In this document: positions 1-64,000 of the stretch, in pieces | How the letters are laid out: each line of letters begins with the position of its first letter | How positions within the stretch are numbered: position 1 is the stretch's first letter | DNA from: Pseudomonas putida | GTDB taxonomy: Bacteria > Pseudomonadota > Gammaproteobacteria > Pseudomonadales > Pseudomonadaceae | NCBI RefSeq assembly: GCF_009883635.2 | Contig: NZ_CP026115.2 | Span: 2,232,001 to 2,296,000 of the forward strand | DNA: 64,000 bases | Direction: 5' to 3' | Notes under the pieces: generated by a model | Database searches by the model: none | Told to the model about the DNA's origin: nothing | What the model saw: the letters and a program-made list of their open reading frames with translations, nothing else | Made by a program: the position numbers and the translations under genes

Positions 1-492
1 CACGGCCAGGCCGACCAGGGCGTAGATCGCCCAGCCATGCAGGCCCCAGTGCAGGAAGGTCAGCTGCAGGCCCTGGCGCGCGGCCTCGAGGCTGGCGGAG
101 GTGCCTTCCGGTGGATTGAAGTAGTGGTCCAGCGGCTCGGACGCGCCGAAGTACAGCAGCGAGATGCCGATACCGGAGGAGAACAGCATGCCGGCCCAGG
201 CGCCATAGCTGAAGTCAGGCTGGTCGTCCTTGCCGCCAAGCTTGAGCTTGCCGTAGTCGGAAAACGCCAGGTAGATGACGAACAGCAGGTAACCGCCGAT
301 CACCAGCATGTAGTACCAGCCGAAGGTGCGCGTCAACCACTTCTGGGCCACGCCCAGCACCTGGCCGGCGGTTTCGGGTACAGCGATCAACAAGGCAGTC
401 AGAACGAGGATCATCAGCGCGGAGGTGAAGAACACCACGCGGTTGACCCGTACCCTCTCGGCGGGGGGCTTGGTAAGTGAGGCAGAACTCAT
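1..492 (-). CDS. betT: BCCT-family choline/betaine transporter BetT, N-terminal part
   Basis: Only the first 164 codons lie in the window; the gene runs off the left edge. The product starts MSSASLTKPPAERVRVNRVV and shows hydrophobic segments near residues 20-37 and 60-78, then the stretch YGAWAGMLFSSGIGISLLYF, typical of the betaine/choline/carnitine transporter family (sodium- or proton-coupled uptake across the inner membrane). It is transcribed away from betIBA, the arrangement known for choline import coupled to oxidation to glycine betaine. The ATG at 490-492 is the only good start. Substrate is inferred from context; the C-terminal osmosensing tail cannot be seen here. Confidence 0.9.
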   Translation of the reverse strand, partial: MSSASLTKPPAERVRVNRVVFFTSALMILVLTALLIAVPETAGQVLGVAQKWLTRTFGWYYMLVIGGYLLFVIYLAFSDYGKLKLGGKDDQPDFSYGAWAGMLFSSGIGISLLYFGASEPLDHYFNPPEGTSASLEAARQGLQLTFLHWGLHGWAIYALVGLAV

Positions 493-968
493 TGCACGAA
501 TGCTCCGGGCAGTACGGCTGTGGAGGCTAATCAGTCTTTCCCGAGCAATTGGTGGAATATCCCCACTGCATCAGGTGTTATAAAAGCACCCTGGAAACCG
601 TGATCCCGAATCGATACGTTGCAAAAAAACAGACAGGTGGCCTGCTGAAAATGCCACGCCTCAGCGGAGGTGCGCGCATTCGTCACAGATCACCCCGCCC
701 GCTCCAAGGGCCTGTCGCAGGGCCAGTGACCGTACGGCAGAATCTGCATTTCGCATCGCTCATGCCCGTCAACGCCTTGTATTCCGGGGGTTACACGATT
801 TCCTGGGGTGTCAATCGGTGCCTTCTCGACGGCCTTAAAAACTGTCAATGGCACAAATTGTCGCAGAGCTTATTCTTTATTGATTGAACGTTCAATCAAA
901 ACAAAATAGACTGGCCTTCGCCGAGTCAGCCGCCTGTCGTCTGCTCGCAGGCCTGAGGAGATAGCAAG
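493..968. promoter_or_regulatory. betT-betI divergent intergenic region
   Basis: This 476-bp gap separates the divergent betT and betI genes and must hold both promoters. The clear element in it is the palindrome at 880-899, entered separately. I see no convincing small gene; the open frames here have no ribosome binding site and no protein-like composition. Confidence 0.7.
880..899. promoter_or_regulatory. BetI-type operator palindrome
   Basis: TTGATTGAACGTTCAATCAA is a perfect 20-bp palindrome lying 69 bp before the betI start. TetR-family BetI repressors are known to bind a dyad with a TTGAACGTTCAA-like core between betT and betI and to release it with choline. Position and core match, so this is the likely autoregulatory site controlling both directions. 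Confidence 0.8.
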
Positions 969-1625
969 ATGCCCAAGGTCGGTATGCAACCCATCCGCCG
1001 CCAGCAGTTGATCGAAGCCACGTTGCAGGCGGTCGATCAGGTCGGACTGGGTGACGCCAGCATTGCGCTGATTGCCCGTTTGGCCGGTGTGTCGAACGGC
1101 ATCATCAGTCACTACTTTCGGGACAAGAACGGCCTGATCGCAGCGACGATGGGTTACATCATGAACATGCTCAACGAAGGCGTTAGAGCACGTCGCCAGG
1201 CCCTGACGGACGACAGCCCGCGCGCCCACCTGAAAGTGATCATCGAGGGCAACTTCGATGCCAGCCAGGTGAACGGCCCGGCAATGAAAACCTGGTTGGC
1301 CTTCTGGGCTTCCAGCATGCACCAGCCCGATTTGCACAGGTTGCAGCGGATCAACGATCACCGCCTGTATTCCAACCTGTGCTGCCAGTTCCGCCGCGCC
1401 CTGCCGCTCTACCATGCGCGCAAGGCAGCCCGCGGCCTGGCGGCCCTGATCGACGGCCTGTGGCTGCGTGGTGCCCTGTCGGGAGATGCATTCGACACCG
1501 ACCAGGCAGTACGGATTGCATACGAATACATGGATCTACAACTGGCAAAACAGCACACCCTGGGCACAACCGACCAGGCCGCTGATCAAGCACGCACGGC
1601 ACTTGCCAACCCGGCAGGAGCGTGA
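969..1625 (+). CDS. betI: TetR-family repressor BetI
   Basis: The 218-residue protein is a TetR-type regulator. A helix-turn-helix covers about residues 35-55 ([19 protein letters not shown]), followed by an all-helical ligand domain that in BetI senses choline. The start is ATG at 969 with a GAGGAG ribosome binding site about 9 nt upstream. It is first in the betI-betB-betA operon, and a perfect palindrome sits in its promoter region. The protein is some 20 residues longer than the usual ~197 because of a polar C-terminal tail rich in Ala, Gln and Asp. Function is assigned from the family signature and its exact operon position. Confidence 0.93.
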
Positions 1626-1662
1626 CGCGCAGCCAACCACACACTGCACTTGCGAGGACACT

Positions 1663-3135
1663 ATGGCCCGTTTCGGAACGCAAAAACTCTACATTGATGG
1701 CGCTTACGTCGACGCTGGCAGCGATGCCACCTTCGAAGCCATCAACCCGGCTACCGGCGAAGTCCTCGCCCACGTGCAACGTGCCACCGAGGCTGACGTC
1801 GAGAAGGCCGTTGAAAGCGCCGAGCGCGGCCAGAAAGTCTGGGCCGCGATGACCGCCATGCAGCGTTCGCGCATCCTGCGCCGCGCCGTCGACATCCTGC
1901 GCGAGCGCAACGATGAACTGGCCATGCTGGAAACCCTGGACACCGGCAAGTCGTACTCGGAAACCCGCTACGTCGACATCGTCACCGGCGCCGACGTGCT
2001 GGAGTACTACGCTGGCCTGGTACCGGCCATCGAAGGCGAGCAGATCCCGCTGCGTGAATCGTCCTTTGTCTACACCCGCCGCGAGCCGCTGGGCGTCACC
2101 GTGGGTATCGGTGCGTGGAACTACCCGATCCAGATCGCCCTGTGGAAGTCCGCGCCGGCCCTGGCCGCTGGCAACGCGATGATCTTCAAGCCGTCGGAAG
2201 TCACTTCGCTGACCACCCTGAAACTGGCCGAGATCTACACCGAAGCCGGCCTGCCGAACGGCGTGTTCAACGTCCTGACCGGCAGCGGCCGCGAAGTCGG
2301 CACCTGGCTCACCGAGCACCCACGCATCGAGAAAGTCTCCTTCACCGGCGGCACCACCACCGGCAAGAAGGTCATGGCCAGCGCCTCGAGCTCGTCGCTC
2401 AAGGAAGTCACCATGGAACTGGGCGGCAAGTCGCCACTGATCATCTGCGCCGACGCCGACCTGGACAAGGCCGCCGACATCGCCATGATGGCCAACTTCT
2501 ACAGCTCCGGCCAGGTCTGCACCAACGGCACCCGCGTGTTCATCCCGGCTGAAATGAAGGCTGCCTTCGAAGCCAAGATCGCCGAGCGCGTTGCCCGCAT
2601 CCGCGTTGGCAACCCTGAAGACGAGAACACCAACTTCGGCCCGCTGGTCAGCTTCCAGCACATGGAAAGCGTGCTCGGCTATATCGCCAAGGGCAAGGAA
2701 GAAGGTGCCCGCGTACTGTGCGGCGGCGAGCGTCTGACTGCCGGTGACTTCGCCAACGGCGCCTTCGTGGCCCCGACCGTGTTCACTGACTGCACCGACG
2801 ACATGACCATCGTCAAGGAAGAGATCTTCGGCCCGGTGATGAGCATCCTCACCTACGAAACCGAAGAAGAAGTCATCCGCCGTGCCAACGACACCGACTA
2901 CGGCCTGGCCGCCGGTGTCTGCACCAACGACATCTCCCGCGCCCACCGCATCATCCACCAGCTGGAAGCCGGTATCTGCTGGATCAACGCCTGGGGCGAA
3001 TCGCCAGCCGAAATGCCGGTTGGCGGCTACAAGCAGTCGGGCGTCGGCCGTGAGAACGGCGTCAGCTCGCTGGCTCAATACACTCGCATCAAGTCGGTCC
3101 AGGTCGAGCTGGGCGGCTACAACTCGGTCTTCTAA
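1663..3135 (+). CDS. betB: Betaine aldehyde dehydrogenase BetB
   Basis: The 490-residue protein is an NAD(P)-dependent aldehyde dehydrogenase that oxidises betaine aldehyde to glycine betaine in the cytoplasm. The catalytic Glu lies in [10 protein letters not shown] and the catalytic Cys in [12 protein letters not shown], and the cofactor-loop motif [12 protein letters not shown] is intact. The chosen ATG at 1663 gives [13 protein letters not shown], the usual BetB N-terminus, and follows GCGAGGAC; the frame stays open further upstream but that part overlaps betI and is not ALDH-like. It lies 37 nt after betI and 77 nt before betA. Length is standard. Confidence 0.96.
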
Positions 3136-3212
3136 GGCCCTGTCCAGCCACGCCCGTGCACTGCGCACGGGCGTTTCCGCTCCCTGATCACCGCCAACAC
3201 GAGGGTACTTTC

Positions 3213-4910
3213 ATGTCCCAAGAATTCGACTACATCATCGTCGGTGCCGGCTCCGCCGGTAACACCCTGGCGACCCGCCTGACCGAAGACGCCGGCGTTA
3301 CCGTGCTGCTGCTGGAAGCCGGTGGCCCCGACTACCGCTTCGACTTCCGCACCCAGATGCCAGCCGCTTTGGCCTTCCCGCTGCAGGGCCGCCGCTACAA
3401 CTGGGCCTACGAGACCGACCCGGAGCCGCACATGGACGGCCGCCGCATGGAATGTGGCCGCGGCAAGGGCCTGGGTGGCTCGTCGCTGATCAACGGCATG
3501 TGCTACATCCGCGGCAACGCCATGGACTTCGACGGCTGGGCGGAACTGCCAGGCCTGGAAGACTGGACCTACCTGGATTGCCTGCCGTACTTCCGTAAAG
3601 CCGAAACCCGCGACATCGGCCCGAACGACTACCACGGCGGCGACGGCCCGGTCAGCGTGGCCACGCCAAAAGCCGGCAACAACCCGCTGTTCCACGCCAT
3701 GGTCGAAGCCGGCGTGCAGGCCGGATACCCGCGCACCGAAGACCTCAACGGCTACCAGCAGGAAGGCTTCGGCCCGATGGACCGTTCGGTGACCAAGAAC
3801 GGCCGCCGTTCCAGCACCGCCCGTGGCTACCTGGACCAGGCCAAGAAGCGCCCGAACCTGACCATCGTCACCCACGCTCTGAGCGACCGTGTGCTGTTCG
3901 ACGGCAAGCGCGCCATCGGCGTGACCTACCTGGTTGGCGACAGCGAAGAGCGCGTCGAAGCCCGTGCCCGTAAGGAAGTGATCGTCAGCTCCGGCGCCAT
4001 CGCTTCGCCGCAGCTGCTGCAGCGCTCCGGTGTCGGCCCGCGCGCCCTTCTGGAAAGCCTCGACATCCCGGTGGTGCACGACCTGCCGGGCGTCGGCGAG
4101 AACCTGCAGGACCACCTCGAGCTGTACCTGCAGTACGCCTGCACCCAGCCCGTGTCGCTGTACCCATCGCTGCTGTGGTGGAACCAGCCGGCCATTGGCG
4201 CCGAGTGGATGTTCAAGGGTACCGGTATCGGCGCCAGCAACCAGTTCGAGGCCGGTGGTTTCATCCGCACCCGTCCTGAATTCGAGTGGCCGAACATCCA
4301 GTACCACTTCCTGCCGGTCGCGATTAACTACAACGGCTCCAACGGGGTGAAGGAACACGGTTTCCAGGCGCACATGGGCTCGATGCGTTCGCCAAGCCGT
4401 GGCCGCATCCAGGCCAAGTCGAAGAACCCGCGCCAGCACCCGAGCATCCTGTTCAACTACATGGCCACCGAGCAGGACTGGCAGGAATTCCGTGATGGCA
4501 TCCGCCTGACCCGCGAAATCATGGCCCAGCCGGCGCTGGACCCGTACCGCGGTCGCGAGATCAGCCCGGGCGAGCACGTGCAAACCGATGAGGAGCTGGA
4601 CAAGTTCATCCGCGAACACGCCGAAACCGCCTTCCACCCATCCTGCTCCTGCAAGATGGGCACCGATGACATGGCAGTGGTTGACGGCGAAGGCCGCGTG
4701 CACGGCATGAAGGGCCTGCGTGTGGTCGATGCGTCGATCATGCCGATCATCATCACCGGCAACCTCAACGCCACCACGATCATGATCGCCGAGAAGATCT
4801 CGGACAAGATCCGCAACCGCAAACCACTGCCGCGCAGCACCGCCAAGTACTACGTAGCCAACGGTGCACCGGTGAAGGGCAAGGCGATGCGTGAGGTGAA
4901 GCAGGCGTAA
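3213..4910 (+). CDS. betA: Choline dehydrogenase BetA (GMC oxidoreductase)
   Basis: The 565-residue protein is a membrane-associated FAD enzyme of the glucose-methanol-choline family, oxidising choline to betaine aldehyde. The N-terminus holds the FAD-binding motif [16 protein letters not shown], followed by the GMC signature [20 protein letters not shown] near residues 85-104. The catalytic His lies in [12 protein letters not shown] near residue 474, and the second GMC region [14 protein letters not shown] follows. ATG at 3213 follows CACGAGGGTACTTTC. It is last in betIBA and is followed by a REP-like palindrome and a strong terminator. Together with betB it supplies glycine betaine as osmoprotectant or carbon/nitrogen source. 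Confidence 0.96.
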
Positions 4911-4917
4911 GCCTGCC

Positions 4918-4950
4918 CCGGCCTCTTCGCGGGCAAGCCCGCGAAAGGGC
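4918..4950. repeat. REP-like palindrome
   Basis: The core TTCGCGGG-CAAG-CCCGCGAA (4926-4945), flanked by CGGCCTC and AGGGCCC, matches the short extragenic palindromes scattered in P. putida genomes. It lies just downstream of betA, a typical position. A similar core recurs at 52578-52598. Confidence 0.75.
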
Positions 4951-4972
4951 CCTCCCAGCCAACACCAGAAAA

Positions 4973-4997
4973 GGCACCGACTGCGGTGCCTTTTTTT
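4973..4997 (+). terminator. Rho-independent terminator of betIBA
   Basis: GGCACCG-ACTG-CGGTGCC forms a 7-bp stem with a 4-nt loop, followed directly by a run of seven T residues. It lies 62 bp after the betA stop and ends the betaine operon. Confidence 0.9.
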
Positions 4998-5101
4998 CAT
5001 CTGCAGAAACGCTTTACAGGCTGCCAATTCATCAGGTTAGAATCATTTGGCACGCGACTTGCGAGTCACCCTCTTCCCGCGATATCCCGGAGTACCTGCC
5101 T

Positions 5102-6844
5102 TTGGATGCCAGCACCATCAACAGCCTGTTTCTGATCGGCGCATTGCTGGTGGGCGCAAGTATCCTGGTCAGCTCGCTGTCGTCACGCCTGGGCATCCCT
5201 ATTCTGGTCATCATCCTCGCCGTCGGCATGGTCGCAGGTGTCGATGGTGGCGGCATCATCTTCAACAACTACCCGACCGCCTACCTGGTGGGCAACCTGG
5301 CATTGGCCGTGATCCTCCTCGACGGTGGCCTGCGCACCCGGGTGGCGAGCTTCCGCGTAGCCCTGTGGCCGGCACTGTCGCTGGCCACCGTCGGTGTGAT
5401 GATTACCACCGGGCTCACCGGCATGGTAGCTGCCTGGCTGTTCAACCTGAGCCTGATCCAGGGCCTGCTGATCGGCGCCATCGTCGGCTCCACCGACGCT
5501 GCGGCAGTGTTTTCGCTGCTCGGCGGCAAAGGCCTGAACGAACGGGTTACCGCCACGCTGGAAATCGAATCAGGCAGCAACGACCCGATGGCGGTGTTCC
5601 TGACCGTTACCTTGATCGACATGATCGCCAGCGGCCAGACGGGCCTGCACTGGAGCCTGCTAGGCCACTTGCTGCGCGAGTTTGGCATCGGTGCCCTGCT
5701 TGGCCTGGGCGGCGGCTGGCTGATGCTGCAGCTGGTCAACCGCATCAACCTGGCCGGTGGCCTGTACCCGATCCTGGTGGTCGCTGGCGGCCTGGTGGTG
5801 TTCTCGCTTACCAACGCCCTGCACGGCAGCGGCTTCCTCGCCGTTTACCTGTGTGGCCTGGTGCTGGGCAACAAGCCGATCCGCAGCCGCCACGGCATCC
5901 TGCACATGCTCGACGGCATGGCCTGGCTGGCCCAGATCGGCATGTTCCTGGTGCTGGGGCTACTGGTTACGCCCCACGACCTGCTGCCGATCGCCCTGCC
6001 AGCACTGGGCCTGGCGCTGTGGATGATCCTGGTGGCGCGCCCCCTGTCGGTGGTCGCCAGCCTGCTGCCGTTCAAGGCCTTCCATGGTCGCGAAAAAGGC
6101 TTCATTTCCTGGGTTGGCCTGCGCGGTGCGGTACCGATCATTCTGGCGGTGTTCCCGCTGATGGCCGGCCTGCCGGACGCCCAGCTGTTCTTCAACCTGG
6201 CGTTCTTCATCGTGCTGGTGTCGCTGCTGGTGCAAGGCACCAGCCTGCCGTGGATGGCCAAGCTGCTGAAAGTCACCGTACCGCCAGACCCTGCACCCAT
6301 TTCCCGCTCGGCGCTGGAAGTGCACGTCACCAGCGAGTGGGAGCTGTTCGTCTACCGCCTGGGTGCGGAAAAATGGTGCATCGGTGCTGCCCTGCGCGAG
6401 CTGAAAATGCCTGAAGGCACCCGCATCGCCGCGCTGTTCCGCGCCGAGCAACTGCTGCACCCGTCCGGCAGCACGGTACTGGAAGTCGGCGACATGCTCT
6501 GCGTGATCGGCCACGAACATAACCTTCCGGCGCTGGGCAAACTGTTCAGCCAGGCTCCGCAGCGTGGCCTGGACCTGCGCTTCTTCGGCGACTTCGTGCT
6601 CGAAGGTGATGCCGAGCTGGGCGCAGTGGCCGCACTTTATGGCCTGAAACTGGACGGCCTGGACGCGAAAATGCCGCTGGCGCAGTTCATCCGACAGAAG
6701 GTCGGAGGCGCTCCAGTAGTAGGTGACCAGGTCGATTGGCACGGCACGATCTGGACCGTGGCGACCATGGACGGGAACAAGATCCAGAAAGTCGGCGTCA
6801 GATTCCCCGAAGGAACGCGACCCGGACCAGGATTGTTCCTCTAA
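5102..6844 (+). CDS. nhaP2: K+/H+ antiporter, NhaP2/CvrA type (CPA1)
   Basis: The 580-residue inner-membrane protein has about 12 hydrophobic segments in residues 8-395 and a cytoplasmic C-terminus with a TrkA-C-like ligand-binding part (about 400-490) and a further regulatory domain. CPA1 transport residues are visible: Asp132 in [10 protein letters not shown] and Asn160-Asp161 in [12 protein letters not shown]. This layout is that of the K+/H+ antiporters NhaP2/CvrA, which expel potassium in osmotic or low-osmolarity growth. The start is TTG at 5102, after GGAGTACC. Its place between the betaine operon and a mechanosensitive channel fits osmotic homeostasis. Ion preference (K+ versus Na+) is inferred from family. 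Confidence 0.9.
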
Positions 6845-6879
6845 ACTCCGTTTCTGCCTGATCCACAAGTAGTCTGCCT

Positions 6880-9800
6880 ATGTCCCTGCGCGTGTACCTT
6901 CGCACAGCCCTGCTGGGGTTGTGCCTGTCCCTTCCTTTCGCCGTCAACGCGGCGGAAACCCCGACCACCGCCAGCATCCAGAACAGCCTCGACAAGATCG
7001 CCGAGCGCAAGCTGCCCGAAGCCGACCAGAAGGCCTTGCAGCAGGTGCTCGAACAGACCTTGAGCCTGCTCAACAGCAAGGAAGACAGCGAGAAGAAGCT
7101 TGCCGCCCTCAAACAGCAGCTGGCCAGCGCGCCCAAGGAAACCAGCGACAGCCAGAAAGAACTGGCCAGGCTCAAGGAAAGCAAGCCGCAACCGGTCGCC
7201 CAGCGCTATGCCAGCCTCACGGTGCCGCAGCTGGAGCAGCTGCTCAGCGAGCGCAACACTTTGCAGGGTGAGCTGCAGAAGGCGCTGTCCGAAGCCAATA
7301 GCCTGATCATCAACTCGCAGACCCGCCCCGAGCGCGCCCAGGCCGAGATCAGCAGCAACCAGACCCGCACCCAGCAGATCAACAACATTCTCAAGAGCGG
7401 CAAGGACGGCGGCAAGTCGATCAACGCCGACCAGCGCAACCAGCTCGCCGCCGAACTGGCCTCTCTTAACGCCGTGACCTTGTTGCGCCGCCAGGAGCTG
7501 GCCGGCAATGGCCTGCTGCAGGACCTGGGCAATGCTCGCCATGACCTGCTGATCGAGCGTGCCGCGCGCCTGGAACAGGAAATCCAGGACCTGCAGACCC
7601 TGATCAACGAAAAACGCCTGGCGCAATCCCAGCAGACCGTCACCCAGCAGTCGATCGAAGCACAGAAGGCTGGCGGCAGCAGCCTGCTGGCCAGCGAAAG
7701 TGCGGCCAACCTGAAGTTGTCCGACTACTTGCTCAAGAGCACCGACCGTCTCAACGAGCTGACCCAGCAGAACCTGCGCACCAAGCAGCAGCTCGACAGC
7801 CTGACCCAGGCTGACCAGGCGCTGGATGAGCAGATCAGCGTGCTCAAGGGCAGCCTGTTGCTGTCGAAGATTCTCTACAAACAGAAACAAGCGCTGCCGC
7901 ACCTCAAGCTCGACCGTGACCTGGCCGATCAGATCGCCGACATCCGCCTGTACCAGTTCGAGATCAACCAGCAGCGCGAGCAGATGAGCAACCCGGTGAC
8001 CTACGTTGACAAGCTGCTGGCCAGCCAGCCGCAGGAAGACGTCACCCCGGCCCTGCGCAAAGCCTTGCTGGAAGTGGCGATCACCCGCAGCGACCTGCTC
8101 GAACGCTTGAACCGCGAACTGTCGGCGCTGCTCAACGAATCGATCACCTTGCAACTCAACCAGAAGCAACTGCTCGGTACCGCGCAGGGCCTGCGCACTA
8201 CCCTGGATGAGCAGATGTTCTGGATCCCCAGCAACAAGCCGCTGGACTGGGATTGGTTGAAATATGTACCGGAGCGCTTTGCCAAGCAGGTTGCCGACCT
8301 GCCTTGGGGCTCCGGGCTCCAGGAACTGAGCGATGGCCTGAGCCAGCGCCCTTTGCTGTTCCTGCCGTTGCTGCTGGTGATCGGCGCGCTGCTGTGGCGG
8401 CGCAAGTACCTCTACCAGCGGCTGAGCAAGGTGCATCAGGATATCGGCCATTTCCGGCGTGACAGCCAGTGGCACACGCCCCAGGCGATCCTGATCAACA
8501 TCCTTCTGGCGATGCCGGTGAGCCTGGGCCTTGCGCTGTGCAGCTACGCCCTGCAGATCGACGCCCGCGGGCAGAACGCCAACCTCGGCGCCGCACTTTG
8601 GCAACTGGCCCAGGCGTGGCTGGTGTTCTACACCGCCTACCGTATCCTCGCTCCCGGTGGCGTGGCGGAAATCCATTTCCGCTGGCACAAGCCGCAAGTC
8701 GAGTTTTTGCGTGGCTGGGTACGCCGGCTGGGCACCGTGGTGCTGGCGTTGGTCGGCGTGGTGGCGGTCGCGGAACACCAGCCTTCGGCGCTGGCCGACG
8801 ATGTGCTGGGCATCGGTGTGGTGCTCACCTGTTATGCGCTGATGGCCTGGCTGCTCAGCCGGCTGCTGGCAAGCAGCCCGGCTCACCGCGACACTTCGTT
8901 GTTCCGCCGGGCCGTCGGGGTGGCCTTCACCGCCCTGCCGATCGCCCTGTTCGTGGCGGTGTGCTTCGGCTATTACTACACCGCGCTCAAGCTCACCGAC
9001 CGGCTCATCTACACCCTCTACCTGCTGATGTTCTGGTTGGTGATCGAAGCTGCATTCGTGCGCGGCCTGTCGGTGGCTGCGCGGCGCCTGGCCTACCAGC
9101 GGGCGCTGAGCAAGCGCCAGGCGGCCAAGGAAGGGCTGGATGGCGAAGTCATCACCGAAGAGCCGACCCTGGACATCGAACAGGTCAACCAGCAGTCGCT
9201 GCGCCTGATCCGCCTGGCCCTGCTCGGTGGTTTCATCGCCGGCTTGTATTGGGTCTGGTCGGACCTGATCACGGTGTTCGCCTACCTCAACAATTTCGTC
9301 CTGTACGAATACACCAGCGGCACCGGCACCGCCGCCAGCATGGTGCCGATCAGCCTCGGCGACCTGCTTGGCGCGCTGGTGATCGTCGGCATCACCTTCG
9401 CCCTGGCCGGCAACTTGCCGGGTCTGCTGGAAGTGCTGGTGCTGTCGCGCCTGAACCTGGCCCAGGGCAGCGCCTACGCCACCACCACACTGCTTTCGTA
9501 CACCATCGTCGGCGTCGGCATCGTCAGTACCCTGTCGACCCTCGGGGTGAGCTGGGACAAGCTGCAGTGGCTGGTGGCGGCACTGTCGGTGGGCCTGGGT
9601 TTCGGCATGCAGGAGATCTTCGCCAACTTCATCTCCGGCATCATGATCCTGTTCGAGCGCCCGGTGCGGATCGGTGACACCATCACCATCGGCAACCTGT
9701 CGGGCACGGTGAGCAAGATCCGCATCCGCGCCACCACCATCACCGACTTCGACCGCAAGGACATCATCGTCCCCAACAAGACCTTCATCACCGGCCAGCT

Positions 9801-10188
9801 GATCAACTGGTCGCTGACCGACACCGTCACCCGGGTGACGCTGAAGCTGGGCATCGACTACGGCTCCGACCTCGACCTGGTGCGCGACCTGCTGCTCAAG
9901 GGCGCCCACGACAACCCACGGGTGCTCAAGGACCCGGAGCCGATCGTGTACTTCCTCAACTTCGGCGAGAGCTCGCTGGACCACGAGCTGCGCATGCACG
10001 TGCGCGACCTCGGTGACCGCAACCCGACGCTGGACGAGATCAACCGCTACATCAACCGCGAGTTCAAAGCCCACAACATCAAGATCTCGGTACGCCAGGT
10101 CGAGGTGTTCCTGATGGACCCGAAAGGCGGCAAGCAGCAGTTGATCCCGATGGAGCAACCTAAACCGGATGGCACTGCACCGGCCTGA
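6880..10188 (+). CDS. mscK: MscK/KefA-type large mechanosensitive channel
   Basis: The 1102-residue protein has a signal peptide (cleavage expected after VNAA near residue 25), a long periplasmic coiled-coil rich in Gln, Glu and Leu (to about residue 480), a set of transmembrane helices, and a C-terminal MscS module. The pore-lining helix and its continuation GLGFGMQEIFANFISG begin near residue 906, and the MscS beta domain IGDTITIGNLSGTVSKIRIR follows. Size and order match E. coli MscK (about 1120 residues), which releases solutes upon hypo-osmotic shock. It lies 35 bp after the antiporter gene in the same direction and may be cotranscribed. YjeP/MscM is the alternative subfamily. Confidence 0.88.
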   Translation: MSLRVYLRTALLGLCLSLPFAVNAAETPTTASIQNSLDKIAERKLPEADQKALQQVLEQTLSLLNSKEDSEKKLAALKQQLASAPKETSDSQKELARLKESKPQPVAQRYASLTVPQLEQLLSERNTLQGELQKALSEANSLIINSQTRPERAQAEISSNQTRTQQINNILKSGKDGGKSINADQRNQLAAELASLNAVTLLRRQELAGNGLLQDLGNARHDLLIERAARLEQEIQDLQTLINEKRLAQSQQTVTQQSIEAQKAGGSSLLASESAANLKLSDYLLKSTDRLNELTQQNLRTKQQLDSLTQADQALDEQISVLKGSLLLSKILYKQKQALPHLKLDRDLADQIADIRLYQFEINQQREQMSNPVTYVDKLLASQPQEDVTPALRKALLEVAITRSDLLERLNRELSALLNESITLQLNQKQLLGTAQGLRTTLDEQMFWIPSNKPLDWDWLKYVPERFAKQVADLPWGSGLQELSDGLSQRPLLFLPLLLVIGALLWRRKYLYQRLSKVHQDIGHFRRDSQWHTPQAILINILLAMPVSLGLALCSYALQIDARGQNANLGAALWQLAQAWLVFYTAYRILAPGGVAEIHFRWHKPQVEFLRGWVRRLGTVVLALVGVVAVAEHQPSALADDVLGIGVVLTCYALMAWLLSRLLASSPAHRDTSLFRRAVGVAFTALPIALFVAVCFGYYYTALKLTDRLIYTLYLLMFWLVIEAAFVRGLSVAARRLAYQRALSKRQAAKEGLDGEVITEEPTLDIEQVNQQSLRLIRLALLGGFIAGLYWVWSDLITVFAYLNNFVLYEYTSGTGTAASMVPISLGDLLGALVIVGITFALAGNLPGLLEVLVLSRLNLAQGSAYATTTLLSYTIVGVGIVSTLSTLGVSWDKLQWLVAALSVGLGFGMQEIFANFISGIMILFERPVRIGDTITIGNLSGTVSKIRIRATTITDFDRKDIIVPNKTFITGQLINWSLTDTVTRVTLKLGIDYGSDLDLVRDLLLKGAHDNPRVLKDPEPIVYFLNFGESSLDHELRMHVRDLGDRNPTLDEINRYINREFKAHNIKISVRQVEVFLMDPKGGKQQLIPMEQPKPDGTAPA

Positions 10189-11694
<1,506 letters not shown>

Positions 11695-11729
11695 TCTGAA
11701 GGGCATGTCTTGAGATAATTGGAGCCTGT

Positions 11730-11957
11730 GAGATCGAGCGCCGCCCGCGCGGCGCATCGCGAGCTGCGCTCGCTCCTACGTTTGTTTCGGGCCAATGTGT
11801 CCTATCGGATTTGCGCGCGTACGCCTTGGCGCATAGCGCGATATTGCGTTGTACCAACAAGGCGGTCGCGCGCGCCTGCCACAGGCGAAACTGGCCCGAA
11901 ACAAGCGTAGGAGCGAGCAAAGCTCGCGATGCGCCGCGCGGGCGGCGCTCGATCTCA
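11730..11957. repeat. Pair of 64-bp inverted repeats with ~99-bp spacer
   Basis: The arm at 11730-11793 and the reverse complement of 11893-11957 are nearly identical, with three mismatches by eye (for example GAGCTGCGCTCG against GAGCTTTGCTCG). Each arm starts GAGATCGAGCGCCGCCCGCG and ends TTTCGGGCC, so the element reads as two REP-like units facing each other. The spacer is GC-rich with no protein-like frame. It lies between convergent selO and the parA-like gene and may work as a transcription barrier or be a REP-doublet mobile by RAYT transposases. Confidence 0.8.
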
Positions 11958-11973
11958 TTGGCGCTGAAGATCT

Positions 11974-12747
11974 TCAGGCATTCTCCTCGAGCAAATCATG
12001 CAATTCGACAAACTGCTGTGTCAGCTTGTGCCGCGGTTCCAGGTGAATCAGCGGCAGGTTGGCATGGTGCGACTCGCGCATCTTCACCGAGCTGCCCAGG
12101 TACACCGGTAGCACCGGCAGCCCTTCGGCCAGCAGTTCGTCGAGCATCTGCTGGGGCAGGCTGGCGCGGGACTGGAACTGGTTGACCACGATGCCTTCGA
12201 CCACCAGGTCTTCGTTGTGGTCGTCTTTGAGCTCTTCGATTTCGGCCAGCAGGCCGTACAGTGCCTGGCGCGAGAAACTGTCGCAGTCGAAGGGGATCAG
12301 TACGCGATCAGCGGCGATCAATGCGGAAACCGCATAGAAGTTGAGCGCCGGCGGGGTGTCGATGTAGATCCGCTCGTAGTCCTCGTCCAGTTCGTCGAGC
12401 AACTTACGCAGCTTGTTGATCTTGTGCTTGGCTTCCAGCTTCGGCTGGAGGTCGGCCAGCTCTGCCGTGGCGGTGACCACATGCAGGTTGTCGAACGGGG
12501 TTTCGTAGATGTCGACCTTGTTCTTCTTGCTGAACGGTCCGCTGGACAGGCTCTGCTTGAAGAAATCGGCGATGCCCATGGGAATGTCGTCGCCGGTCAG
12601 GCCAGTCAGGTACTGGGTCGAGTTGGCCTGGGCATCCAGGTCGATCAGCAAGGTCCGATAACCTTCGCTGGCGCTCACTGCCGCCAGGTTGCAAGCGATG
12701 CTCGACTTGCCCACGCCACCTTTCTGATTGAACACCACGCGCCGCAT
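11974..12747 (-). CDS. Orphan ParA-family ATPase
   Basis: The 257-residue protein begins [20 protein letters not shown], with the deviant Walker A motif (Lys9 and Lys14) of ParA/MinD ATPases, and the metal-binding LLIDLDAQ at 33-40. It resembles Soj/ParA partition ATPases but lacks an N-terminal DNA-binding domain, and no parB or centromere-like repeat lies beside it. The start at 12747 is set by an ACGGAGGTCA site 4 nt upstream. Its cargo is unknown; ParA relatives position chromosomes, chemoreceptor arrays or cellulose synthase complexes. It ends 16 bp from the inverted repeat pair. Confidence 0.85.
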
Positions 12748-12829
12748 GATTGACCTCCGTGTATCAACGAATGCCCGAGTATGTGGCGACGCAGCGGCAA
12801 TGGCCAGTGCCATTTGCCCGTTCGCCGCC

Positions 12830-13723
12830 TCAGGCCGCCATCAGGCCCGTCAGCAATTCGGCAAACGCCCGGGCCATCGCCGAACCACCGCGCTCGCGCT
12901 GCACCAGCCATACTGCCGACATCGCCCCTTCATCCAGCAGCGTGCGGTACACCACACCTTCGATGCGCATGCGCTGGAACGATGCCGGCAGCACCGAGAC
13001 GCCAAGCCCCGCCGATACCAGGCCGATGATGGTCATCGCCTCCCCCGCTTCCTGGGCAAAGTGCGGGCTGAACCCGGCCTCGCGTGCCAGGCTCAGCAAC
13101 TGCGCGTGCAACCCGCTGCCATAGCTGCGTGGGAAGAACACGAACGGTTCATGGGCCAGGGCGGCCATGTGCACGCCATGTTCCGTACCTTCTGCCAACG
13201 GATGCGAGGCATTGATCACTGCCACCAGCGGCTCGCGGAACAGCTCGGTAGCCACCAGGCCTTCCGGCAGCGGCATCGGCCGCATCAGACCGACCTCGAT
13301 GGATTCGTCGAACACCCCTTCGGCGACATCCCGGCTGCTCATTTCCTTGAGGTTCAGGTGCACTGCGGGGAAGCGCTGGCGAAAGGCATGAATGGCCTTG
13401 GGAATTTTCGACGTGAACGGCGCCGACGAGGTGAAGCCAATTTTCATCTCACCCAGTTCACCCAGCTGCGCACGGCGCGCCACATCGGCCGCCTTCTCCA
13501 CCTGCGCCAGCACCTGACGCGCCTCTTCAAGGAACAGGCGACCCGCCTCGCTCAGCTCGACCCGACGATTGGTCCGCTCGAACAGGCGGGCGCCCAGTTC
13601 CTGTTCCAGTGCCTGGATCTGCTGGCTCAACGGCGGCTGGGAGATGCCCAGTTGCTGGGCCGCGCGGCCGAAGTGCAGCTCTTCGGCAACGGCGATGAAG
13701 TAACGCAAATGGCGCAGTTCCAT
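12830..13723 (-). CDS. LysR-family transcriptional regulator
   Basis: The 297-residue protein begins [20 protein letters not shown], the classic LysR winged helix-turn-helix (recognition helix near [13 protein letters not shown], residues 29-41), followed by a periplasmic-binding-protein-like effector domain (about 90-290). ATG at 13723 has a TTGGAGCC site upstream; a TTG four codons earlier is possible. It is divergent from an MFS transporter across 107 bp, the arrangement in which LysR proteins usually control the neighbour. The effector is unknown; the N-terminus resembles the BenM/CatM/AlsR branch, so an aromatic or organic acid ligand is plausible but unproved. Confidence 0.92.
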
Positions 13724-13830
13724 GATCGGCTCCAATCAGGTCGCTAAACGTCTTAAATAGGTCGAACAATATATTGGATCTAATCATTAGCCAGCTATAT
13801 GCTTTTTTCATTGCGCGAGAGGTACCGCCC
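13724..13830. promoter_or_regulatory. Divergent lysR/MFS promoter region
   Basis: This 107-bp AT-rich gap contains ACAATATATTGGATCTAATC followed by ATTAGCCAGCTATAT, with several overlapping partial dyads compatible with the T-N11-A boxes of LysR proteins. Which one is the operator cannot be told by eye. Confidence 0.5.
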
Positions 13831-15075
13831 GTGAAAACTGCTGTAGCCCCCCTTCCTGCCGGCCCAGAACCTGCCCCCCTGAACGACATGTGGATCGAAA
13901 AAGGCACCCCCGCCTTCATGAAAACCGTGCTGGCCCTGTTCAGCGGCGGCTTCGCCACGTTCGCCCTGCTGTACTGCGTGCAGCCGATGATGCCGCTGCT
14001 GTCGAAGGAGTTTTCCATCAACGCGGCGCAGAGCAGCCTGGTGCTGTCGGTGTCCACTGCGATGCTGGCGTTCGGCCTGCTGATCACCGGCCCGATCTCC
14101 GACCGCATCGGCCGCAAGCCGGTGATGGTGTTTGCCTTGGTCTGTGCCGCCCTGTCGACCCTGGCCAGCGCGGTGATGCCGAGCTGGGAGCTGGTGCTGG
14201 CCACCCGCGCCCTGGTGGGCCTGTCGCTGAGTGGCCTGGCGGCGGTGGCGATGACCTACCTCAGCGAAGAAATCCACCCGCAGCACATCGGCCTGGCCAT
14301 GGGCCTGTACATCGGCGGCAATGCCATCGGCGGCATGAGCGGGCGGTTGATTACCGGGGTACTGATCGATTTCGTCAGTTGGCATGCGGCGATGCTGACC
14401 ATCGGTGGCCTGGCCCTGGTGGCGGCGCTGGTGTTCTGGAAAGTGCTGCCTGAATCGCGCAATTTCCGCCCGCAGTCGATGAACCCGCGCAGCCTGCTGG
14501 ACGGCTTTGTCATGCACTTCAAGGATGCCGGGCTGCCGTGGTTGTTCCTCGAAGCCTTCCTGCTGATGGGCGCCTTCGTCACCCTGTTCAACTACATCGG
14601 CTATCGCCTGCTGGCCGAGCCTTACCACATGAACCAGGCGCTGGTCGGCTTGCTGTCGGTGGTGTACCTGTCGGGTATCTACAGCTCGGCGCAGGTCGGT
14701 GCCCTGGCCGACAAGCTGGGCCGGCGCAAGGTGTTCTGGGCCAGTATCGTGGTAATGGCCGGCGGTTTGCTGATGACGTTGGCCAACCCGCTGGCGCTGG
14801 TGATCGTCGGCATGCTGGTGTTCACCTTCGGCTTCTTCGGTGCGCACTCGGTGGCCAGCAGTTGGATCGGCCGGCGGGCGCTGAAGGCCAAGGGGCAGGC
14901 TTCGTCGCTGTACCTGTTCAGCTATTACGCAGGGTCCAGCGTGGCCGGTACGGCCGGTGGAGTGTTCTGGCACCAGTGGGGGTGGAATGGGATCGGCTTG
15001 TTCATCGGCAGCCTGCTGGCAGTAGCGTTGCTGGTGGCCCTGCACTTGAGCAGGTTGCAACCCAAGGCGGCCTGA
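13831..15075 (+). CDS. MFS transporter, probable drug/metabolite efflux (YnfM-like)
   Basis: The 414-residue protein has twelve predicted membrane helices and the MFS signature between helices 2 and 3, GPISDRIGRKPVMVFALV. A second copy of the motif is GALADKLGRRKVFWASIV. The GTG at 13831 follows GAGAGGTACCGCCC; ATG at 13889 is the alternative and would remove a polar N-terminus. It resembles the arabinose-efflux-like YnfM group, drug:proton antiporters, often next to a LysR regulator as here. Substrate is unknown. The stop is only 12 bp from the convergent gspM stop, within a shared hairpin. Confidence 0.87.
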   Translation: MKTAVAPLPAGPEPAPLNDMWIEKGTPAFMKTVLALFSGGFATFALLYCVQPMMPLLSKEFSINAAQSSLVLSVSTAMLAFGLLITGPISDRIGRKPVMVFALVCAALSTLASAVMPSWELVLATRALVGLSLSGLAAVAMTYLSEEIHPQHIGLAMGLYIGGNAIGGMSGRLITGVLIDFVSWHAAMLTIGGLALVAALVFWKVLPESRNFRPQSMNPRSLLDGFVMHFKDAGLPWLFLEAFLLMGAFVTLFNYIGYRLLAEPYHMNQALVGLLSVVYLSGIYSSAQVGALADKLGRRKVFWASIVVMAGGLLMTLANPLALVIVGMLVFTFGFFGAHSVASSWIGRRALKAKGQASSLYLFSYYAGSSVAGTAGGVFWHQWGWNGIGLFIGSLLAVALLVALHLSRLQPKAA

Positions 15076-15078
15076 AAG

Positions 15079-15099
15079 GCCGAGGCATCATGCCTCGGC
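15079..15099. terminator. Shared hairpin between MFS gene and gspM
   Basis: GCCGAGGCA-TCA-TGCCTCGGC is a perfect 9-bp stem with a 3-nt loop, and the loop is the reverse complement of the gspM stop codon. There is only a short T run on either side (CCTTTC on the minus strand), so it may be a weak bidirectional terminator or an mRNA 3'-end stabiliser. Confidence 0.6.
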
Positions 15100-15558
15100 G
15101 AGTATCATCACGAAACGCGCCTGTATCAGCTCTCCTTCGGCTTGCAGCTGGAGAGTGAGCGGTTTGCCACCGTCCTGCTCCAGTACGTGCAACCAGGCCA
15201 GCACGGCGGCCGCAGCCCCTTCCAGGCTGACATCCACTTGCCCGGACCTGGCCTCCAGGCTGGTGATACGCAGGCCCGCAGCCTTGGCGCGCTCGTTCAA
15301 TCCCGCAGGTGTCAGCACCTCGACGGGGATTGACGACCAAGGTGGCCCCTGCACGATTCGCTGCAACTGGACACGCACTTCATGTTCGCGTGCCAGGTCT
15401 CGCTCAGCCTGTTGCAGGCGGGCCTGCCCCGGCAGCCAGAGTAACTGGCCGATCACGATCAAGGTCAGCCCCCATGATGCTGCCTTCAACTGCGTGCGTC
15501 GGCTGGGCGGTAGCTGTTGCCACTGTCGTACCCACCCAGATCCTCTCCAATAACTCAT
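15088..15558 (-). CDS. gspM: Type II secretion inner-membrane protein GspM
   Basis: The 156-residue protein has a short cytoplasmic N-terminus, one transmembrane helix (about residues 24-44, AASWGLTLIVIGQLLWLPG), a coiled segment (ARLQQAERDLAREHEVRVQL) and a ferredoxin-like periplasmic domain. GspM binds GspL and anchors the assembly platform of the secretion pseudopilus. It is last in the operon and overlaps gspL by 4 nt. Sequence conservation in GspM is low, so the call rests on length, topology and position. Confidence 0.87.
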   Translation of the reverse strand: MSYWRGSGWVRQWQQLPPSRRTQLKAASWGLTLIVIGQLLWLPGQARLQQAERDLAREHEVRVQLQRIVQGPPWSSIPVEVLTPAGLNERAKAAGLRITSLEARSGQVDVSLEGAAAAVLAWLHVLEQDGGKPLTLQLQAEGELIQARFVMILAEA

Positions 15559-16667
15559 TCAGCCTCCCGCCAGGACAGGGTCGCGCGCACACCTTGGTCG
15601 GCCTGTCGGCCCTGTTCCATTCGCATACCGGGCACACGTGCGCCAAGCCGTTCGAGATCGTCAAAGCCTTGGGCGACAACGTCGACTCGCCAGCCTTGTT
15701 CAGGCGTCGATTCAGCCCGCTCGATCACTACATTGCCAACGCCGACCAGTTGCTCCGAGAGCAGTGCCAGCTGCTCCAACGTAGTCGCCTGCCTAGGGCG
15801 GTGTTCGAGCAACCTGATTCGCGTAGCCAGGTCGCCATCCGGAGACTGCTCAGGTGCCCAGCGCTGCAAAACTCGAAGGTTCTCGGCATGCAACCGTGAA
15901 GCTTGCTGCATGAGCCACTGCGTGCGCACGTGATCGACCAGGCAAACCATCAGCAAAGCCAGCACCACGCCACTTGCCAGACCACGCCATGCTGGCCCAA
16001 TGCGCCGCCGACGCAGGGCGCCTTGGCGCAGGTCCACGGCGCCAGCATTGCCTTGCATCAGGATATCCACAGCACTGGTAATCGGCTGACTAGAGTCGCC
16101 TGCGCCTGTTGAGCCAGCCTCGGCCATCCAGGGCATCGAAGCATATTTCTGCTTCAGTGCCTGTGCCGCCTGGGCACTGAGCGCCAGGCAAGCACCCTCG
16201 CTGCCCCCCAGCAGCCATCGCCCCTCGAACCACAGGGCGCAGGCCCGCTCGGCATTCAGCAGGTCGGCATCGACGTAGACAGCGATGGGGTCGATGCCCT
16301 GCTGCAACAGCTTCGACATCAGCAAGCGCAAGCATTCCAGCGCTATCGCCATTACCTTGCGCCGGCCTTCTTCATCCGCTGGCCCGAACGCCAGGTGCAC
16401 AGCCTCCAAGGGTGCTGCCAATTGATCTTCCGTCGCATAGCCCAAAGTCTCCCGGCTGGGGCGCCTGCCCGGTATCGGCCCGATCACACAGTACCCCGCC
16501 AGCTCCATCGGCAGGACGAGCACCACCGCAGCGCCGGCCAACTCCGACGGCAAGCTGCCTAACTGTGACCGATATAGATGGCCCTGCGCTGTGCGCACTA
16601 GCACTGGCCATGTCCCACTGTCTTCGGCCACGCCCCCCATCAGCAGAAACAGGTAAACATTACTCAT
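15555..16667 (-). CDS. gspL: Type II secretion protein GspL
   Basis: The 370-residue bitopic protein begins MSNVYLFLLMGG. It has a cytoplasmic actin-like domain (about 1-220), one transmembrane helix (GLASGVVLALLMVCLVDHV, about 236-255) and a periplasmic ferredoxin-like domain with RVDVVAQGFDDLERLGARV. GspL recruits the GspE ATPase to the inner-membrane platform. The ATG at 16667 is chosen because it overlaps the gspK stop by 8 nt, as in translationally coupled operons; the frame extends upstream inside gspK. Family length is usually 380-400, so it is close to normal. Confidence 0.9.
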   Translation of the reverse strand: MSNVYLFLLMGGVAEDSGTWPVLVRTAQGHLYRSQLGSLPSELAGAAVVLVLPMELAGYCVIGPIPGRRPSRETLGYATEDQLAAPLEAVHLAFGPADEEGRRKVMAIALECLRLLMSKLLQQGIDPIAVYVDADLLNAERACALWFEGRWLLGGSEGACLALSAQAAQALKQKYASMPWMAEAGSTGAGDSSQPITSAVDILMQGNAGAVDLRQGALRRRRIGPAWRGLASGVVLALLMVCLVDHVRTQWLMQQASRLHAENLRVLQRWAPEQSPDGDLATRIRLLEHRPRQATTLEQLALLSEQLVGVGNVVIERAESTPEQGWRVDVVAQGFDDLERLGARVPGMRMEQGRQADQGVRATLSWREAE

Positions 16668-17517
16668 CGTGCATGTGCTCCGGTTGTGCAGAAAAAAACC
16701 GACGCAGCACGCGCACCTGATGTGTGTTCGGGTCGATTTCAAGGTCGCTGTACAGATAGCCAAGGTTGCCTTCCACCTCTGCACGCACCTCCAGGCGGTA
16801 CCAGCGGCTCGTCACCGACAACCCATGGCTGTCGATGCCAAGGCCCACCAACTGCGGTTGCGCCAGAAATTGCTGAACGCTCGCGTAGCCCTGTTCGGGC
16901 TGCTTGCCCGTCACGCTCCGTGCAATGGTGGCATCCACGCCTTCCAGGCCTTCAAGTACCTGCGCCAGGGCGGTATTGACGTTGAGCCCCGCATGGGTAG
17001 GCAAGGCCACGACCCATGGCTGCAAACGTGCCATCACCTGCGCATCGACGCCCGGCAAGGCGCGCAGTTGACTGGGGTCGAGCAGGCGTTGCCCGGCCAG
17101 AGGTTCCAACATTGGTGCCTCGATCTGCAGGGCATGGCACAACCGCTGCCAACGTTCGAGCAGTACCGGGTCGAGGGTTTTTCGTGCGGTCAACGCAGCG
17201 ATATTGAAGCGCCCGGAAAGGTCCTCCAGGCGCAGCCGAACTTGCCCCTGCTCAAGGTCCAGCAATCGGGTTTGCGCCCAAGGCTGACCGCGATGGGTCA
17301 CCTGCAGCAAGGTCGCAGCCTGCTGTTTCAGCTGCTTCAAGGCATGGTGCTCGCCGGCATGGGCGAGCTGCAGCAAGCGCGAGGCATCGATCTGCTGCCG
17401 CATGCTGCCCAGCATCCCCTGGTGGCTACGCAACATGCCGGCAATCAGCAGGGTCGACAGTGCCATTACTAACAGCACCGTAATGAGCGCCACGCCCTGT
17501 TGCCTCGGGGTTTTCAC
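16660..17517 (-). CDS. gspK: Type II secretion minor pseudopilin GspK
   Basis: The 285-residue protein starts MKTPRQQGVALITVLLVMAL. The prepilin peptidase site is after Gly8, and residue +5 of the mature protein is Thr rather than Glu, as is usual for GspK, which caps the pseudopilus tip. The large C-terminal domain (about 50-285) contains the LSGRFNIAAL motif of GspK and the ASVQQFLAQPQL region. It overlaps gspJ by 4 nt and gspL by 8 nt. Confidence 0.93.
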   Translation of the reverse strand: MKTPRQQGVALITVLLVMALSTLLIAGMLRSHQGMLGSMRQQIDASRLLQLAHAGEHHALKQLKQQAATLLQVTHRGQPWAQTRLLDLEQGQVRLRLEDLSGRFNIAALTARKTLDPVLLERWQRLCHALQIEAPMLEPLAGQRLLDPSQLRALPGVDAQVMARLQPWVVALPTHAGLNVNTALAQVLEGLEGVDATIARSVTGKQPEQGYASVQQFLAQPQLVGLGIDSHGLSVTSRWYRLEVRAEVEGNLGYLYSDLEIDPNTHQVRVLRRFFSAQPEHMHDE

Positions 17518-18092
17518 AGGCTTACCCCCGCCAGGGGCAGTACTCGGCGAATCCGCTGAAAGCGCTGGGTCGACAAGGTGACTTCAAGTGCCTGGGGCGG
17601 TTGCGCAGCCGCCCAGCTGGATACCCATCCGCTTTCTGCACCGTACATCCTCCAGTGCAGCTCCTCGATACCTTCGAGCAGCCGTTGCGGGCGTACCTGC
17701 CCGTGCTCCAGCGTGCGCCGCTGACGCCACAACACACCGTCCGCCAGCCAGTACTCGACTACTCGCAGATCGCTGCGTGGCAGCGATTGCCGATCACGCT
17801 CTGCGCCAAGCAACCAGCCCACCCGCTGCGGCGTCAGCAATACACCGTGACTCCCGCCCTTTTTGCTGCCTGCGGTCCAGTACCCTTGCAGTGCATCCCG
17901 CTGCATCACACTCATTGCTCGCCCAAGCGCACGCAATTCTTCGGCCTGGGCCTGACGCGCGGCATCTACCCGTACCAATGCAGCCAACAATTGGCTGGTA
18001 GCCGTCGCCAGCAAGGCAAAGATGGCGATGGCCAGTAATAGCTCGAGCAGGGTAAAGCCGCGCTGGATTCGGACTGACTTATTGCGTTGCAT
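17514..18092 (-). CDS. gspJ: Type II secretion minor pseudopilin GspJ
   Basis: The 192-residue prepilin has the cleavage site RIQRG|FTLLELLLAIAIFAL with Glu at +5, followed by the hydrophobic assembly helix and a beta-rich globular domain. GspJ joins GspI and GspK at the pseudopilus tip. ATG at 18092 is preferred over TTG at 18098 because GGAGG lies 6 nt upstream. It overlaps gspI by 14 nt and gspK by 4 nt. Confidence 0.92.
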   Translation of the reverse strand: MQRNKSVRIQRGFTLLELLLAIAIFALLATATSQLLAALVRVDAARQAQAEELRALGRAMSVMQRDALQGYWTAGSKKGGSHGVLLTPQRVGWLLGAERDRQSLPRSDLRVVEYWLADGVLWRQRRTLEHGQVRPQRLLEGIEELHWRMYGAESGWVSSWAAAQPPQALEVTLSTQRFQRIRRVLPLAGVSL

Positions 18093-18471
18093 CGGCAACC
18101 TCCAGCCAGCCCACAGCGTGGTGAAGCGGCTGTCGGTCCGATGCCAGGCCGACGCTCACGCCAACTTCGACGAGTGCCAGCTCTGGCTGATGACGCCTCG
18201 ATTCGACGATGAACCAGCTGCGCTGATCGAACTGGACCTCTTGCATGCGACGCTGTGCAGTCGCTGTCGCGTGCAAGCGAAGCTCGTTGAGGTGGTTATC
18301 AGCGATCCAGCTTGCGAACAGTCGATCGCGCATACCCTGCGACTGTGCCAGCACCTGCTGGCTGGCGGTGGTCACTGCTGCGGCCAGCACGGCAAATACA
18401 GACAGCGCCACCAGCACTTCCAGCAAGGTGAACCCACGTTCAGCGTTCGAGCCAGGGGTCATTGAGGCCAT
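18079..18471 (-). CDS. gspI: Type II secretion minor pseudopilin GspI
   Basis: The roughly 130-residue prepilin carries NAERG|FTLLEVLVALSVFAV, a canonical class III signal with Glu at +5. The globular part is short, as expected for GspI, which nucleates the tip complex. The start is uncertain: ATG at 18471 (MASMTPG) and ATG at 18462 (MTPG) both lie inside gspH and neither has a clear ribosome binding site, so translation is probably coupled to gspH. A longer frame upstream is not plausible as a prepilin leader. Confidence 0.88.
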   Translation of the reverse strand: MASMTPGSNAERGFTLLEVLVALSVFAVLAAAVTTASQQVLAQSQGMRDRLFASWIADNHLNELRLHATATAQRRMQEVQFDQRSWFIVESRRHQPELALVEVGVSVGLASDRQPLHHAVGWLEVADATQ

Positions 18472-18904
18472 CGCTTGATAGTTGGGCAAGGCTGACCCCC
18501 GCCTCGTGGAATGACAACGAGAACGGGGTGTACTCGTCGTTACGGTCAAACACCAATTGCGTAGCATTTCCTGGGCCAGCGAGCATCACCGGGAACCCGT
18601 CGATACTCAGGCGCAGGTCCAGGCCAGTGTCCCGGCGCGGCCCTGCAGACACCCAGCTTCTCCCGGACGCCTTCATCAGCTGATAGCCGCGGTCATCGAT
18701 GTGCACTCCCATCTCCTGCCCCTCCAGCACCGCCTGCTGCCGGGCATGCTCGACCAGTTGCAGGAACAAGCCGGCCTCCTGGCTGGCCAGGCGTTGCGGG
18801 TCGCGCCCCAACTGCACCCCGGCCATGCCCATGACAACGCCCGCCAGTACCAGCACCAGCATCATTTCAAGCAGGGTGAAGCCTCGCGAGCGACGCAGAC
18901 TCAT
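18440..18904 (-). CDS. gspH: Type II secretion minor pseudopilin GspH
   Basis: The 154-residue prepilin begins MSLRRSRG|FTLLEMMLVLVLAG with the usual Glu at +5. The rest is a beta-sheet domain with the segment EQ-free VEHARQQAVLEGQEMGVHI typical of GspH/FimT. GspH sits between the tip complex and the GspG shaft. It overlaps gspG by 4 nt (ATGA) and gspI by about 30 nt. Confidence 0.92.
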   Translation of the reverse strand: MSLRRSRGFTLLEMMLVLVLAGVVMGMAGVQLGRDPQRLASQEAGLFLQLVEHARQQAVLEGQEMGVHIDDRGYQLMKASGRSWVSAGPRRDTGLDLRLSIDGFPVMLAGPGNATQLVFDRNDEYTPFSLSFHEAGVSLAQLSSDGLNDPWLER

Positions 18905-19347
18905 TCGGCCCAGTTACCGATATCGGCATCCGCATCTTCACCACCAGGTTGGCCATCGGCGCCGAAAGAGAACAGGTCATACCCCTGCCCTGATCGCGTA
19001 CCGGGGTTACTGTATTGATAGGGTGTGCCCCAGGGGTCGAGCGCCTGGCTCTTGAGGTAGCCTTGGGCGTTCCACTGACGTGGCAAGGGGGCAACGGTCG
19101 GGCGCCGGATGAGCGCCTCCAGGCCTTGGGCGGTGGTCGGATAACGGCCATTGTCCAGGCGGTAAATTTCCAGTGCTGTGGAGATTGACTGGATATCGGT
19201 ATGCGCCGCCGTGAACTTGGCATGGTCCGGGCGGCTCATCACGTTGGGCAGCACCAACGCGCCGAGCACCCCCAGAATAACCACAACCACCATGATTTCG
19301 ATGAGCGTGAAACCACGCTGCGCACGACGTGCAAAGCCAGAAGACAT
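18901..19347 (-). CDS. gspG: Type II secretion major pseudopilin GspG
   Basis: The 148-residue protein has RRAQRG|FTLIEIMVVVVILG, the GspG leader and helix with Glu at +5. The conserved GspG motifs are present: LDNGRYPTTAQGLEAL, the WGTPYQYSNPG region, and a C-terminal calcium-loop-like segment rich in Asp (GGEDADADIGNW). GspG polymerises into the periplasmic piston that pushes substrates through the secretin. It lies 1 nt after gspF and overlaps gspH. Confidence 0.96.
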   Translation of the reverse strand: MSSGFARRAQRGFTLIEIMVVVVILGVLGALVLPNVMSRPDHAKFTAAHTDIQSISTALEIYRLDNGRYPTTAQGLEALIRRPTVAPLPRQWNAQGYLKSQALDPWGTPYQYSNPGTRSGQGYDLFSFGADGQPGGEDADADIGNWAE

Positions 19348-19348
19348 A

Positions 19349-20554
19349 TCAGTTGACCAGTTGGTTGAGATTGAGAATGGGCAGCAGGATGGCCAGCACG
19401 ATGAACAGCACGATGCCCCCCATCACCAACAGCATCAGGGGTTCGCACAGGCTAACCAGGAGGGTTATCCGACCCGCCAGTTGCCTGGCCTGAAGATCGG
19501 CGGCACGTTCGAGCATGCTGTCCAGTTCACCGGCACGCTCGCCACTGGCAATCATGTGCAGCATCAGTGCAGGCATGCTCTGGCTGCGTTCCAGGCTTTG
19601 GGCCAGCGTTGCGCCCTCGCCCACCTCACGCACAGCGGTATGCAAGCGTTCGCGCAAGACCAGGTTGCCCACCACACCGGCAGCGATGTTCATGGCATCG
19701 ACCAACACAACACCGCTGCGGCCGAGAATCGCCAGGGTACTGATGAAACGCGCAGCCTCACTGGCACGAACGAAGCCTGCGTAACCTGGCAGGCGCAGGG
19801 CCATGGCATGCCATTGCCTTCGCCTCGCCGGCTGGCGCAACAGCGAGGCAGCGCCAGCAACACCTGCCAGCAGCACCAGCAGGGCCGGCAACCCGAAGCG
19901 GCCAAAAGCATTGCTCAATGCAATCAGCAGCTGTGTCGCCAGCGGCAACTGTGCCTGGTCGCGGGTAAATGCCTGTACCACGTCCGGCACTACATAGCCG
20001 AGCAGAAACGCCACCACCATCAGCGCGACGATGGTCAGTATCAGTGGGTAGACCATCGCCAGTTGCACTTTCTGGCGCAGGGCCTGCTGATCTTCACCAT
20101 GGGCTGCCAGCCGCTCCAGTACTCCTGCCAGGTGCCCGGAGCGCTCCGCCGCCTCGACCGTGGCGCGGTAAACCAGTGGGAAAGCCAAGGGGTAATGGGC
20201 CAGCGCATCGGCAAAGGTATTACCTTCGGCGACTCGCTCAGCCACGCCAAGCAATATCTGCCTGGCCTGTCGCTGGCCACTTTGGGTCGCCACCGCCTGT
20301 AACGCCTCGGTCAACGGCATGCTCGCCTGCAACAGCGTCGCCAGCTGCCGGGTAAGCAAACAGCGGCGTGCCAGGGAAAGACGATTGCCTGCAACCAGGG
20401 CAGCAAAAGGCGAAGGCTGTACCCGCTCGATCGTGATGACCAACCAGCCTTGCTCGCGCAACTGCTGCCGGGCCTGACGCGCATTGGCCGCCTCAAGCGT
20501 TCCGCGCTGGCGAGCGCCACCCAGGCGTTGGGCCTGATACCGGAAAACCGCCAT
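19349..20554 (-). CDS. gspF: Type II secretion platform protein GspF
   Basis: The 401-residue inner-membrane protein has two repeated GspF domains (about 65-190 and 270-390), each ending in a membrane helix, with a third helix between them (VYPLILTIVALMVVAFLLGY and a C-terminal LLVMGGIVLFIVLAILLPIL). It begins MAVFRYQAQRLGGARQRG, typical of GspF. It forms the centre of the assembly platform above GspE. It lies 2 nt after gspE. Confidence 0.95.
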   Translation of the reverse strand: MAVFRYQAQRLGGARQRGTLEAANARQARQQLREQGWLVITIERVQPSPFAALVAGNRLSLARRCLLTRQLATLLQASMPLTEALQAVATQSGQRQARQILLGVAERVAEGNTFADALAHYPLAFPLVYRATVEAAERSGHLAGVLERLAAHGEDQQALRQKVQLAMVYPLILTIVALMVVAFLLGYVVPDVVQAFTRDQAQLPLATQLLIALSNAFGRFGLPALLVLLAGVAGAASLLRQPARRRQWHAMALRLPGYAGFVRASEAARFISTLAILGRSGVVLVDAMNIAAGVVGNLVLRERLHTAVREVGEGATLAQSLERSQSMPALMLHMIASGERAGELDSMLERAADLQARQLAGRITLLVSLCEPLMLLVMGGIVLFIVLAILLPILNLNQLVN

Positions 20555-20556
20555 TC

Positions 20557-22020
20557 TCAGCCCTCGCCCGTCACGCGCAGCAGTTCCTCAAGACTGGTCT
20601 GCCCTTGGCAGACACGCTGAACGCCATGCTGAAACAGGCTGGTCGTGCCCGGTCGCAGTAAATCTTGCATCTGTGCCAACGACGCGCGGCCATGGATGGC
20701 CTGCGCCAGCTGCGGGGTAATGACGACCATCTCATGCAACGCCATGCGCCCGCTGTAACCCATCTGGCACAGCTCACAGCCTACGGCCTTGTACAGCTGC
20801 CTCGGCAGGCTGTCAGGGTTGCCCAGGGCGTCGGCAATGGCGCCCTCCACCTCGTACGCGGCTTTGCAGTGGGGGCATAACACACGCACCAGGCGCTGTG
20901 CCATGACACCGGCAAGGGAGGAGGCCAGCAGGCAGGGATCCACCCCCATGTCCGCCAGCCGCGTGATGGCGCCCAGAGCGCTGTTGGTATGCAGGGTCGA
21001 CAGCACCAGATGACCTGTCAGCGATGCCTGCACGGCGATTTCCGCCGTTTCCCGGTCACGGATCTCCCCTACCATCACGACGTCTGGGTCCTGCCGCAGG
21101 ATCGCCCGAAGCCCACGGGCGAAGGTCATGTCGACCTTGGTGTTGACCTGGGTCTGGCCGATGCCTGGCAAGTGGTATTCGACCGGGTCTTCAACGGTGA
21201 GGATGTTGCGCGACTCACGGTTCAGTACCGAGAGCGCGGTATACAGCGTGGTGGTCTTGCCCGAGCCGGTCGGGCCTGTCACCAGGAAAATACCATGGGG
21301 TTTTTCCAGCAATGCCAGAAACGCTTGCTGCACCGAGGGTCGCATCTGCATGTGCTGCACATCCAGACGCACAGCCTGCTTGTCCAGCAGACGTAGCACT
21401 ACCCTTTCGCCATGGGCCGCAGGCAAGGTAGACACACGCACATCCACCTCATGGCCGGCCAGCCGCAGGCTGATGCGGCCATCCTGTGGCACGCGCTTTT
21501 CGGCAATGTCCAGACGCGCCATGACCTTGATCCGCGACACCAGCAAGGCCGCGAGCGCCCTGGGCGGCGACAGCACTTCACGCATAACCCCGTCGACGCG
21601 CATGCGAACGCGCAACTGCTGTTCGAACGTTTCCAGGTGGATATCGGAAGCGCGCGACCTGACCGCTTCGCTGAGCAAGGCATTGAGCAAACGGATGATG
21701 GGCGCATCATCCTGTTGATCGAGCAGGTCGCTTGCCTGCGGCAAGGCCTCAGCCAGGCGTGACAGGTCTATGTGCTCATCCAGCCCCTGAATGACCGACT
21801 CCGCAGCATCCTGGGCGCCGCCGTAGCAAGCGGCAAGGTGCTCTGCAAACTGGTCGCCATCCACCAGGCGCAGTGGCCAGTGATGCCCAACGATACGCAG
21901 CGCCTCGGAAAGCGATTCCAGCGTGGCATCGTCACGCATCAACAGTGTGGGCTCGGCTGCCTGCCGATCTAGCAGAATGCCATGACGCCGGGCGAAGCCG
22001 AATGGAAGCAAAGGGTTCAA
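20557..22020 (-). CDS. gspE: Type II secretion ATPase GspE
   Basis: The 487-residue cytoplasmic ATPase drives pseudopilus assembly. It shows Walker [16 protein letters not shown] near residue 250, the Asp box [13 protein letters not shown], Walker [16 protein letters not shown], the His box [13 protein letters not shown], and a tetracysteine zinc motif, CPHC and CELC, near residues 375-410. The zinc motif and the gene order separate it from PilB. The start is a TTG at 22020 that overlaps the gspD stop (TTGA), which suggests weak, coupled translation. The N-terminal GspL-binding part is present but short. Confidence 0.95.
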
Positions 22021-23858
22021 GGCGATGGCTCCCCGCCTTCCGGCATTGGCCGCGCTTCGAACAACCTGTGGGGATCCTGGGGCACGCGCGTCGGGTCGGA
22101 GGCGCGAACATCATCGTAGGCACGCTGCCCGGACTCGACCAATTCCGCCTGGGTACGCAAAATGGTGGGGCGCAGGAACACCATCAGATTGGTCTTTTCC
22201 TGGGTATCCCTGGTCCAGCGGAACAAGCCACCGATCAAAGGAATACGACTGAGTAACGGCACGCCACGCTGCTCTGTGCGCACACTGTCCTTGATCAGTC
22301 CACCGATAACGATGATCTCGCCGTCCGCCGCGAGGATGGTGCTCTTGAGCGTTCGCTTGCTGGTAATCAGGTCACCTTCGAGCGTGCTGGGTGCCAGTTC
22401 CGAGCTTTCCTGCTCGACCTCGAGACGCAAGCTTCGGCCTTCGTTGATATGCGGGCGAACCTTGAGGCTGATGCCAATATCTTTGCGTTCCACGGTGGTG
22501 AACGGGTTATCCGCGCCATTGCCCGCCGTGGTGTACGAACCCGTCTTGAATGGCACGTTCTGCCCCACCAGGATTTGCGCTTCCTGGTTGTCGAGCGTAA
22601 GCAGGCTGGGAGTGGACAGCAGGTTGCTACGGCTGTTGCTGGCTAATGCAGAAACCAGCAGACCGAAGCGGTCAGAGCCCAGAACCAGGGCCGCGCCACT
22701 GGGCAACGCCTTGTCCGCCCCCAGCACATCGGACAACAGCGCACCGCTGTCCGGGAATGTCACTCCGCCCTTGAGGCTGCCGGTATCTATACCCCACTGC
22801 AATCCCAACGCCTCATTGATATCACCACTGACTTCGACAATGGCCGCGTGTATCAACACCTGCGCGCGAGGCTGGTCCAATTGCTCGATGATCTGCACCA
22901 CACTCCCCAGCGCCTTGGGTTCCCCCAGCAGCACCAAGGCGTTCTGGCTGCTGTCTGCCTTGACCATCGCCCCGGCCGCAAGCGCCTGGCCCAAGGCTTC
23001 TGTGCCCGGTTTGCCATCCAGCCGCTTGCCCACTTCATTGAGCACCTCGGCCAGCTGTTCGGCATTTCCATGCTGAAGGCGCACCACACGCCAGTTATGC
23101 GAATTTTCAGGTGCCGGCACATCCAGTTCGCGGGCCAGTCTTGCCAATCGTTGACGGGACTTTTCCGGGCCAAGCACGAGCAGGCGATTGCTGCGCGTGT
23201 CGGCCAATACCCGCACACCGCTGTCCGGGCTTCCTGCCGAGGCCTCGACGACCGGCAATACATCGGCGGCTTGCGCTGTACGCAGCGTGACCAGTTCGTA
23301 GTCATGCCGCTGACCGCCGTCCAGTTGCCCCACCAGGGCCTGCAACCGCTCGAGGTTGGCAGCCGAGTCAGTGACAACCAGGGCATTGGCGGAGCTGGAC
23401 GGGCCGATATACCCATTGCTCGACACCAGCGGTCTCAGCAGGCCGGCCAGGTCGGCGGCAGTGCTGCCAGACAGGCTGAACACACGTGTGGTAAATGCGG
23501 ACGGAATCGCATCGACCTGCTGGTTGGCCCAAGCCTTGGCTTCACTTGCCGGCAAGACCAGCAAGCGGTCGCCGTCGTTGACCGCGGCAAAGCCCTGGGC
23601 ATTCAAGACCGAGTAGAACAGCCGACGCACACCCTCGCGGTCGTGCGCCTCATTGGACAACACCGTGATACGTCCTTGCACGCGTGGATCGAGCACAATC
23701 GTCTGGTCAAGGATGGCGCCGACTTCGCGCACCACATCACGCACATCCGCATCGCTCATCGCCAATTGCCAGGTAGGTACATCAGCCATGGCCAGTGGGC
23801 CGGTCAAGGTGAGGCAAGCGCCGAGTGAGGCTGCCCGCAGGTAACGTTGATATCTCAT
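22017..23858 (-). CDS. gspD: Type II secretion secretin GspD
   Basis: The 613-residue outer-membrane secretin has a signal peptide ending in [11 protein letters not shown] near residue 25, an N0 domain (about 30-100), N1-N3 repeats (about 105-330), and the C-terminal secretin barrel with [10 protein letters not shown] and the signature [20 protein letters not shown]. It is shorter than 650-residue family members, and the S domain at the C-terminus is brief. No gspS pilotin gene is nearby. It overlaps gspC and gspE by 4 nt each. Confidence 0.95.
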
Positions 23859-24349
23859 TGCACCTCCCGCAAAAGGCGGGGCGAGTCGGAAGGGGCAGAC
23901 GCGCGTACGGTGCCGCTGCCAGATTGAACGAACACGTTGCCGCGGGAGCCGGACAAGGTCAGGGTTTTTTCACGCCCGTCGACCCAAAGGGTGATCGCTC
24001 CCACGTCGATGCGGCGCAATACGCTGCCACCCGGCAAGCGGTCGCCCACACTGTAGAAGCGGTCACCCTCGCGGCTTCCCACCAACGCACGGGTTTGGCC
24101 GCGACTGGGGATGAAGCATGCCTTGAGCACCAATCCGGCCTGGCTTGCAACCCGCTCCCCTGGCTCGCTGTAGCCAAAGGCCAATGCCAGGGTTGCCACA
24201 GGTAATGGCTGCTGCGCAGGTAGTGCACCAGCAACACTGCCCGGCCCGGCAGGTTCAACCAGAGCAGGACGCATGACTTCGCGCCAGACCAGAAAGACCA
24301 GCGCCAGCAGAGGGATTGCCATCCAGGACAAGGCAGTAGCGTGTTTCAT
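23855..24349 (-). CDS. gspC: Short GspC-type type II secretion protein (no PDZ)
   Basis: The 164-residue bitopic protein begins MKHATALSWMAIPLLALVFL. It has one membrane helix (about 9-24), a Pro-rich linker, then an HR-type domain (about 75-150) with ALVGSREGDRFYSVGDRLPG and VLRRIDVGAITLWVDGREKT, characteristic of GspC/PilP. Most GspC proteins continue with a PDZ or coiled-coil domain, absent here. GspC links the inner-membrane platform to the secretin and helps select substrates. ATG at 24349 follows the upstream stop by 4 nt. Confidence 0.83.
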   Translation of the reverse strand: MKHATALSWMAIPLLALVFLVWREVMRPALVEPAGPGSVAGALPAQQPLPVATLALAFGYSEPGERVASQAGLVLKACFIPSRGQTRALVGSREGDRFYSVGDRLPGGSVLRRIDVGAITLWVDGREKTLTLSGSRGNVFVQSGSGTVRASAPSDSPRLLREVQ

Positions 24350-24353
24350 TGGC

Positions 24354-24866
24354 TCAGGGCAGCATTCGACGTAATACACTCCGCCCGGCAAACTCATGCA
24401 TGGCGACTGCACCTACGTGCAACGCCACAGCCAAAGCCAGGGCGACGTTTGCTGCTATATGCACCTTGAGCCATGTGCTTAGCCAAAATGGATCAGTCAG
24501 CAAGGGCGCGAATGCAAACCAGCCAAACACGTCAATTGCACGATCCATCATCAGCACGCCTGAAGTCAGCACCAATGCGATGAGCCAATAGATGCCTTCG
24601 TGGACAACATGCGCCATACGCCGCGCCAGGGCGTTTTCGTTCAGTGCACTCGGCCTTGCCTTCAGGTAGCGCGTCAACCAGCGCAACAGAAAGACCGGAA
24701 TAAACAGCGTGGTCAGGCCGACATTCACGAAACCGACCCATTGTGCGGTGGCTGGTTCGACAACAAAGCCAGTCACGTAAAAACCACTCACCAAGGCCCA
24801 GACGATGACCAAGGCAGAGACCCAGTGCAACAGGACCTGCTGCCAGCAATAAGTATGTTGTTGCAT
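24354..24866 (-). CDS. Cytochrome b561-family membrane protein
   Basis: The 170-residue protein has four hydrophobic helices (about 11-30, 45-64, 92-107, 134-155). His14 in VLLHW, His86 and His89 in RMAHVVHE, His136 in LKVHIA and His150 in ALHVG sit where bacterial cytochrome b561 proteins bind two b haems. Such proteins pass electrons between quinol and periplasmic acceptors. It lies between an LPMO gene (56 nt upstream) and gspC (4 nt downstream), so it is cotranscribed with them. The start is unsure: ATG at 24866 gives a compact protein, and ATG at 24893 is possible; neither has a strong binding site. Confidence 0.85.
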   Translation of the reverse strand: MQQHTYCWQQVLLHWVSALVIVWALVSGFYVTGFVVEPATAQWVGFVNVGLTTLFIPVFLLRWLTRYLKARPSALNENALARRMAHVVHEGIYWLIALVLTSGVLMMDRAIDVFGWFAFAPLLTDPFWLSTWLKVHIAANVALALAVALHVGAVAMHEFAGRSVLRRMLP

Positions 24867-24922
24867 GAGAAATACCGTGGCACGGCCCGGCATGCCTATT
24901 GGGCTGCCAGGCCGCACTCCTT

Positions 24923-26392
24923 TTAGCGCTTGATCCAGGCGTCTTGCCAGTTGCTGCCTACGCCAGGCTCATAGTGATTGGCACTGGCGGAATAGCTCTT
25001 GCACCAGCCCTCGAACGGGAATGGTTTGCACTCGAATACCTCGCCGGTCTTGGGCTGCAGGACACGAGTGCCTTCTTTGTAGCTTGCGATCGACTGAGGG
25101 AATTCAAAGTCGTAGTCTTCGCCACCTGCGGCTTTGAGCTGAACCACACGTTCTTCCTGCAGCAAAATTCTCCCCGTCTTGTTCACACCAACCACCTTGA
25201 GCAGGTGTTCGCCCTCGACGCTAGTCACTGGTAGCGCAACGGGGCTGGTGGTGGCATCCACGTCCAGGCGAGCGAAGCCGACCTGCTGGTTAGCGCTGTC
25301 GAACAGCCGTGCGCTGACCTGCAGCTTGCGGTTGGTCATGACGGTGAAGTCAATGTTCGCCTTGCCGTCAGTCAAGCTGTAATCAGGCTTGAGGTCATGC
25401 AGATGCATATAGCTGTCGTCGACCGGCACGCCTTCGAAATCCAGCTGATAACTGCTGATGCCCGTCTCTGGCTTGGCGAAGATGTTGTTGGCGCCCTGCT
25501 CGGGCTTTATGTTGCCGTCGTTATCGAGCTGACCGGCCTGCACCAGCGACTGGGTTTCATTGATGCGCTTGGCCAGCTTGTAAGACCAATTGGGCGCGAG
25601 GCCTTCCTCGGCGTTCTCGATAGCAACCGTGACGCTGTATGGAGCGCTTTCCGAACCGGCCACGAACGCGCGGGCCTTGACCTTGTCGCCAACCTGCAGG
25701 TCACGGTGGGGGTTGATGCTACCCACCTGCGGCCACTCCGGAACCGGGCCGCCATCTACCTGGATATCCACATCCATGACGTTGTAGAACGCAAAGGCGG
25801 TATCGCCGATTGTCCAGGCTCCCAGAATAATGTGCTGCCCGGACTTGCCGGCAGGCAGCGTGCACTGGTGTTTTACCAGGGCCGGCCCACTCGTGGGTTG
25901 CCCCTCGCCACGGGCGGGCTTGCCTTGCCCGTCGACTGTGCAGAAAGGCGTTGGCTCGAACGCATCACGGCCCAACGGGGCATTCGGGTTCCAACCCGTT
26001 TTGGTGATGAAATACTCCCAGCCCGTTGTCTTGTGCCCTTCCGTGTAGTGCCAGTTGAAGGCGATTTCACGTTGTTTGATAGGGGTCAGGGTCCAGCGGT
26101 TGGCCGATTGTTCATCAAGCAACGAGAAATCAGACCGCACACCACCACTGGCGAGCTTCCCATCGACTGGACCGCGGGCCGGAAACCCTTTTGGTGCCTC
26201 TCCGACAGCTTGCGGCTCGTACATGGGCTGGCCGCATCCAGTGTTCGTACCTAACTTGCAGGCATACGCACGAGATGGTGGCTCACTGGTATAACCATGC
26301 GCATTGGCCAGCTGGGCATGCATGCCCGCACCGGCAACTGCCAGCCATAAACCGCTGGCAGCAAACCTTCGCAGATTCTTTGTTGTACTCAT
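24923..26392 (-). CDS. gbpA: GbpA-like lytic polysaccharide monooxygenase (AA10) with chitin-binding C-terminus
   Basis: The 489-residue protein has a signal peptide ending ANA|HGYTSEPPSRAYAC, so mature residue 1 is His32, the first ligand of the copper histidine brace. The second brace His is His120 in TEGHKTTGWEYFITK, and the axial Phe lies in GDTAFAFYNVMDV. After the AA10 domain (32 to about 210) come two GbpA-like middle domains (about 215-420) and a C-terminal CBM73-like module (EVFECKPFPFEGWC, EPGVGSNWQDAW). Length and order match Vibrio GbpA (about 485). Such enzymes cleave chitin oxidatively and leave by type II secretion. It is first in the operon; CCGGAGTGCGTC precedes its ATG. Confidence 0.93.
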   Translation of the reverse strand: MSTTKNLRRFAASGLWLAVAGAGMHAQLANAHGYTSEPPSRAYACKLGTNTGCGQPMYEPQAVGEAPKGFPARGPVDGKLASGGVRSDFSLLDEQSANRWTLTPIKQREIAFNWHYTEGHKTTGWEYFITKTGWNPNAPLGRDAFEPTPFCTVDGQGKPARGEGQPTSGPALVKHQCTLPAGKSGQHIILGAWTIGDTAFAFYNVMDVDIQVDGGPVPEWPQVGSINPHRDLQVGDKVKARAFVAGSESAPYSVTVAIENAEEGLAPNWSYKLAKRINETQSLVQAGQLDNDGNIKPEQGANNIFAKPETGISSYQLDFEGVPVDDSYMHLHDLKPDYSLTDGKANIDFTVMTNRKLQVSARLFDSANQQVGFARLDVDATTSPVALPVTSVEGEHLLKVVGVNKTGRILLQEERVVQLKAAGGEDYDFEFPQSIASYKEGTRVLQPKTGEVFECKPFPFEGWCKSYSASANHYEPGVGSNWQDAWIKR

Positions 26393-26480
26393 GACGCACT
26401 CCGGACTACTTGAGCTTGCGTCGGGGGGGCCCGACAGGAGTGCAGGAGTCTAGGAATGGCCAAGGCGCCGATATGTAGGA

Positions 26481-26504
26481 AAAAGCCTGGAATTCTTCAG
26501 GCTT
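26481..26504 (-). terminator. Hairpin with T run in the LPMO leader
   Basis: On the minus strand AAGCCTG-AAGAATTC-CAGGCTT is followed by a short T run, a terminator-like structure about 90 bp before the LPMO start and separate from the hemE terminator. It may block readthrough from hemE or act as a leader attenuator if the LPMO promoter lies at about 26505-26560. Confidence 0.55.
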
Positions 26505-26561
26505 CTCACTAGCGGCTTGATGGCGCCGACCTCATCGGTGAGGGAGGCGTGTAGAACTCAA

Positions 26562-26587
26562 CAAAAAGCCCGGCACTTGGCCGGGCT
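26562..26587 (-). terminator. Rho-independent terminator of hemE
   Basis: On the minus strand AGCCCGGC-CAAGT-GCCGGGCT is an 8-bp perfect stem followed by TTTTTG. It starts 17 nt after the hemE stop. Confidence 0.92.
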
Positions 26588-26603
26588 GTTCGTTTCAGCG
26601 CAT

Positions 26604-27668
26604 TTACTGGTGGTACTGCGCCGACAGCTCATGCACGGCGTTGATGAACACGCCGGCATGCTCCGGGTCGACTTCCGGGGTGATCCCGTGACCAAGATTG
26701 AATACGTGGCCAGTGCCCTTGCCATAACTGGCCAGGATACGCGCCACTTCCTGGCGGATAGCCTCGGGCTTGGCGTACAGCACCGTTGGGTCCATGTTGC
26801 CCTGCAGTGCAACCTTGTCACCAACACGGCGGCGGGCGTCGCCGATTTCGCAGGTCCAGTCCAGTCCCAGTGCGTCGGCGCCTGCTTCGGCGATGCTTTC
26901 CAGCCACAGGCCGCCATTCTTGGTGAACAGGATCACCGGCACCTTGCGCCCTTCGTGCTCACGGATCAGGCCGCTGACGATCTTGCGCATGTATGCCAGG
27001 GAGAACTCCTGGTAGGCCGCCGCCGACAGGTTACCGCCCCAGGTATCGAAGATCTGTACCGCTTGGGCGCCAGCAAGGATCTGGCCGTTGAGGTAGCTGG
27101 TGACCGACTGGGCCAGCTTGTCCAGCAACAGGTGCAGGGCCTGCGGGTTGTCGTAGGCCATGGCCTTGGTCTTGCGGAAGTCCTTGGACGAGCCGCCTTC
27201 TACCATGTAGGTGGCCAGGGTCCACGGGCTGCCGGAGAAACCGATCAGTGGCACACGACCATTGAGCTCGCGGCGGATGGTGCTGACCGCATCCATCACA
27301 TAGCCGAGATCTTTCTGCGGGTCAGGGATCGGCAGCGCTTCGATATCGGCCGGCGTGCTGATGACCTTCTTGAAACGCGGGCCTTCGCCGGTTTCGAAGT
27401 ACAGGCCCAGGCCCATGGCGTCGGGAATGGTGAGGATGTCCGAGAACAGGATCGCCGCGTCCAGCGGGTAGCGGTCCAGCGGCTGCAGGGTAACCTCGCA
27501 GGCGAACTGCGGATTCATGCAAAGGCTCATGAAATCACCGGCCTTGGCGCGGCTGGCGCGGTACTCCGGCAAGTAGCGGCCGGCCTGGCGCATCATCCAG
27601 ACAGGGGTGACGTCTACGGGTTGCTTGAGCAGTGCACGCAGGAAACGATCGTTCTTCAGGGCAGTCAT
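26604..27668 (-). CDS. hemE: Uroporphyrinogen decarboxylase HemE
   Basis: The 354-residue cytoplasmic enzyme decarboxylates uroporphyrinogen III to coproporphyrinogen III in haem synthesis. The family signatures are complete: [17 protein letters not shown] near residues 21-37 (with the substrate-binding Arg residues), [12 protein letters not shown] with the catalytic Asp, and [17 protein letters not shown]. Length is standard. It follows gltD on the same strand after 150 bp containing a hairpin and a palindrome, so it probably has its own promoter. Confidence 0.97.
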
Positions 27669-27769
27669 GTCGGCATCCGGAAAAATAGTGCCGGCATTTT
27701 CTCAGACGCCAGCGCAAAAGGCACGGTCAAGGCCATGCGTTTTGTCTATTGGGTGCCACAGATCAAGCG

Positions 27770-27785
27770 ATTTTGTATACAAAAT
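27770..27785. promoter_or_regulatory. 16-bp palindrome ATTTTGTATACAAAAT
   Basis: This perfect palindrome lies 102 bp before the hemE start and 33 bp after the gltD stop. The TTGTATACAA core resembles operators bound by GntR/FadR-type regulators. It is in the right place to control hemE, but which protein binds is unknown. Confidence 0.5.
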
Positions 27786-27790
27786 GTGCC

Positions 27791-27809
27791 GGGGCCGCAA
27801 AGCGGCCCC
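27791..27809 (-). terminator. Hairpin after gltD
   Basis: GGGGCCGC-TTT-GCGGCCCC on the minus strand is an 8-bp GC stem 9 nt after the gltD stop. The following sequence GGCACATTTTGTA has a weak T run, so termination may be partial. Confidence 0.65.
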
Positions 27810-27818
27810 AGCAATCGA

Positions 27819-29240
<1,422 letters not shown>

Positions 29241-29255
29241 TCAAAACCTCTTTAC

Positions 29256-29359
29256 AGCAGCTGCGAGCTACAAGCTGCAAGCCGCAAGACGATCACTTAA
29301 GCCGGGCAAACCTCGTGCTGCTTTTACTTGCAGCTTGAGGCTTGCCACTTGCAGCTGTT
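29256..29359. repeat. REP-like inverted repeat between gltB and gltD
   Basis: The arm at about 29256-29288 (with GAGCTACAAGCTGCAAGC) and the reverse complement of about 29326-29359 (CAGCTGCAAGTGGCAAGCC...) agree at roughly three quarters of positions. The CAAGCTGCAAGC motif is a recurrent extragenic repeat in pseudomonads. The repeat fills the intercistronic gap from the gltB stop to just before the gltD ribosome binding site. Confidence 0.65.
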
Positions 29360-29360
29360 G

Positions 29361-32300
29361 TTACTGCGGGTTGGCACGGGTGCTGGACAGCAGTTGCTTG
29401 AGGTTGGCCGCCTTCGGCTTGACCAGCCAGAAGCGCCGCACGTAGTCGTCCAGGTTTTCGAAGAGCTCACGCCCCCACTCGCTGCCGGTCTCTTCCACGT
29501 ATTCGCCAAGGACCCGCGCCAGGTGGCTGCGGTAGGCCTCCATCGCCTCACCACTGATGCGCTGGATTTCCACCAGCTCGTGGTTGAGCTTGTCGACGAA
29601 GCTGTTGTCCATGTCGAGCACGTAGGCGAAGCCGCCAGTCATGCCAGAACCGAAGTTGTAACCGGTCTTGCCCAGAACGCAGACAAAGCCACCGGTCATG
29701 TATTCACAGCAGTGATCGCCAGTACCCTCGACAACAGCGTGGGCGCCGGAGTTACGCACAGCGAAGCGCTCGCCTGCGGTACCCGCGGCGAACAGCTTGC
29801 CGCCGGTGGCGCCGTACAGGCAGGTGTTGCCGACGATGGCGCTGTGCTGGGTGGCGAACGGGCTGCCGGCTGGCGGCACGATGGTGACCTTGCCACCGGT
29901 CATGCCTTTGCCGACGTAGTCGTTGGCGTCACCTTCCAGGTGCAGGTTCAGGCCACCGGCGTTCCACACGCCGAAGCTCTGCCCGGCAGTACCCTTGAAG
30001 CGGAAGGTGACCGGCTTGTCAGCCATGCCCTGGTTGCCGTACAGCTTGGCGATTTCGCCAGAGATACGGGCACCAATGGAACGGTCGCAGTTGCAGATGT
30101 CGAGGCTGAACTCGCCGCCGGCCTGGTCGCGAATCGCCGGCAGGGCCATCTCGACCATCTTCTCGGCCAGCTCGCCCTTGTCGAACGGCGGGTTCTTGTC
30201 GACTTCGCAGAACTGCGGCTTGTCAGCCGGGATGTGCGAGCTGCCCAGCAGCGGGGTCAGGTCCAGGTACTGCTGGCGCTCGGTGTCGCCTGGCAGCACG
30301 TCGAGCAGGTCGGTACGGCCGATCAGCTCGCCGAGGCTGCGCACGCCCAGCTTGGCCAGCCACTCACGGGTTTCCTCGGCGACGAAGGTGAAGAAGTTGA
30401 TCACCATGTCGACGGTGCCGATGTAGTGGTCCTTGCGCAGCTTCTCGTTCTGCGTGGCCACGCCGGTGGCGCAGTTATTCAGGTGGCAGATGCGCAGGTA
30501 CTTGCAACCCAGGGCGATCATCGGCGCGGTGCCGAAGCCGAAGCTCTCGGCGCCGAGGATGGCGGCCTTGATCACGTCCAGGCCGGTTTTCAGGCCGCCG
30601 TCGGTCTGCACCCGTACCTTGCCGCGCAGGTCGTTGCCGCGCAGGGTCTGGTGGGTTTCGGCCAGGCCCAGTTCCCACGGGGCGCCAGCGTACTTGATCG
30701 AGGTCAGCGGCGAAGCACCGGTACCACCGTCGTAACCGGAGATGGTGATCAGGTCGGCATAGGCCTTGGCCACGCCAGCGGCGATGGTGCCAACGCCGGC
30801 TTCCGCCACCAGCTTGACCGAAACCAGGGCCTGCGGGTTGACCTGCTTGAGGTCATAGATCAGCTGGGCCAGGTCTTCGATCGAGTAGATGTCGTGGTGC
30901 GGCGGCGGCGAGATCAGGGTCACGCCCGGTACCGCATAGCGCAGCTTGGCGATCAGGCCGTTGACCTTGCCGCCTGGCAGCTGGCCGCCTTCGCCGGGCT
31001 TGGCGCCCTGGGCAACCTTGATCTGCAGCACTTCGGCGTTAACCAGGTATTCCGGGGTCACGCCAAAGCGGCCGGTGGCCACCTGCTTGATCTTCGAGCT
31101 GCGGATGGTGCCGTAGCGCGACGGGTCTTCACCGCCCTCACCGGAGTTGGAGCGCGCGCCCAGGCGGTTCATCGCCTCGGCCAGGGCTTCGTGAGCTTCC
31201 GGCGACAGTGCACCCAGCGAAATACCGGCGGAGTCGAAGCGCTTGAGGATGGCCTCCAGCGGCTCGATCTGATCCAGCGGCAGGGCCTCATCGGCCACTT
31301 TCACCTTCAGCAGGTCGCGGATCATCGACACTGGGCGCTGGTCGACCAGCGTGGTGTATTCCTTGAACTTGGCGTAGTCGCCCTGCTGCACGGCGGCTTG
31401 CAGGGTGTTGACCACATCCGGGTTGTACGCGTGGTATTCGCCACCGTGGACGAACTTCAGCAGGCCACCTTGCTGGATCGGCTTGCGCGCACTCCAAGCT
31501 TCGGCTGCCAGCAGCTTCTGGTCCCCTTCGAGGTCGACGAAGCGCGCACCCTTGATACGGCTGGACACGCCCTTGAAGCTCAGGCCAACCACTTCCTCGG
31601 CCAGGCCCACGGCTTCGAACAGCTGGGCGCCACGGTACGAGGCAATGGTGGAGATGCCCATCTTCGACAGGATCTTCAGCAGGCCCTTGGAGATGCCTTT
31701 GCGGTAGTACTTGAAGACTTCGTCCAGATCGCCCAGCACTTCGCCGGTACGGATCAGGTCGGCCAGCACTTCGTAGGCCAGGTACGGGTAAACGGCAGAG
31801 GCACCGAAGCCCAGCAGCACGGCGAAGTGGTGTGGGTCGCGGGCAGTGGCGGTTTCGACCAGGATGTTGCTGTCGCAACGCAGGCCCTGTTCGGTCAGGC
31901 GGTGGTGCACGGCACCCACGGCCATCGACGCATGCACCGGCAGCTTGCCCGGGGCGATGTAGCGGTCGCTCAGCACCAGCTGGGTCTTGCCGCTGCGCAC
32001 CGCTTCTTCAGCCTGGTCGGCGATATTGCGGATGGCCGCTTCCAGGCCGACGCCCTCATCATAGTTGAGGTCGATCAGCTGACGGTCAAAGCCCTCGCGC
32101 TCCAGGTTCATCAGCGAACGCCACTTGGCAGGCGAGATGACCGGCGAGCTGAGGATCACCCGCGAAGCGTGCTCCGGGGATTCCTGGAAGATATTGCGCT
32201 CGGCGCCCAGGCAGATTTCCAGGGACATGACGATCGCTTCGCGCAGCGGGTCGATCGGCGGGTTGGTCACCTGGGCGAACTGCTGGCGGAAGAAGTCGTA

Positions 32301-33806
32301 CGGCGAACGCACGCGCTGCGACAGCACCGCCATCGGCGTGTCGTCACCCATCGAGCCGACCGCTTCCTGGCCCTGCTCGCCGAGTGGGCGCAGCACCTGG
32401 TCACGCTCCTCGAAGGTGACCTGGAACATCTTCATGTACTGCTTGAGCTGGTCAGCGTCGTAGCTGGCCACGCCCTGATCGTCGGTCAGTGTCGCCTGGA
32501 TGCGCAGGGCATGCTGACGCAGCCAGCGCTTGTACGGGTGGCGCGACTTCAGACGGTTGTCGATGGCGTCGGTGTCGAGGATCTGGCCGGTCTCGGTGTC
32601 CACGGCAAGGATCTGGCCCGGGCCGACACGGCCCTTGGCCAGGACTTCCTCAGGCTGGTAGCCCCACACGCCGATTTCCGAGGCGATGGTGATGTAGCCG
32701 TTGGTGGTCGTCACCCAGCGCGCCGGGCGCAAGCCGTTACGGTCGAGCAGGCACACCGCGTGGCGGCCTTCGGTCATGACGATACCGGCCGGGCCATCCC
32801 ACGGCTCCATGTGCATGGAGTTGTATTCGTAGAAGGCGCGCAGGTCGGCGTCCATGGTCTCGACGTTCTGCCAGGCTGGCGGCACCAGCATGCGTACGCC
32901 GCGGAACAGGTCGATGCCGCCGGTGACCATCAGCTCCAGCATGTTGTCCATGCTCGAGGAGTCGGAACCAACGCGGTTGACCAGCGGGCCGAGTTCTTCG
33001 AGGTCGGGGATCAAGTCGTTGGCGAACTTGGTGCGACGGGCCATGGCCCAATTGCGGTTGCCGGTGATGGTGTTGATCTCGCCGTTATGGGCGAGGAAGC
33101 GGAACGGCTGCGCCAGTGGCCATTTCGGCAGGGTGTTGGTGGAGAAGCGCTGGTGGAACACGCAGATCGCGGTCTGCAGGCGCTCGTCACCCAGGTCTGG
33201 ATAGAACGCCGCGAGATCGCGCGGCATCATCAGGCCTTTGTAGATGATGGTCTTGGGCGAGAAGCTGCAGATGTAGTGGTCGGCGTCGTGGGCGTTGGCC
33301 ACGGACGAACGGCGACGGGCACTGAACAGCTTGATGGCGAATTCCTGATCGCTCAGGCCTTCACCGCCGATGAACACCTGTTCGATCTGCGGCAGGCGCT
33401 CCAGGGCCAGGCGGCCGAGCACGCTGGTGTCGATCGGGACCTTGCGCCAGCCGACCAGCTTAAGGCCGGCAGCGACGATTTCGCGGTCCATGTTGGCGCG
33501 GGCAGCTTCGGCTTTGACCGGGTCCTGGTTGAAGAACACCATGCCGACGGCGTACTGCTTGGGCAGTTCGACGGCGAAGTGTTCCTGGGCCACGGCACGC
33601 AGGAATTGATCGGGCTTCTGCATGAGCAGACCGCAACCGTCACCGGTCTTGCCGTCGGCGTTGATACCGCCGCGGTGGGTCATGCAGGTCAGTGCCTGCA
33701 TGGCGGTTTGCAGAAGGTGGTGGCTTGGCTCGCCCGTCATATGGGCGATCAGGCCAAAACCACAGTTGTCCTTGAATTCTTCGGGATGGTACAGACCTGT
33801 TTTCAT
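29361..33806 (-). CDS. gltB: Glutamate synthase large (alpha) subunit GltB
   Basis: The 1481-residue subunit has an N-terminal Ntn amidotransferase domain with the nucleophile expected to be Cys15 in [15 protein letters not shown] after removal of a 14-residue propeptide. A central domain, an FMN-binding synthase domain (about 790-1190, with the 3Fe-4S Cys region [14 protein letters not shown]) and a C-terminal beta-helix domain of GXXGG repeats follow. It releases ammonia from glutamine and adds it to 2-oxoglutarate. ATG at 33806 is used because it gives the usual short leader; the frame stays open upstream without homology. It is cotranscribed with gltD. Confidence 0.97.
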
Positions 33807-34180
33807 AGACACTTTCTCACCAGGTTCACCTCTCAACCGGAGGTAAATCTCTTTTATGTACAACCACTTACCATCCACGCCGATCAAACGCCAGCTTTTT
33901 TGCGGTGGCCATGGAAAACCATTGTTGCACAGCGACAGTCATACCCACAAATTTTCATGTCTCACCATTGAAAATTTATGTCGTAATTTTGAATGTTTTT
34001 GCGCCATCAGCCGTGATAGCGGCCTGGCTCGAGTCTGAAGCGTTTCAGCCATGACTGCAACAGAGGCTTGTGGCCGGCAGCCTGGGACAGAAAAGCCTGC
34101 CGCGCTCAGGCGCAGCAGGCTATTCGAATGTCGTTAATCGCTCAGCAACTGGGCGGCGGGGTGATGCCGCCCGGCAGGTA
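33807..34180. promoter_or_regulatory. Intergenic region upstream of gltB
   Basis: This 374-bp gap separates gltB from the damX stop, both on the minus strand. The gltB-proximal half is AT-rich and holds a 9-bp inverted repeat (33949-33977). Near the damX end the minus strand can form GGGCGGC-ATCACCCC-GCCGCCC without a T run. No small gene is supported. Confidence 0.6.
33949..33977. promoter_or_regulatory. Inverted repeat AAATTTTCA-N11-TGAAAATTT
   Basis: Two perfect 9-bp arms with an 11-nt spacer lie about 145 bp before the gltB start in an otherwise GC-rich context, and a further AATTTTGA half-copy follows at about 33985. This is a candidate operator for a regulator of glutamate synthase, which is not identified. 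Confidence 0.4.
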
Positions 34181-35800
34181 TCAGCGGGCCGAAGCCAGCT
34201 CTTGTTGGACGCTGGCGACGGTACGTGGCCAAGGTTTACCAGCCTGGACCTTCGCTGGCAAGTTCTTGATTGCCGCAACCGCTGCGTCGCGGTTGGCGAA
34301 GTTGCCGTAGGTGACCACGTACAGGGGTTTGCCCTGCAGGTTTTTCTTGAAGTAGCGATAGTCGCCACCCTGCGCCTTGACGAAGGCCTGGGCCGACGCC
34401 TCGGAGCTGGTGCCGAGGATCTGCACCACATAGTTGCCTGGCTTCTGGCCCGAGTACCAGCTACCGCTACCACTGGCGCTCGCGACCGGTTTTTCTACCG
34501 GTTTGGAGGCAGGCTTGGCGACAGCAACCTGAGTCGGTGCTGGTACCGGCTTGGCAGGCGCAACCGGCTTGACCGGCTGGGTAGCGACAGGCTTGGGCGA
34601 TGGCGCAACCGGCTGCGCCGGCGCGGTAGCCTGGGCCATGCTCGGCGCGGGACCAGCAGGCACGCCCTGCGGCGGTGCGATCGTGGTCACGGTAGGCGGA
34701 TTGCCAGGCTGCAAGGCGGTGTTGCCGGCCGGGCTACCTTCTTCGCCATCACCCATGCCGGCAGCTTGCGCCAGCGGCTCGCGCATGACTGGCTGGGACT
34801 GACCCACCAGCGGCAGTGGCATCGGCTGCGACTGGCCGGAGAATTCGATGGCCGGGTTGCCGTTGTTCGACTGGGCGCCACCTGGCTCGCCCTGGCCCAA
34901 CGGCAACTGGGCCTGGGCCACAGGTGCCTCGGCAGGGGCCTTGTCGCCTTTCTTGGGCATCAGAACCGCAGCACCTACGGCGACCACGACGACAGCGGAC
35001 AGCGCGAGTACGTGTTTCTTAGGCATTTTGAACCCCATGGATGGTCGCTTGACCGTGGTACGGCTGGCGATCATGGCTTCGATCAAAGTATCGCGGGCGA
35101 CCTGGTTGATGTTGCCAGGCCATCCGTCGGAGTTTTCATGAATATCGACTAGCTGTTCACGGGTGAACACCTCGATGCCCCGGCCAGCACCTTCCAGGCG
35201 CTGCTCCAGGTACTCGCGGGTTTCTTCCTCACTGTAGGGGGCAAGTTCAATGACGTGGAAGCGCTCTTCCTCGACCTGGATCTCGTCCAACCCGGCAATC
35301 AGCGAAGGCTCGCCGAACAGGAACACGTGCGGGCGCCCTTCCGGCAGCCCTGCAGCCAGCTCCAGCAACGCTTGGAGTGCCGACTCGTCGAGTTGTTCCG
35401 CATCGTCCACCAGCAAGTAGACTTCTTGCCCGGTCAGTGCCAGCTGTACCACCTTGTTCAGGATCGCCTGCACTTCAGGCTGGGCCACTTCCAGCGTTTG
35501 CGCCACCTGGCCGAGCACACTGGCGGCGTCACTGGCGCCGCGGGCAGACACCACCACGCTCAGCACCGACTGCTTGTTGGTGCTGGCCACCAGGGCCTGG
35601 CGCAGCAGGGTCTTGCCGCTGCCCACGGGGCCAGTGACCACCAGCATCAGCTGGCTGTAGCGGGCCAGGTGATGCAACTGGCCCAGCACTGGCTTGCGCT
35701 GGGCGGGGAAGAACTTGAAGCCGGGCACACGCGGTGCGAACGGATCGTGGCTCAACTGGTAATGTTCGAGGAACGCCTCATCGGCATGCAAACTGGTCAT
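34181..35800 (-). CDS. damX: DamX-like AAA/SPOR-domain protein
   Basis: The 539-residue protein has an N-terminal AAA ATPase domain (about 25-255) with Walker A VTGPVGSGKTLL and Walker B VYLLVDDAEQLDE, one membrane helix (about 264-281, LALSAVVVVAVGAAVLM), a long Pro/Ala/Gln-rich periplasmic linker and a C-terminal SPOR domain (about 455-535) for binding septal peptidoglycan stripped of stem peptides. This architecture is that of DamX, a division-site protein. It follows aroB by 15 bp, matching the aroK-aroB-damX order of gamma-proteobacteria. Confidence 0.88.
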   Translation of the reverse strand: MTSLHADEAFLEHYQLSHDPFAPRVPGFKFFPAQRKPVLGQLHHLARYSQLMLVVTGPVGSGKTLLRQALVASTNKQSVLSVVVSARGASDAASVLGQVAQTLEVAQPEVQAILNKVVQLALTGQEVYLLVDDAEQLDESALQALLELAAGLPEGRPHVFLFGEPSLIAGLDEIQVEEERFHVIELAPYSEEETREYLEQRLEGAGRGIEVFTREQLVDIHENSDGWPGNINQVARDTLIEAMIASRTTVKRPSMGFKMPKKHVLALSAVVVVAVGAAVLMPKKGDKAPAEAPVAQAQLPLGQGEPGGAQSNNGNPAIEFSGQSQPMPLPLVGQSQPVMREPLAQAAGMGDGEEGSPAGNTALQPGNPPTVTTIAPPQGVPAGPAPSMAQATAPAQPVAPSPKPVATQPVKPVAPAKPVPAPTQVAVAKPASKPVEKPVASASGSGSWYSGQKPGNYVVQILGTSSEASAQAFVKAQGGDYRYFKKNLQGKPLYVVTYGNFANRDAAVAAIKNLPAKVQAGKPWPRTVASVQQELASAR

Positions 35801-35815
35801 TACGCTGTCACAACC

Positions 35816-36913
35816 TCAAAGCTGGGCCACGATCGCGCGGTAATCCGCCGACAGCGTGGCCTGAAGAATCTCTTTCGGATAGTCGTCGGTGATCACGGCT
35901 TCGCCCAACTGGCGCAGCAGCACCAGCCGCAGGCGGCCATCGAGCACCTTCTTGTCGACCGCCATATGCTCCATGAAATGCGCCGGGGTCATTTCCTGTG
36001 GTGGCACCACCGGCAAACCTGCGTCCTGCAGCAGGCGGATACCGCGATCACGCTCGGCCTGGTCGATCCAGCCCAGGCGCATGGACATTTCCAGGGCCAT
36101 CACCGTGCCTGCGGCCACGGCTTCACCGTGCAGCCACACGCCGTAGCCCATGTGTGTTTCGATGGCGTGGCCGAAGGTATGGCCCAGGTTCAGCGTGGCA
36201 CGCACGCCGGACTCACGTTCGTCGGCGCCAACCACGGCAGCCTTGGCCGCGCATGAGCGGCTGATCGCTTCGGTCAGGGCGGCGGGCTCAAGGGCGCGCA
36301 GGGCTTGCATATTGTCTTCGAGCCAGCTCAGGAAAGGCTTGTCGCAGATCAGGCCGTACTTGATCACTTCGGCCAGGCCGGCCGACAGCTCGCGCGCAGG
36401 CAAGGTCTTGAGGCTGGTGGTGTCGATCAGCACCGCGTTGGGCTGATAGAAGGCACCGACCATGTTCTTGCCCAATGGGTGGTTGATGCCGGTCTTGCCG
36501 CCCACCGAGGAATCGACCTGGGACAGCAAGGTGGTCGGCACCTGGATGAAATCGACACCACGCTGGTAGCAGGCTGCCGCGAAGCCGGCCATGTCGCCTA
36601 TCACGCCGCCGCCGAGGGCGACCACGGTGGTACGACGGTCATGCCGGGCCGTCAGCAGACCATCGAAGATCAGTTGCAGGGTTTCCCAGTTTTTGTGGGC
36701 TTCGCCGTCCGGGAGGATCACCGGCAGCACCGAGTAGGCGCCGAGGGTCTTGCTCAGGCGTTCGAGATACAGAGGCGCGACGGTCTCGTTGGAAACGATG
36801 GCAACCTGCCGCCCGCAGATATGCGGTGCCAGCAGTTCGGCCTGGTCCAGCAGGCCTTCGCCAATGTAGATCGGGTAGCTACGCTCGCCGAGGTCGACCT
36901 TAAGTGTCTGCAT
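35816..36913 (-). CDS. aroB: 3-dehydroquinate synthase AroB
   Basis: The 365-residue NAD- and metal-dependent enzyme converts DAHP to 3-dehydroquinate, the second shikimate step. Visible motifs are [20 protein letters not shown] (about 99-118), [20 protein letters not shown] (about 127-146) and the metal His residues in [12 protein letters not shown]. The ATG at 36913 gives [18 protein letters not shown], the family N-terminus; a longer frame upstream overlaps aroK in another frame and is not AroB-like. It lies 94 bp after aroK. Confidence 0.97.
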
Positions 36914-37007
36914 GTATCCCCACAATGTACTTGGGCGCGGCGCCGGCTGTGCGACCCGCGCGGTAACGTTGAACCTCGCCTCGGCGCTGGCCGAGAATAG
37001 TCCCGGC

Positions 37008-37526
37008 TTAGCGGGGCGGCAACTGCTGCAGGCGCTCGAGAATATCGAGCACCACCATGCGCGGCGGCCGTTCGTCGGTTTCCACCACCAGGTCGGCGAT
37101 TTCGCGATAGAGCGGGTCGCGCGCTTCCAGCAAGGCACGCAGGGTCGCCTCCGGGTTGGCCGTGCGCAGCAACGGGCGGTTGCGATCGCGCGCCGTACGC
37201 CCGACCTGTTGCTCCACCGAGGCGTGCAGGTAGATCACCCGGCCGCCCTCGTGCAGCGCCTGGCGGTTTTCCGCGCGCATGACTGCGCCGCCACCGGTTG
37301 CCACGACTACGCCATCGAGCGCGCAGAGCTCGGCGATCATCGCCTGCTCACGGTCACGGAAGCCCGGTTCGCCTTCCTTATCGAAGATCCACGGGATGTT
37401 GGCGCCGGTTCGCAGTTCGATTTCCTTGTCGGAATCTTTGAACAGCAGGCGCAGCTCTTTGGCCAACAGGCGCCCGATGGTGCTTTTGCCAGCACCCATG
37501 GGCCCTACAAGTATCAAATTTCGCAC
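37008..37526 (-). CDS. aroK: Shikimate kinase AroK
   Basis: The 172-residue P-loop kinase phosphorylates the 3-hydroxyl of shikimate. It has Walker [10 protein letters not shown] (8-16), the shikimate-binding Asp and Arg in FKDSDKEIE and EPGFRDRE, and the glycine motif VATGGGAV. The start is GTG at 37526, 4 nt after the pilQ stop, so translation is probably coupled to pilQ. This pilQ-aroK-aroB order is conserved in pseudomonads. Confidence 0.96.
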
Positions 37527-37530
37527 AGAA

Positions 37531-38802
37531 TCAACGACTCACAGCAATCGCCTGGTCACTCATGATACGCGGAGTCAGGAAGACCAGCAGCTCGGATTTT
37601 TTCTCTTGTAATGCATCGCGTCGAAATAGCCGCCCAACATACGGCAGATCGCCGAAAAATGGCACCTTGTCGACCACATTGTTTTGCGTGGTCGAGTAGA
37701 CGCCACCGATGACGATGGTTTCACCGTCCGCCACACGGACCTTGGCATTGACCTCGTTCTTGCGAATCGGCGGCACGTCGTTCAAGGCATTCACGAAGTC
37801 AGGCTCGTCCTTGGTCACCTTGACCGTCATGATCACCTTCCCGTCCGGGGTGATCTGTGGCGTGACCTCCAGCGACAGCGAGGCCTCGCGAAAGGCCACC
37901 GAGGTGGCGCCACTCTTGCTGGTTTCCTGATAAGGCACCTCGGTACCCTTGAGAATCCTGGCAGTTTCCTTGTCAGCCGTGACCACCTTGGGCTGGGAGA
38001 TGATTTCGCCGTTGCCGCTCTTTTCCATGGCGCTGAGCTCCAGATCCAGCAGCACGCCGCCACGCAGCAGGCCAACACCAATGCCGGCGCCGCCCCGCTC
38101 CATGCCCAGGTCGACAAACAGATCCTTCCCCAACTGTGGCGCTTCCCCATACAGCTGTCGCCCCCAGCGCACGCCCAAGCCTTTCTCATAGTCGACATTG
38201 GCTTCGACGATGCGCGCCTCGATCTCTACCTGCTGTACGGGCACGTCAAGCTGAGCGACCAACTGCCGCAACTCGGCAAGGCGGTCAGCAGGCTGGTGCG
38301 CGACCAAGGTGTTGGTGCGAGCGTCGACGCTCAGGCTGCCACGACCGGTCAGAATGCCATCATCCGCCAAGGTTGCCAGCAGCAGCTGCGCAAGGTCGGA
38401 AGCCTTGGCGTGATGGATCGGCAGCAACTCACGCCGCAAGGGTTGCAACTGCGCATCCAGCTCTTGCCCGATACGGGTGCCGCGGGATTGCTCGGCCAAC
38501 TCGGCAGCTGGCGCCACCAGCAGCACATTCCCTTCCTCGCGCCGAGCCAGCCCCTTGCTACGAAGGACCAGCTCCAGCGCCTGATCCCACGGAACCTCCT
38601 GCAACCGCAGGGTGACATTACCTTGCACCGTGTCACTGGCCACCAGGTTGATCCCAGCGTAGTCAGCCAGCACCTGCAGCACCGAACGCACCTCGACATC
38701 CTGAAAGTTCAGCGAGATGGGCTCACCCCGATAGGGCGCCGCGATGCACCACTGACTGGGTATCAACGCCACCACCACCCACTTCAACAGCCATTTCATC
38801 AC
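37531..38802 (-). CDS. pilQ: Short type IV pilus secretin PilQ (no AMIN domains)
   Basis: The 423-residue outer-membrane secretin has a signal peptide ([20 protein letters not shown], cleaved near Ala22), an STN/N0 domain (about 30-95), one N1-type domain (about 120-190) and the secretin core ending [20 protein letters not shown]. PilQ of P. aeruginosa is about 700 residues with two N-terminal AMIN domains that bind peptidoglycan; these are missing here, so it resembles the short HofQ type. Its start overlaps the upstream pilO-pilP gene by 80 nt. HofQ-like DNA uptake is an alternative role. Confidence 0.88.
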
Positions 38803-39739
38803 CTTCCCTGGCCTCCGTTGTCACGCTCTTCCTGAGCGTCAGCATTACCGTGCGCTCACGCCACACGCCACCTACGAACAGTCGTTCACGCACATCCAGC
38901 TGCCGTTCGCCGACTTCCACCACAACACCGCCATCCCGCCCGAGCGGATCACCGGGACGCACGCGATACAAGCGACCTGCCGCCAACAGCAACGCTTCGC
39001 GCTGCTGTCCCCGCTGCAGGCTGCCGACCATCTGCAGCTGAGCCAGCGGGACGCTGGCAAGCCCTGCCTGCGCAATGCGCTTCGCCCAGGCGGAAAACGG
39101 ATCGAGAACCACCGGCAGCACCTCGCCTCGAGCGGGTGAATCAGCCAGTGACAACGGCTCGGGCACTGCCCCGTCAGCCTGATAGGCATGCACGCGAATG
39201 CCAAGGCGCAACAGACCAGGCCGGTCATCGGCAGCTGCCAACTGCAACCCCTCGGCGCGCAACAGACGATCCTGGCCAAGCCAGTCGTCCAGCCACATCC
39301 GCAGCCCCGAATAGCGTCCAACTACCTGCACATCCAACGGTGTCTGCCAATAGCCAGGCTGCTTTACTTCATCAAGTACATCGAGCCGTTCGAAGTGCAG
39401 GCCATGCGCATGCCCCGAGGCCGCCAGCTGGTCGAGCAAATCGCTCATGTCGGCCCCGCCGGCAAGACGCCAGCGAGCATCCTGCAAAAGTTGCCGTTCA
39501 TCATCGAGGGCCTTGCGCATTTGCGTCAGCGCCACCACCTCGGCAGCCTTGGTTTCATGCGCCTGAAACAGGCGAACTTGCCTGGCAAGCTCTTCCTCCT
39601 GAAGCTGCAGCCACTGCGGCAAGCGAAACAGACAGCCAAGCCCAAACAGGATGAGGCCCATGGCGAATGGCAACGCGCGGCGAAAAAACCGCGAGCGCTC
39701 GATGAGGGCCAGCCATGCGCCTGGCTTCAGCAGATTCAC
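38723..39739 (-). CDS. PilO-PilP fusion protein
   Basis: This single frame of 338 residues holds two pilus alignment proteins. Residues 1-190 look like PilO: a membrane helix (about 24-40), a coiled coil (about 43-90) and a ferredoxin-like domain with PLDVQVVGRYSGLRMWLDDW. Residues 211-305 look like PilP: VLDPFSAWAK, PLAQLQMVGSLQRGQ and YRVRPGDPLGRDGGVV. PilP is normally a separate lipoprotein; no lipobox or new start is visible at the junction. It overlaps pilN by 4 nt and pilQ by 80 nt. Together with PilM and PilN it would link the inner-membrane motor to PilQ. Confidence 0.8.
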   Translation of the reverse strand: MNLLKPGAWLALIERSRFFRRALPFAMGLILFGLGCLFRLPQWLQLQEEELARQVRLFQAHETKAAEVVALTQMRKALDDERQLLQDARWRLAGGADMSDLLDQLAASGHAHGLHFERLDVLDEVKQPGYWQTPLDVQVVGRYSGLRMWLDDWLGQDRLLRAEGLQLAAADDRPGLLRLGIRVHAYQADGAVPEPLSLADSPARGEVLPVVLDPFSAWAKRIAQAGLASVPLAQLQMVGSLQRGQQREALLLAAGRLYRVRPGDPLGRDGGVVVEVGERQLDVRERLFVGGVWRERTVMLTLRKSVTTEAREGDEMAVEVGGGGVDTQSVVHRGALSG

Positions 39740-40272
39740 GACCAGAACGCCGACAGGCGGGCCAACAACTGAAACTCGTCGCCACCCGGCTGACTCTTCA
39801 GGCTTCTTAGCTCCAGCTCACGCATCACGGCAGAGCGCTCAAGCTCACGCATCAGCTGCGCCACGACTGCGCCGGAGGCGGCCACACCGACCATGCTCAC
39901 CTGTGAGCCTTGCAGTTCGAGCCTGAGCAGTTGAACGCCCTCCGGCAACGCCCGTTCCAGGTCCGCAAACACGGCTGTCAACAACCCCTGCCCAGCACGC
40001 AAGTCAGCCAACGCTGCAGCCTGAGCACGCACCGCGTCATAGGATTGCCTGATACGACCATGCTCGGTCATCTGCACCTCGAGCACATCGATTGCGGCCT
40101 GCCGGCCATTATTGGCCTCAGCTTGCTGTCGAGCTCGCTGCCGAGCCAGTTGGTCGATCAGCAGCACCGCAGACAACGCCACGACGGCTGCCCCCACCAA
40201 CATCAGGCGCAAACGCCGGAGCGCTACCAGGCGCTGCCGCTCTCGCCACGGCATCAGATTCAGGCGTAACAT
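39736..40272 (-). CDS. pilN: Type IV pilus alignment protein PilN
   Basis: The 178-residue protein begins MLRLNLMPWRERQR, close to the INLLPWRE motif by which PilN docks in PilM. One membrane helix follows (about 23-42), then a coiled segment and a ferredoxin-like periplasmic domain. The ATG at 40272 shares one base with the pilM stop (TGATG), so translation is coupled. Confidence 0.9.
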   Translation of the reverse strand: MLRLNLMPWRERQRLVALRRLRLMLVGAAVVALSAVLLIDQLARQRARQQAEANNGRQAAIDVLEVQMTEHGRIRQSYDAVRAQAAALADLRAGQGLLTAVFADLERALPEGVQLLRLELQGSQVSMVGVAASGAVVAQLMRELERSAVMRELELRSLKSQPGGDEFQLLARLSAFWS

Positions 40273-41123
40273 CAGCACACACTCCCCATTGCCAGTGCAA
40301 AAGCCAAGGCCATGCAGCCCTCACTGCAATCCACGCCAGCCACAGGCGGCAATGGCCGGCACGGCAAGCCGAGACGTTCACTCAGTTGACTGTGCAAGCC
40401 TCGCCCGATCGCAGGAGCGCCGACGACAAGCACTTCTTCCGGCCTCGCTCCTTCAGCGAATACATCACCGGGCTGATCAGGCAGCGCACCCGGGAGCAAT
40501 TCCCGCCTCAAAGGCAGCGTATCGCCAAGCCAGCCATGCAGCGTCGAGCTGCCCGGCTCGATACGCAGCAGTGCTGCCGGGCCTTTGCCCTGCTTTGGCA
40601 TCAGGCGGCGCAAGGCAATGCTGTCCACTTCCGCAACCTCCAGCTCCAGCCCTGCCGCTTCGAATGCTGCTTGCAGAGGCTGCAATGCACTCTGACGACT
40701 GGCCGCGACCAGGACATCCAAGCTATCGGGTTGTAGCAACGAGGCGCCCAGCACCTGAAAGTCCAGCACCAGGTCTTCAAGGGGAAAGGGAAACAGCCGG
40801 TCCGCTTCCGTCAGCAGCTGTGCCTCCATTTGACTCGGAGCCTGACTGACTGGCAGCTGGCACAGCTTGCAGATCACTTGCGAGGCAGGCAATGCCACGG
40901 CAGCCCGGCGCTGGCGACTGCCAGATTGCCGATAAGCGCTGCGCAGGGCCACGACGATTCGATCTGGGTCTTGCCAGCCGCCGCCAGGCGCAAACGGCTC
41001 GACCGCCCAGACCAGCTGCTGGTAACGCCCCCTGTGGCGCCGCAGCTGTGCAATACGTACGGAGTCGGAAGCGATTTCCACCCCCAACAGTGAGCTGGCA
41101 TCCTTGCCAAAACGTCCAAGCAT
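40272..41123 (-). CDS. pilM: Type IV pilus actin-like protein PilM (short)
   Basis: The 283-residue cytoplasmic protein begins MLGRFGKDASSLLGVEIASD, with an FtsA/PilM-type ATP-binding start (LLGVEIASDSVRI) and a second nucleotide motif near AALLRIEPGSSTLHG. P. aeruginosa PilM is about 354 residues, so this version is shorter, chiefly in the C-terminal half. ATG at 41123 has AAGGAAG upstream. It opens the pilM-N-OP-Q-aroK-aroB operon and is divergent from ponA. Confidence 0.88.
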   Translation of the reverse strand: MLGRFGKDASSLLGVEIASDSVRIAQLRRHRGRYQQLVWAVEPFAPGGGWQDPDRIVVALRSAYRQSGSRQRRAAVALPASQVICKLCQLPVSQAPSQMEAQLLTEADRLFPFPLEDLVLDFQVLGASLLQPDSLDVLVAASRQSALQPLQAAFEAAGLELEVAEVDSIALRRLMPKQGKGPAALLRIEPGSSTLHGWLGDTLPLRRELLPGALPDQPGDVFAEGARPEEVLVVGAPAIGRGLHSQLSERLGLPCRPLPPVAGVDCSEGCMALAFALAMGSVC

Positions 41124-41228
41124 AGCGACTTCCTTGTTACAACCATGAACCGCCACGTTGCCGGGCCTAACCAGCCAGACGGTGCAGCGGGCCGCCTGGC
41201 CGGTCACCCGGCGAGGCGAAAAATGCTT

Positions 41229-41234
41229 ATAATG
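41229..41234 (+). promoter_or_regulatory. Possible -10 box for ponA
   Basis: TATAAT lies 66 bp before the ponA start in the pilM-ponA divergent gap. The matching -35 region is poor, so this is a candidate only. Confidence 0.35.
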
Positions 41235-41299
41235 CCCAGCGTTTTTTCGTCCGCCGGCCCCGTGCGCAATTCACCCCTCAATCTGGACACCGAAAAGCC

Positions 41300-43753
41300 T
41301 TGATACGCCTGCTGAAGTTCTTCTGGTGGTCTTTTGTCGCAGTCATCTGCGCGCTCGTACTCGGTGTGAGCGGTGCGTTTCTGTATCTTAGCCCCAACCT
41401 GCCGTCGGTCGATTCGCTCAGAAGCGTTCAGTTGCAAATCCCCCTGAGGGTGTACAGCAGCGACGGCAAGCTGATTGCCGAATTCGGCGAAATGCGCCGC
41501 TCGCCGATCCGTTTCGCGGAAATTCCGCCACAGTTCATTCAGGCGCTTCTGTCAGCCGAGGACGATAATTTCCTCAATCACTACGGGGTCGACCCGAGCA
41601 GCCTGATGCGCGCCGCGACCCAGCTGGTGAAAACCGGTCATATCCAGACCGGCGGCAGCACCATCACCATGCAGGTGGCGAAGAACTTCTTCCTCAGCAG
41701 CGAGCGCAGCTTCTCGCGCAAGACCAATGAGATTCTCCTGGCTTTGCAGATCGAACGTGAGCTGACCAAGGACGAGATCCTCGAGCTGTACGTCAACAAG
41801 ATTTACCTGGGCAACCGTGCCTACGGCATCGATGCGGCCGCGCAGGTGTATTACGGCAAGTCGATCCGTGACGTGAGCCTGGCACAGATGGCAATGATCG
41901 CTGGCCTGCCCAAGGCGCCGTCGCGCTTCAACCCGCTGGCCAACCCGGTACGCGCCAAAGAGCGTCGTGACTGGATCCTCGGTCGCATGTACAAGCTCGG
42001 CAAGATCGACGAGGCGAGCTATCAGGCCGCCCTGGCCGAGCCGCTGAATGCCAGCTACCACGTACCGACCCCTGAAGTGAATGCGCCCTACGTTGCCGAA
42101 ATGGCTCGCGCCGAAATGGTTGGCCGCTATGGCAGCGACGCCTACACCGAAGGTTTCCGCGTCACCACCACCGTGCCGAGCGACATGCAGGAAATGGCCA
42201 ACAAGGCCATCCTCAACGGCCTTACCGAATACGACGAGCGTCACGGTTATCGCGGCCCGGAAGCACGCTTCCCGGGCAAGACGCACGCCGCCTGGCTGCA
42301 GGAGCTGAGCAAGCAGCGCAACCTCGGTGCACTGGAGCCGGCCATCGTCACCCAGGTCGAGAAAAACGGCCTCAAGGTGCTGACCCGTGACGGCAAGGAA
42401 GAAATCGTTGCCTGGGACACCATGAAGTGGGCACGCCCGTTCATCAACACCAACTCCCAAGGCCGTGCGCCGCAGTCGCCTGCCGACGTTGCCCAGGTCG
42501 GTGACCTGGTCCGCCTGCAGCGCCTTGACGAAGGCAAGCTCAAGTTCAGCCAGGTACCCGTCGCGCAGAGCGCGCTGGTCACTCTCGACCCGTACAACGG
42601 CGCCATTCGCGCTCTGGTCGGCGGCTTCTCGTTCGAGCAGAGCAACTACAACCGTGCCATGCAGGCCAAGCGCCAGCCAGGCTCGAGCTTCAAGCCGTTC
42701 ATCTATAGCGCGGCACTGGACAGCGGCTACACCGCCTCCAGCCTGGTCAACGATGCGCCGATCGTGTTCTACGACCAGTACCAGAACAATGAGTGGCGAC
42801 CCAAGAACGACACAAACACCTTCCTCGGCCCGATCCGCCTGCGCGAAGCGCTGTACAAGTCACGCAACCTGGTGTCGATCCGCCTGCTGCAGGCCATGGG
42901 CGTGGACCGTACCATCGACTACATCGCCAAGTTCGGCTTCAACAAGCAGGACCTGCCGCGCAACCTTTCGCTGGCGCTGGGTACTGCAACCCTGACGCCG
43001 ATGGAGATCGCCACGGGCTGGAGCACCTTTGCCAACGGCGGCTACAAGATCAACCCGTACCTGATCGATCGTATCGAGAGCCGCAGCGGCGAGACCCTGT
43101 TCACCGCCAACCCGGCACGCGTGCCGCAAGGCGCCGAAGACCATGCCGGCCTCGCGGCACCAGAGCAGCCGATCAGTACCGCTGCCCTGCCTGGCGAAGC
43201 GCCGTCCGCCCTGGGCCAGATCGCCCCACCACCGCAGACGCCCGCTATCGCCGAGCAGATCATCGATGGTCGCACCACCTATATCCTCACCAGCATGCTG
43301 CAGGATGTGATCAAGCGCGGTACTGGCCGCCGGGCATTGGCCCTTGGCCGTACTGACCTGGCCGGCAAGACAGGCACCACCAACGAATCCAAGGACGCCT
43401 GGTTCTCCGGCTACAACGCCGATTACGTGACCACCGTGTGGGTCGGCTTCGACCAGCCGGAGACCCTCGGTCGCCGCGAGTACGGCGGCACTGCGGCGCT
43501 GCCGATCTGGATGAGCTTCATGGGTGCGGCACTGAAGGACAAGTCAAGCCATGCACCGGCGGAACCGGAAGGCATCCTCAGCCTACGAGTCGACCCGGTC
43601 AGCGGCCGCGCCGCTTCGCCAAGCACGCCAGATGCCTACTTCGAGCTGTTCAAGGCCGAGGACTCACCACCGTCGGTGGATGAGCTGGGCAATGGCACTG
43701 CGCCGGGCAGCCCGCTGCCAGCGGACGAAGCAGCGCCGATGGATCTGTTCTAA
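41300..43753 (+). CDS. ponA: Penicillin-binding protein 1A (class A PBP)
   Basis: The 817-residue bifunctional enzyme polymerises and crosslinks peptidoglycan in the periplasm. After an N-terminal membrane anchor (about 8-30) comes the glycosyltransferase domain with the catalytic Glu in SAEDDNFLNHYGVD and the second motif GGSTITMQVAKNFFL. An OB-like insert follows, then the transpeptidase domain with SxxK in PGSSFKPFIYSAAL, SRN in YKSRNLVSIRLL and KTGTT in LAGKTGTTNESKDAWF. The start is TTG at 41300. The divergent pilM neighbour is conserved in pseudomonads. Confidence 0.97.
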   Translation: MIRLLKFFWWSFVAVICALVLGVSGAFLYLSPNLPSVDSLRSVQLQIPLRVYSSDGKLIAEFGEMRRSPIRFAEIPPQFIQALLSAEDDNFLNHYGVDPSSLMRAATQLVKTGHIQTGGSTITMQVAKNFFLSSERSFSRKTNEILLALQIERELTKDEILELYVNKIYLGNRAYGIDAAAQVYYGKSIRDVSLAQMAMIAGLPKAPSRFNPLANPVRAKERRDWILGRMYKLGKIDEASYQAALAEPLNASYHVPTPEVNAPYVAEMARAEMVGRYGSDAYTEGFRVTTTVPSDMQEMANKAILNGLTEYDERHGYRGPEARFPGKTHAAWLQELSKQRNLGALEPAIVTQVEKNGLKVLTRDGKEEIVAWDTMKWARPFINTNSQGRAPQSPADVAQVGDLVRLQRLDEGKLKFSQVPVAQSALVTLDPYNGAIRALVGGFSFEQSNYNRAMQAKRQPGSSFKPFIYSAALDSGYTASSLVNDAPIVFYDQYQNNEWRPKNDTNTFLGPIRLREALYKSRNLVSIRLLQAMGVDRTIDYIAKFGFNKQDLPRNLSLALGTATLTPMEIATGWSTFANGGYKINPYLIDRIESRSGETLFTANPARVPQGAEDHAGLAAPEQPISTAALPGEAPSALGQIAPPPQTPAIAEQIIDGRTTYILTSMLQDVIKRGTGRRALALGRTDLAGKTGTTNESKDAWFSGYNADYVTTVWVGFDQPETLGRREYGGTAALPIWMSFMGAALKDKSSHAPAEPEGILSLRVDPVSGRAASPSTPDAYFELFKAEDSPPSVDELGNGTAPGSPLPADEAAPMDLF

Positions 43754-43796
43754 AACAAGGCCCCTGTAGGAGCGCATCAGCCGGGATACCGGCAAA

Positions 43797-43832
43797 CAAA
43801 AAGCCCCGGCTCTCACGAGTCGGGGCTTTTTT
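43797..43832. terminator. Bidirectional terminator between ponA and maeB
   Basis: AAGCCCCGGCTC-TCAC-GAGTCGGGGCTT forms a 12-bp stem with one G-T pair, flanked by an A run on the left and TTTTTT on the right, so it can end transcription from both convergent genes. Confidence 0.9.
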
Positions 43833-43850
43833 GTGTCGCTACGGCAGTGA

Positions 43851-45119
43851 TCAGCCGTTGAACACTTCATCCACGCTGTTCAGCGGGTAGTGCTTCGGGT
43901 ACGGCAGGGTAGCCACACCGGACTCGATGGCAGCCTTGGCCACAGCGTCGGAGACGACGGTGATCAGGCGAGCGTCCAGTGGCTTCGGAATGATGTACTC
44001 GCGACCGAACTCCAGGCCTTCAACACCGTAGGCCTCGCAGACTTCCTTCGGCACTGGCAGCTTGGCCAGGTCTTTCAGGGCGATGGCGGCGGCGATCTTC
44101 ATTTCTTCGTTGATGCGCTTGGCGCGAACGTCCAGGGCACCACGGAAGATGAACGGGAAGCCCAGTACGTTGTTGACCTGGTTCGGGTAGTCGGAACGAC
44201 CAGTAGCCATGATCACGTCGCTGCGAGTGGCGTGCGCCAGCTCTGGGGAGATTTCCGGGTCCGGGTTCGAGCAGGCGAACACGATCGGGTTGGCCGCCAT
44301 CGACTTCAGGCCTTCCGGGCTCAGCAGGTTCGGGCCGGACAGGCCTACGAACACGTCAGCACCGTCCAGGGCATCAGCCAGGGTGCGCTTGTCGGTAGCG
44401 TGGGCGAACTGGGCCTTGTACTGGTTCAGGTCGTCGCGGCCAGCGTGGATCACGCCGCTGCGGTCGATCATGAAGATGTTCTCGACCTTGGCGCCCATGC
44501 TGACCAGCAGCTTCATGCAGGAGATGGCGGCAGCGCCGGCACCCAGGCAGACGATCTTGGCGTCTTCCAGCTTCTTGCCGGCGATTTCCAGGGCGTTGAT
44601 CATGCCGGCCGCGGTGACGATCGCGGTGCCGTGCTGGTCATCGTGGAATACCGGAATGTCGCACTGCTCGATCAGGGTGCGTTCGATTTCGAAGCACTCT
44701 GGTGCTTTGATGTCTTCGAGGTTGATGCCACCGAAGGTGATCGAGATGCGCTTGACGGTGTCGATGAAAGCCTGCGGGCTTTCCGAGTCGACTTCGATGT
44801 CGAACACGTCGATACCGGCGAAACGCTTGAACAGAACGCCCTTGCCTTCCATCACTGGCTTGGAGGCCAGTGGGCCGAGGTCACCCAGACCGAGGATGGC
44901 GGTGCCATCGGAAATAACCGCGACCAGGTTGCCCTTGCCGGTGTATTTGTAGGCCAGCTCAGGATCACGGCCGATTTCGCGCACGGGTTCTGCTACGCCT
45001 GGGCTGTAGGCCAGGGCGAGATCGCGGGCGGTGGCGGTGGGCTTGGAGAGCTCGACGCTCAGTTTCCCCGGACGAGGTTGAGCGTGGTATTCGAGAGCGG
45101 CGGTTTTCAGGTCTGACAT
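43851..45119 (-). CDS. maeB: NAD(P)-dependent malic enzyme, short form
   Basis: The 422-residue enzyme decarboxylates malate to pyruvate. It begins MSDLKTAALEYHAQPRPGKL and contains the substrate/metal segment CDIPVFHDDQHGTAIVTAAG, the nucleotide-binding motif IVCLGAGAAAISCMKLLV and the signature VFACSNPDPEIS. It corresponds to the catalytic part of MaeB; the C-terminal phosphotransacetylase-like domain of long MaeB proteins is absent. The ATG at 45119 is preferred to one three codons upstream. It is convergent with ponA. Confidence 0.94.
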   Translation of the reverse strand: MSDLKTAALEYHAQPRPGKLSVELSKPTATARDLALAYSPGVAEPVREIGRDPELAYKYTGKGNLVAVISDGTAILGLGDLGPLASKPVMEGKGVLFKRFAGIDVFDIEVDSESPQAFIDTVKRISITFGGINLEDIKAPECFEIERTLIEQCDIPVFHDDQHGTAIVTAAGMINALEIAGKKLEDAKIVCLGAGAAAISCMKLLVSMGAKVENIFMIDRSGVIHAGRDDLNQYKAQFAHATDKRTLADALDGADVFVGLSGPNLLSPEGLKSMAANPIVFACSNPDPEISPELAHATRSDVIMATGRSDYPNQVNNVLGFPFIFRGALDVRAKRINEEMKIAAAIALKDLAKLPVPKEVCEAYGVEGLEFGREYIIPKPLDARLITVVSDAVAKAAIESGVATLPYPKHYPLNSVDEVFNG

Positions 45120-45298
45120 GGTGGGCATTCCGCTATTTACTGTTCTGACGGACCGCCGAGGATACGCAAAGAGCCGGGGAGCCACAAGACTGGTCAGTCA
45201 CTTGTGTCAAGGCCTTTGGCCTACGACTTTAAGCTATCACGCACGGGGGCATTCGACTCACAGTGTGTACAATCCGATAGCGAACTGTCTACATCTTT

Positions 45299-46120
45299 TC
45301 AGCCTGAAGTACGCTCCAGCATCCCGGGATCGGTCAGCGGCAACACCCAGCGTCGCTGCCCTGGCTTGAGCCCACCTTTGCGGGAACGATCCAGCACCCA
45401 GCCGCGCGCCTCGACCTGGCGTCCCTTGAGGTTAGCGAAGAAGCTGTTGGGAAAGGTGCGTTGCAGACGAGCGGGAATCTGCAACACCACGGCGTCATCC
45501 AGTTCGAGCCAGATACCGCCACGATTGCGCTCGATGCCACGGATGGTGCCGGCGACAATGGCGAACCCGGATTGCCGGACATCCGCAGCCCTGCGCACTG
45601 GCGAGTTGCGCCACAACCCGGCCCGCGCCTCGCGCGCCACCCGCTCGGCTGCTAGCTGGCAACCCGCCAGGCGCACATTGGGTGCAACCGCTACGCGATA
45701 GCCAAGCCCTTCGCTGAGCAGCCGTGCTTCAAGATTGTCGCCATTGCGCCCATAGATGTTTGCCAGGGTGCGGCCGTACTTGTCCTTGCTCTCGATTCCC
45801 GGCACCAGCCCGACGCGCCCGTCACTGGCCTTGACCAGTGCCTGCAGGCGCTGCCTGGCAGCCTCGGCATAAGGTTCACTGGTGCGCCCCTTGCGCCCGA
45901 TCTCCGGGGTATTGATGCCGATCATGCGCACACTGCGACCGTCGGTCAGGCGCAGCGTGTCGCCATCCACCACCTGGCGCACCGCCACCTGTTGCGGCTT
46001 GTCGGGCAGCGGGCAGAACGCCAGGGCCGGGAGCTGCCAGATCGCGCCCACAAAAAAGGCGCCCACAAGGGGCGCCTTTTTCAGCAACAACGCGAAGCCC
46101 GAAGGATTCGCCATGCGCAT
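45299..46120 (-). CDS. Secreted thermonuclease-like protein (SNase fold)
   Basis: The 273-residue protein has a signal peptide (basic n-region ending LLLKK, hydrophobic APLVGAFFVGAIWQLPA, cleavage near ALA|FC) and a staphylococcal-nuclease domain (about 40-180). Catalytic-type residues are visible: Asp in QVVDGDTLRL, Asp/Thr-Pro-Glu in IGINTPEIG and the Glu/Arg pair in GIESKDKYGRTLANIYG. A second domain of about 75 residues follows. It starts 2 nt after rpmE, so it is translated from the rpmE transcript. An intrinsic terminator lies within its codons 14-23, which is unusual (see findings). Confidence 0.88.
   Translation of the reverse strand: MRMANPSGFALLLKKAPLVGAFFVGAIWQLPALAFCPLPDKPQQVAVRQVVDGDTLRLTDGRSVRMIGINTPEIGRKGRTSEPYAEAARQRLQALVKASDGRVGLVPGIESKDKYGRTLANIYGRNGDNLEARLLSEGLGYRVAVAPNVRLAGCQLAAERVAREARAGLWRNSPVRRAADVRQSGFAIVAGTIRGIERNRGGIWLELDDAVVLQIPARLQRTFPNSFFANLKGRQVEARGWVLDRSRKGGLKPGQRRWVLPLTDPGMLERTSG
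46053..46081. terminator. Intrinsic terminator inside the nuclease signal-peptide codons
   Basis: AAAAAGGCGCCC-ACAAG-GGGCGCCTTTTT is a perfect 12-bp stem with a 5-nt loop and T runs in both orientations. On the minus strand it lies 42 nt after the rpmE stop and 40-68 nt inside the nuclease gene. Confidence 0.85.
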
Positions 46121-46122
46121 GA

Positions 46123-46338
46123 TTACTTCTTGGTACCGAACATACCGAAGCGATCGGCGAACTTCTGTACGCGACCACCGGTGTCCAGGACTTTCTGCTT
46201 ACCGGTGTAGAACGGGTGGCACAGGTTGCAAACGTCGATCGCCAGGGTGTTGCCCAGGGTCGAACGAGTTTCGAACTTGTTACCGCAGCTGCAGGTGACT
46301 GCAACTACTTCGTAGTTCGGGTGGATACCTTCTTTCAT
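46123..46338 (-). CDS. rpmE: 50S ribosomal protein L31, zinc-binding form
   Basis: The 71-residue ribosomal protein begins [20 protein letters not shown]. Cys16, Cys18, Cys37 and Cys40 (CSC and [11 protein letters not shown]) form the zinc site of the C+ form, which is replaced by a zinc-free paralogue under zinc limitation. ATG at 46338 has GAGGAAGTGACC upstream. It is divergent from priA, as in many proteobacteria. Confidence 0.97.
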
Positions 46339-46506
46339 GGTCACTTCCTCGAGCTGCGTGCCGCCACCCAACACCTATTGTTGAATACCGCACGTAATTA
46401 GGCGGCGAATAATACCAGAGCACGGCACCAACGCAAGTTGTCGCTTGCACCGACCGTCGTCTGCTAGGCTCGCCAGTCTTTGAAACACCCTCTGAGACCT
46501 TGCCGC

Positions 46507-48726
46507 GTGTCCGACGTCATCCTGCGCCTTGCCCTGCCCTCCCCGTTGCGCCGCCTGTTCGACTATAAGGCGCCAGCAAGCATGGCGCGCCAGGTGCTGA
46601 CTCCAGGCATGCGCATCCGCGTCCCGTTCGGGCGGCGCGAAATGATCGGTGTGCTGGTGGAAGTGTGCGAGCAGAGCGAAGTGCCGGCCGACAAGCTCAA
46701 GCCCGCCAGCGCCTTGCTCGACCCGGTTTCACCGATCCCGGCAGCGCTGTTCAAGCTGTGCCTGTGGACCGCCCAGTACTACCAGCACAGCCTCGGCGAC
46801 ACCCTCAGCTGGGCGTTGCCCACGCTGCTGCGCCAGGGCGAACCTGCCGAAATGCGCCAGGAGCGCTTCTGGCACGTGGCGCCTGGCGCACGCCTGGAAG
46901 ACCCGCGCATCGCCCGTGCCCCGCGCCAGCGCGACGCCCTCAAGACCTTGGCCCAGCACCCGCACGGCGTGGCGCACAGCCTGCTGAGCAAGCTCAATCT
47001 GAACAAGGACAGCCTCGACTTGCTGCTGGCCAAGGAGCTGGTTCAGCTGGAGATACGCCGCCACCTGCCGACGCATCGCCACGAGCACTGGCTGGCACAG
47101 CCGGAACTGCCACTCAATGAAGAACAGCGAGAGGCCTTCGACGCCGTGCGCGAGGGCTTTGGCGGTTTTGGCGCCTTCCTGCTGGCCGGCGTCACCGGCA
47201 GCGGCAAGACCGAGGTGTACCTGCAACTGATTCGTGAAACCCTGGAGGCCGGCAAGCAGGCGCTGGTGCTGATCCCCGAGATCAACCTCGGCCCACAGAC
47301 CCTGGCGCGCTTTGAGCAACGCTTCAACGCCCGCATCGCCCTGCTGCATTCGGCCGTGAACGACCGCGAGCGCCTCGATGCCTGGCTGGCCGCCCGCGAC
47401 GGCGAGGCCGATATCATCATCGGCACGCGTTCAGCGCTGTTCACGCCGATGAAGAACCCCGGCCTGATCATCATCGACGAAGAGCACGACGGCTCCTACA
47501 AACAACAGGAAGGCCTGCGCTACCACGCCCGCGACCTCGCCCTGGTGCGCGCCCACCAGGAAAACATCCCGATCCTGCTCGGCTCCGCCACACCCTCGCT
47601 GGAAACCCTGCACAACGCGCTCACCGGCCGCTATCGCCTGCTGCGCATGAACCAGCGAGCAGGTGGCGCCCGCCCACCGCGCATGTTGCGCCTGGATGTG
47701 AAGAGTCTGCCGCTGGATAGCGGTATCAGTGGCCCGTTGCAGCAGGCCATCCGTCAAACCCTGGAGGCCGGCCAGCAAGTCCTGGTGTTCCTCAACCGCC
47801 GTGGCTTCGCCCCGACCTTGCTGTGCCATGACTGCGGCTGGCTGTCCGAATGCCCCCGTTGCGATGCCCGCATGACCGTGCACCAGCGCTCTGGCGTGCT
47901 GCGTTGCCACCACTGCGGCTACGACGAGCGCCTGCCGCACCAGTGCCCGCAGTGCAACCATGTCGATTTGCGGCCCGTTGGCGCCGGTACCGAACGCGCC
48001 GAAGAACGTTTGAAAGTGCTGTTCCCGGATTACCCGATCCTGCGCGTGGACCGCGACAGCACGGCGCGCAAGGACGCCATGCACAACCTGTTCACCACCA
48101 TCCAGCGCGGCCAGCCAAGCATCCTCGTCGGCACCCAGATGCTGGCCAAGGGGCACCACTTCCCGCGGGTGACCCTGGTCGCCATTCTCGATGCCGACGG
48201 CGGGCTCTTCTCCGGCGATTTTCGCGCCAGCGAGCGCATGGCCCAGTTGATCGTCCAGGTGGCCGGCCGGGCCGGACGTGCCGAAGAACCCGGCAAGGTG
48301 ATCATCCAGACGCACCTGGCCGACCATCCGCTGCTGGTGCAATTGACCGAACAAGGTTACTTCGCCTTCGCCGAACAGGCCCTGGACGAACGCCGCAATG
48401 CCGGGCTGCCACCGTTCTCTCACCTTGCCCTGCTGCGCGCCGAAGCACACAAGCCCGGCCAGGCTGAAAGCTTCCTCGACGAAGCCTGCGCCGCCGCCGA
48501 ACGCCTGGTCGCCGAACAGCGCCTGCCCGGCATCGAACTGCTGGGGCCGGTGCCTGCGCCAATGGAGCGCCGCGCCGGACGTTTCAGGGCGCAACTATTG
48601 ATTCAGGCCAATACCCGAGCCCCGTTGCATCGACTGATCAGCGCCTGGTTGCTAGTGTTGGAGCAACTGCCGAGCGGGCGCCAGGTACGCTGGTCGCTGG
48701 ATGTCGACCCGGTCGACCTTTATTAA
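46507..48726 (+). CDS. priA: Primosomal helicase PriA
   Basis: The 739-residue 3'-5' helicase restarts stalled replication forks. It has an N-terminal DNA 3'-end-binding domain (about 1-110), Walker A GVTGSGKTEVYLQL, the DEEH box IIIDEEHDGSYKQQEG, eight zinc-binding Cys in CHDCGW, CPRCDAR, CHHCGY and CPQC, and the C-terminal helicase lobe with GTQMLAKGHHFPRVTLV. GTG at 46507 gives the standard VSDVILRLALPSPLRRLFDY start; an ATG nine codons upstream is less likely. Confidence 0.97.
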   Translation: MSDVILRLALPSPLRRLFDYKAPASMARQVLTPGMRIRVPFGRREMIGVLVEVCEQSEVPADKLKPASALLDPVSPIPAALFKLCLWTAQYYQHSLGDTLSWALPTLLRQGEPAEMRQERFWHVAPGARLEDPRIARAPRQRDALKTLAQHPHGVAHSLLSKLNLNKDSLDLLLAKELVQLEIRRHLPTHRHEHWLAQPELPLNEEQREAFDAVREGFGGFGAFLLAGVTGSGKTEVYLQLIRETLEAGKQALVLIPEINLGPQTLARFEQRFNARIALLHSAVNDRERLDAWLAARDGEADIIIGTRSALFTPMKNPGLIIIDEEHDGSYKQQEGLRYHARDLALVRAHQENIPILLGSATPSLETLHNALTGRYRLLRMNQRAGGARPPRMLRLDVKSLPLDSGISGPLQQAIRQTLEAGQQVLVFLNRRGFAPTLLCHDCGWLSECPRCDARMTVHQRSGVLRCHHCGYDERLPHQCPQCNHVDLRPVGAGTERAEERLKVLFPDYPILRVDRDSTARKDAMHNLFTTIQRGQPSILVGTQMLAKGHHFPRVTLVAILDADGGLFSGDFRASERMAQLIVQVAGRAGRAEEPGKVIIQTHLADHPLLVQLTEQGYFAFAEQALDERRNAGLPPFSHLALLRAEAHKPGQAESFLDEACAAAERLVAEQRLPGIELLGPVPAPMERRAGRFRAQLLIQANTRAPLHRLISAWLLVLEQLPSGRQVRWSLDVDPVDLY

Positions 48727-48834
48727 GCTTCTGCCCCAAAGGTTGGCAACCCGCCCCCGGCAACGGATAATGCCCAGTTTTTCCACCTGCGCATCCAGGC
48801 GCTCCACCGCGCTTGCGGTCGAAAAGAGATCCCC

Positions 48835-50571
48835 ATGAAAGACACCATTCGCCAGCTGATCCAGCAAGCCCTCACCCAACTCGTCACCGACGGTGTGCTG
48901 CCTGAAGGGCTCTCGCCGGCGATCCAGGTGGAAAACGCCCGGGACAAGACCCACGGCGACTTCGCCAGCAACATCGCCATGATGCTGGCCAAGCCGGCCG
49001 GCATGAAGCCGCGTGACCTGGCCGAAAAGCTGATCAACGCCCTGCCGGCCACCGCCGACATCAGCAAGGTCGAGATCGCCGGCCCAGGCTTCCTGAACTT
49101 CTTCCAGAACACCGACGCCCTGGCCAACCGCCTTGATGCCGCCCTGGCCGACGCCCGCCTGGGCGCACGCAAGGCCGGCCCTGCGCAGAAGGTGGTGATC
49201 GACATGTCGGCACCGAACCTGGCCAAGGAGATGCACGTCGGTCACCTGCGTTCGACCATCATCGGCGACAGCGTCGCCCGCGTGCTGGAGTTCCTCGGTG
49301 ACGAGGTGATCCGCCAGAACCACGTAGGCGACTGGGGCACACAGTTCGGCATGCTGCTGGCCTACCTGGAAGAAAACCCGATCACCAGCGACGAGCTGTC
49401 GGACCTGGAAAACTTCTACCGCGCCGCCAAGAAGCGTTTTGACGAGTCCGAAGAGTTCGCCACCCGCGCCCGTGGTCTTGTAGTCAAGCTGCAGGCCGGC
49501 GACCCGGAATGCATGGCCCTCTGGACGCGCTTCAAGGACATCTCGCTGTCGCACTGCCAGAAGACCTACGAACTGCTCAACGTCAAACTGACCATGGCCG
49601 ACGTGATGGGCGAAAGCGCCTACAACGACGATCTGGCCAACGTAGTGGCCGACCTCAAGGCCAAGGGCCTGCTGGTCGAAAGCCAAGGCGCTCAATGCGT
49701 GTTCCTCGACGAATTCAAGAACAGCGACGGCGACCCGCTGCCAGTGATCGTGCAGAAGGCTGACGGCGGCTACCTGTACGCCACCACCGACCTGGCCGCC
49801 GTGCGCTACCGCAGCAACGTGCTCAAGGCCGACCGCGCCCTGTACTTCGTTGACCAACGCCAGGCCCTGCACTTCAACCAGGTGTTCGAGGTCGCCCGCC
49901 GCGCCGGCTTCGTCGGCCACCCGATGCAGATGGAGCACATGGGCTTCGGCACCATGAACGGCGCCGACGGCCGCCCGTTCAAGACCCGCGACGGCGGCAC
50001 CGTGAAGCTGATCGACCTGCTCACCGAGGCCAAGGAGCGCGCCTACGCGCTGGTCAAGGAAAAGAACCCGAGCCTGGCCGAAGACGAACTGCGCCACATC
50101 GCTGAAGTGGTGGGTATTGGCGCGGTGAAATACGCCGACCTGTCCAAGCACCGCACCAGCGACTACAGCTTCAACTTCGAGCTGATGCTCAACTTCGAAG
50201 GCAACACCGCGCCTTACCTGCTGTACGCCTACACCCGCGTGGCCGGTGTGTTCCGCAAGCTGGGCAAGGGCTTCGACGAAGTCGACGGCAACATCGTGCT
50301 GCAGGCCGCTCACGAACAGGACCTGGCCGCGCGCCTGGCCCAGTTTGGCGAGATCCTCAACAGCGTCGCCGACAAGGGTACCCCGCACGTACTGTGCAGC
50401 TACCTGTATGACCTCGCCGGCCTGTTCTCGAGCTTCTACGAGAACTGCCCGATCCTCGCCGCCGAAACGCCGGAACAGCAGCAGAGCCGCCTGCGCCTGG
50501 CTGCCCTGACCGGTCGCACCCTCAAGCAAGGTCTGGAGCTGCTCGGCCTGGAAACCCTGGAGCGCATGTAA
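48835..50571 (+). CDS. argS: Arginyl-tRNA synthetase
   Basis: The 578-residue class I synthetase charges tRNA-Arg. The N-terminal tRNA-binding domain holds the HIGH-like site [20 protein letters not shown] (about 124-143); the KMSKS loop is degenerate ([15 protein letters not shown]), as in most ArgS; the C-terminal anticodon domain ends [13 protein letters not shown]. It starts with ATG at 48835 after AGAGATCCCC. The priA-argS-ftsN-like order is conserved in gamma-proteobacteria. Confidence 0.97.
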
Positions 50572-50572
50572 G

Positions 50573-51274
50573 TTGGCTGCCAAGAAAAAACCAGCGCCCA
50601 AACGCGGCGCCAGCCGTCAGACGGCCCCGGCCAAACAGCCGATTCCCGGCTGGGTATGGCTGGCGGTCGGCCTGACGGTCGGTGCGTTCATCGTTTTCCT
50701 GATGAAGCTCGAACCCGGTGGCGGTGACATCAAGCGCACCAAGCCCGAGCAGCAGAAGCCGGAGAAGGTGGCCGAGGCCAGCAAGTCGACCACCCCTGCA
50801 ACGCCACAGCCGCCGGTGAAGCCGAAGTACGACTTCTATACCCTGCTGCCGGAATCCGAGGTGATCGTGCCGCCTGAGGCCGTGCCGGAGAAGACCCCGC
50901 CAGTACCTGCACAGCCGGTGACCCCGGTGACGCCGGCGGAAGCGGCGAAAATCGACACCGCTCGCGCTCAGGCAGCACTGCTGGGGCAGACACCGCCACC
51001 CGCGCCACCGGTGATCAAGCCGGCGGCGACCACGCAGTACTTCCTGCAGGCCGGTTCGTTCCGCAAGCAGGCCGACGCCGACAAGGTGCGCGCGCAGATC
51101 ATCCTGCTCGGCCAGGCGGTCAAGGTCGAGTCGGGTACCGTCAAGGAAGAAACCTGGTACCGCGTGCTGGTCGGGCCGTTCAGCAACCGTGAACAGCTGA
51201 CCGTGGCGCAGAAGCAGCTGGCGGGGGCCGGGTTCAGCAACCTGCTGCTGCAGCAGCGACAGACCCGCCAGTAA
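50573..51274 (+). CDS. SPOR-domain protein, FtsN-like
   Basis: The 233-residue protein has a Lys/Pro-rich cytoplasmic start (AAKKKPAPKRGASRQTAPAK), one membrane helix (about 26-44), a Pro/Ala-rich periplasmic linker and a C-terminal SPOR domain (about 155-230, beginning TTQYFLQAGSFRKQADADK). This is the FtsN plan: a late divisome protein binding denuded septal glycans. TTG at 50573 starts 1 nt after argS, so it is coupled. FtsN is likely but other SPOR proteins share the plan. Confidence 0.85.
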   Translation: MAAKKKPAPKRGASRQTAPAKQPIPGWVWLAVGLTVGAFIVFLMKLEPGGGDIKRTKPEQQKPEKVAEASKSTTPATPQPPVKPKYDFYTLLPESEVIVPPEAVPEKTPPVPAQPVTPVTPAEAAKIDTARAQAALLGQTPPPAPPVIKPAATTQYFLQAGSFRKQADADKVRAQIILLGQAVKVESGTVKEETWYRVLVGPFSNREQLTVAQKQLAGAGFSNLLLQQRQTRQ

Positions 51275-51276
51275 CG

Positions 51277-51313
51277 AAAAAGGCCTTGCCGCACAGCGCG
51301 ACAAGGCCTTTTT
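51277..51313. terminator. Bidirectional terminator
   Basis: AAAAAGGCCTTG and CAAGGCCTTTTT form a 12-bp stem around a 13-nt loop, with A and T runs for both directions. It lies between the convergent SPOR gene and TM2 gene. Confidence 0.9.
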
Positions 51314-51330
51314 TGTGGGCGCCTGCCGCC

Positions 51331-51750
51331 CTATCGGCTGCGGGTGTTGGCTTCCGAAATCTGGCCGTTCAAGGTCCAGAAGTCGTACAGCACACCAATC
51401 AGGAACAGGCCGCCGGTGAAGAAGTAGATGATCGCCGAGATCCATTTGCCCTGGTACAGGCGGTGCACACCAAAGATGCCCAGGAAGGTCAGCAGGATCC
51501 AGGCGATGTTGTAGTCGATACGGCCGGACTGGAAACGCATGTCCGCCTCACGGTCCATCGACGGAATCAGGAACAGGTCGATCAGCCAGCCGATGCCGAG
51601 CAGGCCCAAGGTGAAGAACCAGATGGTCCCGGTGATCGGCTTGCCGTAGTAGAAACGGTGCGAGCCGGTAAAGCCGAATATCCACAGCAGGTAGCCGATG
51701 ACCTTGCTGTGGGTATCGTGATACGGCGCCCCTTGCTGATAACTGTTCAT
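51331..51750 (-). CDS. Membrane protein with two TM2 modules
   Basis: The 139-residue protein contains two successive TM2 units. Each has a first helix, a short polar turn (GFTGSHRFYYGK and GIFGVHRLYQGK) and a second helix ending GWLIDLF or GVLYDFW. TM2 domains occur in bacterial and eukaryotic small membrane proteins of unknown role; most bacterial versions have one unit. The start ATG at 51750 follows AGGGCTATGA. It is divergent from an NlpC/P60 gene. Confidence 0.87.
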   Translation of the reverse strand: MNSYQQGAPYHDTHSKVIGYLLWIFGFTGSHRFYYGKPITGTIWFFTLGLLGIGWLIDLFLIPSMDREADMRFQSGRIDYNIAWILLTFLGIFGVHRLYQGKWISAIIYFFTGGLFLIGVLYDFWTLNGQISEANTRSR

Positions 51751-51918
51751 TCATAGCCCTCGTGGGTTATCCGAAAATTTTCTAAAGAAAAATGTGACTT
51801 TTTCATCGCAGCCCGACGTACGGCAGCATGACAATCGACCAACGGCCCTGAAATGGAGCAAAAAGCTGTTATAAAGTTGCGCGCCAACACACACATAACA
51901 TTCATAAGAGCTTCATCT

Positions 51919-52548
51919 ATGCCGCCTTTATTCAAGACATGGCTGACCCTCTGCCTATTATTGCCCCTGGCCGCCCACGCCACCAATCGTGAGCAACGTC
52001 TTCCCAATGGTTTCACCGGCTACACCAGCAATGCCTCGGTGAAGCACGCGCCCGTCAAGCAGACCACGCTGCACGCACGCTCGAACCATTCGGGCAAGGG
52101 CCACAACCTGCCTGCTGTTGCGGCGATGTCGCCGAAGCAGAGCAGCGATGTGCTCAGCCGTGCGGTCAACGTGCTCGGTACCCCTTATGTTTGGGGCGGC
52201 AGCAACCCGAAAAAAGGGTTCGACTGCAGTGGGCTGGTCAAGTATGCGTTCAACGACGTGGCAGACGTCGACTTGCCGCGTACGTCCAATGCCATGGCCC
52301 AGGGCCACGGCGTGAAAGTGGCCAAGAGCGACCTCAAGCCAGGCGACCTGATCTTCTTCAATATCAAGAGCCGTCGGGTCAATCACGTTGCCATCTACCT
52401 GGGCAACGACCGCTTCATCCATGCGCCGCGTACCGGCAAGCGGGTGAGTATCGACAGCCTGAGCAAGCCTTACTGGCAGCAGCATTATGTGGTTGCCAAG
52501 CGGGTGCTGCCGAAAGAGCAGCAACAGCTGAGCCTGGCCAAGCGCTGA
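51919..52548 (+). CDS. NlpC/P60-family peptidase (C40)
   Basis: The 209-residue secreted protein has a signal peptide (MPPLFKTWLTLCLLLPLAAH, cleaved after Ala-His-Ala) and a C-terminal NlpC/P60 domain (about 85-200) with the catalytic Cys in KKGFDCSGLVKYAF, the His in RVNHVAIYLGN and the third polar residue in RFIHAPRTGKRV. Such enzymes cut peptidoglycan stem peptides. ATG at 51919 gives a clean signal peptide. A TATAAAG motif at about 51872 could be its -10 box. Confidence 0.92.
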   Translation: MPPLFKTWLTLCLLLPLAAHATNREQRLPNGFTGYTSNASVKHAPVKQTTLHARSNHSGKGHNLPAVAAMSPKQSSDVLSRAVNVLGTPYVWGGSNPKKGFDCSGLVKYAFNDVADVDLPRTSNAMAQGHGVKVAKSDLKPGDLIFFNIKSRRVNHVAIYLGNDRFIHAPRTGKRVSIDSLSKPYWQQHYVVAKRVLPKEQQQLSLAKR

Positions 52549-52563
52549 TCTTTTAGGCGCTTT

Positions 52564-52612
52564 CCTGTACCGGCCTTTTCGCGGGGCAAGCCCGCGAATG
52601 GGTCGGTACAGG
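52564..52612. repeat. REP-like palindrome
   Basis: Nested arms CCTGTACCG/CGGTACAGG and TTCGCGGG-GCAAG-CCCGCGAA make a compact cruciform between the convergent peptidase and pilT genes. It is the same family as at 4918-4950 and may serve as terminator for both. Confidence 0.8.
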
Positions 52613-52614
52613 CG

Positions 52615-53613
52615 TTAGAGATCACTGATCAGCCCTTTACTCCTCAGCCCCCGCATCGCCCCCTCCATCGTCCGCATCCCCTCCGCCGCCCCCGCCTGCA
52701 TCACCGAACACAACTGCGCCATCCGCCCCTCGCGCACCAGATTGCGCACCGCAGGCGTCGCCACCAGTACTTCTCGCGCCGCCACCCGGCCGCCGCCCAC
52801 ACGCTTGACCAGCACCTGTGCGACCACCAGGCGCAATGACTCCGCCAGCATCGCCCGCACCAGCGGTTTCTCCTCTGCCGCAAACACCTCAACCAGCCGG
52901 TCAATGCTGCTGGCCGCCGACCGCGTGTGCACCGTGGCCAGCACCAGATGCCCGGTCTCCGCAGCACGCAACGCCAGGCGGATGGTCTCCAGGTCGCGCA
53001 GCTCGCCAATCATGATCACATCCGGGTCCTGACGCAGGGCGCTGCGCAGCCCTTGGGCGAAGTCACGACAATGCCGGCCAATCTCACGCTGGTTGACCAG
53101 GCTGCATTGGCTGCTGTGGATAACTTCAACAGGGTCTTCAAGGGTGATGACATGCAGCGCCCGCTCGCGATTGAGCCGGTCGATCAGTGCCGCCAGGGTG
53201 CTCGACTTGCCGCTACCGGTCGGGCCACCCACCAGCACCAGTCCATCCGTATGCTGCGCAACGGCTTGAAACACTTCTTTGAGATCGAGCTCATCGACAC
53301 TGGCAATGCGTTTTGGAATCAGGCGAAGCGTGGCCGCCAGACCGTTCAGTTGCCGAAACAGATTGAGACGAAAACGCCCCAGCGATGCCAACTCCAGTGC
53401 CAGATCCAGCTCATCGCCCTGAATCCATTGCCGGCACTGGCTCTCGTCGAGCAGCGGCGCCAGTACGTCGCTCAAGGCTGCAGACGTCACGCTCGGCAGC
53501 GCCATGCGCCGCAGCTCGCCATCCACGCGTAGCATCGGTATCTCGCCCGCTGCCAGGTGCAGGTCGCTCGCCCCTGCATCCACGGCCCGGGCCAACAGGT
53601 CGGTCACGTCCAT
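52615..53613 (-). CDS. pilT: Type IV pilus retraction ATPase PilT
   Basis: The 332-residue hexameric ATPase has Walker A GGPTGSGKSSTLAAL (about 125-139), the Asp box TLEDPVEVIHSSQ, Walker B RQDPDVIMIGELRDLETI, the His box LVLATVHTRSAASSID and the PilT-specific AIRNLIRE motif as AVRNLVREGRMAQL. ATG at 53613 follows GGGAGTCTC. It is divergent from yggS as in P. aeruginosa, but pilU, which follows pilT there, is absent: a REP and an unrelated peptidase gene come next. The protein is slightly short (usual 344). Confidence 0.94.
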   Translation of the reverse strand: MDVTDLLARAVDAGASDLHLAAGEIPMLRVDGELRRMALPSVTSAALSDVLAPLLDESQCRQWIQGDELDLALELASLGRFRLNLFRQLNGLAATLRLIPKRIASVDELDLKEVFQAVAQHTDGLVLVGGPTGSGKSSTLAALIDRLNRERALHVITLEDPVEVIHSSQCSLVNQREIGRHCRDFAQGLRSALRQDPDVIMIGELRDLETIRLALRAAETGHLVLATVHTRSAASSIDRLVEVFAAEEKPLVRAMLAESLRLVVAQVLVKRVGGGRVAAREVLVATPAVRNLVREGRMAQLCSVMQAGAAEGMRTMEGAMRGLRSKGLISDL

Positions 53614-53679
53614 GAGACTCCCCAATAGCCATCAAGCAGGTAGAATGCCGAAGATCTCCAGAGCCGACGGCATCGATCC

Positions 53680-54366
53680 ATGTCCACCATAGCAGAGAAC
53701 CTTTCCGCCCTCGCCGCCCGCATCCACAGCGCCGCCCAGGCTGCCGGACGCGACCCGGCCAGCGTCCAGCTGCTGGCGGTGAGCAAGACCAAACCGGCCA
53801 GCGCCATTCGCGAAATCCACGCCGCAGGCGTGCGTGATGTCGGTGAAAACTACCTGCAGGAAGCCCTGGCCAAGCAAGAAGAACTGCGCGACCTGCCCTT
53901 GATCTGGCACTTCATCGGCCCCATTCAGTCGAACAAGACCAAAGCCATTGCCGAACATTTCGACTGGGTACACTCCGTGGACCGCTTGAAGATCGCCCAA
54001 CGCCTGTCCGAACAGCGCCCTGCGGGCTTGGCGCCACTGAACATCTGCCTGCAGGTGAACGTCAGCGGCGAAGACAGCAAGTCCGGTTGTGCCCCGGCCG
54101 ACCTGCCTGCGCTGGCCAAGGCCGTGGCGGCACTGCCCAACCTGCGCCTGCGCGGGCTGATGGCGATCCCCGAGCCGACCGAAGACCGCACCGCCCAGGA
54201 GGCCGCCTTCGCCCGCCTGCGCCAGCTTCAGGAAAGTCTGGGCCTTGGCCTGGATACCCTGTCGATGGGCATGAGCCACGACCTGGAAGCGGCCATCGCT
54301 CAAGGCGCGACCTGGATACGTATCGGTACCGCCCTGTTCGGCGCCCGCAATTACGGCCCCGTCTGA
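53680..54366 (+). CDS. yggS: PLP homeostasis protein YggS
   Basis: The 228-residue protein is an alanine-racemase-like TIM barrel that binds pyridoxal phosphate and balances B6 vitamers and amino-acid pools. The PLP Lys lies in VQLLAVSKTKPASAI (about residue 36); WHFIGPIQSNKTK and GLSMGMSHDLEAAI are family signatures. It is followed by proC after 38 bp, the classic yggS-proC-yggT arrangement. Confidence 0.96.
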   Translation: MSTIAENLSALAARIHSAAQAAGRDPASVQLLAVSKTKPASAIREIHAAGVRDVGENYLQEALAKQEELRDLPLIWHFIGPIQSNKTKAIAEHFDWVHSVDRLKIAQRLSEQRPAGLAPLNICLQVNVSGEDSKSGCAPADLPALAKAVAALPNLRLRGLMAIPEPTEDRTAQEAAFARLRQLQESLGLGLDTLSMGMSHDLEAAIAQGATWIRIGTALFGARNYGPV

Positions 54367-54404
54367 TTCCATGCTTTACTCACTCTTTCCCTCAAGGACC
54401 TGAC

Positions 54405-55223
54405 ATGAGCAAGACACGTATTGCCTTTATCGGCGCCGGCAACATGGCCGCCAGCCTGATCGGCGGCCTGCGTGCCCAAGGCCTGGACGCGGCGCAGATC
54501 CGTGCCAGCGACCCCGGCGCCGAGACCCGCACCCGCGTCCAGGCCGAACACGGCATCGAGGCTTTCGAAGACAACGCCCAGGCCATTGCCGGTGCCGATG
54601 TGATCGTGCTGGCGGTGAAACCGCAGGTCATGAAGGCCGTGTGCGAAGCGCTGAAGCCGAACCTCGAAGCTGGCCAACTGATCGTCTCGATCGCCGCCGG
54701 CATCACCTGCGCCAGCCTGCAGACCTGGCTCGGCGCCCGCCCGGTAGTGCGCTGCATGCCCAACACGCCAGCGCTACTGCGCCAGGGCGTCAGCGGCCTG
54801 TACGCCACCGCTGAAGTGTCCGCCGAGCAACGCCAGCAGGCCGAGCAGTTGCTGTCGGCCGTCGGCACTGCCCTGTGGCTGGAGCAGGAACAACAACTGG
54901 ACGCCGTTACCGCAGTCTCTGGCAGTGGCCCGGCCTACTTTTTCTTGCTGATCGAAGCGATGACCGCTGCCGGCGAAAAACTGGGGCTGCCACGTGAAAC
55001 CGCCTCGCAACTGACCCTGCAAACCGCCCTGGGCGCCGCGCACATGGCCGTGGCCAGCGATGTCGATGCTGCAGAACTGCGCCGCCGCGTCACCTCGCCA
55101 GCTGGCACCACCGAAGCGGCGATCAAGTCGTTCCAGGGCAACGGCTTCGAAGCCATCGTCGAGCAGGCGCTGGCAGCGGCGTCGAAGCGTTCCGCCGAAC
55201 TGGCCGAACAACTGGGCAAATAA
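54405..55223 (+). CDS. proC: Pyrroline-5-carboxylate reductase
   Basis: The 272-residue enzyme makes proline from pyrroline-5-carboxylate with NAD(P)H. It begins MSKTRIAFIGAGNMAASLIG (Rossmann fold) and has VKPQVMKAVCEAL, RCMPNTPALLRQGVSGLYA and the P5CR signature AVSGSGPAYFFLLIEAMTAA. CTCAAGGACCTGAC precedes the ATG. Proline is also an osmolyte. It is 10 bp ahead of yggT. Confidence 0.96.
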   Translation: MSKTRIAFIGAGNMAASLIGGLRAQGLDAAQIRASDPGAETRTRVQAEHGIEAFEDNAQAIAGADVIVLAVKPQVMKAVCEALKPNLEAGQLIVSIAAGITCASLQTWLGARPVVRCMPNTPALLRQGVSGLYATAEVSAEQRQQAEQLLSAVGTALWLEQEQQLDAVTAVSGSGPAYFFLLIEAMTAAGEKLGLPRETASQLTLQTALGAAHMAVASDVDAAELRRRVTSPAGTTEAAIKSFQGNGFEAIVEQALAAASKRSAELAEQLGK

Positions 55224-55233
55224 GGAGCTGTTG

Positions 55234-55824
55234 ATGAATGCACTGTCCGGCGCCGCGATCTTCGTGGTGCAAACCCTGGTCAGCCTGTACCTGGTGATCG
55301 TCCTGCTGCGCTTCGTGCTGCAACTGGTCAAGGCCAACTTCTACAACCCGCTGAGCCAGTTCGCCGTGCGCGCGACCCAGCCACTGCTCAAGCCGATCCG
55401 CCGGGTGATCCCCAGCATCGGCGGCCTGGACACCTCGTCGCTGCTGCTGGCGATCGTCATCCAGGCGCTGCTGATGGGCTTCGTGCTGATGGTCACCTAC
55501 GGCACCTTCGGCGATGTTCTGCACCTGCTGATGTGGGCCATCATCGGCATCACCTCGCTGTTCCTGAAGATCTTCTGGGTGGCGATGATCGTCATGGTGA
55601 TCGTTTCCTGGGTCGCACCGAACAGCCACAACCCGGCTGCCGAGCTGGCCTGGCAGATCAGCGAGCCGGTGCTGGCGCCGTTCCGCCGCATCGTGCCCAA
55701 CCTGGGCGGCATGGACATCTCGCCGATCTTCGCCTTCCTGGCGATCCAGGTGATCCAGTCGTTCGTCATGCCGCCGTTGGCCGCCTATGCCGGCATGCCA
55801 CAGGAACTGTGGCGGATGATCTGA
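55234..55824 (+). CDS. yggT: YggT-family integral membrane protein
   Basis: The 196-residue protein has two YGGT repeats, each with two helices and the turn FYNPLSQFAVRATQPLLKPI or HNPAAELAWQISEPVLAPFR. YggT has been linked to osmotic tolerance and cell-shape in other bacteria, but its biochemical role is unknown. AAGGAG lies 7 nt before the ATG, 10 nt after proC. Confidence 0.93.
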   Translation: MNALSGAAIFVVQTLVSLYLVIVLLRFVLQLVKANFYNPLSQFAVRATQPLLKPIRRVIPSIGGLDTSSLLLAIVIQALLMGFVLMVTYGTFGDVLHLLMWAIIGITSLFLKIFWVAMIVMVIVSWVAPNSHNPAAELAWQISEPVLAPFRRIVPNLGGMDISPIFAFLAIQVIQSFVMPPLAAYAGMPQELWRMI

Positions 55825-55912
55825 CCCCATGCGCACCTGGCGGCAAGCCATTGCTTGCCGCTGGGGGTAGCGCTCTTTAGACTTACGCCTCCGTCAAGCG
55901 TGAGCAGGGTCG

Positions 55913-57052
55913 ATGTCCACTGTCCTTCCCGAAGATTCCGTCGGTCTGGTTACACCGCAAATTGCCCGGTTCGATGAACCGCTGGCCCTGGCCTGCGGCC
56001 GTTCGCTGAACAGCTACGAGCTGGTCTACGAAACCTATGGCACCCTGAACGCCAGCGCGAGCAATGCCGTGCTGATCTGCCATGCCCTGTCCGGCCATCA
56101 CCATGCCGCTGGCTACCATGCCGCCACCGACCGCAAGCCGGGCTGGTGGGACAGCTGCATCGGCCCCGGCAAACCGATCGATACCAACCGCTTCTTCGTG
56201 GTCAGCCTGAACAACCTCGGCGGCTGCAATGGCAGCACGGGCCCGAGCAGCATCAACCCGGTCACCGGCAAGCCCTATGGCGCCGAGTTCCCGGTACTGA
56301 CCGTGGAAGACTGGGTGCACAGCCAGGCGCGCCTGGCTGATCGCCTGGGCATCCAGCAGTGGGCGGCTATCGTGGGTGGCAGCCTGGGCGGCATGCAGGC
56401 CCTGCAGTGGACCATGACCTACCCCGATCGCGTGCGCCACTGCGTGGATATCGCCTCGGCACCCAAGCTGTCGGCGCAGAACATCGCCTTCAACGAAGTG
56501 GCGCGCCAGGCCATCCTCACCGACCCCGAGTTCCACGGCGGCTCGTTCCAGGACCAGGGCGTGATCCCCAAGCGCGGCCTGATGCTGGCACGCATGGTCG
56601 GCCACATCACTTACCTGTCCGACGACTCGATGGGTGAAAAATTCGGCCGTGAGCTGAAGAGCGACAAGCTCAACTACGACTTCCACAGCGTCGAATTCCA
56701 GGTCGAGAGCTACCTGCGCTACCAGGGCGAGGAGTTCTCCGGCCGTTTCGACGCCAACACCTACCTGCTCATGACCAAGGCCCTGGACTACTTCGACCCG
56801 GCCGCAGCCAATGGCGGCGACCTGGCCGCGACCCTGGCCCACGTCAAGGCGGATTACTGCATCATGTCGTTCACCACCGACTGGCGCTTCTCGCCGGCCC
56901 GCTCGCGGGAGATCGTCGACGCCCTGATGGCGGCGCGCAAGAACGTCTGTTATCTGGAGATCGACTCGCCTTACGGCCACGATGCCTTCCTGATCCCCAC
57001 GCCTCGCTACATGCAGGGTTTCGCGAACTACATGAACCGCATCGCCATCTGA
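55913..57052 (+). CDS. metX: Homoserine O-acyltransferase MetX
   Basis: The 379-residue alpha/beta hydrolase acylates homoserine for methionine synthesis. The nucleophile Ser lies in [16 protein letters not shown] (about 147-162), the oxyanion and substrate region is [17 protein letters not shown], and the catalytic Asp and His are at FTTDWRFSP and [10 protein letters not shown]. Pseudomonas MetX enzymes are known to prefer succinyl-CoA, so homoserine O-succinyltransferase activity is likely. It is paired with metW 7 bp downstream. Confidence 0.95.
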
Positions 57053-57059
57053 GGACAGC

Positions 57060-57680
57060 ATGAGAGCCGATCTGGAAATCATCCACGACTGGATTCCCGC
57101 CGGCAGCCGGGTACTGGACCTGGGCTGCGGCAGTGGCGAGCTGCTGGCTTCGCTGCGTGACCGCAAGCAGGTCACCGGCTATGGCCTGGAGATCGACGCC
57201 GATAACATCGCCGCCTGCGTGGCCAAGGGCGTCAACGTCATTGAGCAGGACCTTGACAAGGGCCTGGGCAACTTTGCCAGCAACAGCTTCGACGTGGTGA
57301 TCATGACCCAGGCCCTGCAGGCCGTGGAGTACCCTGACCGCATCCTCGACGAGATGCTGCGGGTAGGCCGCCAGTGCATCATCACCTTCCCCAACTTCGG
57401 CCACTGGCGCTGCCGCTGGTACCTGGCCACCAAAGGTCGCATGCCGGTTTCGGACTTCATGCCGTACACCTGGTACAACACGCCGAACATCCACTTCTGC
57501 ACCTTCGCCGACTTCGAAGAGCTGTGCCATGAGCGCCGTGCCAAGGTCCTCGACCGCCTGGCCGTCGACCACTTGCACCGTAACGGGTGGGGTGGGCGGC
57601 TTTGGCCTAATCTTCTAGGTGAAATCGGCATCTATCGCGTCAGCAGTCCGGGCCTGCAGGAGCATCAACTGGCGGTCTGA
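57060..57680 (+). CDS. metW: MetW methyltransferase-like protein
   Basis: The 206-residue protein has the SAM-binding motif SRVLDLGCGSGELLASL (about 16-32) and the MetW regions FDVVIMTQALQAVEYPDRIL and TWYNTPNIHFCTFADFEEL. MetW is required together with MetX for homoserine acylation in several bacteria. ATG at 57060 follows GAGGACAGC. It is followed by a DUF4426 gene. Confidence 0.95.
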   Translation: MRADLEIIHDWIPAGSRVLDLGCGSGELLASLRDRKQVTGYGLEIDADNIAACVAKGVNVIEQDLDKGLGNFASNSFDVVIMTQALQAVEYPDRILDEMLRVGRQCIITFPNFGHWRCRWYLATKGRMPVSDFMPYTWYNTPNIHFCTFADFEELCHERRAKVLDRLAVDHLHRNGWGGRLWPNLLGEIGIYRVSSPGLQEHQLAV

Positions 57681-57702
57681 CGCCCACCGGAGGATTCGCA
57701 TC

Positions 57703-58137
57703 ATGCGTCGCCTAGCCCTGTTCCTGATCAGCCTGTGCCTGGCCCTGCCAGTGATGGCGGCCGATGCCGCCCGACCCGAGCGCAAGGAAGTCTTCGGCGA
57801 CGTGACGGTGCACTACAGCGCCTTCACCTCGAGCATGCTGCAAGCGGACATCGCCGCTGCCACCGGGCTCAACCGCAGCAAGAACCAAGGCGTGCTCAAC
57901 ATCGCCGTGCTCAAGGCCGAAAAGCCCACCATGGCGGTGGTCAGCGGTACGGTGAAAGACCTGACCGGGCGTACCAACCCGCTGTCGTTCAAGCAGATAA
58001 CCGACCAGGGCGCGGTGTACTACATCGCCCAGTTCAAGATCGAGCAGGCCGAGACCCTGACCTTCGACCTCAACGTCGAAACCGGCGGGGTCAGCCATCA
58101 ACTCAGTTTCAACCAGGAAGTGTTCCCAGGCGAATGA
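57703..58137 (+). CDS. Exported DUF4426-type protein
   Basis: The 144-residue protein has a signal peptide ([23 protein letters not shown]) and a beta-rich domain with [20 protein letters not shown] and [20 protein letters not shown]. It matches the DUF4426 family, of unknown function, seen between metW and rdgB in pseudomonads. GGAGGATTCGCATC precedes the ATG. Its stop overlaps the rdgB start (ATGATGA). The role is not known; cotranscription with metXW does not by itself imply a methionine function. Confidence 0.85.
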
Positions 58138-58730
58138 TGAATTTCCAGCAACTCGTATTGGCCAGCCACAACGCTGGCAAACTCAAGGAACTCCAGGCCA
58201 TGCTCGGCCAGTCGGTCCAACTGCGCTCGATCGGTGAGTTCAGCCAGGTAGAGCCCGAAGAGACCGGCCTGTCGTTCGTCGAGAACGCCATCCTCAAGGC
58301 CCGCAACGCTGCGCGCATCTCCGGCCTGCCGGCGCTGGCCGACGATTCCGGCCTGGCCGTGGACTTCCTCGGCGGCGCGCCGGGCATCTACTCGGCGCGC
58401 TATGCCGATGGCAAGGGTGACGCGGCGAACAACGCCAAACTCCTCGAAGCCCTGAAAGATGTGCCGCCTGAGCAGCGCGGTGCCCAGTTCGTCTGCGTGC
58501 TGGCCTTGGTGCGCCACGCCGATGACCCGCTGCCGATCCTTTGCGAAGGCCTGTGGCACGGCAGCATCCTGTTCGAGGCCAGCGGCGATCACGGTTTCGG
58601 CTACGACCCGCTATTCTGGGTACCGGAGCGCAAGTGCTCCAGCGCCGACCTCGCCCCTGTGGATAAGAACCAGCTCAGCCACCGCGCCCGCGCCATGGCC
58701 CTGCTGCGTCAACGTCTGGGCCTGGCATGA
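58134..58730 (+). CDS. rdgB: dITP/XTP pyrophosphatase RdgB
   Basis: The 198-residue enzyme removes non-canonical purine triphosphates (dITP, XTP, ITP) to protect DNA. Motifs are [17 protein letters not shown] (about 8-24), [38 protein letters not shown] and [10 protein letters not shown]. Two ATGs in tandem at 58134 and 58137 can start it. It overlaps the gene before it and hemW (ATGA) by 4 nt each. Confidence 0.96.
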
Positions 58731-59902
58731 TCGCAACGCTGTCCCAAGCTGGCACGGTGGCGCTCACCAGCCTGCCGCCGCTGGCGCTGTACATCCACAT
58801 CCCGTGGTGTGTACGCAAATGCCCTTATTGCGACTTCAACTCCCACGCCGCCGGGCCTGAACTGCCGGAAGAAGCCTACGTCGACGCCCTGTTGACCGAC
58901 CTCGACCTGGAGCTGGCCGCCGTTCAGGGCCGGACCCTGTCATCGATCTTCTTCGGCGGCGGTACGCCAAGCCTGTTCAGTGCCAATGCCCTAGGGCGCC
59001 TGTTGCGTGGCGTGGAGCAACGCATTCCGTTCGCGGCGGACATCGAGATCACACTCGAGGCCAACCCAGGCACCTTCGAGCAGGAGAAGTTCAAGGCCTA
59101 CCGGCAGACCGGCATCAATCGCCTGTCGATCGGCGTGCAGAGCTTTCAGCCGGCCAAACTGGAAGCGCTGGGACGTATCCACAATGGTGACGAAGCGATC
59201 CGCGCTGCTGGGATGGCGCGTGCGGCCGGCTTCGACAACTTCAATATGGACCTGATGCACGGCCTGCCCGACCAATCGCTGGATGACGCGTTGGGCGACC
59301 TGCGCCGGGCCATCGACCTCGGGCCGACCCACCTCTCGTGGTACCAGCTGACCGTCGAGCCGAACACGGTGTTCTGGAACCAGCCACCGGAGCTGCCTGA
59401 AGACGACATCCTCTGGGACATCCAGGAGGCCGGCCAGGCGCTGATGGCGGCGAACGGTTTCAAGCAGTATGAAGTTTCGGCCTATGCCCAGGCTGACCGT
59501 GCCGCCAGGCACAATCTCAACTACTGGCGCTTTGGTGACTTCATCGGCATCGGTGCCGGCGCCCACGGCAAGCTGACCTTTGCAGATGGCCGTATCTTGC
59601 GCACCTGGAAGACCCGCCTGCCCAAGGATTACCTGAACCTGGCCAAACCGTTCAAGGCTGGCGAGAAGCCGTTGCCGGTGGATGAGCTGCCGTTCGAGTT
59701 CCTGATGAACGCCCTGCGCCTCACCGACGGCGTGGAAGCCGAGCTGTTCACCCAGCGCACCGGGCTGCCCCTGGCGCAGCTGGCCGAAGCCCGCCGCGCA
59801 GCCGAACAAAAGGGCCTTTTGCAGGTCGAACCGGATCGACTGGTGGCCACGCCGCGCGGCCAGCTGTTCCTCAATGACCTGCTGCAGTATTTCTTGACCT
59901 AA
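58727..59902 (+). CDS. hemW: Haem chaperone HemW (radical SAM)
   Basis: The 391-residue protein is a radical SAM protein related to HemN. The 4Fe-4S motif is [10 protein letters not shown] (CxxxCxxC, about 28-37) after [22 protein letters not shown] and the HemW C-terminal domain follow, and a Cys needed by HemN for decarboxylase activity after CPYCDF is replaced (CDFNSH), as in HemW, which delivers haem rather than oxidising coproporphyrinogen. It overlaps rdgB by 4 nt. Confidence 0.94.
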
Positions 59903-59911
59903 GGATGACCC

Positions 59912-60238
59912 ATGGATCTGGTACTTGATCTGCTCGCCACGGTTTCCCGCTGGAGCCGCAGCAATCTGTCTGAGATTTCCCTGGCCTTGGTAGGCTGCCT
60001 GCTGGTGCTGTTCGGCACCGACATCAAAGGCTGGGTGGACCAGCGTCTGGGCGCCTTGGCCGGCGCGCTACGGGTGCCGGTGATGGCTGCCCTGGTGATG
60101 ATCGGCAGTGGAGCGGCGCTGATCTATGCCACGCCGTGGGTGGTGAAGGGGCTGGGGCAGTTCAACAACTACGCGCTGGCTCCGGTGTTGTTGGTGGTGC
60201 TGGTGTTGATTGGCGTGGTGGCTGACCGCCGCGGGTGA
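59912..60238 (+). CDS. DUF3392-type small membrane protein
   Basis: The 108-residue protein starts MDLVLDLLATVSRWSRSNLS and has three hydrophobic stretches (about 22-38, 52-72 and 84-104). It matches the DUF3392 family of unknown function. It is 9 bp after hemW with GGATGACCC before the ATG and is the last gene of this plus-strand run. Confidence 0.82.
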   Translation: MDLVLDLLATVSRWSRSNLSEISLALVGCLLVLFGTDIKGWVDQRLGALAGALRVPVMAALVMIGSGAALIYATPWVVKGLGQFNNYALAPVLLVVLVLIGVVADRRG

Positions 60239-60245
60239 ACCTGCT

Positions 60246-60273
60246 AAAAGCTGCCCCGGGGAACCAGGGCAGC
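60246..60273 (-). terminator. Weak minus-strand terminator after the candidate minigene
   Basis: On the minus strand GCTGCCC and GGGCAGC form a 7-bp stem around 10 nt, followed by TTTT. On the plus strand there is no T run, so it fits a transcript coming from the minigene rather than the DUF3392 gene. Confidence 0.5.
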
Positions 60274-60292
60274 CCTACCACCTGATTAGCCC

Positions 60293-60403
60293 TTACTGGG
60301 CATCATCGAAGTGATCACGCATGAAGTCTCGAACAGTCTTGAGCACAGTCAAGATCCGGATGAGCTTCCAGACGCGGCTCAGCGCATCAAGCAAACGCTT
60401 CAT
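60293..60403 (-). CDS. Candidate small basic amphipathic protein (36 aa)
   Basis: The frame encodes MKRLLDALSRVWKLIRILTV followed by LKTVRDFMRDHFDDAQ. It could form a single amphipathic or membrane-associated helix with basic start and acidic end. GGAGG and AAGG lie before the ATG. A 64-codon upstream frame (60400-60594) overlaps it by ATGA, so coupled translation is possible. A weak terminator follows. No family is recognised. It is supported by signals and composition only. Confidence 0.4.
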   Translation of the reverse strand: MKRLLDALSRVWKLIRILTVLKTVRDFMRDHFDDAQ

Positions 60404-60470
60404 AAGCCTTGGCCTCCGTGTTGGCGGGCCAATCTTCCAGCATCTAACCGGCGCTTCGATGCCTTCGAAA

Positions 60471-60494
60471 ACCATGTGAATGATTTCAGTGAAG
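60471..60494. repeat. 24-bp direct repeat, copy 1
   Basis: ACCATGTGAATGATTTCAGT plus GAAG. It differs at one base from copy 2 at 60728-60751 in the same orientation, 257 bp away. Confidence 0.75.
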
Positions 60495-60727
60495 TGGCCA
60501 GGTAAATGGCCCTTCGAGCAGAGTCACCGGCACGGTTCTCAGGCCGTGTCGAAGGGGCCGGAAAGCAGAATTCTTCTCCTACCCGGCCCATCACCGATAC
60601 TCATCCACACAGGAGCAGCGCGATCATACTTGGGATGTACTGCCAAAGCTGTTAACAGCTCCGACACACATGATGCTGGATATTGCTGATCATTGACGCG
60701 CCACCTGAGGCTACCTATGATTAGTTG

Positions 60728-60751
60728 ACCATGTGTATGATTTCAGTGAAG
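60728..60751. repeat. 24-bp direct repeat, copy 2
   Basis: ACCATGTGTATGATTTCAGT plus GAAG. It differs at one base from copy 1 at 60471-60494. Confidence 0.75.
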
Positions 60752-60790
60752 CCCCAGAGCGAAGGATACTCAGTCCTGTCGCTCCCATAA

Positions 60791-60820
60791 AAAAACCGCT
60801 CTTCTCAGAGCGGTTTTTTT
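60791..60820. terminator. Bidirectional terminator downstream of trmB
   Basis: CCGCTCT-TCTC-AGAGCGG is a 7-bp stem extended by A/T pairs, with AAAAA on the left and TTTTTTT on the right. It lies 49 bp after the trmB stop on the minus strand. Confidence 0.92.
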
Positions 60821-60868
60821 CGCCTGCATTTCTACAGGCGCAGCGTATCGAAAGGCTCAATCCGCCAA

Positions 60869-61591
60869 TCAATCCACCTTTTCGAACTTCAAATCCCACA
60901 CCCCATGCCCCAGCCGCTCGCCGCGGCGTTCGAACTTGGTGATCGGGCGCTCTTCCGGGCGCGGCACATAGGTACCGTCTTCAGCACGGTTGCGATAGCC
61001 CGGGGCGGCGCTCATCACTTCCAGCATGTACTCGGCATACGGCTCCCAGTCGGTGGCCATGTGGAACACGCCACCGGGCTTGAGCTTGCGACGTACCAGT
61101 TCAGCGAACTCCAGCTGGACGATGCGACGCTTGTGGTGACGCGCCTTATGCCATGGGTCCGGGAAGAACAGCATCAGGCGGTCGAGGCTGTTGTCGGCCA
61201 CGCAGCGGTTGAGCACTTCAATCGCATCGCAGTCATAAACCCGGAGGTTCTTCAGGCCCTGGGTCAGCACGCCGTTGAGCAGCGCGCCAACACCCGGACG
61301 GTGCACTTCGACACCGATGAAGTCCTGTTCAGGCGCGGCAGCGGCCATTTCCAGCAGGGAATGGCCCATGCCGAAGCCGATCTCCAGGGTGCGCGGCGCC
61401 GAACGGCCGAACACCTGGTCGTAGTCCACCGGGCTGTCGGCCAGCGGCAGGATGAACTGCGGGCCGCCCTGGTCGAGGCCGCGTTGCTGCCCTTCGGTCA
61501 TGCGCCCGGCGCGCATCACGAAGCTCTTGATGCGGCGGTGTGGGCGCTGGTCGCCGTCGGCGGAGATCGGCGTATCTTGCGAGTCAGTCAT
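60869..61591 (-). CDS. trmB: tRNA (guanine-N7)-methyltransferase TrmB
   Basis: The 240-residue enzyme methylates G46 of tRNAs. After a polar N-terminus (about 1-35) it shows the SAM motif [16 protein letters not shown] (about 68-83), the acidic loop [12 protein letters not shown], and the signature [20 protein letters not shown]. The C-terminus has [17 protein letters not shown]. It lies 9 bp after thiG and is probably cotranscribed with thiS-thiG. Confidence 0.96.
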
Positions 61592-61600
61592 CAGGGGCTC

Positions 61601-62413
61601 TTACTTGATCAGACCATCCAGCGGCGAAGAGGCGCTGGCATAAAGTTTTTTCGGCATGCGGCCGGCCAGGTAGGCCATGCGGCCAGCGAGGATGGCGTGC
61701 TTCATGGCCTCGGCCATCAGCACTGGCTGCTGGGCATGGGCGATGGCCGAGTTCATCAGCACAGCCTCACAGCCCATTTCCATGGCGATGGTGGCGTCGG
61801 AGGCGGTACCGACACCTGCGTCAACCAGCACCGGCACCTTCGACTCTTCGAGGATGATCTGCAGGTTGTACGGGTTGCAGATGCCCAGGCCAGTGCCGAT
61901 CAGGCCGGCCAGCGGCATCACCGCGATGCAGCCGGCTTCGGCCAGCTGGCGGGCGATGATCGGATCGTCGCTGGTGTAGACCATCACGTCGAACCCGTCC
62001 TTGACCAGCACTTCGGCGGCCTTGAGGGTTTCGATCACGTTGGGGAACAGGGTTTTCTGGTCGGCCAGCACTTCCAGCTTCACCAGGGTGCGCGACTCGT
62101 GGGACTTGTGACCATCGAGCAGCTCACGGGCCAGACGGCAGGTACGCACCGCCTCGACAGCGTCAAAGCAACCTGCGGTGTTTGGCAGGATGGTGTACTT
62201 GTCGGGCGACAGCACGTCGAGCAGGTTCGGCTCGCCCGCATTCTGGCCAAGGTTGGTCCGGCGCACGGCCACGGTGACGATCTCGGCACCCGAGGCCTCG
62301 GTGGCCAGGCGGGTTTCTTCCATGTCACGGTACTTGCCGGTGCCGACCAGCAGACGCGACTGGAAAGTGCGCCCGGCCAGGATGAAGGGCTTGTCGCTAC
62401 GAACGTTGCTCAT
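61601..62413 (-). CDS. thiG: Thiazole synthase ThiG
   Basis: The 270-residue TIM-barrel enzyme makes the thiazole phosphate of thiamine from deoxyxylulose phosphate, dehydroglycine and ThiS thiocarboxylate. It shows [25 protein letters not shown], the Lys that forms the Schiff base in [16 protein letters not shown], and phosphate loops [12 protein letters not shown] and [13 protein letters not shown]. It lies 54 bp after thiS. Confidence 0.97.
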
Positions 62414-62467
62414 CGTTGTTCCTCGGGAAAAGATTGCTGGGCTTGCAGGTGAATCGCCGGGCCGGGC

Positions 62468-62668
62468 TCAGCCGCCACCGATGGCGTGGACCACTTCGAC
62501 CTGGTCGCCTTCGTTCAGCTGCGTGCTGTCGTGCTGGCTACGCGGCACGATATCCAGGTTGAGTTCCACCGCTACCCGGCGCCCGGTCAGTTCCAGTCGG
62601 GTCAGCAGGGCCGCGACGCTTTCGCCAGCGGGCAATTCGTAAGGTTCACCGTTCAGTTGAATGCGCAT
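62468..62668 (-). CDS. thiS: Sulfur carrier protein ThiS
   Basis: The 66-residue ubiquitin-like protein begins MRIQLNGEPYELPAGESVAA and ends VVHAIGGG, the Gly-Gly tail that is thiocarboxylated. ATG at 62668 is chosen from the family N-terminus; an in-frame ATG at 62683 (MVAVRMRI) is possible, and neither has a strong binding site. It feeds sulfur to ThiG encoded next. Confidence 0.94.
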   Translation of the reverse strand: MRIQLNGEPYELPAGESVAALLTRLELTGRRVAVELNLDIVPRSQHDSTQLNEGDQVEVVHAIGGG

Positions 62669-62770
62669 GCGCACGGCCACCATTGTTCTTTGGGGCCCGC
62701 ATTCTAGCGCCGATCCACACATGAACCCAAGGGCGCTGCACGCCATTAGTCGCGATAGTGGACCGATTGG

Positions 62771-63142
62771 TCAGCCCAGGCGCCAGGCAGCCAGGCCCAG
62801 GCACAGCCAGCCGGCGAGGAAGCACAGGCCGCCGATGGGAGTGATGATGCCCAGTTTGCCCAGGCCGCTGAGAGTCAGCAGGTACAGGCTACCGGAGAAC
62901 AGCACGATCCCCAGGGCGAACAGACCGCCGGCCCAGCCGACCAGACGCCCAGGCAGGTGCGCCGACAGCACGGCGACACCGAAGATCGCCAGGGCATGCA
63001 CCAGCTGATAGGTCACCCCCGTATGGAAAATGGCCAGGTAATCGGCAGTCAGGCGATTCTTCAGCCCATGTGCGGCGAACGCGCCCAGGGCGACGCCGGT
63101 AAAGCCGAAAAAGGCGGCGAGCATGAGGAAGCTGCGAAGCAT
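62771..63142 (-). CDS. DUF423 membrane protein (YgdD-like)
   Basis: The 123-residue protein has four hydrophobic helices and the DUF423 signatures GFTGVALGAFAAHGL and FHTGVTYQLVHALAIF. Function is unknown. ATG at 63142 follows CAGGAGTCGTCCC. It is divergent from mtgA across 64 bp. Confidence 0.9.
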   Translation of the reverse strand: MLRSFLMLAAFFGFTGVALGAFAAHGLKNRLTADYLAIFHTGVTYQLVHALAIFGVAVLSAHLPGRLVGWAGGLFALGIVLFSGSLYLLTLSGLGKLGIITPIGGLCFLAGWLCLGLAAWRLG

Positions 63143-63167
63143 GGGACGACTCCTGGTATCGGGTCTG

Positions 63168-63173
63168 TATAAT
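63168..63173 (+). promoter_or_regulatory. Possible -10 box for mtgA
   Basis: TATAAT lies 34 bp before the mtgA start in the divergent gap; a good -35 is not visible. Confidence 0.4.
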
Positions 63174-63206
63174 GGCCCGTTCCACCGGTCCGGCCAAGCC
63201 ATTGCC

Positions 63207-63917
63207 ATGCTGTCATCCATTCTCCGCCGCCTTGCCCGCGCCCTGCTCTGGTTCGCTGCCGGCAGCATCGTGCTGGTGTTGGTGTTTCGCTGGATACCAC
63301 CGCCAGGCACGGCCTTGATGCTCGAGCGCAAGGTGCAATCATGGGTGAGTGGCGAGCCGATCGACCTGCAGCGCGACTGGGAACCGTGGGAAAATATCTC
63401 CGACGAGCTCAAGGTAGCGGTCATCGCCGGTGAGGACCAGAAGTTCGCCAGCCATTGGGGCTTCGACATTCCGGCCATCCAGGCAGCGCTAGCGTACAAC
63501 GAGCGTGGCGGCAGCATTCGTGGCGCCAGCACCCTGACTCAGCAGGTGGCCAAGAACCTGTTCCTGTGGTCGGGTCGCAGCTATTTTCGCAAGGGTCTGG
63601 AGGCCTGGTTCACCGCGCTGATCGAGCTGTTCTGGTCGAAGGAGCGGATTCTCGAGGTCTACCTGAACAGCGCCGAGTGGGGCAAAGGCGTGTTCGGTGC
63701 TCAGGCTGCGGCGCGTTATCACTTTGGCGTGGATGCCAGCCGACTGACCCGCCAGCAGGCCGCTCAGCTGGCCGCCGTGCTGCCGAGCCCGATCAAGTGG
63801 AGTGCCAGCCGGCCGAGTGCCTATGTGGCCAGCAGGGCAGGCTGGATTCGCCGGCAGATGAGCCAGCTGGGTGGGCCCAGCTACCTGATGCAACTGGACA
63901 GCTCGCGCAGGCCGTAA
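63207..63917 (+). CDS. mtgA: Monofunctional peptidoglycan glycosyltransferase MtgA
   Basis: The 236-residue enzyme polymerises lipid II. It has an N-terminal membrane anchor (about 12-30) and a GT51 domain with the catalytic Glu in AVIAGEDQKFASHWGFD, then RGASTLTQQVAKNLFLW and RILEVYLNSAEWGKGVFGAQ. There is no transpeptidase domain. It complements the class A enzyme PonA, encoded elsewhere in the window. Confidence 0.96.
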   Translation: MLSSILRRLARALLWFAAGSIVLVLVFRWIPPPGTALMLERKVQSWVSGEPIDLQRDWEPWENISDELKVAVIAGEDQKFASHWGFDIPAIQAALAYNERGGSIRGASTLTQQVAKNLFLWSGRSYFRKGLEAWFTALIELFWSKERILEVYLNSAEWGKGVFGAQAAARYHFGVDASRLTRQQAAQLAAVLPSPIKWSASRPSAYVASRAGWIRRQMSQLGGPSYLMQLDSSRRP

Positions 63918-63926
63918 GCCTCACAA

Positions 63927-63960
63927 AAAAGCCGCTCACCCTCTCGGGTCAGCGGCTTTT
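63927..63960. terminator. Terminator after mtgA
   Basis: AAAAGCCGCT and AGCGGCTTTT pair around an inner ACCC-TCTC-GGGT stem. Flanking A and T runs suit both mtgA and the convergent minus-strand gene at the right edge. Confidence 0.9.
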
Positions 63961-63978
63961 CAATGCAGCCAGGCTTGA

Positions 63979-64000
63979 TCAGATGGTGATCAGCGCCTTG
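63979..64000 (-). CDS. Last codons of a minus-strand gene (possibly rpoH)
   Basis: The final 22 bases read on the minus strand as Lys-Ala-Leu-Ile-Thr-Ile-stop, right after a terminator serving that direction. In P. putida the heat-shock sigma gene rpoH is a remembered neighbour of mtgA, so this may be its end, but six residues cannot identify it. Confidence 0.4.

Follow-up and report, generated by a model that had tools for sequence, protein, structure and literature searches.

A type II secretion gene block of Pseudomonas putida, probably dedicated to a linked GbpA-type LPMO, with a separable cytochrome b561 gene

We identified 13 tightly packed genes, encoding an LPMO, a cytochrome b561 and the type II secretion system (T2SS) proteins GspC to GspM, on the minus strand of a 64,000-nucleotide stretch of Pseudomonas putida DNA (the window; positions 15088-26392). 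Judging from related genomes, we consider it highly likely that this is an LPMO-dedicated T2SS block of the same kind as Txc and Yts1, passed on mostly by vertical descent at a site between hemE and an MFS transporter gene and repeatedly lost, and that its b561 gene is dispensable. LPMO-linked T2SS arrangements are already in print: Yts1 is published as secreting ChiY and Txc as secreting CbpE, and a 2012 review names the P. putida arrangement with cytochrome b561, raising two possibilities for the b561 link, a functional tie and an insertion site. The arrangement is therefore not the unusual one that the preliminary description of this DNA had supposed.

Gene content of the block and domains of the LPMO

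All 13 genes lie where the preliminary description had placed them, as confirmed by Pfam and NCBIfam matches and ORF coordinates. The gene of a 489-aa AA10 LPMO of the GbpA/ChiY/CbpE type (24923..26392; Pfam, NCBIfam) is followed by cytochrome b561 (24354..24917; PF01292, 58.6 bits), a short gspC of 164 aa (23855..24349; T2SSC, 23.4 bits, cut-off 27), the secretin gene gspD (613 aa; 22017..23858; TIGR02517, 476.9 bits), the ATPase gene gspE with a TTG start (487 aa; 20557..22020; TIGR02533, 654.3 bits) and the inner-membrane protein gene gspF (19349..20554; TIGR02120, 430.6 bits). Next come the pseudopilin genes: gspG for the major pseudopilin (18901..19347; TIGR01710, 184.1 bits), gspH (18440..18904; TIGR01708, 92.4 bits), gspI (18079..18471, start at 18471 or 18462; TIGR01707, 68.9 bits), gspJ (17514..18098, start at 18098 or 18092; TIGR01711, 76.0 bits) and gspK (16660..17517; PF21687 and PF03934, both above cut-off). 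The block ends with gspL (15555..16667; PF05134, 58.4 bits) and gspM (15088..15558; PF04612, 24.7 bits, cut-off 27.8). GspD, E, F, G, H, I and J passed NCBIfam equivalog cut-offs and GspK and GspL the Pfam cut-off; GspC and GspM fell just under theirs and are assigned by position as well. The predicted products include the secretin, GspE, GspF, pseudopilins and GspC/L/M that characterise a T2SS. The conserved flanks of the site are hemE upstream (26604..27668, minus strand; PF01208) and the MFS transporter gene downstream (13774..15075, plus strand; PF07690).

By ORF coordinates, neighbouring genes overlap by 4 nt at C/D, D/E, G/H, J/K and L/M, by 8 nt at K/L and, depending on the start, by 23 or 32 nt at H/I and 14 or 20 nt at I/J, with gaps of 4 nt at b561/gspC, 2 nt at E/F and 1 nt at F/G. 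The b561 start is uncertain (GTG is listed, and ATG at 24893 or 24866 is also possible), setting the LPMO/b561 gap at 5, 29 or 56 nt. A scan returned no sigma-70-like promoter (shuffled sequences averaged 2.4) and 11 terminator-like sites, which is chance level (shuffle mean 9.0, sd 3.2); the richest of these in G-C pairs is an 8-pair hairpin between hemE and the LPMO gene (26567..26587, minus strand). We infer that the block is transcribed as one operon.

No gspO, N, S, A or B was recognised among the block's ORFs, which bears out the earlier remark that gspO is absent. The sole PF06750 prepilin peptidase match in the genome lies outside the block (C1:1816523), in keeping with the suggestion that the system borrows PilD. 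We also considered whether the block is Xcp and dropped this identification, the genome's own Xcp-like GspD being only 38% identical. Another T2SS is encoded at 1.37 Mb in the same genome; as a counterpoint to dedication, it could carry the LPMO too.

The LPMO scored 140.8 bits against PF03067, 77.9 bits against GbpA_2 and 507.7 against the NCBIfam GbpA equivalog (cut-off 481), with AA10 at residues ~31-207, GbpA_2 at ~219-316 and a C-terminal part that aligns with GbpA to residue 487. It matched GbpA 8gul with 322 bits over residues 48-487, and CbpD more weakly (130 bits). The signal peptide, its cleavage site judged by eye, probably ends at Ala31, placing His32 next. His32, His120 and Phe202 are each invariant in the locus set (62/62); from the known features of AA10 enzymes and this conservation, we take the two histidines to be putative copper ligands, His32 lying outside the printed GbpA alignment, which begins at residue 48. 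The protein thus appears to combine the AA10 domain, post-cleavage histidine, second histidine, GbpA_2 and C-terminal chitin-binding part of a GbpA-type LPMO. It had been proposed to act in chitin attachment or degradation; because the genome contains no GH18 match, attachment, or action of the LPMO by itself, seems somewhat more likely, and its substrate would be chitin-like.

Linkage and inheritance across Pseudomonas

We surveyed 249 congeneric genomes, taking GspD matches above 550 bits (a cut set after seeing a gap between 553 and 529 bits) and counting an LPMO gene as a neighbour within 8 kb. A GbpA-type LPMO gene adjoined gspD in all 59 such cases, and 61 of the 64 LPMO matches of at least 199 bits had such a gspD alongside on the same strand. 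Because this adjacency recurs in 59 of the 249 genomes, the grouping is not due to chance. A T2SS that always comes with a linked LPMO gene is probably dedicated to it, and the dedication first proposed from the window is well supported by this comparison and by the decayed blocks below. The converse fails, since a GbpA-type LPMO occurs without an adjoining T2SS of this type in three genomes (G109, G120 and G229). In the family sample, two further LPMO genes (G668, G706) had no gsp match in at least 19.5 kb, and two (G569, G585) were seen only on contig stretches too short to judge linkage. A scan of named relatives' contigs yielded one LPMO locus, in Pseudomonas sp. NBRC 111124. A class-wide search found LPMO matches in 8 of 321 genomes, the window's own included; no other genome in it matched the whole LPMO length in one stretch (in G522 and G289 the ends matched in separate pieces), and five of seven loci (L140-L144, 3.5-3.9 kb) contained no gsp match.

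Alternatively, the block may encode a general-purpose second T2SS that exports the LPMO among other substrates, the linkage being due to co-regulation or history, a possibility that we regard as rather doubtful. Published accounts report that Yts1 secretes EngY and YE3650 besides ChiY, both encoded away from Yts1, as their locus numbers suggest. The LPMO has also diverged from, or been swapped against, its machine: between the window and G077 it is 71% identical and GspD 95%, and because the LPMO has diverged far more, the machine is not tightly bound to a single LPMO allele. Against this reading stand the linkage in 59/59 cases across species, the joint decay of LPMO and T2SS in G045, and the presence of another T2SS for general traffic.

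Txc/CbpE (P. paraeruginosa PA7, RGP69) is likewise described with a GbpA-type LPMO gene 5' of its 11 gsp genes and one gene number between; it differs in its linked TtsS/TtsR two-component system, which the window block lacks, hemE lying directly upstream there. Matches to TtsS/TtsR were found in 9 of 11 Txc-like loci, against 1 of 57 in the window's group (a weak match, G048). Between the window and the Txc-like locus of G685, identity is 35% for the LPMO, 52% for GspD and 62% for GspE. In G685, which we take to be PA7, the gene between LPMO and gsp genes is b561, and, judged by GspE alone, the block's best match there (601 bits) is barely above another T2SS (585 bits). In the tree the two groups appear as separate LPMO-linked clades, whose union has a support of only 35/24, with long-branch warnings. 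The multidomain layout of the window LPMO is shared with Vibrio cholerae GbpA (PDB 2xwx; homologue 8gul), as seen by alignment and NCBIfam. V. cholerae GbpA leaves by the general Eps T2SS, its gene lying outside the Eps operon; CbpD differs from the window LPMO in domain layout, and Xcp is general-purpose. As described, CbpD of P. aeruginosa is likewise an AA10 LPMO exported by a T2SS (Xcp), and in Yersinia enterocolitica the T2SS operon of Yts1 is likewise linked to the gene of a GbpA-like substrate, ChiY, with a cytochrome b gene frequently close by. Yts1 is set apart by a description that places ChiY 3' of the operon and the PclR regulator 5', with gspO and gspS present. Xcm (P. putida GB-1/KT2440) is another example from this species group of a second T2SS distinct from Xcp, set apart by a literature that ties it to manganese oxidation.

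Most blocks (52/59) occupy one site, in the order hemE, block, MFS, and seven lie elsewhere. Tree distances correlated between flanks and T2SS (rho 0.891) and between flanks and LPMO (rho 0.894; n=50 each), as well as between T2SS and LPMO (rho 0.902; n=59), and none of 300 permutations reached the observed value in any of the three comparisons. Part of the congruence in site and distance might instead have arisen by recombination through the flanks. We additionally identified relics: in G045 both ends of the LPMO gene, a b561 interrupted by a stop, and fragments of gspC, gspD and gspM; gspF scraps in G226, and a weak LPMO N-terminal scrap in G235. These patterns point to loss rather than gain as the direction of change. 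Recent horizontal acquisition in the window's lineage, to which the patchy distribution (59/249 genomes), the seven off-site loci and a lower GC at 24-27 kb (0.586-0.599, against 0.606-0.658 in the other 1-kb segments of 10-32 kb) could point, is disfavoured as improbable given the common site of 52/59 loci, the distances congruent with the flanks and the decayed copies.

The cytochrome b561 gene

As a single sequence, the b561 retrieved nothing from the PDB; 5oc0 emerged by profile (E=5.7e-10), and both the family and its histidine positions align with it. Five histidines are invariant over 48 aligned b561 sequences, and the structural model is helical (mean pLDDT 83.8). We considered it as a superoxide oxidase (CybB), understood as a four-helix di-heme b561 that carries a cationic antenna on the periplasmic side (R30/R35/R38/R108/K134), and did not adopt this reading, since the antenna is not conserved at the positions aligned with 5oc0: the window protein has neither Lys nor Arg at any of the five. 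Arg126 and Lys151 fall one position away from antenna sites, however, and 33 of 48 relatives have Lys/Arg in one of the antenna columns.

The order LPMO-b561-gspC, whose occurrence with AA10 elsewhere the preliminary description proposed to search for, was found in 37 of 59 loci and in other genera. An intact b561 is missing from 21 of the 59 blocks: 19 matched none of the 48 b561 queries, in a search that detected all 36 fetched b561-bearing blocks, and two (G169, G208) keep b561 scraps between LPMO and gspC. Conversely, b561 stands without LPMO and T2SS at the hemE-MFS site in 8 genomes; 15 of the 28 b561 matches situated over 8 kb away from any LPMO gene were fetched. The gene is therefore not an obligatory part of the line and looks like an optional companion.

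A direct role of b561 in the LPMO line, as electron donor or as a drain keeping copper oxidised in transit, is quite unlikely. The recurrent gene order, kept also off-site and in other genera, and a flank-tree test in which b561 weakly tracks T2SS presence (median p 0.039, range 0.002-0.29) speak for such a role; against it count the 21 blocks lacking an intact copy, scraps included, the 8 genomes keeping b561 alone, dN/dS values well below 1 (0.125, 0.168 and 0.31, the last near saturation) in three pairs without LPMO/T2SS, and the G171 block, where b561 occupies the opposite, 3' end. That same position and the solitary copies between hemE and MFS would suit the alternative left by the 2012 review, in which insertions favour the b561 gene and its place next to the T2SS is accidental. 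We judge this unlikely: b561 travels with off-site blocks (G092, G048, G221, G073, G071) and with blocks in other genera (L232, L233, L235, L236), it lies inside the block rather than beside it, and loss can yield b561-only states, as the relics indicate (G045; weakly G235). Very improbably, b561 might be a conditional redox partner in lineages that keep it, draining electrons from periplasmic LPMO-copper or superoxide to the quinone pool, so that the LPMO exits silent and undamaged, and persisting as a general antioxidant once LPMO and T2SS are lost.

Proposed secretion route and its meaning

On the preferred reading of an LPMO-dedicated T2SS, the LPMO is very probably secreted by the block's own system. 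The pre-protein would cross the inner membrane by Sec, and cleavage after Ala31 would expose His32, forming the copper site with His120. GspC/GspD would pick up the folded LPMO from the periplasm, and the GspG-K pseudopilus, whose subunits would be matured by the prepilin peptidase that the genome's systems share, would push it out with power from GspE working with GspF/L/M. Outside the cell, the LPMO may bind and oxidise chitin-like surfaces through its AA10, GbpA_2 and C-terminal domains, b561 being presumably an old, dispensable neighbour with its own redox function.

The question that the 2012 review raised about the b561 link now has numbers: in our sample a T2SS of this type never occurs without an LPMO, and b561 is separable both ways. 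Species differing in exactly one of LPMO, T2SS and b561 at one site would provide natural experiments on dedicated secretion.

Content of the block and its LPMO

On the minus strand, the block at 15088-26392 has the gene order given in the preliminary description: a GbpA-type AA10 LPMO, then cytochrome b561, then gspC to gspM. The genes are tightly packed; as that description also held, neighbours overlap by 4 to 32 nt or lie a few bases apart. The Pfam scores of GspC and GspM were slightly below the cut-off. A scan of the block found no sigma-70-like promoter; a terminator-like hairpin lies between hemE (26604..27668) and the LPMO gene, a type of site no commoner here than in shuffled sequence. 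The sole PF06750 prepilin peptidase match of the genome lies outside the block, at C1:1816523 (C1 being a contig of the window's own genome), so that a PilD shared with the rest of the cell is the natural reading for its prepilin peptidase.

This arrangement is of an already described kind. Passages of PMC3521999 report ChiY-like genes 5' of Yts1-like T2SSs in P. aeruginosa and P. putida, together with a cytochrome b561 gene, and give the meaning of the cytochrome link as unknown; Txc/CbpE (Cadoret 2014) is cited in passages of PMC8623646, PMC7902821 and PMC12369383.

PF03067 occurs once in the whole genome. His32 (behind the Ala-Asn-Ala signal end), His120 and Phe202 were identical in 62/62 LPMOs, from 59 blocks and three loci without the T2SS, and the closest solved relative is GbpA 8gul. 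A search of the genome for GH18 alone gave no match, which makes it doubtful that the usual enzyme pair breaks chitin down here. We compared the LPMO gene (24923-26392) and the secretion genes with two fetched loci (L062 and L216). Between the window and genome G077, the LPMO is 71% and GspD 95% identical (dS 1.03 vs 0.34); between the window and NBRC 111124, the LPMO is 95%, b561 83% and gspC 77% identical. Exchange or divergence of the LPMO allele appears to be uncoupled from the T2SS machine. Two tandem LPMO genes lead the block in L118 and L119 (G061, G071), which are off-site, Txc-clade loci.

Linkage of the LPMO to the T2SS

Queries with b561, LPMO and GspD were run against 249 genomes of the genus, sampled evenly from a larger group. 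The comparison comprised all 64 LPMO matches of at least 199 bits, all 59 gspD matches above 550 bits (a cut set after seeing a break between 553 and 529), seven gspD matches scoring below this, and the top 65 b561 matches; short AA10 and CbpD-like matches were excluded. An LPMO lay within 8 kb of 59/59 gspD matches above 550 bits, and a same-strand gspD of the block type lay beside 61/64 LPMOs. The remaining three (G109, G120 and G229; loci L123, L124 and L125) have T2SSs of their own in a different clade. These genomes contain a T2SS other than the block's, with a GspE identity of 60-62%.

In a family-level sample, 18/148 genomes had an LPMO match, and gspC and gspD adjoined the LPMO in 9 of 14 new loci. 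No gsp match was found beside the LPMO in L219-L222, L230 shows a second LPMO, and in G569 and G585 the LPMO is on short contig ends. G668 (L243) and G706 (L242) have a GbpA-type LPMO without a block-type T2SS, checked over 19.5 and 19.9 kb. Thus the block-type T2SS was never met without its LPMO, yet the LPMO does occur without this T2SS, making the linkage one-way in our sample.

A GspE+F+G tree of 31 sequences resolved two LPMO-linked clades, that of the window (92/99) and that of G685 and other genera (100/100), with support of only 35/24 for their union and a long-branch warning. With GspE alone, the G685 block scored 601 bits, vs 585 bits for another of its T2SSs. In G685, presumably PA7, the block lies at 1.43 Mb in the order response regulator, large sensor-like protein (1148 aa, which we infer to be a sensor), LPMO, b561 and gspC to gspM. 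This order agrees with the Txc (PSPA7_1407-1417), CbpE (1419) and two-component (1420-21) numbering published in PMC12369383. The two-component proteins were matched in 9/11 loci of the G685 group (L237 being assigned by similarity rather than by the tree, and L119 having one of the two proteins), but in only 1/57 of the window's group, weakly, in G048.

The window's own genome has further secretin and GspE-type loci at 1.37 and 5.28 Mb; at 1.37 Mb, GspE is 55% and GspD 35% identical to those of the block (best tblastn pieces). C1:5284501-5289814 (L121) encodes a GspE-like ATPase and, in a frame of 741 aa, a secretin; it is distant from the block's T2SS, and is a candidate type IV filament or Xcm-like system.

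Probable separate loss and retention of b561

The b561 gene (24354..24917 in the window) lies between LPMO and gspC in 37/59 blocks and behind gspM in one (G171, L083, 15388-15888), and 21/59 have no intact copy. A set of 48 b561 queries, which matched 36/36 fetched b561-bearing blocks, found nothing in 19 of these 21. Scraps directly behind the LPMO, with the T2SS still present, were identified in G169 (L104, 13703-14008) and G208 (L110, 5884-5946), indicating that b561 was lost from standing blocks.

For 28 b561 matches there was no LPMO within 8 kb, and 15 of these were fetched. In eight genomes (G144, G040, G004, G086, G051, G235, G089 and G023), none with an LPMO match in the genus-wide search, b561 stands alone between hemE and the MFS gene; in G186, G022, G182 and G020 it is located elsewhere; the rest are a relic (G045), the G171 copy in its block, and one at the edge of another contig (G167). 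Its dN/dS was 0.125 and 0.168 in close b561-only pairs, and 0.31 in a distant third pair near saturation (dS 1.4); for comparison, four intact-block pairs gave 0.168 to 0.299.

Tree distances (FastTree) agreed less with the flanks for b561 (rho 0.653, n=41) than for the T2SS (0.891) and LPMO (0.894; n=50 each), and a flank tree of 116 sequences required at least 17 changes of T2SS state and at least 23 of b561 state; on this tree a sign test gave a weak signal that b561 follows the T2SS (median p 0.039, range 0.002 to 0.29). A mere insertion hot spot around b561 is unlikely, since b561 also accompanies off-site blocks and those of other genera. It looks like an old member that may be lost or kept on its own, a separability that we did not meet in the literature searched, which is no proof of its being unpublished.

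The 48-sequence profile matches b561 structure 5oc0 (E=5.7e-10), which we take to be E. coli CybB, and the predicted model is helical (mean pLDDT 83.8). PMC11869295 names five cationic antenna residues for the superoxide oxidase; none of the aligned positions in the window protein is Lys or Arg.

Chromosomal site and decay of the block

Across 58 fetched loci and the window, hemE and/or the MFS gene (13774..15075 in the window) adjoins the block in 52/59, the off-site blocks being those of G137, G092, G048, G221, G073, G061 and G071. From listed hemE matches, we fetched the hemE flank of 58 genomes without the block and of two that carry it at another position, G092 and G048. The hemE-MFS interval was 36 to 661 bp in 54/60; in G009, G048, G059 and G017 it measured 1.5 to 2.1 kb and contained no remnants of the block; in G174 the MFS gene is absent from the fetched stretch. 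A b561 match was found at the hemE flank in 0/60, by one query or 48, in a set that does not sample b561-only states without bias, those genomes having been fetched beforehand. Intervals of 1.5-2.6 kb in L131, L173, L200, L206 and L208 contain extra DNA without LPMO or gsp scraps; the site thus carries other genes in some species.

G045 (L122) retains a relic between hemE and MFS, with both LPMO ends, a b561 with a stop codon (92% identical to that of the window) and gspC, gspD and gspM scraps. GspF scraps remain at the site in G226 (L184), and the lone b561 of G235 (L133) is preceded by a weakly matching remnant of the LPMO N-terminus (34 aa, E=0.001). No block-protein match (E<=0.01) was found in 47/58 intervals of 150-5000 bp; in G217, gspG matched over 29 aa (E=0.005), which could be fortuitous. 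The simplest account is joint loss of LPMO and T2SS with b561 at times spared; we infer this direction, loss rather than gain, from the relics, the trees not being rooted for gain or loss. To the arrangement already described, our data add the LPMO-T2SS linkage in numbers, a history of the block that we judge mostly vertical, and a demoted role for b561.
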